Positions 1-32,985 of a DNA stretch of 32,985 bases are shown here, in pieces. The stretch comes from Clostridia bacterium (GTDB taxonomy: Bacteria > Bacillota > Clostridia > Christensenellales > CAG-138), in NCBI GenBank assembly GCA_017440405.1, contig JAFSHG010000001.1, forward strand, positions 1 through 32,985, given 5' to 3'. The position numbers and the translations under genes are program-made. The notes below the pieces were generated by a model that was given only the letters and a program-made list of their open reading frames with translations, did not search any database and was not told the origin of the DNA. The stretch's first letter is position 1. Every line of letters begins with the position of its first letter.

Positions 1-2766
1 GAAAAGCGCGCTGAACTGCTTGAAAAATTGCGTAAAATGCACGCTTCACATAAGATATGCGACGAACTTCAAACGCAAAACAGTGCCTACCGATTAAATC
101 AACTTCTGCCGCTTATATATGACACCACATCGAGCATTGCAGATTACATGCCGCACGACACGGTGATTGTGCTGAATGAGCCTATCCGTGTCATGGAAAG
201 TGCAGAGAATGAATACAAGCTCTTTGCAGATAATGTGCGCAACATATTGGAAAACGATGACGGCGGCACATATCTTTGGGAACTTATGTGTGAGCCCTCC
301 CATGCAATTTCGGCTTTGAATCAACAAAGGCTACTCATGCTGTCTGCTTTCACCACACAGTTTCCTCACGTTTCTCCCAAATGCATAGTGCAGATAGACA
401 GTCCTGCCATGACATCGTACATGGAAAATGACGAACTGTTTTTGCATGAGATGCGCTCATTTACAGATAATGAGTATTCCGTAATTATATTTGCAGGCAG
501 AAGAGCAAAGGGAATAGAAAAACTCCTTGTTGACAGCGCAATACCTGTGAGGTATAAAGAAACTTTGGAGTCAGAAAAAGATGTGATGTATAAGGGCATA
601 ACCGTGTTGCCCGAATCTTTGCCATACGGTTTTGAGTACAGGGAGATAAAGTTTGCAGTCATCACAGAAAATGAACTGTACGGTCTTTCCATGCACAGAA
701 AACAGGCGTATTCGGGAAAGTCACATAGAAAATCAGCAGAAAAACTCGAACTTTCCAAGCTTTCCCCGGGTGATTACGTGGTGCATGAAGTGCATGGTAT
801 AGGTCGCTTTATGGGAGTGCAGGAGGAGGAAATAGACGGCAGAAAACACGATTACATCGTAATAGAATATGCGGGTACAGACAGGCTCAGCATTCCGTGC
901 GAGCAGCTTCACTGTATTCAAAAATACATAGGTACGGGAGATACGCCGCCCAAACTTTCAAAATTTGCCTCCAAGGACTGGACCAACACGCTTGCACGGG
1001 TGCGGCAGAGCGTGAAAAAGCTTGCCTTTGATTTGGTGGCACTCTACGGCGAGAGAATGGATAAAGCGGGCTTTTCATATTCCGAGGATACCGCTATGCA
1101 AAAACAGCTTGAAATGTCTTTCCCCTACGATGAAACTCCCGACCAGCTCACTGCAATAGCAGATATAAAACACGATATGCAAAGCGATAAAGTGATGGAC
1201 AGATTACTTTGCGGCGATGTGGGATTCGGAAAAACGGAAGTTGCGCTGCGTGCTGCGTTCAAGGCGGTGATGGATTGCAAACAGGTGGCATTTTTAGTTC
1301 CCACCACGGTGCTTGCGTATCAGCATTATAATACGCTGCGTTCAAGATATGCTCATTTCGGAGTGCGAGTGGATTACATATCAAGATTCAAGAGCAAAAA
1401 AGAGATTGATGAAACGCTGGTAAAACTTAAAAACGGCGAGATTGATGTCATAATCGGCACGCACCGACTGCTTTCAAAGGATGTACAATTCTTTGATTTG
1501 GGGCTGCTTATCATAGACGAGGAACAACGCTTCGGGGTAGGGCATAAGGAGCTTATAAAGGAATTGAAGCGAAACATTGATGTCCTCACTATGACTGCCA
1601 CACCCATACCGAGAACCATGCACATGTCGCTAATCGGTATTCGTGATATATCCCTGCTCGATACGCCGCCCAAGCAACGCTATCCCGTACAGACCTTTGT
1701 AACGGAATACAGCGACAGCATATTGCGTGATGCCGTGATGAAAGAAGTATCCCGTGGCGGTCAGGTGTACGTGATGTATAATAACGTGCGTGATATGCCG
1801 AGGTTTTACGCGCATATATGCGAGCTTTTGCCCGATGTGAGGATAAGTTATGCCCACGGTCAAATGGACGAAGCACTGCTCGAACATACCATGCTGGACT
1901 TTATCGACGGCAAGTTTGACGTGTTGCTTTCAAGTACCATAATAGAAAACGGACTGGATGTTCCCAATGCAAACACCATGATTGTATTGGATTCGGACAA
2001 ACTCGGTCTTTCGCAGATGTATCAGCTCCGAGGCAGAGTGGGTCGAAGTAAGAAAATAGGCTTCACCTACTTCACATATGCTCAAAACAAGGTGCTCTCG
2101 GAAGTGTCTGCAAAGCGTCTGGCGTCCATAGCACAGTTCACACAGCTTGGCAGCGGCTATAAAATCGCCATGCGTGACTTGCAGATAAGGGGGGCGGGCG
2201 ATGTCTTAGGCGCACAGCAGAGCGGTCACATGGAGGCCATAGGCTACGAGATGTACAGAAAACTCATAAGCGAGGCGGTGGACGAAGCCCGTGGTTACTC
2301 GAAACCGAAAAAGACGGCAGATACTCGTGTGGAAGTGCCGCTGGATGCATACATTCCAAAGACCTACATTGCAAATGAGGAGCAAAGGCTGCAAATGTAC
2401 AAGCGCATATCGCATGTGAAAGACAAAGATGATTATTTGGATGTGCAGGACGAACTCATAGACAGGTTCGGAGATATGCCAAAGGCGGTTCAAAACCTCA
2501 TGAATGTTGCACTTTTAAAAGCCATATCGGGCGAATGCTACATCACATACCTCAGCATACGTGCAGACTCTGTGTTTATGCGTTTTGAGAAAAATGCACC
2601 GTATGACATAGCACGCATAATGGACTTTGTGACTCAACACCGTGCAAAACTTTCAAATGACGGCGGCATGTCCATGCTTTTGCCCGAGAAAAATGCTGAT
2701 AAAGCAAAGGTGTGTGCAACCTTGAGTAAAACTCTTACAGAATTAAAAAAATGTTTGGAGGGATAA
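1..2766 (+). CDS. mfd: Transcription-repair coupling factor Mfd (5' end cut by window)
   Basis: Mfd is a DNA translocase that removes RNA polymerase stalled at lesions and recruits UvrA for nucleotide-excision repair. The frame is open to the first base of the window, so the start lies outside. About 920 residues are present against roughly 1,150 for the family, so part of the UvrB-like N-terminal region is missing. Visible domains in order are the end of the UvrB-homology region, a CarD-like RNA-polymerase-interaction domain at about window residues 250-320 (GDYVVHEVHGIGRF), superfamily 2 helicase motifs (Walker A GDVGFGKTE near residue 404, DEEQRFGV near 506, then TATPIPRT), a second RecA-like lobe with the translocation region GRVGRSKKIG, and the C-terminal regulatory domain. 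It ends one base before the next gene, so the two are probably co-transcribed. Identification is secure. Confidence 0.97.
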   Translation, partial: EKRAELLEKLRKMHASHKICDELQTQNSAYRLNQLLPLIYDTTSSIADYMPHDTVIVLNEPIRVMESAENEYKLFADNVRNILENDDGGTYLWELMCEPSHAISALNQQRLLMLSAFTTQFPHVSPKCIVQIDSPAMTSYMENDELFLHEMRSFTDNEYSVIIFAGRRAKGIEKLLVDSAIPVRYKETLESEKDVMYKGITVLPESLPYGFEYREIKFAVITENELYGLSMHRKQAYSGKSHRKSAEKLELSKLSPGDYVVHEVHGIGRFMGVQEEEIDGRKHDYIVIEYAGTDRLSIPCEQLHCIQKYIGTGDTPPKLSKFASKDWTNTLARVRQSVKKLAFDLVALYGERMDKAGFSYSEDTAMQKQLEMSFPYDETPDQLTAIADIKHDMQSDKVMDRLLCGDVGFGKTEVALRAAFKAVMDCKQVAFLVPTTVLAYQHYNTLRSRYAHFGVRVDYISRFKSKKEIDETLVKLKNGEIDVIIGTHRLLSKDVQFFDLGLLIIDEEQRFGVGHKELIKELKRNIDVLTMTATPIPRTMHMSLIGIRDISLLDTPPKQRYPVQTFVTEYSDSILRDAVMKEVSRGGQVYVMYNNVRDMPRFYAHICELLPDVRISYAHGQMDEALLEHTMLDFIDGKFDVLLSSTIIENGLDVPNANTMIVLDSDKLGLSQMYQLRGRVGRSKKIGFTYFTYAQNKVLSEVSAKRLASIAQFTQLGSGYKIAMRDLQIRGAGDVLGAQQSGHMEAIGYEMYRKLISEAVDEARGYSKPKKTADTRVEVPLDAYIPKTYIANEEQRLQMYKRISHVKDKDDYLDVQDELIDRFGDMPKAVQNLMNVALLKAISGECYITYLSIRADSVFMRFEKNAPYDIARIMDFVTQHRAKLSNDGGMSMLLPEKNADKAKVCATLSKTLTELKKCLEG

Positions 2767-2767
2767 C

Positions 2768-3418
2768 ATGAACAAAAAATACTTACTCTTTGATTTGGAC
2801 GGCACTATCACAGCGTCCGATGAGGGAATAACCCGCTCCGTGCAGTATGCACTTTCAAAACTCGGAATAAATGAACCCGACCTTCAAAAACTCAAAGTTT
2901 TTGTAGGGCCGCCGCTGCGTGTGGCCTTTCCCAAATACTACGGACTTTCCCGTGAGCAGGCAGAGGAGGCGGTCACCTATTATCGTAAGCGGTACGAGGA
3001 TGTGGGAATATTTGAATGTACCCTGTATGACGGTATAAAGGATTTGCTTCATGATTGCAAAGCCCACGGCTATACGCTCGTGCTTGCCACATCCAAACCA
3101 CGCATATATGCGCATAAAATTTTAGAGCGGTTCGGCATACATGATTGTTTCAGCGTTGTGGCAGGATGTGAACTTGACGGAAGATTGGACAGCAAAGCGG
3201 AAGTTATTGCACATGCCATGTCACTTTGCGGCGATGCTGACAAGGATAAATATATTATGATAGGCGACCGCTTCTATGATATAGAGGGTGCAAATATAAT
3301 GGGATTGGAATCCGTGGGAGTTCTCTACGGTTACGGCAATAAAAAGGAGCTTGAAGATGAGGGTGCAACACATATATGTGAAAATGTGTCCGAACTGCAC
3401 AGCTTGCTTATTGACTGA
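2768..3418 (+). CDS. HAD-superfamily phosphatase, phosphoglycolate-phosphatase-like
   Basis: This is a soluble haloacid-dehalogenase-fold hydrolase of 216 residues. Motif I is FDLDGT (nucleophile Asp9 and acid/base Asp11), motif II is ATSKP with the following lysine region, and motifs III/IV are IMIGDRFYDIEGA. A helical cap lies between motifs I and II (subclass C1), as in the Gph/PgmB group. Length and motif spacing are normal. The ATG follows a GGAGGG ribosome-binding site that overlaps the end of mfd, with one base between stop and start, so translation is likely coupled. The substrate cannot be read from sequence; phosphoglycolate or a nucleotide 5'-phosphate are the usual candidates. The link to mfd looks positional rather than functional. 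Confidence 0.88.
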   Translation: MNKKYLLFDLDGTITASDEGITRSVQYALSKLGINEPDLQKLKVFVGPPLRVAFPKYYGLSREQAEEAVTYYRKRYEDVGIFECTLYDGIKDLLHDCKAHGYTLVLATSKPRIYAHKILERFGIHDCFSVVAGCELDGRLDSKAEVIAHAMSLCGDADKDKYIMIGDRFYDIEGANIMGLESVGVLYGYGNKKELEDEGATHICENVSELHSLLID

Positions 3419-3432
3419 ATTTGTTGTAAAAT
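3404..3432 (+). promoter_or_regulatory. Weak candidate promoter for the ABC exporter pair
   Basis: A TTGCTT box and a TAAAAT box lie 17 bases apart, overlapping the end of the HAD gene and about 40 bases before the TTG start of the first ABC gene. Only three positions of the -35 match consensus, so this is tentative; the exporter genes could instead be read from the mfd transcript. Confidence 0.3.
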
Positions 3433-3469
3433 GATGAGGAAATACATCTGACAAGGAGGGAAGGATTTT

Positions 3470-5266
3470 TTGAGTAAAAAAAATAAAAAAAGCGGCATCC
3501 GTCACCTTATACCGTGCATTAAGGGGTACTGGCTGCCCACTGTACTGACACCCGTGTTGATTGTGTTCGAGGTCATGTTGGAGGTATTCATACCCATGCT
3601 CATGGCTGCCATTGTGGACGGCGGATTGAACCGAAAATCCGACTTCGTGCTGAAAGAATTTTTCAGTCCCGAACTCATAGCAGACCAAAATCTCTTCATA
3701 TTGACTTTGGGCGGTCTCATGGTGCTTTCTGCACTTTTATCACTCACATTCGGCATGATAGCCGCTCGCACCGCTGCCGTTGCAAGCCTTGGATTTGCAA
3801 AGAATTTGCGCAGGTCGGTTTTCAATAAAGTGCAGAGCTTTTCTTTTGCAAACACGGACAGATTTTCCACGCCTTCGCTCATTATGCGTGCTACAACCGA
3901 TGTCAACAACATCCAAAACATATTCCAGCAGGTAATACGTGGTTTGGTACGCTCACCCATTATGATGGTGATGGCGGCTGTAATGGCGTTCCGTGTGGAC
4001 CCTGAATTGCCCACCATTTTCGTTTTTGCAATTCCCGTACTCGCATTAACACTCATTGTACTCATGAAATGGGGCTATCCGAGATTTTCTCAGATGCTTA
4101 AAAGCTATGATAAGATGAACTCCGATGTGCAGGAGAATTTGATTTCTTCACGAGTGGTAAAAGCATATGTACGTGGCGATTATGAACAACAGAAGTTTGA
4201 AGAGAGCAATGCAAAGCTCCGCAAGAACATGGTACGTGCAAACAAACTCTTTGCATACTCAAACCCCATACAGATGTTTGTGATGTGGGGTTGTGCCCTT
4301 ACACTTTACTTTTTGGGCGGAAATAAAGTCATGGCAGGTCATTTGGGCACGGGCGAACTCACAAGCCTTATCTCATACAACACTCAGATTATAAGCTCAC
4401 TTGCCATGGTGACTTTCATGGTAATGGGTCTTTCCATGACACGAGTATCACTTTCACGTGTGAATGAAGTTTTGGACGAAGTTACCGACATCACGGATAC
4501 GGGCGACCCGGAACTTCATGTGGGAAGCGGAAAGGTGGAATTCCGAAATGTTAATTTCAGCTATTCCAAAAATCCCGATAACCTCACTTTGCACAATATA
4601 AATCTTTCCATAGAGTCCGGCGAAACCGTAGGTATAGTAGGCGGTACGGGCGAAGGTAAATCCACACTTGTGCAGCTCATACCGAGGTTCTATGATGCAC
4701 TTACAGGTACGGTGTTGATTGACAGCAGGGATATAAAAGAATACTCTCTCTTTGAACTTCGTGAGAGTATATCCATGGTTTTGCAGAAAAACATGCTGTT
4801 TTCGGGCAGCATAAAAGAAAACTTGCTCTGGGGCAATGCAAACGCCACGGACGATGAAATCATGACTGCTGCAAAACATGCTCAGGCACACGACTTCATA
4901 ATGAGCTTCCCCGACGGATATGACACACAATTAGGTCAGGGCGGTGTGAATGTGTCGGGCGGTCAGAAACAGCGACTTTGCATCGCTCGTGCGCTCTTGA
5001 AAAAGCCGAAAATACTCATTTTGGACGACTCCACAAGCGCAGTGGATACGGCAACCGATGAACGCATAAGAACTGCTTTGCGCACTGAGCTTTCACATAT
5101 CACAAAGATAATAATAGCTCAGCGCATTGCCTCTGTAATTGAAGCAGATAAGATTGTGGTAATGGATAAGGGCACTATAACCGATGTGGGTACACATGAC
5201 GAACTCATGGTGCGCAGCAGCATATACCGTGAGATATATGAATCGCAGATGGAGGAGGGAAAGTAA
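3470..5266 (+). CDS. Heterodimeric ABC exporter, subunit with degenerate ATP site
   Basis: This is a fused membrane/ATPase half-transporter of 598 residues: six transmembrane segments in the N-terminal ~320 residues, then an ABC domain. Walker A is GGTGEGKST near residue 390 and the signature is VSGGQKQR near 494. The Walker B is followed by Asp instead of the catalytic Glu (LDDSTSAVD), and the switch His is Gln (IIAQRIAS). These changes are those seen in the degenerate half of heterodimeric multidrug exporters such as TM287/288, BmrC/D or LmrC/D. The start is TTG, chosen because AAGGAGGG lies 9 bases upstream and no ATG fits. The stop codon directly abuts the partner gene. It probably exports lipophilic compounds or peptides; the substrate is unknown. 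Confidence 0.93.
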   Translation: MSKKNKKSGIRHLIPCIKGYWLPTVLTPVLIVFEVMLEVFIPMLMAAIVDGGLNRKSDFVLKEFFSPELIADQNLFILTLGGLMVLSALLSLTFGMIAARTAAVASLGFAKNLRRSVFNKVQSFSFANTDRFSTPSLIMRATTDVNNIQNIFQQVIRGLVRSPIMMVMAAVMAFRVDPELPTIFVFAIPVLALTLIVLMKWGYPRFSQMLKSYDKMNSDVQENLISSRVVKAYVRGDYEQQKFEESNAKLRKNMVRANKLFAYSNPIQMFVMWGCALTLYFLGGNKVMAGHLGTGELTSLISYNTQIISSLAMVTFMVMGLSMTRVSLSRVNEVLDEVTDITDTGDPELHVGSGKVEFRNVNFSYSKNPDNLTLHNINLSIESGETVGIVGGTGEGKSTLVQLIPRFYDALTGTVLIDSRDIKEYSLFELRESISMVLQKNMLFSGSIKENLLWGNANATDDEIMTAAKHAQAHDFIMSFPDGYDTQLGQGGVNVSGGQKQRLCIARALLKKPKILILDDSTSAVDTATDERIRTALRTELSHITKIIIAQRIASVIEADKIVVMDKGTITDVGTHDELMVRSSIYREIYESQMEEGK

Positions 5267-7186
5267 ATGGCACGAGTTACGGATACCATTGGGTCAAAGC
5301 TGACAAAAAGACGTGCGGATAATCCACTCCGTACATTCAAGCGATTATTTTCCTATTACGGCAAAGGTAATTGCAAGGTTTATTTTGTGTTTGCGGTCAT
5401 AGCCACTGTACTCTATGACATCGCCACCATAGGTGCGTCATTCATGATGCGACCGCTTGTGGACGTCTTGGAAAAGACGATGACTTACCAGAGTGCAGAC
5501 CCCGCACTTGCAGCAGCTTCGGCAAAGTATTTTGCGCTTTTAATCGGCATGGCGTGTCTGTATGTTACCGCCATGATAACGAACTATGCGCTGAATAGAC
5601 TCATGCTTGAATGCAGCGCAAGGGTCATGTATGCACTGAGAAAGGACATGTTTGCACACATGCAGGAATTGCCCATTTCATACTTTGACGGTCATACGCA
5701 CGGCGAACTCATGAGCTATTTCACAAACGATATTGACGCCGTGCGAGAGATGCTCCATCACAGTATCACGCAGATTATAATATCCGTGATTTCACTCGTG
5801 GGCATCGTGTCCATGATGCTTGTGCTTTCCATAAGACTGTGCGTTATAATGTTGGTCATGGGTATATGCATATTCCTCATCGTAAAGAAAATCAGCACTT
5901 TGAGCGGCAAAAACTTTAAGCGTCAACAACAAGTGGCAGCACAGGTAAACGGCTACATTGAAGAGATGATGGAAGGTCAGAAGGTGGTAAAAGCCTTTAA
6001 CCATGAAGATGTGGTCATGAAAGATTTTTCCGTTATGAACGAACAGTTTTGCGAGGTGGGAACACGTGCGCACACATATGCAAACGTAGTAGGTCCCATC
6101 ATGAATAACCTGTCGCACATATTCTATGCCATAACCACCACCGTGGGCGCAATGCTATTTACAGGCGGTGCAACGGCAAAGACGGGTATTCTGGTCACTT
6201 TCCTGCAATACATACGCCAGTTTGCGGACAGACTTTCGCAGATTTCACAGCAGTTTAACTTCATACTTCTTGCACTTGCAGGTGCAGAGCGCATATTTGA
6301 GCTTTTGGATGTACCCGTGGAGAACGATGACGGACAAATAACGCTCGTGAATGTGAAAGAGGACGAACAGGGCAATCTTACCGAATGTGATGAAAAGACA
6401 TGTAAGTGGGCTTGGAAACGAGTGACGGACAATGGCACAGAGTACATACGTGTACAAGGTAATGTAGTATTTTCCGATGTGGATTTCAGCTATGACGGTA
6501 AAAAACAGGTACTGCACAATGTTTCACTGTATGCAAAACCGGGTCAGAAGATTGCTTTTGTGGGGTCAACAGGTGCGGGAAAAACCACCATTACAAACCT
6601 CATAAACAGATTCTACGACATATCAAGCGGCATCGTCACATATGACGGTATAAACATAAAGGACATTAAAAAAGCCGACCTGAGACGTTCGCTTGCAATG
6701 GTTTTGCAAGACACACACCTTTTCACCGCTACCGTTATGGAAAACATAAGGTACGGCAAATTGGACGCCACCGACGAGGAGTGTATACAAGCGGCAAAGA
6801 TTGCAAACGCACACTACTTCATCTCACACTTGCCCGACGGTTATAACACTATGCTTGTATCAGACGGTGCAAACCTCTCGCAAGGTCAGCGTCAGCTCAT
6901 TGCAATAGCAAGGGCGGCAGTGGCAGACCCGCCTGTACTGATATTGGACGAGGCGACCAGCTCCATTGACACCCGAACGGAAAAGCTCATAGAAAAAGGT
7001 ATGGACTCACTCATGGAAGGCAGAACGGTGTTTGTAATCGCACACAGACTTTCCACCGTCCGAAATTCAGACGCCATAATGGTGCTTGAAAACGGCGAAA
7101 TTATAGAGCGTGGCAACCATGACGACCTCTTGAAATTGGGCGGCAAATACTATCAACTCTATACGGGAATGTTTGAGCTGTCATGA
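5267..7186 (+). CDS. Heterodimeric ABC exporter, subunit with canonical Walker B and switch histidine
   Basis: This 639-residue half-transporter has six transmembrane segments and a C-terminal ABC domain with an intact Walker A (GSTGAGKTT near residue 430), Walker B with catalytic Glu (LDEATSSID) and switch His (VIAHRLST). Its signature is altered to LSQGQRQ. In the heterodimer this signature faces the degenerate Walker site of the upstream subunit, so one ATP site should be non-hydrolysing and one active. An insertion of about 40 residues rich in charged residues and containing a Cys and several Trp/Lys lies between the membrane and ATPase parts (about residues 350-395); homodimeric MsbA-type exporters lack it. 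The ATG begins directly after the upstream TAA, with GGAGGGAAAG as ribosome-binding site. Confidence 0.94.
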   Translation: MARVTDTIGSKLTKRRADNPLRTFKRLFSYYGKGNCKVYFVFAVIATVLYDIATIGASFMMRPLVDVLEKTMTYQSADPALAAASAKYFALLIGMACLYVTAMITNYALNRLMLECSARVMYALRKDMFAHMQELPISYFDGHTHGELMSYFTNDIDAVREMLHHSITQIIISVISLVGIVSMMLVLSIRLCVIMLVMGICIFLIVKKISTLSGKNFKRQQQVAAQVNGYIEEMMEGQKVVKAFNHEDVVMKDFSVMNEQFCEVGTRAHTYANVVGPIMNNLSHIFYAITTTVGAMLFTGGATAKTGILVTFLQYIRQFADRLSQISQQFNFILLALAGAERIFELLDVPVENDDGQITLVNVKEDEQGNLTECDEKTCKWAWKRVTDNGTEYIRVQGNVVFSDVDFSYDGKKQVLHNVSLYAKPGQKIAFVGSTGAGKTTITNLINRFYDISSGIVTYDGINIKDIKKADLRRSLAMVLQDTHLFTATVMENIRYGKLDATDEECIQAAKIANAHYFISHLPDGYNTMLVSDGANLSQGQRQLIAIARAAVADPPVLILDEATSSIDTRTEKLIEKGMDSLMEGRTVFVIAHRLSTVRNSDAIMVLENGEIIERGNHDDLLKLGGKYYQLYTGMFELS

Positions 7187-7198
7187 TTTTTTGATTCA

Positions 7199-7322
7199 AA
7201 AAAATGCGATTCCGAAGTGATTGTAATCTCAAAAATGCACATGTATTTTTATGCTTTTGCATGGAATACTAATAAAAAAGCACAGACGGAGATAACAATG
7301 AAAAAACCGAATCGCATTTTTT
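7199..7322. repeat. 14-bp inverted repeat enclosing the start of the small membrane-protein gene
   Basis: AAAAAATGCGATTC at 7199-7212 and its exact complement GAATCGCATTTTTT at 7309-7322 are separated by 96 bases. The loop holds the ribosome-binding site and ATG of the gene at 7298, and the right arm lies in its first codons. Six of the 14 positions are a homopolymer, so part of the match is low complexity. Confidence 0.6.
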
Positions 7323-7531
7323 ATGCAGTAATGAGCGCACTGTTTTACATATGCATTGCAAGAAAAACGCTTGCAGACGGAATACCTGCTGAGGAAGTTT
7401 CACCGCCTGTGAGTGACAGTGTGGGATTCTTTTCCACCGCTGCTGCCGTAAACCTGCTCATGTGGATTATATTTGGACTCGGTGTTGCAGGCATAGTCAC
7501 GGCACTTTGCATAAAAAAGACGGAAAAGTAA
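7298..7531 (+). CDS. Small exported or membrane protein, unknown function
   Basis: I do not recognise this 77-residue protein. It has a short basic N-terminus (MKKPNR), a hydrophobic stretch ending near LADG that could be a signal peptide, a short Pro/Ser/acidic external segment, and a second hydrophobic helix at about residues 50-70 followed by a basic tail (CIKKTEK). The topology suggests a single-span protein with its C-terminus in the cytoplasm. The ATG is preceded by CGGAGATAAC; the frame is open further upstream to 7217, but those codons lack a ribosome-binding site and read as non-coding. A weak promoter (TTGTAA at 7221, TATTTT at 7244, 17-base gap) may serve it. A clear terminator follows at 7554. 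Confidence 0.6.
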   Translation: MKKPNRIFYAVMSALFYICIARKTLADGIPAEEVSPPVSDSVGFFSTAAAVNLLMWIIFGLGVAGIVTALCIKKTEK

Positions 7532-7553
7532 AACGGTTTGATGAAAAAACTCG

Positions 7554-7585
7554 GCAGCGACATTTATTTTGTCGCTGCTTTATAT
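7554..7585 (+). terminator. Rho-independent terminator before dnaX
   Basis: A 9-bp perfect stem (GCAGCGACA / TGTCGCTGC) with a 7-base loop is followed by TTTATATT. It lies 23 bases after the small membrane-protein gene and just ahead of the dnaX promoter. Confidence 0.85.
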
Positions 7586-7597
7586 TAACAATCCCGC

Positions 7598-7626
7598 TTG
7601 TAACGGGTACAAAAACATGTTATAAT
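7598..7626 (+). promoter_or_regulatory. Sigma-A-type promoter of dnaX
   Basis: TTGTAA (7598-7603) and a perfect TATAAT (7621-7626) are spaced by 17 bases, directly behind a terminator and 24 bases before the dnaX ATG. The leader is therefore very short and dnaX has its own transcription start. Confidence 0.85.
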
Positions 7627-7650
7627 GGAAGCCCAAGAGCGGAGGTTATC

Positions 7651-9192
7651 ATGTCATATCAAGCATTGTACAGAAAATACAGACCAAATACCTTTCAAGG
7701 GGTGGTAGGTCAAAAGCATATAACCGATATTTTAAAAAATCAGGTTCTTACGGGTCATACCACACATGCCTATTTATTCTCGGGAACTCGTGGCACAGGT
7801 AAGACCAGCACGGCGAAAATACTCGCCCGTGCCGTAAATTGTCTTTCGCCCGTCGACGGCGAACCGTGCAATAAGTGCGCCGCATGTACCATTCCACCCG
7901 AGGCAAACGTGGATGTGATAGAACTGGACGCTGCTTCAAATAACGGCGTGGACGATATGCGCTCACTCATAGAAAAGGCGGTTTTTGCCCCCGTGAACAC
8001 CGCTAAAAAAGTGTACATCATAGACGAGGCGCACATGTTGTCATCGGCTGCTTTTAATGCACTTTTAAAAACGCTCGAAGAGCCGCCGTCGCATGTTATC
8101 TTCATACTTGCTACCACAGAACCGCACAAGATTCTTCCCACCATAACCTCACGTTGTCAACGCTTTGATTTCAGGCGTTTACGCTTCTCGGACATAAAAG
8201 AATACCTGAAAAAAGTCATCGAACAAACGGGTTCTTCCATAGATGATGAAGGTCTATCCGTAATAGCAAAAAAGGCAAACGGCGGTATGCGTGACGCACT
8301 TTCTTTAGCTGACCAGTGCATATCCTATTGCGGCAATCAGGTGACGGCAAAAGATGTGTATCACATACTCGGAACTGCCGATTTTGACGCCATATATGAC
8401 CTTGCTCAGTTGCTCATTGATTCGGACGCAAAGGGCGCACTTACGCTTCTGGATGAGATTTCAACGGGGCGTGACATGAATACTCTCATTCAAGATTTGG
8501 CATCGCACATGCGTTCACTTCTCATGGTAAAACTCTGCGGCACAGGCTGCGGAGAGATTTTGGACAGCACCGATGAGGATATAGCTCGTCTGTCCGTACA
8601 GGCACAAAATGCGAGCGAAAACAGGCTTATGCGTGCTATCGACATACTCACCCGTACCCACGGCGATATGAAGTTTTATCCTCAACACAATATTTTAACA
8701 GAATCTGCGCTGATTAAGATTTGTAGACCCGAGTTTGAGACTGACATGAGTGCAGCACTTGACCGCATTGATGTGTTGGAGCAAAAAGTAAAAGACGGCA
8801 TAAAGGTGCAAGTGCAACAGACTGCTGTCCCGACTCCCGTAAAACAGTTGCCGCCCAAAAAGAAAAAACGTGTGGTTTCCGAGGACGCCATGACCGTGTT
8901 CAAAGAGATTGCAGACGCTATGGCTCAAATGATAGAAGACGATTGCGGCTTTCTCAAATGCTCTTTTTCAACCGCTGTTTTCGCTGAAATAGTAGGTGGC
9001 GAGTTCAGGCTTCATTTCCCCACAAAAACGCATTGCAATACCGTTACTCAAAGCAGGGAACAGATAGATGCCATACTGGAAGAATTAGGCTATGACTTGC
9101 GGCTTGTAACCGTGGCGGACGAGCCTTGCGATGACACTTCATTGGAAGAAAGTCTGCTTTCACAGTTTCCCGATGTGAAAATTTGCGACTGA
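7651..9192 (+). CDS. dnaX: DNA polymerase III subunit gamma/tau
   Basis: DnaX is the clamp-loader ATPase and organiser of the replisome. The protein has 513 residues and starts MSYQALYRKYRPNTF, the usual family opening. It shows Walker A GTRGTGKTS (Lys51), a four-Cys zinc module (Cys64, 73, 76, 79), Walker B DEAHML (125-130), and sensor 1/SRC motif TSRC (166-169). The collar domain spans roughly residues 220-370 and a lysine-rich linker (PPKKKKR) leads to a tau-like C-terminal region. The start at 7651 is fixed by GCGGAGG seven bases upstream; the same frame runs open to 7462 but crosses the terminator and promoter. The linker codons contain an A-rich tract that might permit slippage. In many Firmicutes an ybaB/recR pair follows dnaX; here an acyl-CoA dehydrogenase operon does. 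Confidence 0.96.
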   Translation: MSYQALYRKYRPNTFQGVVGQKHITDILKNQVLTGHTTHAYLFSGTRGTGKTSTAKILARAVNCLSPVDGEPCNKCAACTIPPEANVDVIELDAASNNGVDDMRSLIEKAVFAPVNTAKKVYIIDEAHMLSSAAFNALLKTLEEPPSHVIFILATTEPHKILPTITSRCQRFDFRRLRFSDIKEYLKKVIEQTGSSIDDEGLSVIAKKANGGMRDALSLADQCISYCGNQVTAKDVYHILGTADFDAIYDLAQLLIDSDAKGALTLLDEISTGRDMNTLIQDLASHMRSLLMVKLCGTGCGEILDSTDEDIARLSVQAQNASENRLMRAIDILTRTHGDMKFYPQHNILTESALIKICRPEFETDMSAALDRIDVLEQKVKDGIKVQVQQTAVPTPVKQLPPKKKKRVVSEDAMTVFKEIADAMAQMIEDDCGFLKCSFSTAVFAEIVGGEFRLHFPTKTHCNTVTQSREQIDAILEELGYDLRLVTVADEPCDDTSLEESLLSQFPDVKICD

Positions 9193-9225
9193 TTCGCTAT
9201 TTATTGTATATTTTCGGCATTTGGC

Positions 9226-9253
9226 TTGACTTAACAATATAATGTGGTAAAAT
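9226..9253 (+). promoter_or_regulatory. Promoter of the acyl-CoA dehydrogenase-etfBA operon
   Basis: TTGACT (9226-9231) and TAAAAT (9248-9253) are separated by 16 bases, giving a leader of about 80 bases before the ATG. The spacer contains TTAACAA (9231-9237), which equals one half of the redox-repressor Rex operator consensus; the other half is not conserved. Confidence 0.75.
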
Positions 9254-9339
9254 CTATTCAGGCTCATATAAGCGTTGAGTTGTCTTTGTTGCGGTTCTGT
9301 GCTTTTATGAGAAATATTTAGTTTTGAAAGGTAGTTATC

Positions 9340-10479
9340 ATGGATTTTCTTCTTAGCCCGGAACATATGATGTACCAAAAACTTTTCCGTGAATTTGCGG
9401 AAAAAGAGGTAAAACCGTATGCTGTTGTGACTGATGAAACAGAGGAGTTTCCTCGCAGGAACGTAGATTTAATGAAACAATACGGGTTTATGGGAATACC
9501 CGTAGAAAGAGAATTAGGCGGTCAGGGTTGCGACACACTTGCATATGTTCTGTGCGTGGAGGAACTTTCCAAGGTATGTGCTACCACGGGCGTTATTCTT
9601 TCTGCTCATACATCACTTTGCTGTGACCCCATAAGAAAGTTCGGTTCCAGCGAGCAGAAAGAAAAATACCTGAAACCCCTTGCAAAAGGTGAAAAATTAG
9701 GTGCTTTTGCACTCACTGAGCCGTCAGCAGGTACCGATGCATCTTCTGTACAGACGAGAGCCGTACCTGACGGTGACAGCTTCATCCTGAACGGCACAAA
9801 GATATTTATCACGAACGGTAAGGAAGCCGATATCTACGTCATATTTGCCATGACCGATAAATCGGCAGGTGCAAGAGGTATAAGTGCATTCATAGTGAAA
9901 AAAGGTACACCCGGCTTTACTTTCGGAACCAAGGAGCAGAAGATGGGCATCAGAGGTTCATCCACATATGAACTTATATTCCGTGATTGCAGAATCCCGA
10001 AAGAGAATATGTTAGGGCAGGTGGGCCGAGGTTTTAATATTGCTATGTCAACACTCGATGGCGGCAGAATAGGTATAGCGGCACAGGCACTCGGTATTGC
10101 AGAGGGTGCGCTTGCGTCCACCGTGAAGTATGTGAAAGAGCGCAAACAGTTCGGAAGAACGCTTGCAAAATTCCAAAACACTCAGTTTGTGCTTGCAGAC
10201 CTTGCCACACGTGTTGAGGCAGCAAAGCTTTTGGTGTACAAAGCCGCAATAGCAAAGGACACGCAAAAGACTTTCTCCACCGAAGCTGCAATGGCAAAAC
10301 TGTATGCGTCCGAAACTGCAATGGAAGTTACAACCAAATGCGTACAGCTCCACGGCGGTTACGGTTACACCCGTGAGTATGAGGTGGAGCGCATGATGCG
10401 TGACGCAAAAATCACGGAAATATACGAGGGCACCTCTGAAGTTCAACGCATGGTAATTTCAGGCTCACTTCTGAAATAA
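9340..10479 (+). CDS. bcd: Short-chain (butyryl-CoA type) acyl-CoA dehydrogenase
   Basis: This is an FAD-dependent dehydrogenase of 379 residues, the normal length. It has the family signature ALTEPSAGTDASS (FAD/substrate loop), the C-terminal QLHGGYGYTREYEVERMMRD motif region and catalytic Glu in YEGTSEVQRM. The neighbours etfB and etfA point to a Bcd/Etf complex that reduces crotonyl-CoA-type enoyl-CoA and, in clostridia, may bifurcate electrons from NADH to ferredoxin. Crotonase, thiolase and hydroxybutyryl-CoA dehydrogenase genes are not in this window, so the exact chain-length role is inferred. ATG 9340 has GAAAGG nine bases upstream. It is followed after 12 bases by etfB. Confidence 0.92.
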   Translation: MDFLLSPEHMMYQKLFREFAEKEVKPYAVVTDETEEFPRRNVDLMKQYGFMGIPVERELGGQGCDTLAYVLCVEELSKVCATTGVILSAHTSLCCDPIRKFGSSEQKEKYLKPLAKGEKLGAFALTEPSAGTDASSVQTRAVPDGDSFILNGTKIFITNGKEADIYVIFAMTDKSAGARGISAFIVKKGTPGFTFGTKEQKMGIRGSSTYELIFRDCRIPKENMLGQVGRGFNIAMSTLDGGRIGIAAQALGIAEGALASTVKYVKERKQFGRTLAKFQNTQFVLADLATRVEAAKLLVYKAAIAKDTQKTFSTEAAMAKLYASETAMEVTTKCVQLHGGYGYTREYEVERMMRDAKITEIYEGTSEVQRMVISGSLLK

Positions 10480-10491
10480 GGAGGCATTCTT

Positions 10492-11277
10492 ATGAGAATA
10501 ACAGTATGTATAAAACAAGTTCCCGATACAAATGAAGTGAAGATTGATTCGGTAACAGGTACACTCATTCGTGACGGTGTACCCAGCATCATGAACCCGG
10601 ATGATAAGGCAGGATTGGAAGCTGCATTGGAACTGCGTGATAAGTACGGTGCGGAAGTGTCCGTAATCACCATGGGTTTACCTCAGGCTGAGGAAGTGCT
10701 CAGAGAGGCACTTGCAATGGGTGCAGATAAGGCATACCTTCTGACAGACAGAAAGCTCGGCGGTGCAGATACCATTGCAACATCCACAGCACTTGCGGCC
10801 GCAATATCAAAAATCGGGTTTGACCTCATAATAACAGGCAGACAGGCGATTGACGGCGATACCGCACAGGTAGGACCTCAGATTGCAGAGAAATTGAACA
10901 TCCCGAACATATCATATGCTCAGGAGATTGAATTTGACGGCAACGATACTATAAGAGTAAAACGCATGTATGAGGACAGATACCATATCATAAATGCAAA
11001 ACTCCCCTGTCTTATAACCGCACTCGGCGATATGAATACCCCGAGGTACATGACACCCGGCGGCATTAAGTCTGCTTATGAAACAGAAATTACGGTTTGG
11101 GGCAGAAATGATATAGATGTTGATGACATGCAAATAGGTCTTGTGGGCTCTCCCACAAAGGTTGCAAAATCATTCCCGAAGGCACTCAAAGGGGCAGGGC
11201 AGAAGACCACACTCGATGGCGAAGAAGCTGCCGACTACATCATAAGTGCGCTGAAAGAAAAACTTATCATAAGGTGA
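10492..11277 (+). CDS. etfB: Electron transfer flavoprotein subunit beta
   Basis: EtfB pairs with EtfA to carry electrons between flavoenzymes. The 261-residue protein begins MRITVCIKQVPDTNEV and contains the nucleotide-binding stretch GRQAIDGDTAQVGPQIAE, both typical of EtfB. Length is normal. Conservation of DGDTAQVGP fits the anaerobic Etf group that includes the NADH-bifurcating enzymes, but bifurcation itself cannot be shown from the sequence. A GGAGG ribosome-binding site overlaps the end of the dehydrogenase gene and etfA starts six bases after the stop, so the three proteins are expected to be made together. Confidence 0.95.
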   Translation: MRITVCIKQVPDTNEVKIDSVTGTLIRDGVPSIMNPDDKAGLEAALELRDKYGAEVSVITMGLPQAEEVLREALAMGADKAYLLTDRKLGGADTIATSTALAAAISKIGFDLIITGRQAIDGDTAQVGPQIAEKLNIPNISYAQEIEFDGNDTIRVKRMYEDRYHIINAKLPCLITALGDMNTPRYMTPGGIKSAYETEITVWGRNDIDVDDMQIGLVGSPTKVAKSFPKALKGAGQKTTLDGEEAADYIISALKEKLIIR

Positions 11278-11283
11278 TTTGCT

Positions 11284-12288
11284 ATGAGAACAGATAACAT
11301 ATACAACTTCAAAGGCGTTTTTGTTTTTGCAGAACAGGTGGACGGCAAGATATCCGAAATTTCTTTTGAACTTTTGGGCAAGGCAAAGGAATTGGCTGAA
11401 AAGCTGCGTACCGATGTCACCGCCATGTTGCTTGGTTACAAAGTGGAAAATCTTGCAAGCGAACTTGCACGGTACGGTGCAGACCGAGTTATCACGGTGG
11501 ATGATAAAAAACTCGAAAGCTACATGACCGAGCCGTATGCCGATGCTATCACAAAGATTATTAAGCGTTTTAATCCCGAAGTGGTACTGTACGGCGCAAC
11601 CACGATTGGCAGAGATTTAGCTCCCAGAGTTTCCGCACGAGTTTTCACGGGACTCACCGCTGACTGTACTAAATTGGACGTGGATACGGAGAATCATCAG
11701 GTGCTCATGACCCGTCCTGCATTTGGCGGCAACCTGATGGCTACCATAATGTGTCCCGAGTACAGACCGCAAATGGCAACGGTGAGACCGGGCGTTATGC
11801 AAAAAGCGGAGCCGAATGACGCACATAAAGCCGAGGTGATAAAATTTGATGCCGAGCTGAAAAATAACTCGAACTACGTTGAGATTGCCGACATCATAAA
11901 AAAAGAGGCAAAGCGTCGTGACATCGGCGAGGCGAACATCTTGGTTTCAGGCGGCAGAGGCGTGGGCAGTGCAGAAAACTTTGCGATGCTCCGTGAGCTT
12001 GCCGACATTTTAGGCGGCGAAGTGAGCGCATCCCGTGCATGTGTGGACGCAGGCTGGGTGGAAAAAGATTTGCAGGTGGGACAGACGGGAAAGACCGTGA
12101 GACCCACGCTGTACATTGCGGTAGGCATCTCGGGTGCAATACAACACCTTGCAGGCATGGAAGAATCGGGTACTATAATCGCAATAAATAAGGACGAGTC
12201 CGCACCGATTTTTGAGGTTGCAGATTACGGCATCGTGGGCGATTTGAACACCATAATCCCCGAACTTATAAAAAAATTGCGTTCTTGA
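11284..12288 (+). CDS. etfA: Electron transfer flavoprotein subunit alpha
   Basis: EtfA is the FAD-binding partner of EtfB. In 334 residues it shows the N-terminal alpha/beta Etf domain and the C-terminal FAD domain with LVSGGRGVGS, the conserved Arg/Asp region SRACVDAGW, GQTGKTVRPTLYIAVGISG and IQHLAGM, ending with INKDESAPIFEVADYGIVGD. All expected FAD-contact motifs are present and the length is normal. It has no extra ferredoxin domain at the N-terminus. It is the last gene of the operon; a hairpin with a T-rich tail follows 15 bases after the stop. Confidence 0.95.
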   Translation: MRTDNIYNFKGVFVFAEQVDGKISEISFELLGKAKELAEKLRTDVTAMLLGYKVENLASELARYGADRVITVDDKKLESYMTEPYADAITKIIKRFNPEVVLYGATTIGRDLAPRVSARVFTGLTADCTKLDVDTENHQVLMTRPAFGGNLMATIMCPEYRPQMATVRPGVMQKAEPNDAHKAEVIKFDAELKNNSNYVEIADIIKKEAKRRDIGEANILVSGGRGVGSAENFAMLRELADILGGEVSASRACVDAGWVEKDLQVGQTGKTVRPTLYIAVGISGAIQHLAGMEESGTIIAINKDESAPIFEVADYGIVGDLNTIIPELIKKLRS

Positions 12289-12305
12289 ACTTAAACACAT
12301 ATAAA
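12277..12305 (+). promoter_or_regulatory. Weak candidate promoter for the APH-fold kinase
   Basis: TTGCGT and TATAAA lie 17 bases apart, overlapping the end of etfA. If used, the transcript would start inside or just before the terminator hairpin at 12303. The -35 match is poor, so this is tentative. Confidence 0.25.
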
Positions 12306-12345
12306 AAGCCTCTCTTTCCATACGATTGAGAGGTTTTTATTTTTT
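12303..12345 (+). terminator. Rho-independent terminator of the etf operon
   Basis: CCTCTC (12309-12314) pairs with GAGAGG (12328-12333). Flanking A and T runs extend the stem, and the tail is TTTTTATTTTTT. The AAAA/TTTT symmetry would let it work in both directions. The next co-directional gene starts only about 10 bases behind it. Confidence 0.8.
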
Positions 12346-12353
12346 AATTGCTT

Positions 12354-13217
12354 ATGATAGATATTATTGAGAGAATTCCCATAAATAAAGGCTGGTCGAG
12401 TGATAAAAAATACTGTGTTACCGACCCGTGCGGCAAAAAATATCTCGTGCGTATCACCCCTCATTCTGTGAATGCACGCCATGAGGAGCTTTTTTTGATT
12501 CAAAAAGAGTTGGAGAAATTAGGTGTTCCAATGTGCGCGCCCGTGCAATTCGGTTTGTGTGATGAAGGCTCATACATATTGCAGTCTTGGATTGACGGAG
12601 AGGATTTTGAGGACTGTATGGTGCGCTTAACTCAATCGGAAAAATACGCTTACGGGCTGGAAGCAGGGCACATACTGAAAAAAATTCACACCATCCCTGC
12701 ACCTTCTGACCAGACACCTTGGCATATTCGTTTCAATGCAAAGATTGACCGAAAAATAAAGCTTTATAATGATTGTCCCATAAAATTTACAGGGGCAGAA
12801 TCATGTTTGCGTTACATAGAAAAAAACCGTCATTTGCTCAATGGCAGACCTCAAACTTTTCAACACGGTGATTACCATACGGGAAATATGATGCTCCAAA
12901 ACGGGCGAATAACAATCATTGATTTCGACCGATATGACTTTGGTGACCCATGGGAGGAGTTTAATCGCATAGTGTGGTGCGCTCAATGTTCAGCACATTT
13001 TGCATCGGGTATGGTGGATGGATACTTTGCAGGTGAGGTTCCGGACACATTTTGGAATTTACTCGCACTTTATATATGCAGCAACACACTTTCGTCTGTA
13101 CATTGGGCTGTGCCGTTTGGAGACGAGCAGGTGAGCGTTATGTTAAATCAAGCAAACGATGTATTAAAATGGTACGACGGCATGAAAACCGTCATACCGC
13201 TATGGTATATACATTAA
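12354..13217 (+). CDS. APH-fold small-molecule kinase (aminoglycoside-phosphotransferase-like family)
   Basis: This is a soluble kinase-like protein of 287 residues. The catalytic loop is HGDYHTGNM (Brenner-type HxDxxxxN) and the metal-binding segment is IDFDRYDFGDP, both diagnostic for the APH/choline-kinase fold. The N-terminal lobe has KGWSSDKKY and KKYLVRI, which fit the nucleotide-binding strands. Families of this type are common in clostridia and mostly not linked to drug resistance, so the substrate is unknown. Start choice is uncertain: ATG 12354 and TTG 12348 (preceded at once by a stop codon) are both possible and neither has a clear ribosome-binding site. The gene overlaps the convergent patatin gene by four bases. 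Confidence 0.8.
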   Translation: MIDIIERIPINKGWSSDKKYCVTDPCGKKYLVRITPHSVNARHEELFLIQKELEKLGVPMCAPVQFGLCDEGSYILQSWIDGEDFEDCMVRLTQSEKYAYGLEAGHILKKIHTIPAPSDQTPWHIRFNAKIDRKIKLYNDCPIKFTGAESCLRYIEKNRHLLNGRPQTFQHGDYHTGNMMLQNGRITIIDFDRYDFGDPWEEFNRIVWCAQCSAHFASGMVDGYFAGEVPDTFWNLLALYICSNTLSSVHWAVPFGDEQVSVMLNQANDVLKWYDGMKTVIPLWYIH

Positions 13218-14056
13218 ATTGCCAACCACTTCTTTATTTCTTCGCCGTCATGCAGCCCCTTATTATACAGGGCGAGAATGGAATCTTTGTCCTTTGTGAG
13301 CGTGTCAACACCGCATGTATCATCGGGTGATACTATAAGAACTTTGCCTTGTGCTGCATATTCTTTGGCTGCCGAAACGGAATCGTTGTAACGCTCTGCA
13401 CGTTTGAGCAGGTTTTGAGCGGAAAGAGGGTACTTTCGCTTTATGATTTTTGCTATCTTTGCATCCTTTCCCACGGTACGAGGGATACTTGCAGGCTTTG
13501 TGAGTATGAGAACCACTCTGTCACAGCCCAGCTCAAATGCTTTTTTAAGAGGTACGGGGTCTGCCAATGCTCCGTCAAAATACAGCACACCGTCTATCTC
13601 AAACGGACGGTTTACTCCGGGGAGGTTGGATGACGCCATGAGCGGTCTGTAATCATCACGCCCGATGTCGGATTTATCAAAGTATTTCACTTTGCCCGTA
13701 TGCACCTCTTGTGCCACCACGAAAAATTCAGCAGGGTTTTGCGCGAAAGTGTCGTAATCCAAAGGCTCGTCTGCGTCTGAATTGCACAGCGTACCGTAAA
13801 TGTAATACAAATTCAGATAGGAACCTGTACGCAAGAAGTTACGCAAGCTCATGTATTCTTTGTGAAAAACGTAATCGTGGTAGAACTTTATGCTTCGGCA
13901 TTTTTGACCCGCAAGGTATGTCATGAGATTTGCGCTTCCTGCCGACACGCCTATGCATGTGTCAAAGTGAATGTCATTCTCCATGCAGTACTCCAAAACG
14001 CCTGCCGCATATGCTCCTCGCATACCGCCGCCTACATCAATTATACCTGTTTTCAT
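13214..14056 (-). CDS. Patatin-like phospholipase
   Basis: This is a predicted acyl hydrolase of 280 residues. It has the oxyanion-hole motif GGGMRGAYAAGV, the nucleophile elbow GVSAGS and the catalytic Asp in DGALADP, so the Ser/Asp dyad is complete. The C-terminal segment (about residues 190-280) is a helical extension common in the bacterial RssA/YjjU-like group. No signal peptide or membrane span is visible, suggesting a cytoplasmic or peripheral enzyme acting on phospholipids or lysolipids. ATG 14056 is preceded by GAGGT at good spacing. It is the last gene of a four-gene operon, 12 bases after the recombinase, and meets the APH-fold gene tail to tail with no terminator between. Confidence 0.9.
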   Translation of the reverse strand: MKTGIIDVGGGMRGAYAAGVLEYCMENDIHFDTCIGVSAGSANLMTYLAGQKCRSIKFYHDYVFHKEYMSLRNFLRTGSYLNLYYIYGTLCNSDADEPLDYDTFAQNPAEFFVVAQEVHTGKVKYFDKSDIGRDDYRPLMASSNLPGVNRPFEIDGVLYFDGALADPVPLKKAFELGCDRVVLILTKPASIPRTVGKDAKIAKIIKRKYPLSAQNLLKRAERYNDSVSAAKEYAAQGKVLIVSPDDTCGVDTLTKDKDSILALYNKGLHDGEEIKKWLAI

Positions 14057-14068
14057 AACATTACCTCA

Positions 14069-15190
14069 TTATTCATCCGTTGGGGTAGTGGAATTATTAT
14101 CTGCATCCCCATGAATTTTTATAACCTCTGCAGCTATTCTGCGCCTTTGTTTTGCCACCTCGGCGTAGTGTTTTCGAGTGGTGTTGACATCCTTATGACC
14201 TAAAACATCCGCCACCAAATATATATCGCCCGTTTCGCCATACAACATAGTGCCAAACGTACTGCGCAACTTATGCGGCGTGATATGCTTCTGGGGTGTA
14301 GCAATTTCAGCATATTTTTTTACCAGTTTTTCCACGGCACGCACAGTGATTCTGCGCCTTTGCGACGATAAGAACAGTGCATTTTCATGTCCCGGGACAG
14401 GTGTTATGTTCTCACGCTCCGCTATGTATGATAGCAGGGCAGTGCGTACTTCCTCGCCGAATACGAGTACGTCTTTTTTGCCGCCTTTTCTCGTTACGGC
14501 AAATTCGTCGGATACAAAGTTTATATCATCCAAGTCTATGCCCACAAGCTCACTTATTCGTATGCCCGTGCCTAAGAAAAGTGTAATAATGGCTATGTCA
14601 CGGCATTTGGTGCGTTCTTGATGTTTCTTTTGCAGCTGTGTCATGCCTTCTGCATTTTCTATGACCTCAAAAAGTCGGTCCACTTCGTATTCTTCAAGTC
14701 TTATAATCGGCTTGTCATGAATCTTGGGCGTGTCCACAATGGATGCGGGTGATGCACTTATGTACTCATGCTTGTACAGGTACTTAAAAAGCGAACGAAT
14801 AGCAGAGAGTTTTCTTGCCTTGCCGTTTGCCATGTTCACCGTGAGTTTTGGCGTTACCGTGGTAGTGCCGTCGTCATGATGTGTAACGCTTTCACGCTCA
14901 TACAATGAAACATATTCTAAGAAAAGTTCAATGTCGAGTGCGCTAATCTTATCTAAAAGCTGTGGAGTGACATCACGCACGCCCAAACCCTCAAATGCAG
15001 AATTTTCATTCAAAATGTAATTAAAGAACATGCGCAAGTCGAGTGCATACACGTATCGTGTGAGCGGCGTGGTCTGATTAGATATCGCACGAAAATAATT
15101 TCCGCAAAAGGGCGGTAAATCACTTTCAACCACTTTCTTGGTTTCCGCTGTGTAATACATGTGTTTCTGCATGGAGTAGTCATCGGGCAT
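14069..15190 (-). CDS. Tyrosine recombinase, Xer/integrase family
   Basis: This is a site-specific DNA recombinase of 373 residues. The N-terminal SAM-like DNA-binding domain spans about residues 25-150, with an unusual charged insertion near residues 98-118 (HHDDGTT). The catalytic set is complete: Arg211 (GTGIRISEL), Lys235 (RKGGKKD), His306 and Arg309 (HKLRSTF), His332 (GHKDVNTT) and nucleophile Tyr342. It resembles chromosomal Xer-like recombinases of clostridia more than phage integrases, and no phage genes are nearby. The start ATG 15190 has GGAGG nine bases upstream. A 34-bp palindrome of the kind bound by such enzymes lies 19 bases upstream of the start codon. Its role could be chromosome-dimer resolution or inversion; neither is proven. 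Confidence 0.92.
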   Translation of the reverse strand: MPDDYSMQKHMYYTAETKKVVESDLPPFCGNYFRAISNQTTPLTRYVYALDLRMFFNYILNENSAFEGLGVRDVTPQLLDKISALDIELFLEYVSLYERESVTHHDDGTTTVTPKLTVNMANGKARKLSAIRSLFKYLYKHEYISASPASIVDTPKIHDKPIIRLEEYEVDRLFEVIENAEGMTQLQKKHQERTKCRDIAIITLFLGTGIRISELVGIDLDDINFVSDEFAVTRKGGKKDVLVFGEEVRTALLSYIAERENITPVPGHENALFLSSQRRRITVRAVEKLVKKYAEIATPQKHITPHKLRSTFGTMLYGETGDIYLVADVLGHKDVNTTRKHYAEVAKQRRRIAAEVIKIHGDADNNSTTPTDE

Positions 15191-15208
15191 GTTTTTTTAC
15201 CTCCGTAT

Positions 15209-15242
15209 ATTTATTCGCAAAATGCATGTTTTACGAATAAAT
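15209..15242. other. Candidate recombinase core site (loxP/dif-like near-palindrome)
   Basis: The left arm is ATTTATTCG-C-AAAA, the spacer TGCATG, and the right arm TTTT-A-CGAATAAAT. Thus 14-base arms with one mismatched pair flank an asymmetric 6-base centre, giving 34 bp in all. It fills the gap between the RNase H stop codon and the recombinase ribosome-binding site. It has no T-tract after it on the coding strand, so it does not look like a terminator. Tyrosine recombinases bind inverted arms of 11-14 bp around a 6-8 bp crossover. An mRNA hairpin is the main alternative. Confidence 0.5.
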
Positions 15243-16549
15243 CAGTTAATATTTTGCAGGAGCGAATCTGCTTTATTATAACAGCGTTGAAGATGAGGTT
15301 CCTGAGCTGTCTTATCATGTTTGCGCCAAATCAGCTTATGATAGCTTGAAAATTTATTTATTTCGGACCAAAGTTCCGAATGCAACACGCTCTGGCCGTT
15401 TGCTTTTTTCCAGCCGTTTGTTTCCCATCTTTTCAGCCACAATGTTGCAGTGTCATACAAGTATGCGCTGTCGGTGTTGATTTCTATATAAGACGGCTCA
15501 GAAAGAACGCTGAGCGTATGGATTATGCCTTGAAGTCGTATAGCATTTTTTGTGGTTGAAGATGCAGAATCCGAATACACACGATTAAGATTTCCGTCAG
15601 AAAGCAAGCTGCACCATGCAGTTTGTGTTTCCGTTTCTTTTGCTGAAATATACAATTTATAAAAAGGCATATTACATGAATCGGCAGCGTGCATACACAG
15701 TTCCGTGAGCTGATTTTTCGCATGTTCATCGCATTCGTTCATCATGCGGCTGTCTGCTGCGTTTTCAAACTCAAACTTATGCAGGCGAATATCATGAGCC
15801 ATTATAATCTCAGATAAACGCACCAAGTCCGTGGAATAGTTCTCAGAAATTGAGGTTTTGTTCTCAAAAATATCACACAGGCTGTTCTGTGTAAAGTAAA
15901 TTCCGACAATGCTTGAATGGGATATGGTACTCAGGCAGCGTATCACTGCGTTTAATTCCATACGCATAGCAGTGGTATTACTGCTTTTATCATGAAGCCT
16001 GTCACACGCCTTTTCATGAACCACAAATGCCGAGTACGCTCCCAAGTTTTCAAAGTGTGCAACACTTATAAAGACTTTGTACTCCTCGTCACACTGGACT
16101 TCACTTCGGATTTTATCAATTGCGCCTCGTGCAAGCTCGTCACAGCGATTATTCAGCGCATTGTCCGCATGACCCTTTACCTTGTGCCAATGAATTTCAT
16201 GCAATGAACTAAGTTCCAAAAGCTCTTTCCATAAATCCACATTCAGCACAGGTTTCTTATCGGACTTTTTCCAATTATTCTTCAACCAGCTCCATATCCA
16301 GCCGTTTGCAAACGCATCGTGAAGGTATGCGCTATCGGTGTATAACTCCACTCTGCAAGGCATTTTCAGAGCTTTCATCCCCTCAATGGCAGCCATAAGT
16401 TCCATGCGGTTATTTGTGGTATCTGCATCAGAACCCGAGAGTTCTTTTCTCACATTTCCATACATAAGAACAGCACCCCACCCTCCCGGGCCGGGATTTC
16501 CCGAACATGCGCCGTCTGTATATATTTGTACGGTTTTCTTTTCCGGCAT
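15242..16549 (-). CDS. rnhA: Ribonuclease HI fused to two degenerate RNase H-like repeats
   Basis: Residues 1-150 are a complete RNase HI, which cuts RNA in RNA-DNA hybrids. It has YTDGACSGNPG (Asp12), NNRMEL (Glu50), YTDSAYL (Asp72), KVKGHADN (His127) and CDELA (Asp137), plus the basic substrate-handling segment NNWKKSDKKPVLN. Two more RNase H-like copies follow. Copy 2 (about 156-285) keeps Glu198 and Asp274, but the first and third acidic positions are Val163 and Thr220. Copy 3 (about 297-433) keeps only Asp360 and the segment NGWKKANGQSVLHSELW. Ordinary RNase HI has about 155 residues, so 435 is exceptional. ATG 16549 lies four bases after the HIT stop; an in-frame TTG at 16564 would overlap that gene. 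No close ribosome-binding site is seen, so coupling is likely. Confidence 0.9.
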   Translation of the reverse strand: MPEKKTVQIYTDGACSGNPGPGGWGAVLMYGNVRKELSGSDADTTNNRMELMAAIEGMKALKMPCRVELYTDSAYLHDAFANGWIWSWLKNNWKKSDKKPVLNVDLWKELLELSSLHEIHWHKVKGHADNALNNRCDELARGAIDKIRSEVQCDEEYKVFISVAHFENLGAYSAFVVHEKACDRLHDKSSNTTAMRMELNAVIRCLSTISHSSIVGIYFTQNSLCDIFENKTSISENYSTDLVRLSEIIMAHDIRLHKFEFENAADSRMMNECDEHAKNQLTELCMHAADSCNMPFYKLYISAKETETQTAWCSLLSDGNLNRVYSDSASSTTKNAIRLQGIIHTLSVLSEPSYIEINTDSAYLYDTATLWLKRWETNGWKKANGQSVLHSELWSEINKFSSYHKLIWRKHDKTAQEPHLQRCYNKADSLLQNIN

Positions 16550-16553
16550 CACA

Positions 16554-16895
16554 TTACACGCCAAAGTCCGAAAGTGCTGCTCCGCCCAGCAGATGCATGT
16601 GCAAATGGAAGACGGTCTGACCTGCGTCCTTGCCTGAATTCAAAACTGTGCGGAAACCGCTCTCATATATTCCGAGCTGTTTTGCTATCTCAATTGCAGC
16701 CTCTGTGAGGTGTTGCATAATTATCAGGTTATCGCCCGAGAGTTTTGCTGCACTCTCCACATGCGTTTTGGGTACTATGAGCACATGCACGGGTGCCATG
16801 GGTGAAATATCATGAAATGCGTACACATATTCGTTCTCATACACTTTTTTGGACGGAACATCGCCCTTTATAATTTTGCAGAATAAACAATCCAT
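16554..16895 (-). CDS. HIT family nucleotide hydrolase (HINT-like)
   Basis: This is a histidine-triad protein of 113 residues with the active-site motif FHLHMHLLGG (His97, His99, His101) and the Hint-type opening DCLFCKII with Cys3 and Cys6. HINT proteins hydrolyse AMP linked to amines or carboxylates, for example adenylated lysine or adenosine phosphoramidates. Length and motifs match the family well. It is the first gene of the operon HIT-RNase H-recombinase-patatin. ATG 16895 has GAGGT upstream, and a perfect consensus promoter lies 31 bases further up. Confidence 0.94.
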   Translation of the reverse strand: MDCLFCKIIKGDVPSKKVYENEYVYAFHDISPMAPVHVLIVPKTHVESAAKLSGDNLIIMQHLTEAAIEIAKQLGIYESGFRTVLNSGKDAGQTVFHLHMHLLGGAALSDFGV

Positions 16896-16925
16896 AAGTT
16901 TACCTCACTTTCAATTCATAAGGAG

Positions 16926-16954
16926 ATTATAATTCAAAACCGCCTTTATGTCAA
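16926..16954 (-). promoter_or_regulatory. Perfect consensus promoter of the HIT-RNase H-recombinase-patatin operon
   Basis: Read on the - strand, TTGACA (16954-16949) and TATAAT (16931-16926) are spaced by exactly 17 bases, so all twelve hexamer positions match the housekeeping consensus. This predicts strong, constitutive transcription of the four genes that follow. Confidence 0.88.
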
Positions 16955-16970
16955 TTAAAACCCAAAAACA

Positions 16971-17570
16971 TTACAGATTTAAGAAAAGCTCTCTGTTTCC
17001 CGTGCGCTTTGCAAACTGTGCTGATTTCAGCGATTTTTTGAAATCGGATATCTCAGCTGTTGAGAGCGAATTGCCGTTCACATCATAAGTGATACCTATT
17101 TTTGATATCACATGCATGACGGTGTGTTGTTCGCTTTTCCAAATCCGAAATGCACGGATTACAGATGCTACGGTTAAAATAGCGAATCCAAAGGCATCTA
17201 TCCCAAAGAACACAACACCGAATACCCCCGCCATACCGAATCCCATGGATAAAGATGCAACTTTTGTGCACAGAAATGAGAGTGCAGCACATGGCAGTGC
17301 GTACAGTGCTTGCAACAGTGATTTTTTACTCTTGCATAATGTGAAAGTAATGTCTTGCACATCTTCCACACGCAGAGCAACTGTCACCGTGCCCGACTTA
17401 TTTGAGGTATTGTATATATACAGGTACTCATCCGTTATGATGCTGAAATCGCCCTTTTTAAAGTCACCGCTTAAAAAGTCGCGCATATTGCGCATGTTGA
17501 ACACATCCACCACATGCTCCATGTGACTGAAAATTAAATCCACAATGTTATCATCGGTTGTGATATACAT
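16971..17570 (-). CDS. Membrane protein of unknown function, possibly PH-like
   Basis: I do not recognise a named family. The 199-residue protein has a soluble N-terminal part with alternating beta-type segments (FSIITDEYLYIYNT, VTVALRVEDVQDITF), two hydrophobic helices at about residues 90-145 rich in Gly, Ala and Phe, then a second soluble strand/helix part (HTVMHVISKIGITYDVNG). A PH-like fold split by a membrane hairpin, as in some bPH or YcxB-type proteins, would fit but is a guess. ATG 17570 is preceded by GGAGG at six bases; an upstream in-frame TTG at 17585 would place this site inside the gene. It begins about 20 bases behind the vanW terminator. Confidence 0.7.
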   Translation of the reverse strand: MYITTDDNIVDLIFSHMEHVVDVFNMRNMRDFLSGDFKKGDFSIITDEYLYIYNTSNKSGTVTVALRVEDVQDITFTLCKSKKSLLQALYALPCAALSFLCTKVASLSMGFGMAGVFGVVFFGIDAFGFAILTVASVIRAFRIWKSEQHTVMHVISKIGITYDVNGNSLSTAEISDFKKSLKSAQFAKRTGNRELFLNL

Positions 17571-17590
17571 ATCTCGCCTCCACAAAAGCT

Positions 17591-17628
17591 AAATGAAAAA
17601 CAGGCAACACAGTTTTTGCATTGCCTGT
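17591..17628 (-). terminator. Rho-independent terminator of the VanW-family gene
   Basis: On the - strand an 8-bp perfect stem (ACAGGCAA / TTGCCTGT, arms at 17628-17621 and 17607-17600) with a 13-base loop is followed by TTTTCATTT. It lies 11 bases after the VanW-family stop codon. Confidence 0.85.
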
Positions 17629-17639
17629 AAGTGTAAAAG

Positions 17640-19253
17640 TTACGGATTGGCAGTGGGAGTGGGTTCTGCCGTGGGGTCAGGTGCAGGTGACTGAGACGGC
17701 GACGGCGACTCAACGGGTTTATTGTACTTGCGTGTGAAGCTGCCGTCCTCATTTCTCACCATTTCAAGCCACGGGTCAAGTGCTGCACCCGCTTTATATC
17801 CCGACCATACATAATAGCGCATGGGATGCATCTTATAATGAGAATCGTCCACAAACTTAGTATCTACCAGTTTGCCGTCCTTGTAATAGTATGCGTATGA
17901 ATCATACAGATAACCTGTTATCGCCTTATTCATAAGACACCATTCGCCTTCTTTGAGTTTGCTCGTCTTGGTGTACTCAGTTTCCGTAGGCTCAATCTTT
18001 TTATTCAAGGTGGACTTAAATTCAATATTATCAAATTCATCCGGGAAAGCTGCGCCGTACACTGCACAGTATATGTTTTCACGTCCCGTATCCAGCCAAG
18101 AGAATACGTACACATCATAGTCGGTATCGTTTTTCCACTTGAAGTCGATGGTATCCGTGTTTATGGTTGCGTCCAAACCCGGGTCAACATATGAGCTTGC
18201 CTTAGAATGATTCTTGCGGAACACAATCTTCATGTCGGACTTAACCAACGCATTGTAAAGCGTGGTGGATACCTGACACACGCCGCCGCCAAGCTGATTT
18301 TCGGTAGCTGCACCGCCTGAAATCACGGCTGCTGCTTCACGCCAAATTTCAGGGTCTACTCGTCTGCCTATGGTTGCTTCCATGGAAAATACTTCGCCCG
18401 GCTTCACACATGTGCCGTTGAGGTAGTTTGCAGCCGTCTTTATGTTATGCACACGGTTTGCACCGTTACCTTCCGAATATGATGTGTGGAACCAGTCACG
18501 CAGTACCGTATTCTTCTTTATCTTTGAAAGTGTGATGTCGGCTTCAACCTTCTTTACGGGAAGTTCTACTTCGCCGAAATCACGTTCTCCGATTCTTTCC
18601 GTAAGCGTCTGTATGAGTGCTTCCTTATCTACTTCCAAGCCATCCACATCTTTTTCAAATCTGAACGGGTTTTTGTTTACTACGGATGAGTAACTTGCTT
18701 TAAAGTCTTTATCCAAAACTGCCTTTGCATTGACAGGCGCAACATAAACTTCCTGGCACAGTCCTTCCAGCTCTTTTTCCAAGAGGGCAGCGTCTATGGT
18801 GTATTCGATTTCATAATCCACACCTTCTTTTTCTACCTTCTCCACATACTGTTTCAGTTCCAAATAACCCGTTTCCGTAATCATTCCCAGAGCTTCACGA
18901 ACAATATCTTCGGTGTTGAATTTAATATCAAAGCAATCCGAATTAAGTGTGAAAGAAATGTCCTCATATTTCAGAGTAAACTCAATATTATCCGTTATGG
19001 CACTCTCAGCTTCTTTAAGTGCGAGTACGGCTTCATTATAATCCATGCCGCCCACATCCATACCGTTTACGGTAACACCGTTGGGTATAATTTTTGCGGT
19101 GAGAAGCTCTTTTCGCTCTGCTTCATTATTTATAGCTTTTATGTTCATTCCGCCCAGCGTTATGCAAAGTACAAAAGCGACAAAGAATACGCTTGCAGTT
19201 ACGATAAGCAGCGGCATAATACCTGTGAAAATCTTAAATTTCTTCTTGCTCAT
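17640..19253 (-). CDS. VanW-family protein with peptidoglycan-binding-like N-terminal domain
   Basis: This is an envelope protein of 537 residues. A basic start (MSKKKFK) and one hydrophobic helix (about residues 9-34) anchor it, with the rest outside. The extracellular part begins with a region resembling the YoaR/PG-binding-4 fold (about 60-240: NGVTVNGMDVGGMDYNEA). The VanW domain follows at about 245-430, with HNIKTAANYLNG, PGEVFSM, GGGVCQVSTTLYNA and FRKNHSKASSYVDPG. The C-terminus is a Pro/Ser/Thr-rich tail of about 25 residues. VanW proteins sit in vancomycin-resistance clusters and in many clostridial chromosomes; their biochemical role is unsettled. ATG 19253 has GGGGGAG upstream. 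It has its own promoter at 19312 and its own terminator. Confidence 0.92.
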   Translation of the reverse strand: MSKKKFKIFTGIMPLLIVTASVFFVAFVLCITLGGMNIKAINNEAERKELLTAKIIPNGVTVNGMDVGGMDYNEAVLALKEAESAITDNIEFTLKYEDISFTLNSDCFDIKFNTEDIVREALGMITETGYLELKQYVEKVEKEGVDYEIEYTIDAALLEKELEGLCQEVYVAPVNAKAVLDKDFKASYSSVVNKNPFRFEKDVDGLEVDKEALIQTLTERIGERDFGEVELPVKKVEADITLSKIKKNTVLRDWFHTSYSEGNGANRVHNIKTAANYLNGTCVKPGEVFSMEATIGRRVDPEIWREAAAVISGGAATENQLGGGVCQVSTTLYNALVKSDMKIVFRKNHSKASSYVDPGLDATINTDTIDFKWKNDTDYDVYVFSWLDTGRENIYCAVYGAAFPDEFDNIEFKSTLNKKIEPTETEYTKTSKLKEGEWCLMNKAITGYLYDSYAYYYKDGKLVDTKFVDDSHYKMHPMRYYVWSGYKAGAALDPWLEMVRNEDGSFTRKYNKPVESPSPSQSPAPDPTAEPTPTANP

Positions 19254-19311
19254 TTCTTACTCCCCCAAAGGATTTATGTGCGGTTACAAAAAATGCAAAT
19301 TCCGCTTCTCT

Positions 19312-19340
19312 ATTATAATATAGTCGCATCTATTTTGCAA
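19312..19340 (-). promoter_or_regulatory. Promoter of the VanW-family gene
   Basis: On the - strand TTGCAA (19340-19335) and TATAAT (19317-19312) are 17 bases apart. The -35 overlaps the last codons of the ECF-fusion gene, and the leader to the ATG is about 50 bases. Confidence 0.75.
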
Positions 19341-21063
19341 GTCCTGTTACAAGAAAATATTTCTCCAACATCTGTGCCGAAAGCGCAAATGCAGCACCGT
19401 CAAAAAATGCTCTTGCTTTTTCCATTATCCTGTCCGCATTTGCTGTATTTTCCGGCACCGTGAGGCGCAAAGAAGTATGCATTATTGTGAGTGTACCTTC
19501 TATCGCAGCACGTACTCTGTCCTGCTTGAGTGTTTCTGCGTCATAGCCTCTGTTCAAGCATCTTATAACAGCACGCAATGCCTTCACATAATCGCCGTGT
19601 TCAAAGTAGGTCAAGATTACATAGCAATCTGCATCTGCACGTCTGTGTTGCGGCATATCGGATATGAAACTTTCAAACGCATCCTCTGCATCTGCACCTA
19701 TTCGCAAAAGATTAAGTGCACGAGCAGGTATTTCATTTGCCTCAAAACCTATTCCCGAAGATGTAGGCACCACCGCCACGTTGGAAGTGCTTATACCCTC
19801 CTCCATATCGTCACATTCGGATAGGTCACGCAATTTCACCGTGGGTTCTGTAAATTCGGGGTAATCGTACACCGCCTCTTCCACTCGTGTAATCTGACGG
19901 TCCTTTGCTCCTATTTCCGCAATGTATTCAGAGAACTTATCAGCAGCTTCCGTGAGTTTTTCTGCATTTAAGAGGTCTGTGGATTCTGTGAAAATCTTAT
20001 CGGCAACCTTTGCAAATACAGGATTTTGTGCATCGCTCACCACCGCTGTATGAATTATATTCATTATTCCGAGGATTATGTTTTTATTGTCGGAATTGAG
20101 CATACGGGCCATTATATCACTACGCATGAAATCTATGAGACTCTGTGATGCTGTGGCATATTTTGAACGCTCTATAAAGCGCATTATGGCATACGCTTTC
20201 AAATTCCATGCTTCCCCGTCATTTGAAAACATGTTGAAGAATGCATCAAAGGCATTTACTGCCATCATCATATTGTCATCGTCCAAATACTTCATGCATC
20301 TGTCATGTCTGCGCTGCATGGTTTCATTCAAAACGGGAAGCAGTGAATCGGTTGCAGGTATTACGGCCACATTGAACTCGTCAACAGAACTGTTGAATGC
20401 ATCGGGAGTGTTGTCGTCAGAATCTGCATCATCCGTTTCCGGCAGTTCATACTCAGTTTTGCGACTCTTTGTAACGGCAGGCACCACCGCCCTTGCAATG
20501 AGTGCGGCTGCTATGGCTTCACATATTGCGCCCACAAAGAGTGTAACGGAGAATATTGCGGCGAACTGACCCCAAATTCCGTACATTCTGAAAAACATAC
20601 CCATGAGTCCCAGATACAAGACAGTGTTTGTAAGTGAACCTGCCACGGAAGCTACGGTAATAGCTATTGCATGGTGTTTCTTATCGGGTCTCGCCTTGTT
20701 TACGGATAAAAATCTGCACAGTGCATCATATGTGCCTCGCGTTACCATGGGAATTGCCATGCGGGGTACCATGCACATCACAATAACTGCAATGGGACTG
20801 TATCCCAAAAGTGCCGCTGCAAGTCCCGACTGTGCTGCAAGCGACAGACCGAATGCCGCAAGCGTACTGCACAGACCGAATGTGGCTCCCAAAGTCAGTG
20901 AGCTTTTCTTGTTTGTGGTCATAGCACCCACGATTACGGGGATATGAATTATGGTAAGGTTTATGAATCCCAACGGAATAAGCCCCAGTGGGGTCATTCC
21001 GAGCAATGCTATGAGTCCTGCAAGGATTGCCGTTGTGGTAAGATTTTTTGTTTTACGTGTCAT
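19330..21063 (-). CDS. ECF-transporter S-component-like membrane domain fused to a large soluble domain
   Basis: The N-terminal ~190 of 577 residues resemble the substrate-binding S component of energy-coupling-factor vitamin transporters. Features are TAILAGLIALLGMTP and GFINLTIIHIPVIVGAM, followed by five to six hydrophobic helices. An acidic linker (about 200-220, rich in Asp/Glu) leads to about 350 soluble, mostly helical residues with TPR-like periodicity (for example EAWNLKAYAIMRFIERSKY, CYVILTYFEHGDYVKALRAV). S components normally have about 170-200 residues and no such tail. ATG 21063 is set by AGAAGG seven bases upstream; the longer frame to 21141 has no such site. No energising ATPase or T subunit is in the window. 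Candidate substrates are pantothenate- or folate-type vitamins, but the sequence does not decide. Confidence 0.75.
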   Translation of the reverse strand: MTRKTKNLTTTAILAGLIALLGMTPLGLIPLGFINLTIIHIPVIVGAMTTNKKSSLTLGATFGLCSTLAAFGLSLAAQSGLAAALLGYSPIAVIVMCMVPRMAIPMVTRGTYDALCRFLSVNKARPDKKHHAIAITVASVAGSLTNTVLYLGLMGMFFRMYGIWGQFAAIFSVTLFVGAICEAIAAALIARAVVPAVTKSRKTEYELPETDDADSDDNTPDAFNSSVDEFNVAVIPATDSLLPVLNETMQRRHDRCMKYLDDDNMMMAVNAFDAFFNMFSNDGEAWNLKAYAIMRFIERSKYATASQSLIDFMRSDIMARMLNSDNKNIILGIMNIIHTAVVSDAQNPVFAKVADKIFTESTDLLNAEKLTEAADKFSEYIAEIGAKDRQITRVEEAVYDYPEFTEPTVKLRDLSECDDMEEGISTSNVAVVPTSSGIGFEANEIPARALNLLRIGADAEDAFESFISDMPQHRRADADCYVILTYFEHGDYVKALRAVIRCLNRGYDAETLKQDRVRAAIEGTLTIMHTSLRLTVPENTANADRIMEKARAFFDGAAFALSAQMLEKYFLVTGLAK

Positions 21064-21145
21064 AATTAAACCTTCTTGTATTCTGTGCGGTTTGTGCCGC
21101 ATGATTTGTATGCTTATACGGTGTTGTCCGCAAGCGTCCAATGTA

Positions 21146-21174
21146 ATTATGCGCTTTATGTTTCCTCATGTCAA
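21146..21174 (-). promoter_or_regulatory. Promoter of the ECF-fusion gene
   Basis: On the - strand TTGACA (21174-21169) and CATAAT (21151-21146) are 17 bases apart. The leader of about 75 bases contains a small hairpin (TGCGG / CCGCA) but no riboswitch I can recognise. A 12-base palindrome, AAATTGCAATTT at 21178-21189, sits four bases upstream of the -35 box. Confidence 0.8.
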
Positions 21175-21177
21175 GTG

Positions 21178-21189
21178 AAATTGCAATTT
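21178..21189. promoter_or_regulatory. Palindrome beside the ECF-fusion promoter, possible operator
   Basis: AAATTGCAATTT is a perfect 12-base palindrome in the AT-rich space between two divergent promoters. Its position directly upstream of a -35 box would suit a repressor or activator, but it is short and AT-rich enough to arise by chance. Confidence 0.3.
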
Positions 21190-21260
21190 TTATTGATTAT
21201 TATATGAATTTTTAAAGCAATTAACGGTATTTTGTTCAGTTGTAATTCTATTTCCCGCAC

Positions 21261-21289
21261 TTGAAATTTATGGATGTATGTGCTAAAAT
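21261..21289 (+). promoter_or_regulatory. Promoter of the PH-domain gene
   Basis: TTGAAA (21261-21266) and TAAAAT (21284-21289) are 17 bases apart, 40 bases before the ATG, and divergent from the ECF-fusion promoter. Confidence 0.75.
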
Positions 21290-21329
21290 AAACGACATAA
21301 AATTTAAGAATTTTTGGAGGTAACACTGA

Positions 21330-21737
21330 ATGAAAAAATCAGAAAGAGAAAAGTACGTTTGGTACGACAGAAAGCGAATCATATTCGGTTTGCCGTGGAG
21401 TTTCACACGTTATAAGCTTTTGGAGAAAAAACTCATCATTGATACAGGCTTCTTTTCACGCACTGAGGACGAAATCAGGCTGTACAGGATAATGGATATC
21501 ACGCTTAAACGCTCATTTTTTGAGAGAATATTCGGTTTGGGCACAATTCATTGCTGCACGAGCGATAAAACAAGCCCCGAATTTGATATTGCACATATAA
21601 AAAAGTCACCCGAAGTGAAAGAGCTTCTCTCCGACATGGTTGAAAGAGAGAGAAAGGAACATCGCATCGGAATCAGAGAGAATGTTATAGACGATTACGA
21701 CATGGATGAACATGACGATACAGACCCCGAAAACTAA
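21330..21737 (+). CDS. Bacterial PH-domain protein (bPH2-type)
   Basis: This protein of 135 residues resembles the soluble bPH2 domain of YdbS/YdbT-like proteins. The characteristic pattern is RYKLLEKKLIIDTGFFSRTEDEIRLYRIMDITLKRSFFERIFGLGTI, a strand-turn-strand block ending in the conserved I..a.D.t..sp pattern (here CCTSDKTSPEFDIAHI). There is no membrane helix, unlike YdbS. The last 20 residues are strongly acidic (DDYDMDEHDDTDPE). Function is unknown; such domains often bind partner proteins at the membrane. GGAGG lies nine bases before the ATG, and the gene stands alone between its own promoter and a terminator. Confidence 0.8.
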   Translation: MKKSEREKYVWYDRKRIIFGLPWSFTRYKLLEKKLIIDTGFFSRTEDEIRLYRIMDITLKRSFFERIFGLGTIHCCTSDKTSPEFDIAHIKKSPEVKELLSDMVERERKEHRIGIRENVIDDYDMDEHDDTDPEN

Positions 21738-21778
21738 AAAATGCATTATGGGCTAAGCCCAAAACCTTATAACGACAT

Positions 21779-21826
21779 AAAGAGAGAGAGCAAATCGGTT
21801 ATATGCCGAAAAGTCCTCTCTTTTTC
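21779..21826. terminator. Bidirectional terminator between convergent genes
   Basis: AAAGAGAG (21779-21786) pairs with CTCTCTTT (21816-21823). Inside is a small CGG/CCG hairpin, and a T-tract follows. It lies in the 115-base gap between the PH-domain gene and the response regulator, and A/T symmetry would let it serve both strands. The loop is longer than in a typical terminator. Confidence 0.55.
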
Positions 21827-21852
21827 TGTTAGTGAAGTTAAGTTTAGTACGC

Positions 21853-22566
21853 TCACTGCATTTTTAGGTAATCTTCCATGAAGGCGGAAAAATAGCTGTC
21901 ACCTATTTGCAGTTGCTCACCGTTTGAGAGTACAAGCGTGTTTCGCACTATCTTTCGCACATGCCGCACATTTACAAAGGCACTCCGACTGCAACGCACA
22001 AACTGCGGCGGCAATTCATTTGTGAGTACACGCATTGATTTTCTTTGCAGAATCTGTCTTTCACGCATATGAATTTCCGTGTAGTTTTTGGCAGCGGTTA
22101 TGCAGATTACTTCACTGTATCTGAGTACCACTCTCTCACCGAACTTGGTTATAATCTCATGCTGCTGTTCGCATTTTTCGCCGTGCAGAGCAAAGATGTG
22201 TCCCATACACTCATACACCTGTTCCCTCAGGTCGGGTGCTGTCTTTACTATAAAGCGCACAGCATTTACCATGTATCCCTTATACACATATTCCATGAGC
22301 GATGAATAAAAAATCTTGGGCAATTCGGGATACATTTGGCATATAATCTGTGCGGTTTCCAATCCGTCCGTACCCGTCATGGATATATCCAAAAATACGG
22401 CATCGGTACCCAAAAAGGCTTCTTTTTCTTGACTCAACACCGCATCGCCCGACTCGTATTCCGAAACACGCACATCTATGCTCCGTTCATTTGCCCAAGT
22501 CTTTATGAAGTTTGAAAGCAAGTATCTGTCTTTTGCACAGTCATCCACAATCACGATATTCAGCAT
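21853..22566 (-). CDS. LytTR-family response regulator (AgrA/LytR type)
   Basis: The 237-residue protein has an N-terminal receiver domain with the acidic pair Asp8/Asp9, phospho-acceptor Asp60 in FLDISMTGTDG and the conserved Lys in FIVKTA. A C-terminal LytTR DNA-binding domain follows (about 135-237: VVLRYSEVICITAAKNYTEIH, FVRCSRSAFVNVRHVRKI). LytTR regulators bind direct repeats upstream of promoters in peptide-signalling, bacteriocin, competence or virulence systems. Its start overlaps the kinase gene by seven bases, the usual arrangement. Repeats upstream of the kinase promoter are a plausible target for autoregulation. No AgrB/AgrD-like signal genes are in the window. Confidence 0.93.
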   Translation of the reverse strand: MLNIVIVDDCAKDRYLLSNFIKTWANERSIDVRVSEYESGDAVLSQEKEAFLGTDAVFLDISMTGTDGLETAQIICQMYPELPKIFYSSLMEYVYKGYMVNAVRFIVKTAPDLREQVYECMGHIFALHGEKCEQQHEIITKFGERVVLRYSEVICITAAKNYTEIHMRERQILQRKSMRVLTNELPPQFVRCSRSAFVNVRHVRKIVRNTLVLSNGEQLQIGDSYFSAFMEDYLKMQ

Positions 22567-23858
22567 GTTTCTTCCTCCGACAAGGGTAAAAATATGTTGG
22601 CTTCAAATCGGTCAGAGCATGGGTTGAAATGACATGCACCGCCGTATTTGCGAACGAGAAAATTTATCCGTGCCAAGCCTAAGCCGTGTTCCAATGAATC
22701 TTTCTTAGTGGTCAAAAGCCTCTCGTGCAGTTTCTTATAATTCCCATCGCTTGAATTTTCCACATATATGCGCAACATATCGTTTTCAGGTGTTACAGAT
22801 AAACGTATGTACGCTTTATCAGTTATTTTTTTGCTTGCTTCCAGTGCGTTGTCCAGCAGATTGCCGAGTATGGAGCAAAATTCCGTAACCGGCATGGGAA
22901 GACGCTCCGGTATAAACAGTTTTGAGGAAAAAGAAATTCCTGCTGTATCCGCACGCATCATGTGTTCGGATATGAGTGCGTCCAGCGAAACATTTCCCGT
23001 ATTTATGCGCATTTGTACCTGTGCAGGTTCGCTCAGGAGCTGCTCCACATACTCGCATATTTCATCCGAGTTTTTGCTCATGCCGAGTATGGTACGCAAA
23101 TGCAGATTAAAATCATGCTTGTTTGTTCTGAGAGCTTGCAGCATGGCACCCATCTGTTCGTAATGTTGCAATTCATCTTCATGTCGCCTTGCAACCATAC
23201 GCTCGTCCACATACTTTTTATTCACCGAGGCAATTTTATACGACAGAAAAAGCGATACCACGGATACAGAAAGCATGGCAAGCGACATGTACAAAAACGG
23301 GGATACGGAATGTAATACATCCGCTTTTGATTGAGCATACGAGAGTATGGCGGTGACGGAGCAAAGGCTGACTTGCATTATACCGAAAGTGGTGTACATG
23401 AGTTTAGGCGTGATAATGAGGTCCTGTGTCCTTATTCCCACCGTTATGAAGAAAAACAGAGTGAGTAAAATTACATATATCCAAACAGTGTAAATCCCCG
23501 ACTCTCCCGTTACGCCATAGCCCGTGATATGTAAAAAGAGCATGGAAAGAGTCCTTGCCGTTACGGAAAAAATGCGTGCACAAAAGCCGAACAGATATCG
23601 CATGTTCACGGAACGGTCAAAGCAAAACATAGCGTACAAAATCTCGGCGGTCATCAAAACCGCAGTAAATATGAACGTACCCGAAAGCGAAAACAGATAA
23701 AACAGAGTGGATAAAAGTGCTATGCACGGCCAACCGAATACGGCATCCTTGCGTCTTTTTACATCATACCCCACACAGAATTTCAGTATCATAAAGAGTA
23801 TAAAGGCTTCATAAAAGCATACGCATATATTCACTAAATCCCAAAGAAAATCCGTCAT
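22560..23858 (-). CDS. Sensor histidine kinase, GHKL type (AgrC-like)
   Basis: The 432-residue kinase has six to seven hydrophobic helices in the first ~210 residues, as in AgrC-type peptide receptors. A short coiled linker follows, then the dimerisation box NKHDFNLHL with probable phospho-acceptor His248. The ATP-binding GHKL domain has an N box (LGNLLDNALEASK) and a G box (EHGLGLARINFLVRKYGG). It is expected to phosphorylate the regulator encoded immediately downstream. ATG 23858 is preceded by AGGTGAT. The gene has a long leader of about 200 bases with two nested hairpins. Confidence 0.93.
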   Translation of the reverse strand: MTDFLWDLVNICVCFYEAFILFMILKFCVGYDVKRRKDAVFGWPCIALLSTLFYLFSLSGTFIFTAVLMTAEILYAMFCFDRSVNMRYLFGFCARIFSVTARTLSMLFLHITGYGVTGESGIYTVWIYVILLTLFFFITVGIRTQDLIITPKLMYTTFGIMQVSLCSVTAILSYAQSKADVLHSVSPFLYMSLAMLSVSVVSLFLSYKIASVNKKYVDERMVARRHEDELQHYEQMGAMLQALRTNKHDFNLHLRTILGMSKNSDEICEYVEQLLSEPAQVQMRINTGNVSLDALISEHMMRADTAGISFSSKLFIPERLPMPVTEFCSILGNLLDNALEASKKITDKAYIRLSVTPENDMLRIYVENSSDGNYKKLHERLLTTKKDSLEHGLGLARINFLVRKYGGACHFNPCSDRFEANIFLPLSEEETC

Positions 23859-23886
23859 ACATCACCTGTTACATGTCTTTTTATGC

Positions 23887-23994
23887 GACGGTCTGCAACT
23901 TGCGTTCAAGTATTTTTTATCAAAACCCGAGTGCCAAATAGGTCTTGCAATGCAAAATATGCTGCTTGTCCGCAAGCTGAACCTTCAGACCGTC
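23887..23994. ncRNA. Structured leader element with nested inverted repeats
   Basis: GACGGTCTG (23887-23895) is the exact complement of CAGACCGTC (23986-23994), and inside it CTTGCG (23899-23904) complements CGCAAG (23971-23976). A local GCTTG-TCCG-CAAGC hairpin (23964-23977) would compete with the inner pairing. On the - strand this lies in the transcribed leader of the kinase gene. It could be a regulatory leader RNA, a small RNA or a MITE-like repeat element; I recognise no known family. Confidence 0.45.
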
Positions 23995-24008
23995 AAATGG
24001 AGGATGAG

Positions 24009-24060
24009 ATGAGAAAGCGGAACGTCCTCGTGACTTATTTTGAGGAATTACCGTTCTCAT
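24009..24060. other. Second imperfect hairpin in the kinase leader/promoter region
   Basis: ATGAGAA (24009-24015), CGG (24018-24020) and TCCTC (24025-24029) pair in order with TTCTCAT (24054-24060), CCG (24051-24053) and GAGGA (24042-24046). The three stems stack symmetrically. The predicted transcription start of the kinase promoter (about 24056) falls inside the outer stem, so it may act at the DNA level or belong to the same repeat element as the neighbour hairpin. Confidence 0.4.
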
Positions 24061-24062
24061 AT

Positions 24063-24128
24063 ATTATATTAACACAGTCCATATACAGTAGCAAATCGGT
24101 TCGTCCCTTAAACTCAAGTTTCGTCCCT
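24063..24128 (-). promoter_or_regulatory. Promoter with tandem direct repeats upstream of the histidine kinase
   Basis: On the - strand a perfect TATAAT (24068-24063) has no good -35 (CTACTG, 24091-24086, at 17-base spacing). Directly upstream are two exact copies of AGGGACGAA (24108-24100 and 24128-24120), exactly 20 bases apart. A weak -35 with two helical-turn-spaced repeats is the layout of activator-dependent LytTR promoters, so autoregulation by the encoded regulator is plausible. No binding data are available. Confidence 0.55.
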
Positions 24129-24129
24129 C

Positions 24130-24187
24130 GATTAAAAATATATTATTTTAAGCGGTGGGGCATACATTCAAGTACACGCCCCACCGC
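24130..24187 (-). terminator. Terminator of the GerMN lipoprotein gene
   Basis: A 10-bp perfect stem (GCGGTGGGGC at 24152-24161 and GCCCCACCGC at 24178-24187) with a 16-base loop lies 17 bases after the stop codon. The tail on the - strand is AT-rich (TTAAAATAATATATTTTT) rather than a pure T run. Confidence 0.75.
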
Positions 24188-24204
24188 AGTTCGTGGCCAT
24201 ATGC

Positions 24205-25143
24205 TCAGTTCCACTCGTTTACATACACCGGCGCAGATACGCTGCACGAGCTGCAATCCAACTGTTTTGCACCCGCATACAGTTTGAGTTCATTAACCTC
24301 ACCATACTCTGCCGCCGTGAGGTACACGGCCTCATACACCGATTGAAACACGCCGTCGCCCAGCGTTGACATGGTTTCGGCTTCCTCTGAGAAGTTCACC
24401 ACTGCCACGCCGTCAGTTATCTCAGCCGAAATTATGTGTGTATCTTCCGGCAAACCGTTGTTTTGTGCGGCGGATTGCTTGCAGAACATATCCATTGCCT
24501 GTGAGAAGTTTGCCCCCTTGCTGCTGTAACCTGTCATGGGCAGGTTATAAACACAACGTGAATCGGGTACATAAAAGCTCACCGTGTATATATCAGTATT
24601 TGACATGGTTTCCATATCCGTCATCACGGGATTTAGCATGAAGGCACGCATCTCCTCATCCACTGCCGTGCCGTGGTGTAAACTCTCTTTTCTCTCACCG
24701 TCAAAAGTCATGCTCACCGTTTCTATACTTTCAAACTCGGTGAGTGTATTCACCACGCTTTGCAGGAAAATCTGCTCCGCCTCGGCGTTTGGAAGCATGG
24801 GCATGTTCTGTACATCCAGTTTTGCGTTTCCGTCACCGTCGATTTTAAGTTCAAACCCTGTGCCTTCGGGGATTACAGTCTGCACTCCTCTCCTCAGTGC
24901 CTCATTGGAATTTTCGTCGGATGCCACCAAGTATGACAGCGCACATGCGGCAATACCTTCTTCCCAAGGTATCTGACGCATCACGGGGATAATGTATCCC
25001 TCGTCCGTGGCGTAATACAAAACCGTCTCACGGAGCGAACCGCCCAACATGCCTTCGTCTTCCGTAATGGGTACGGTGTTTTCGTGACTGCAACTGCAAA
25101 ATAATAATATGGAAACAAATATAACTAAAAATAAGCGACGCAT
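24205..25143 (-). CDS. Lipoprotein with two GerMN domains
   Basis: The 312-residue protein starts with a lipoprotein signal (MRRLFLVIFVSILLFCSCS; probable lipidated Cys18, although the box is imperfect). Two GerMN-type domains follow. The first (about 40-165) contains ETVLYYATDEGYIIPV and IPEGTGF; the second (about 180-300) contains IYTVSFYVPD, GLPEDTHIISAEITDGVAVVNFSEE and a final LKLYAGAK. GerMN domains occur in GerM of spore formation and in other envelope lipoproteins, so an outer-surface or sporulation-linked role is likely, without direct evidence. ATG 25143 is chosen because GGAGG sits seven bases upstream. The start codon lies inside an 11-bp inverted repeat. Confidence 0.85.
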   Translation of the reverse strand: MRRLFLVIFVSILLFCSCSHENTVPITEDEGMLGGSLRETVLYYATDEGYIIPVMRQIPWEEGIAACALSYLVASDENSNEALRRGVQTVIPEGTGFELKIDGDGNAKLDVQNMPMLPNAEAEQIFLQSVVNTLTEFESIETVSMTFDGERKESLHHGTAVDEEMRAFMLNPVMTDMETMSNTDIYTVSFYVPDSRCVYNLPMTGYSSKGANFSQAMDMFCKQSAAQNNGLPEDTHIISAEITDGVAVVNFSEEAETMSTLGDGVFQSVYEAVYLTAAEYGEVNELKLYAGAKQLDCSSCSVSAPVYVNEWN

Positions 25144-25200
25144 AACAGCACCTCCAATACTTGTGTTATAGAGTATTCGGTAAAAAGCACTGTTATGCGT
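25138..25200 (-). promoter_or_regulatory. Hairpin masking the start of the GerMN gene
   Basis: On the - strand ACGCATAACAG (25200-25190) pairs perfectly with CTGTTATGCGT (25148-25138), and the second arm contains the ATG. An inner stem, AATACT/AGTATT, lies in the 41-base loop just before the ribosome-binding site GGAGGT. This predicts translation control at the start codon. Confidence 0.55.
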
Positions 25201-25221
25201 GTTGATAGGCATATATGTTAA

Positions 25222-26448
25222 TTATAAAACACCTATATCCACATCTCCGTCCGAAAAGGTGATTGTACCCGTTTTTTCCTCCCTCAATCGCTTTGCGGTA
25301 GAAATGATGCTTCCGTCCTTGTCACGCACAGCGGCAAACCCCCTCAGAAGAGTTCCTGCGGGTGAAAACGCCTCCGTAGTTACTATGTGTTTTTCAAGTT
25401 CCGTTTCTGCTGCTGTAAGGCGCATCTGCACGGTGTCGCATATCCCCTGCCCCATTTGAGATAAGCGCAACTCATACATGTTTATCATGTTTTCGGGATT
25501 TGTGAGAGTTTGTGCCGTGAGATTAAGCTGACGTTCATTTTGCAAAAATACGTCCGTTACATATGATTTTATCTGTACCGCATATCTGTCCAATGAGCCG
25601 CATATTTCATCAAAAATCGGTACGGCAAGCTCTGCTGCGGCAGAAGGTGTGGGCGCACGCATATCCGCCACAAAATCCGTCACGGAATAGTCCGTCTCAT
25701 GTCCCACAGCCGATATCACGGGAGTTTTACATGCAAAAACAGCTCTTGCAAGTGATTCGTCATTGAAGCACTGCAAATCCTCCATGCTTCCGCCGCCCCT
25801 GCCCAGTATTATCACATCGGCAAGTCCCGATTTATCCAGAATCTCCAAGGCAGAGATAATCTCCCTCGGTGCATCCTTTCCCTGTACACTGCACGGTGAG
25901 AGTATGATATTCATGGTGGGGAAACGTCTTTTTATAACGTTTGCAATATCGTGCAACACAGCTCCCGAGCGTGATGTCACCACGCCCACCGTCTTTGGCA
26001 GATACGGCAGAGGCTTTTTATGCTCTGCGTCAAACAGCCCTTCACTCTCTAATTTCGCTTTCATCTGCAAGAATGCCAGATACAGTTCGCCGTCGCCCAC
26101 CCCGTGCATACTCTGTGCATACAGTTGGAACTGTCCCTCTTTGGAGTACAGTGTGGCATGGCCCGATATAATAACTCGCATTCCGTCTTTCGGAGAGAAA
26201 TTCAGACCGTCCGCATACCCCTTGAACATCACACAGCGCACGGACGATGCATCGTCTTTTAATGAAAAATAACAGTGACCCGATGTGTAATACCGTTTGA
26301 AACCGCTTATTTCGCCCTCCACTGTTACATTTTTCAGTACCCTGTCAGACGAAAGTAATTTTTCTGCATAGAAATTCAGTTCCGAAACCGATATGGCATC
26401 GGAGTTTTGAGGCAAAACAGATTTACTTTCAAAAAAATTACTGCTCAT
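25222..26448 (-). CDS. xseA: Exodeoxyribonuclease VII large subunit
   Basis: XseA is the catalytic subunit of a single-strand-specific exonuclease. The 408-residue protein has the N-terminal OB fold (ISVSELNFYAEKLL, VEGEISGFKRYYTSGHCYFSLKD) and the nuclease domain with VVTSRSGAVLHDI, LGRGGGSMEDLQCFNDE and ISAVGHETDYSVTDFVADMRAPTPSAAAEL. A helical C-terminal arm and a short terminal beta motif (GTITFSDGDVDIGV) complete it. Length is normal. The start codon ATG 26448 has no visible ribosome-binding site and directly follows a terminator-like hairpin behind nusB. The small subunit gene xseB, usually next, is absent here; the GerMN gene takes its place. Confidence 0.95.
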   Translation of the reverse strand: MSSNFFESKSVLPQNSDAISVSELNFYAEKLLSSDRVLKNVTVEGEISGFKRYYTSGHCYFSLKDDASSVRCVMFKGYADGLNFSPKDGMRVIISGHATLYSKEGQFQLYAQSMHGVGDGELYLAFLQMKAKLESEGLFDAEHKKPLPYLPKTVGVVTSRSGAVLHDIANVIKRRFPTMNIILSPCSVQGKDAPREIISALEILDKSGLADVIILGRGGGSMEDLQCFNDESLARAVFACKTPVISAVGHETDYSVTDFVADMRAPTPSAAAELAVPIFDEICGSLDRYAVQIKSYVTDVFLQNERQLNLTAQTLTNPENMINMYELRLSQMGQGICDTVQMRLTAAETELEKHIVTTEAFSPAGTLLRGFAAVRDKDGSIISTAKRLREEKTGTITFSDGDVDIGVL

Positions 26449-26490
26449 AAAATAAAAATGCGCATGTGCGTTTTATTTAACATGCGCTCA
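26449..26490 (-). terminator. Terminator-like hairpin between nusB and xseA
   Basis: On the - strand GCGCATGT (26487-26480) pairs with ACATGCGC (26467-26460) around a 12-base loop, followed by ATTTTTATTTTA. The T-tract ends at the xseA start codon, so xseA must be read by passage through this signal or from a promoter I cannot see. Confidence 0.7.
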
Positions 26491-26495
26491 GATGA

Positions 26496-26939
26496 TTACC
26501 TGTTTTTCATATCCTTTATGAATGCACTCAACACCGCATTCACATACGAATATTTCTTTTCGTCCGAATACTGCTTTGTGAGTTCCACCGCTTCGTCCAC
26601 CACAGCTCCCTGCGGCACATCGGGCGTATATATGAGTTCAAAAAGTGCTATTCGGAGTATGGTAAGCTCTATCTTTGAAATGGTATTCGTGGACCACTCG
26701 TTCAGATAGTCGTTCAGTTGCTCGTCTATCTCTTCAATGTGTGCTTCAACACCGTCTATAAGAGTTTGTGCAAAAGCTATATCCGCATCGCTCCTGCGCT
26801 GCATTATCTTATCGAAATTCTCCGTGCCTGCATATGAAATATCGACCGTTTCGTCGTAGGTTGCATTTCCGCCCAGTAATCTTGCAAAAGCAATCTTCAT
26901 TGCAATTTCCCTGGATACATGTCTCATTGTCTTTGCCAT
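26496..26939 (-). CDS. nusB: Transcription antitermination factor NusB
   Basis: NusB binds boxA RNA with NusE/S10 and supports rRNA antitermination. The 147-residue protein has the usual helical fold: an N-terminal SREIAMKIAFARLLG segment and the C-terminal signature ISKIELTILRIALFELIY...VDEAVELTKQYSDEKKYSYVNAVL (written here with a gap). Length is typical. ATG 26939 has GAGGT eight bases upstream. It is the last gene of the Asp23-AmaP-DUF2273-NusB unit, an arrangement common in clostridia. Confidence 0.94.
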   Translation of the reverse strand: MAKTMRHVSREIAMKIAFARLLGGNATYDETVDISYAGTENFDKIMQRRSDADIAFAQTLIDGVEAHIEEIDEQLNDYLNEWSTNTISKIELTILRIALFELIYTPDVPQGAVVDEAVELTKQYSDEKKYSYVNAVLSAFIKDMKNR

Positions 26940-26956
26940 TTATAATTACCTCGGTA

Positions 26957-27157
26957 TCAGTCGTCTCCCAATTTGTCCTTGTTGTTTTTCTTTTTATCCA
27001 ACATAGCACCCACATACACACACACACCGGCCACTATGGTGAGAAGCAATGTGCGCCAAAATCCTATCTCAAAGCATAAAAGAACATACAAAATACCTGC
27101 TGCCGCAAGAATTATAGCCCACTTATGTTCGCTCAAAAACCCCTTAAACTGTTCCAT
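26957..27157 (-). CDS. Small DUF2273-type membrane protein
   Basis: This 66-residue protein has two hydrophobic helices (about 12-30 and 34-50) and a charged tail (LDKKKNNKDKLGDD). Its size, topology and place between amaP and nusB match the DUF2273 proteins that accompany Asp23/Gls24-family genes. Its function is unknown; it probably sits in the membrane with AmaP. GGGAGGT lies just before ATG 27157. Confidence 0.82.
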   Translation of the reverse strand: MEQFKGFLSEHKWAIILAAAGILYVLLCFEIGFWRTLLLTIVAGVCVYVGAMLDKKKNNKDKLGDD

Positions 27158-27169
27158 AATTACCTCCCG

Positions 27170-27727
27170 TTATGCATTCTTCTTTGCCTTATACGGCAGT
27201 ATTATAACTTTTACTTGCTTCAACACTATTCCCGTTTGCCCCTCTATGGAAGCGCAAAGCTCACGTTTGAGCTCGTCCGCAGCATTCAAAAGCGCTGTAT
27301 CCGCCTGAGGTCTTATTCTGATATACATGGAAATATCATTGCCCGATTTTTCCACATCCGCAGTGCAGTCCTCCACAAATCTGAAAGACATACATTTTTT
27401 CTTTGCCATCATGCGCAGAGCTTCAAATGTTATCTCAGACGTACCGGGCTCATGAGTGTTGAGTAAAACCGTATCATTGCGGTTTATCAGACGATATTTG
27501 GATGCACGGCTCACGATTATGAGCAGGCTTGTCCCCACTATGAGAGTAAGCACAATGAAAAATACCGCACAAAGCGTTTCCAAACTGTCATTGCGCAAGT
27601 TAAAGGTCAGTATGCCGTCAAAATACGGTATGCTAACCTTCACAAACTCCGCAAGAATAGTAATCACGCTCGCTGCAAAATTCAAAAGTGCAAGCAATAC
27701 AAGCAAAATTTTATCCGATGTTCTCAT
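27170..27727 (-). CDS. amaP: Alkaline-shock membrane anchor protein AmaP
   Basis: AmaP tethers Asp23-family proteins to the cell membrane in Gram-positive bacteria. The 185-residue protein has two transmembrane helices (about 7-30 and 50-75) separated by a short external loop, then a cytoplasmic domain with Asp23-like strands (EITFEALRMMAKKK, SMYIRIRPQAD, KVIILPYK). ATG 27727 has AAAGGAGA upstream; the longer frame to 27754 begins inside the previous intergenic space without a binding site. It lies 30 bases after the Asp23-family gene. Confidence 0.86.
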   Translation of the reverse strand: MRTSDKILLVLLALLNFAASVITILAEFVKVSIPYFDGILTFNLRNDSLETLCAVFFIVLTLIVGTSLLIIVSRASKYRLINRNDTVLLNTHEPGTSEITFEALRMMAKKKCMSFRFVEDCTADVEKSGNDISMYIRIRPQADTALLNAADELKRELCASIEGQTGIVLKQVKVIILPYKAKKNA

Positions 27728-27757
27728 GATATTTCTCCTTTCGGAATACGGCAAAAA

Positions 27758-28141
27758 CTACTTTGCTTTCTTCTCCTCCTCAAAATTCACGCCCTGTACC
27801 ACCACGTTTACGGATTTCACGCAAAGTCCCGTCATGGTTTCCACAGCTTCCTTCACTTCTCTCTGTACAGCCACGCATGTGTCCTGAATTTTTGTATCAT
27901 ACTTCACAGCCACATTTATCGTGATATCCACATCGGGTTCTGCAATTTCGGTTTTTACACCTTTTTTGAAATTCTTAAAACCCAAAAGTTGCACTATGCC
28001 GTCTGTTATTCCGCCCGTCATGCCTGCTATGCCTTCCACTTTCAAAGCAGCTATTCCTGCAATGGTGGATACCACATCCGGGGAAAATATGACGCTGCCG
28101 CCATCATAATTTATCATATTCATTTCATTGGACTCTGACAT
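27758..28141 (-). CDS. Asp23/Gls24 family envelope-stress protein
   Basis: The 127-residue soluble protein has the family core GGSVIFSPDVVSTIAGIAA, EGIAGMTGG, VDITINVAVKYDTKIQDTC and VKSVNVVVQGV. Asp23-family proteins form membrane-associated assemblies held by AmaP and are linked to cell-envelope homeostasis. ATG 28141 has AGGAGG seven bases upstream. It is the first gene of the asp23-amaP-DUF2273-nusB operon and has an extended -10 promoter at 28193. Confidence 0.93.
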   Translation of the reverse strand: MSESNEMNMINYDGGSVIFSPDVVSTIAGIAALKVEGIAGMTGGITDGIVQLLGFKNFKKGVKTEIAEPDVDITINVAVKYDTKIQDTCVAVQREVKEAVETMTGLCVKSVNVVVQGVNFEEEKKAK

Positions 28142-28192
28142 ATAAGCCTCCTAAACCAAGTTTTATCAGTCTAACCATCCTTTTATCAACTC

Positions 28193-28221
28193 ATTATAAC
28201 AGATTTTCTCCTCTTTGGGAA
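28193..28221 (-). promoter_or_regulatory. Extended -10 promoter of the Asp23-nusB operon
   Basis: On the - strand TATAAT (28198-28193) is preceded by TG one base before it, and a weak TTCCCA (28221-28216) stands 17 bases upstream. The box lies within a 17-base sequence (28191-28207) that recurs exactly at 28928-28944 upstream of spoIIIAH. Confidence 0.7.
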
Positions 28222-28252
28222 CTGTTATTTTTATCTTTTTATAATATATAAT

Positions 28253-28756
28253 CTACCTTTGCACGCTGATTTTAATGTTTTGAGCAGGTTCACCTGTTTC
28301 ACGCATGACTATATCGAGTATTTGTGCCACATGTTTATCATTGAGTTCGTCCGTATTTACCACCACGTTCACGGAACCTTTATGGAAAGTGACGGCAGCG
28401 TCAGTAAAGCCCTTAGCCCGTATTGCGCTTTCAATCATGAGCTCCGATTCCATGCAGGACACAATTTCCAGTTTTTGTGCATTGGCTTCTTTTTCCGTTT
28501 CGCTGTCCGTGTTTTCGTCTGCGAGTATGGATTCCAGATACTCAATCTCCTTTTCCCTCACACTGTCCCTGTTATCACGAAAAGCCGTGTAATAATCCAC
28601 GTTTGAAATCACGGCGGTATCTGCGTCCGATGTTCCTAAGCCCGATGCATTGTCTTTTTTCTCTTTTCCGCTCACATTTATAACAACGGCTATCACAAAG
28701 AGAATGAGTATAGCAGCTATTGTTATGTTGCGTTTGTTAAATAAGTTCTTGTTCAT
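28253..28756 (-). CDS. spoIIIAH: Stage III sporulation protein AH (SpoIIIAH)-like
   Basis: SpoIIIAH is the mother-cell half of the SpoIIQ-SpoIIIAH channel during engulfment. The 167-residue protein has a short cytoplasmic start (MNKNLFNKRN), one transmembrane helix (about 11-28), a charged linker with helix-forming repeats, and a C-terminal ring-forming domain (about 95-167: MIESAIRAKGFTDAAVTF, VNVVVNTDELNDKHVAQI). Size and order match the family. ATG 28756 lies nine bases behind AAAGGAG; an upstream ATG overlaps that site. The other spoIIIA genes normally found just upstream (AA to AG) are absent: the next gene is divergent. Whether the organism sporulates is therefore open. Confidence 0.85.
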   Translation of the reverse strand: MNKNLFNKRNITIAAILILFVIAVVINVSGKEKKDNASGLGTSDADTAVISNVDYYTAFRDNRDSVREKEIEYLESILADENTDSETEKEANAQKLEIVSCMESELMIESAIRAKGFTDAAVTFHKGSVNVVVNTDELNDKHVAQILDIVMRETGEPAQNIKISVQR

Positions 28757-28902
28757 AAAATTCATCTCCTTTTCGTTTAGTTCAATATATGCGTATCTGT
28801 TCATAATAGTACAGGCAAAAGCCAAGTCCGAAAAACTTTTTTCTCTCTGCATTTTTAGTCAAAACCGTATGTACTTTTGGGTAAGACCGTACTTTTTTTG
28901 TG

Positions 28903-28944
28903 TTGACACGAGAGTGGAATTGTTATATCATTATAACAGATTTT
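28903..28944. promoter_or_regulatory. Overlapping divergent promoters with a palindrome
   Basis: On the + strand TTGACA (28903-28908) and TATCAT (28926-28931), 17 bases apart, point at the membrane-protein gene. On the - strand TG-n-TATAAT (28935-28930) points at spoIIIAH. The two -10 boxes overlap, so RNA polymerase could occupy only one at a time. TGTTATA-TCAT-TATAACA (28921-28938) is a perfect inverted repeat across both boxes and may be an operator. Confidence 0.6.
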
Positions 28945-28960
28945 TGCGGAGGTAGTGCAT

Positions 28961-29473
28961 ATGAGCGAACAGCAAAATATTAAGTCACCCACGTCATCTT
29001 TTTTGAATATGCAAACAAACATCCTTGCAGCACTTGTTCTTATTGTTCCTGCGCTGTTTGCATGGATTCCGCTCGTGGGTTTCTTTGCATGGATTATACC
29101 CATGGTGGTTTTCATTGCAGAGAATAAGAGCAATTTTGTAAGATACTGTGCGGCAGAGTCATTTTGCATAGGCATCTTGCGACTGGTGTTTGATGTGGTA
29201 TTCAACAGCATCAGAAATATGGCTTTGCGCACGGCAGCACTCTATGGTTCAAACCCCGAGTATGTGTCATTTTGGGGAGCTGTGCAAAATCCCGGAAATG
29301 TCGCACTCGTAATGGGCAATATCATAGCAGTAATACTCACACTTATATGTGCGCTTGCAGCACTTCTTGCATTCAGTAAAAAACTCGTGCGCCTGCCTCT
29401 TGTATCGGGCGTTGCGGATTTCATGACACGGGAGCTCAGACCCCGTTTTAAACACATCACATATAACAATTGA
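28961..29473 (+). CDS. Multi-pass membrane protein, unknown function
   Basis: This is a 170-residue protein with about four hydrophobic segments (approximately 18-33, 34-50, 62-80 and 112-135). The first pair is arranged like the small DUF4870/Tic20-type proteins (WIPLVGFFAWIIPMVVFIAENKSNFVRYCAAESF, written in family order). The family assignment is tentative and the role unknown. ATG 28961 is preceded by GGAGG at eight bases; a GTG at 28955 is less likely. pepF starts 18 bases after its stop, so the two are probably co-transcribed from the TTGACA promoter at 28903. Confidence 0.75.
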   Translation: MSEQQNIKSPTSSFLNMQTNILAALVLIVPALFAWIPLVGFFAWIIPMVVFIAENKSNFVRYCAAESFCIGILRLVFDVVFNSIRNMALRTAALYGSNPEYVSFWGAVQNPGNVALVMGNIIAVILTLICALAALLAFSKKLVRLPLVSGVADFMTRELRPRFKHITYNN

Positions 29474-29491
29474 TTATTCAGGAGGTAAAAA

Positions 29492-31297
29492 ATGGCAGAA
29501 CAGAAAAAAGTATTAAAGCGCAGCGAAGTACCCAAAGAGTACACATGGGCAACGGAGCATTTTTATGCCACGGACGAACTTTGGTATGCAGACTTGGAAG
29601 CACAGCAGTGCTTGGGTGCTGAAATGGAAAGTTTCCGCAACACACTTAATACAAGCGGCAAACGCCTGTATGAGTATTTTGTATTCTGTGATAAACTGAA
29701 TCAGAAGTTTGAGTTCTTGGCAAACTATGCCCTGAGAAAGAGCGATGAGGACACTTCAAACAGCAAGTATCAGGAGATGCGCAGTAAAGTTATGAGCTTT
29801 ATCGTGGATATAGAGAGCAAAGCGGCTTTTGCAACTCCCGAAATTTTGGCTATCGAAGACTCCGTTTTGGAAGGTTTTTACAAGGAATGTCCCGAGCTTA
29901 AATTATACGAGCGTCATCTCACAAAGATACGCCGTCAAAAAGCACATGTGCTTTCCGATGCAGAGGAGAGAATCCTTGCAGCAGCAGGCGAAATTTCAAG
30001 CGCACCGAATCAGATAGGTTCGGTATTCAGAAATGCCGACTTGAAGTTCCCGAATGTTTCAGATTCCGAGGGCAAATCACATCAGCTCACACAGGGTTCT
30101 TTCATACCTCTCATGCAGGGCAATGACAGAGGCTTGCGCAAAAACGCATTTGAAACATTCTACGGTGTTTTTGAAGGTTTCCGCAACACCACGGCAGCAT
30201 TTTTGGACGCTCAGGTACGTCAGCTCATGTTCTATGCCAAGGCACGCAAGTACAACAGCACGCTGGAAGCGTCACTGGACAACACCGAAGTTCCCGTTAC
30301 CGTGTACCATAACCTCATAAAGACGGTAAACGACAACATGAAATACATGCACAAGTATATGAAACTCCGCAAGAAAATCATGGGTGTTGACGAACTTCAC
30401 ATGTACGATATCTATACCAATATGGTAGAGGATGCAGAAAAAGAAATCAGTTTTGAAGAAGCAAAAGCTACATGTTTGGAAGGACTTGCCCCCTTGGGTG
30501 AAAAATATCTGGACATGCTGCGTGAGGGCTTCTCCAATCGTTGGATAGACGTGTATGAAAACGAGGGCAAGCGCGGCGGTGCATATTCATCGGCAGGCGA
30601 TCCCCACCCGTTCGTGCTTTTGAACCACAAGGACACGCTGGACTCCATGTTCACTCTTGCTCATGAGATGGGTCACGCTCTGCATACCTATCATTCTAAC
30701 TTGCATCAGCCCCCTGTATATAAGGAGTATGTGATATTCGTAGCCGAGGTTGCGTCCACATGTAATGAAGTGTTGCTCATGAGACATTTGCTCTCAAAGA
30801 CTCAGGATAAGCAAGGCAGAGCATACCTCATAAATTACTTCTTGGAGCAGTTCCGCACCACGCTTTACCGTCAAACCATGTTTGCCGAGTTTGAGCTTCG
30901 CATGAACGAGATAGCAGAAGCAGGCGGAAGCCTTACTGCCGACACTCTCTGCAATGAGTACTACAAGCTAAACAAGAAATACTATGGCGATGACATGGTG
31001 GTGGATGATTACATCAAGTATGAGTGGGAGCGTATACCGCACTTCTTCTTCAATTACTATGTATTCCAGTATGCTACCGGATTCTCTGCTGCTGTTGCAA
31101 TCGCAAACAGAATACTTTCAGAGGGTCAGCCCGCTGTGGATGATTACTTGAAGTTCTTAAGTTCCGGCTCATCACAAGACCCCATCTCACTCCTCAAAAT
31201 CGCAGGCGTGGATATGACAACCGCAAAACCCGTAGAAGATGCTCTGAAACTCTTTGGTGAACTCATCGACGAAATGGATGAGCTTATGAGCAAATAA
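29492..31297 (+). CDS. pepF: Oligoendopeptidase F (M3B zinc metallopeptidase)
   Basis: PepF degrades oligopeptides of about 7-17 residues in the cytoplasm. The 601-residue protein has the N-terminal helical oligopeptidase domain and the M3 zinc motif HEMGHALH near residue 390, with the downstream Glu-containing helix (VAEVASTCNEVLL) supplying the third ligand. The C-terminal block PHFFFNYYVFQYATGFSAA is also diagnostic. Length matches the family. ATG 29492 has GGAGG at six bases. A strong terminator follows. Confidence 0.96.
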   Translation: MAEQKKVLKRSEVPKEYTWATEHFYATDELWYADLEAQQCLGAEMESFRNTLNTSGKRLYEYFVFCDKLNQKFEFLANYALRKSDEDTSNSKYQEMRSKVMSFIVDIESKAAFATPEILAIEDSVLEGFYKECPELKLYERHLTKIRRQKAHVLSDAEERILAAAGEISSAPNQIGSVFRNADLKFPNVSDSEGKSHQLTQGSFIPLMQGNDRGLRKNAFETFYGVFEGFRNTTAAFLDAQVRQLMFYAKARKYNSTLEASLDNTEVPVTVYHNLIKTVNDNMKYMHKYMKLRKKIMGVDELHMYDIYTNMVEDAEKEISFEEAKATCLEGLAPLGEKYLDMLREGFSNRWIDVYENEGKRGGAYSSAGDPHPFVLLNHKDTLDSMFTLAHEMGHALHTYHSNLHQPPVYKEYVIFVAEVASTCNEVLLMRHLLSKTQDKQGRAYLINYFLEQFRTTLYRQTMFAEFELRMNEIAEAGGSLTADTLCNEYYKLNKKYYGDDMVVDDYIKYEWERIPHFFFNYYVFQYATGFSAAVAIANRILSEGQPAVDDYLKFLSSGSSQDPISLLKIAGVDMTTAKPVEDALKLFGELIDEMDELMSK

Positions 31298-31319
31298 AAC
31301 TCGCATCATTCATAAGATA

Positions 31320-31356
31320 AAGGGAGAAACAAAATCAGTTTCTCCCCTTCTTTTAC
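31320..31356 (+). terminator. Rho-independent terminator of pepF
   Basis: GGGAGAAAC (31322-31330) and GTTTCTCCC (31338-31346) form a 9-bp stem with a 7-base loop, followed by CTTCTTTT. The A/T flanks may also let it stop the convergent gene ending at 31374. Confidence 0.88.
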
Positions 31357-31373
31357 CAATAGCTGCTCCAAAC

Positions 31374-32985
31374 TCATTTTATCACATAAGTTCCTGCAAA
31401 CAGCGGTATTCCCACACTGCTGTCATAGTGCATGAGCAACAAATCCTTGCCGTATGCTTCCAGCCTGTTATAATACCGACTGTCATACAGTTTTTCAGAC
31501 TTTTCCGTCTTTGTACTGTATCTGTACAGTGTGTAGGGATAATCGTCCTTGGGCTGAGAGGTCTCACCCGATTCGCTGTCTGTACCGCTGTGACGATTCT
31601 CCACGTAGTACAGGTACTCACCGTCATCCGACCACACGAAATCATAAACTGCGAACTTATCGGTTACGATTACCTTCTTGTCGGTATCGGTGTTTATAAC
31701 ATAAAACGAATACGTATCATTTGAAGCCACCAAGCTTGCGGTGGTTACGGCTGCATATTTGCCGCAAAACTCAATGCCGCTGCCTGCACAAAACTCACTT
31801 TTCACACCCGTTTCGGGTCGCAAAGAATATATGCGTGAGCCTTTATCATCGGTGGACGCAAAGTACAAATGTCCGTCATGTAAAGTCAGACTACCCTCAT
31901 CCGTTTCACCGTCATACACCGTGCTTGTACGTTTTGTTTCATCGTTTATGGCAAAGTCATACATGCGTACCGTAATTCTATCATCGCCGCTTATGGCATA
32001 AAGTGCAGTGCCCGGTTCATTCCATATAAAATTGCTGATACGCTTTCCGAATCCCGAGTCCGACAGGTCATACAAAAGCTCCGTGGAAATCACATCAAAC
32101 ACATAAAGATGCGAACCCGCCGATGAATTTTCCAGTATTGCAAGCCTACGGCCATCGGGCGCATACTCCACCTTTTCTATGTTTTCAAACTCAAAATTCA
32201 GGTACCTGCTGCGCTCGTCACCGCTTTTTATGTACACTTCACTGTGTCCGTTCACAAACTTTTCGTATAAAACCCCGTCCTGCGTGGTGGCAAGGTAAAA
32301 CCCGTCGGAAACGAATACATCTCCTACCTGTGTTTTGCCGTCTCTTCTTAAAATCGGCTCTGCATACACCCTTGCATTATCACGGAGCGGATTATAAATA
32401 GGCAGTTCGTTATAGTATTTTGCTATTACCTCAAAACTGCGTGAATAAAGCGGGTACTCCTCGCTCAGCTTTTGGAGATAATCTTTGGCGTCCTTTTCCT
32501 TTGCAAACTCGCCCGAAATGAGTATTTTTTCACCGCTGCGTGTGAGTGTGGGTATCATTTGCGAAAAATCGGAAACGCCGCACGAGTACGAGTCAAAGGT
32601 ATTGGAAGTCACGTAATATGCATATTCGTCAACACCGTGCTGCGCCTGCAAGGGTACAGCAGATATGACAATGGAAGATTTTTCCTCACGCACATTGAAC
32701 GCCATATCCTTTGAAAACTGGAAGTAGAGTTTGGACGTTTTGGCATCAAAAAACATGCCCAAGAGATTGCCGCTGTACTCATGTTTTCCCGTAATCTCAA
32801 AGTCGGAGTATGCAATCCCCTCAGCATAGAGCGTTAAAGCATATGGTGAAGTTTGCCTCCCCACGGTATACTTCGGGATAACGCTGCCCGAAACTTCGCC
32901 CGAACCTGCAAGGTCACTGCCGTATGAAAACTCCACGGTAAGACCTGTGAATGCACCGTCCTCCTCCACTTTAACATTTTTTATA
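31374..32985 (-). CDS. Large beta-rich protein with SPOR-like and TolB-like propeller regions (5' end cut by window)
   Basis: The frame is open to the last base of the window, so the start is outside; about 536 residues are visible. The first ~120 are beta-rich and could be an AMIN-like envelope-binding domain. A segment near 140-175 (KILISGEFAKEKDAKDYLQKLSEEYP) resembles a SPOR repeat. From about residue 240 there are propeller-type blades with the Trp-Ser-Asp-Asp-Gly pattern: VEYAPDGRRLAILE and FVWSDDGEYLYYVEN. A Ser/Glu/Gly-rich loop sits inside a late blade. The protein is probably exported and envelope-associated, perhaps linked to cell division or sporulation, but no named family is certain. 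Confidence 0.6.
   Translation of the reverse strand, partial: IKNVKVEEDGAFTGLTVEFSYGSDLAGSGEVSGSVIPKYTVGRQTSPYALTLYAEGIAYSDFEITGKHEYSGNLLGMFFDAKTSKLYFQFSKDMAFNVREEKSSIVISAVPLQAQHGVDEYAYYVTSNTFDSYSCGVSDFSQMIPTLTRSGEKILISGEFAKEKDAKDYLQKLSEEYPLYSRSFEVIAKYYNELPIYNPLRDNARVYAEPILRRDGKTQVGDVFVSDGFYLATTQDGVLYEKFVNGHSEVYIKSGDERSRYLNFEFENIEKVEYAPDGRRLAILENSSAGSHLYVFDVISTELLYDLSDSGFGKRISNFIWNEPGTALYAISGDDRITVRMYDFAINDETKRTSTVYDGETDEGSLTLHDGHLYFASTDDKGSRIYSLRPETGVKSEFCAGSGIEFCGKYAAVTTASLVASNDTYSFYVINTDTDKKVIVTDKFAVYDFVWSDDGEYLYYVENRHSGTDSESGETSQPKDDYPYTLYRYSTKTEKSEKLYDSRYYNRLEAYGKDLLLMHYDSSVGIPLFAGTYVIK

Follow-up and report, generated by a model that had tools for sequence, protein, structure and literature searches.

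The region of about 200 nt ahead of a GHKL sensor kinase gene contains two strongly folded hairpin blocks, and we lean towards reading it as the 5' leader of an autoregulated LytTR operon, in which the apex of one hairpin would stem from a dispersed repeat and the folded RNA would have a passive protective effect. The analysis covered a stretch of 32,985 nucleotides (the window), which is one contig of an assembly of 1.55 Mb that is 89.6% complete.

Genes and reading frames around the leader

The genes and the elements between them are as follows.

21853..22566, minus strand: response regulator with a LytTR DNA-binding domain (Pfam LytTR, E 2.2e-16; Response_reg, E 1.2e-10)
22560..23858, minus strand: GHKL sensor kinase, 432 aa (Pfam HATPase_c_5, E 1.3e-21)
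23861..23867, minus strand: ribosome-binding site AGGTGAT, read from the sequence
23887..23994, minus strand: block B, 108 nt, an 18-pair outer stem with a 6-nt bulge
23995..24008, minus strand: linker between the blocks, for which one fold prediction shows pairing to the ribosome-binding site and the start codon
24009..24060, minus strand: block A, a hairpin that is predicted to form the 5' end of the mRNA
24152..24187, minus strand: 10-bp hairpin rich in GC, located after the upstream germination-domain gene and before a LytTR-type box

The response regulator gene begins before the kinase gene has ended. Upstream, an in-frame TGA two codons ahead of the ATG keeps the kinase frame from extending further. 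The first-pass annotation had stated that no gene explains the blocks, and this was borne out, as neither of the two overlapping open reading frames has the codon usage of a gene. A leaderless upstream frame of 46 aa (24060-23920, minus strand) had a codon score of -0.04 compared to a gene-segment mean of 0.23, with no gene segment scoring so low, and a 134-aa frame on the plus strand scored -0.12, on a scale in which the scored genes also set the codon table. Both were rejected as genes. The hairpin at 24152..24187 has fully complementary arms (24152-24161/24178-24187, 100%) around a 16-nt loop and is probably the terminator of the upstream germination-domain gene; the terminator scan allows loops of 3-8 nt only and does not list it. 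An origin of the leader from a plasmid or phage was also rejected, with no match in plasmid and phage searches.

Both blocks fold more strongly than shuffled sequence

Both hairpin blocks were recovered, and on both strands they folded better than dinucleotide-preserving shuffles, which were used for all of the region folds. For the whole region z was -4.2 on the plus strand and -5.0 on the minus strand, and 0 of 200 shuffles equaled it on either strand. Block B gave z -4.6 (plus) and -5.35 (minus) with 0 of 500 shuffles on either strand, and block A gave z -3.4 (plus, 0/500) and -3.3 (minus, 3/500). Block A consists of three stacked stems in its 52 bases with a minus-strand energy of -15.6 kcal/mol. 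Block B is closed by the perfect 9-bp pair GACGGTCTG/CAGACCGTC with 90 nt between its arms. The inner pair that had been described as 6 bp long was present but its length had to be corrected, as CAGCTTGCG/CGCAAGTTG forms 9 pairs including one G-U, giving an outer stem of 18 pairs in total interrupted by the bulge. The small GCTTG-CGGA-CAAGC hairpin was found at 23977-23964 on the minus strand.

The window as a whole was scanned in 756 tiles of 174 nt with 30 shuffles each. The best tile covering the leader on the scan grid had z -4.0, and other tiles reached -5.5 (31321, minus), -4.8 (26449, minus) and -4.6 (27493, plus). The fold of the leader is therefore unusual and not unique, because a few other tiles are equally strongly folded. 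Beside the tile with z -5.5 lies an imperfect 23-nt inverted repeat (31308-31360), which follows the plus-strand gene at 29492-31297 and is probably a terminator.

A LytTR-type box precedes the folded region

AgrA and VirR are examples of LytTR-family regulators from autoregulated operons. Promoters of LytTR operons carry two direct repeats of about 9 bp separated by 11-12 bp, and the operon itself encodes the cognate LytTR regulator. Both traits are present here, the first in a pair of AGGGACGAA repeats and the second in the response regulator gene at 21853-22566. The box and its associated -10 region are located as follows.

24100..24128, minus strand: LytTR-type box of two AGGGACGAA repeats, 20 bp from start to start (9 bp with 11 bp between)
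24063..24071, minus strand: putative -10 region, TGnTAATAT, 28 nt past the box; an alternative perfect TATAAT lies 31 nt past the box

Excerpts of PMC6193735 describe LytTR operons that are autoactivated via 9-bp repeats 11-12 bp apart, the sequence of the repeats being variable and their spacing conserved. The same arrangement was seen when the kinase genes were compared. In all eight full-length kinase genes compared, a 9-nt unit was repeated, with 8 or more positions matching, at a spacing of 20 bp (the kinase of the window) or 21 bp (the other seven, one in the source genome and six from family genomes). Every other spacing between 11 and 44 bp was seen in two of the eight at most. The repeat sequences differ between systems. 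This count used eight of the nine full-length kinase matches from family genomes, two of the eight being in the source genome, and excluded G036a (the second kinase of a tandem pair, directly after G036b and without a box) as well as eight short kinase matches. In G080 the best-scoring 21-bp place listed was 199 nt upstream, and another with 8/9 matches was closer to the start.

When up to 3 mismatches were allowed, the 29-bp box turned up once more in the genome, at G000:C116:5013-5041. The similarity at this second locus (L016, G000:C116:4989-5050) was 81% over 62 bp and included the AT-rich stretch before the box. The box stands upstream of 5155-9308, encoding a 1156-aa ABC permease, plus its ATPase, and these are a probable second target of the same LytTR regulator. 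In a scan of one-per-species genomes the GGGAYGAA-type box was detected in seven stretches from five named assemblies (Ruminococcus, Clostridia and Clostridiales). These loci (L040-L046) have GGGACGAA-type boxes with 20-bp spacing in related Clostridia, and three of the contigs belong to MAG RUG11818. L040 holds more than one box, and some boxes precede frames resembling lipoproteins or response regulators; those of L042 and L043 directly precede frames resembling response regulators, as judged by eye from the translated start.

Promoter position and leader length

A -10-like hexamer was located 28 nt past the box in 7 of 15 boxes, including that of the kinase operon, and at 29 nt in one more, while 7 of the 15 had none at either distance; this comparison left out L040, one of the seven GGGAYGAA-type loci. 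Among 50 distances, 28 nt gave the highest mean -10 match. The predicted promoter of the kinase operon has no good -35, and the generic promoter scan does not list it. We infer an mRNA start at about 24060-24056 on the minus strand, so that the 52-base block A would begin at the 5' end of the message. The exact start is uncertain because the two -10 candidates stand 3 nt apart. The box and the -10-like hexamer, which place the start at the edge of the 52-base block, thus lend indirect support to the earlier suggestion of a leader RNA.

The distance from the end of the box to the start codon was 241 nt for the kinase of the window, 233 nt for G036b and 40-85 nt for the other six (the G101 start codon was set by eye), making this stretch about 155-200 nt longer than in six of the seven related kinase genes. 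We propose that it is longer because it carries the hairpins. Only one of the six leaders of sufficient length for folding was strongly structured, that of the window (z -4.3), and those of C5, G053, G101, G079 and G036b were between -1.5 and +1.1. The leader of G036b is equally long without a strong fold, so that length alone needs no hairpins. The G036b locus (G036:C54:1872-4501) contains two related kinase genes in tandem, and it is the upstream one that has this AT-rich, weakly folded 233-nt leader.

A switch or a small RNA is not supported

One earlier suggestion for these blocks was a regulatory RNA able to switch from one fold to another. Under this explanation the linker CTCATCCTCC would be base-paired to the start codon and ribosome-binding site in one state, and in the other block A would form and free them. 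Folding the leader together with the start of the coding region did give this linker pairing at minimum energy. Block A is its competitor, and the two states lie about 2 kcal/mol apart. Opening of the start site, however, required 3.4 kcal/mol. Of 300 shuffled leaders, which averaged 6.2, 94% required more, and the value for the leader falls inside the range of seven neighbouring genes (2.6-16.4) that were folded with shorter upstream parts. Most shuffled leaders thus make the start site harder to open, and compared to shuffles the leader fold hides it no more than expected by chance. There was also no Rfam match, and no leader homologue for covariation came from a DNA search of 103 family genomes or from a structure-model search, with filters that lose some weak matches, of 396 sampled genomes of the order. 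Together these data make a switch quite unlikely. The modeled folds are instead consistent with strong, self-contained hairpins whose effect may be to hold the leader away from the start site, not to hide that site. The Rfam search gave no match at gathering score anywhere in the window; a weak snoJ33 match (E 4.8) fell at 23734-23778, within the kinase gene.

Another proposal was a small RNA, transcribed from the LytTR promoter and ending near block B, as with VirR of Clostridium perfringens. The LytTR-type box lies directly ahead of the folded region, and regulatory RNAs driven by VirR are described in excerpts of PMC2838878. However, the terminator scan detected no U-run terminator after block B, the sole terminator-like site listed being a weak 5-pair one inside the block, and the ribosome-binding site of the kinase follows 20 nt further on. 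The small RNA proposal was not upheld by this result, and we consider it decidedly improbable.

A dispersed hairpin repeat is present in the genome

A model (R2) was built from five aligned intergenic hairpins (C54, C45, C46, C9 and C14), excluding the apex of block B. In 474,729 bases, a sample biased in part by contigs picked for their matches, R2 retrieved eight copies of a dispersed 44-bp hairpin at E<=0.06, namely the five training copies plus C22, C125 and C2. The consensus runs from a T-run through ATCAAMACCG, a loop of approximately TATGGCAAG and CGGTKTTGAT to an A-run, with longer loops in some copies. The repeat is unlike a terminator because on both strands a T-run comes before the stem and an A-run after it. 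Covariation among the five training copies was modest. In about 327 kb of contigs fetched without a prior match there were three copies at E<=0.06 (C14, C22 and C2), which suggests some fifteen per genome.

Two simpler searches were also made. The pattern ATCAANACC-N(6,15)-GGTNTTG, derived from the window copy, C46 and C45 and so partly from the window copy itself, occurred at six places in the genome, two of them (C19 and C85) inside long open reading frames, and at none in the control. A two-arm matrix gave 347 matches above threshold in the sample, training copies included, compared to 58 in the reversed control. Frames of at least 150 aa make up 83% of the repeat-search sample, and all nine places examined, including the window copy, were outside frames taken for genes by length, without annotation. 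In the genomes of six relatives (275 kb) R2 found nothing below E 1 and one match at E 2.9, and one high match of the two-arm matrix (30.1, L112) was inside open reading frames. Rfam searches of six hairpin-copy loci produced no family for the hairpin; the matches were three tRNAs, a SAM riboswitch elsewhere and two below gathering score. Literature searches for such repeats in Ruminococcaceae or Clostridia gave no relevant paper among the matches listed, which is no proof that the repeat is undescribed.

Some of the copies have features of their own. The copy at C22 abuts the stop codon of the preceding frame. C22 and C2 (G000:C22:3202-3260 and G000:C2:7757-7814; L079 and L062) are long-loop variants with related loop sequences and could represent a second subfamily or else a parent element of greater length. 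A strong copy at G000:C14:1254-1298 (L072) lies about 210 bp upstream of a long open reading frame that reads like rpoB. There is also a possible second copy in the window, which adjoins the start of a 199-aa minus-strand frame and is overlapped by two short frames.

28851..28915, plus strand: possible second, weaker repeat copy (R2 16.6 bits, E 1.1 in 475 kb)

The apex of block B is a probable copy of the repeat

The portion of block B that resembles the repeat is its apex.

23912..23958, minus strand: apex of block B, 47 nt, probable diverged copy of the dispersed intergenic hairpin repeat

From its sequence we consider it fairly probable that the apex belongs to this family. R2 scored it at 18.5 bits, with E 0.37 in the 475-kb sample and E 1.6e-4 when the leader alone was searched, and only 1 of 3734 random windows aligned to the eight copies as well as the apex did. 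Its right arm and loop match the family, and its left arm has a 2-nt insertion and further changes. Like the eight other copies it is intergenic, being overlapped only by the 134-aa plus-strand frame judged to be non-coding. Two matches that score like the apex, L086:8074 and L069:18633, fall inside open reading frames, and the apex was not among the best 40 matches of the rigid arm matrix.

The first-pass annotation had raised the possibility of a non-autonomous repeat element. This did not hold for the blocks as wholes, for which a DNA search of the genome gave no further copies, but it stands in weak form for the 47-nt apex. In its full form the idea would be a mobile element (MITE) of 108 bp with the GACGGTCTG inverted repeats as its ends. 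The terminal inverted repeat is perfect over its 9 bp, and a structure model of block B alone (R1) gave one further full-length match in the genome, weak at E 0.02 (C46:7031-7132), that has the inner hairpin in common. The outer arms of this match are different, however, and DNA searches of the genome (E<=1), 103 family genomes, plasmids and phages recovered neither block B nor its outer arms a second time. Pairing of the flanks was equaled in 0 of 300 single-base shuffles at block B, in 8 of 300 at C2, in 12 of 300 at C54 and in 58 to 279 of 300 at the other six, so that it is not common to the remaining copies. Since flank pairing clearly beats shuffles only at block B, we rejected the view that outer stems characterize the family. 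We regard a whole mobile element as extremely improbable.

A further idea is that a protein or a nuclease binds to the dispersed hairpin, and that the hairpin's copies, including the one in the leader, tie the kinase operon into a genome-wide circuit. If this were true the circuit would act post-transcriptionally or at the DNA level and would be added to the LytTR autoregulation of the kinase operon. We consider it improbable.

Homologues of the leader and the possibility of no function

The leader had no DNA match in 103 family genomes, where the kinases are distant only (identity 25-30%), and neither did the outer arms of block B. Across 396 sampled genomes of the order, the block B structure model at E<=0.01, with filters that lose some weak matches, hit the source genome only, as did a search for the kinase at E<=1e-45. 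A search of genome contigs confirmed no close relative of the kinase.

These results bear on the possibility that the hairpins have no function, the region being intergenic DNA under no constraint where chance palindromes persist beside an old copy of the repeat. Conservation was not found in the genomes searched, strong folds also occur elsewhere in the window, and most kinases of this type have a short leader with none of the five others that were folded showing a strong fold. However, an 18-pair stem that exceeds 500 shuffles and flank pairing that exceeds 300 would be expected to decay without selection. We see a functionless region as rather unlikely, though the strongest competitor to the leader described above.

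Discussion

Our preferred explanation is that the roughly 200-nt region would be the 5' untranslated leader of the mRNA for the kinase and response regulator. The operon's own LytTR regulator would bind the double AGGGACGAA box and activate its own operon, with transcription starting at the first bases of block A. A small dispersed hairpin would have been captured by the leader, or the leader would have developed around it, and the unique outer arms would close this repeat-derived apex into the 18-pair stem. The effect would probably be passive in two ways, the folded 5' end and self-contained stem shielding the message from nucleases and the hairpins keeping the leader off the ribosome-binding site.

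Related arrangements are known from other bacteria. The HdrRM and BrsRM systems of Streptococcus mutans, as described in excerpts of PMC6193735, also have direct repeats of 9 bp immediately ahead of their own promoter, with 11-12 bp between them. Unlike the operon studied here, they encode a membrane inhibitor rather than a kinase and response regulator pair, and here the box is putative and is followed by a long folded leader. The VirSR system of Clostridium perfringens similarly consists of a kinase and a response regulator and has boxes of paired direct repeats ahead of promoters, according to portions of PMC2838878, but its repeats as defined there are 7-8 nt apart and its target genes are different. 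VirSR drives regulatory RNAs, whereas the kinase locus in the window has no sign of a separate regulatory RNA. The Agr system shares a GHKL kinase with this operon, and the AgrC model matched the kinase weakly, at 35.9 bits where the cut-off is 500. In contrast to Agr, AgrB was not found in the source genome at E<=0.01, in an assembly that is 89.6% complete and in a search without a positive control, as 0 of 14 control genomes passed the cut-off. On this basis Agr quorum sensing was rejected.

The dispersed hairpin is comparable to the pneumococcal BOX, RUP and SPRITE elements, which are small, dispersed, intergenic and folded (excerpts of PMC3049150). It differs from them in sequence and size, and at about 44 bp it was found in one genome with fewer copies by estimate. 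The authors of PMC3049150, in the same excerpts, regard such repeats as parasitic and likely to affect genes co-transcribed with them, and report a BOX element within the 5' untranslated region of the pneumococcal trp operon, so that repeats captured in leaders are one known origin of 5' structure.

For this organism the analysis suggests a sensor kinase operon whose self-activation signal would be readable from repeat spacing, and the same regulator gains one probable further target, an ABC transporter. It also suggests that a small hairpin repeat of the source genome can land in an mRNA leader.
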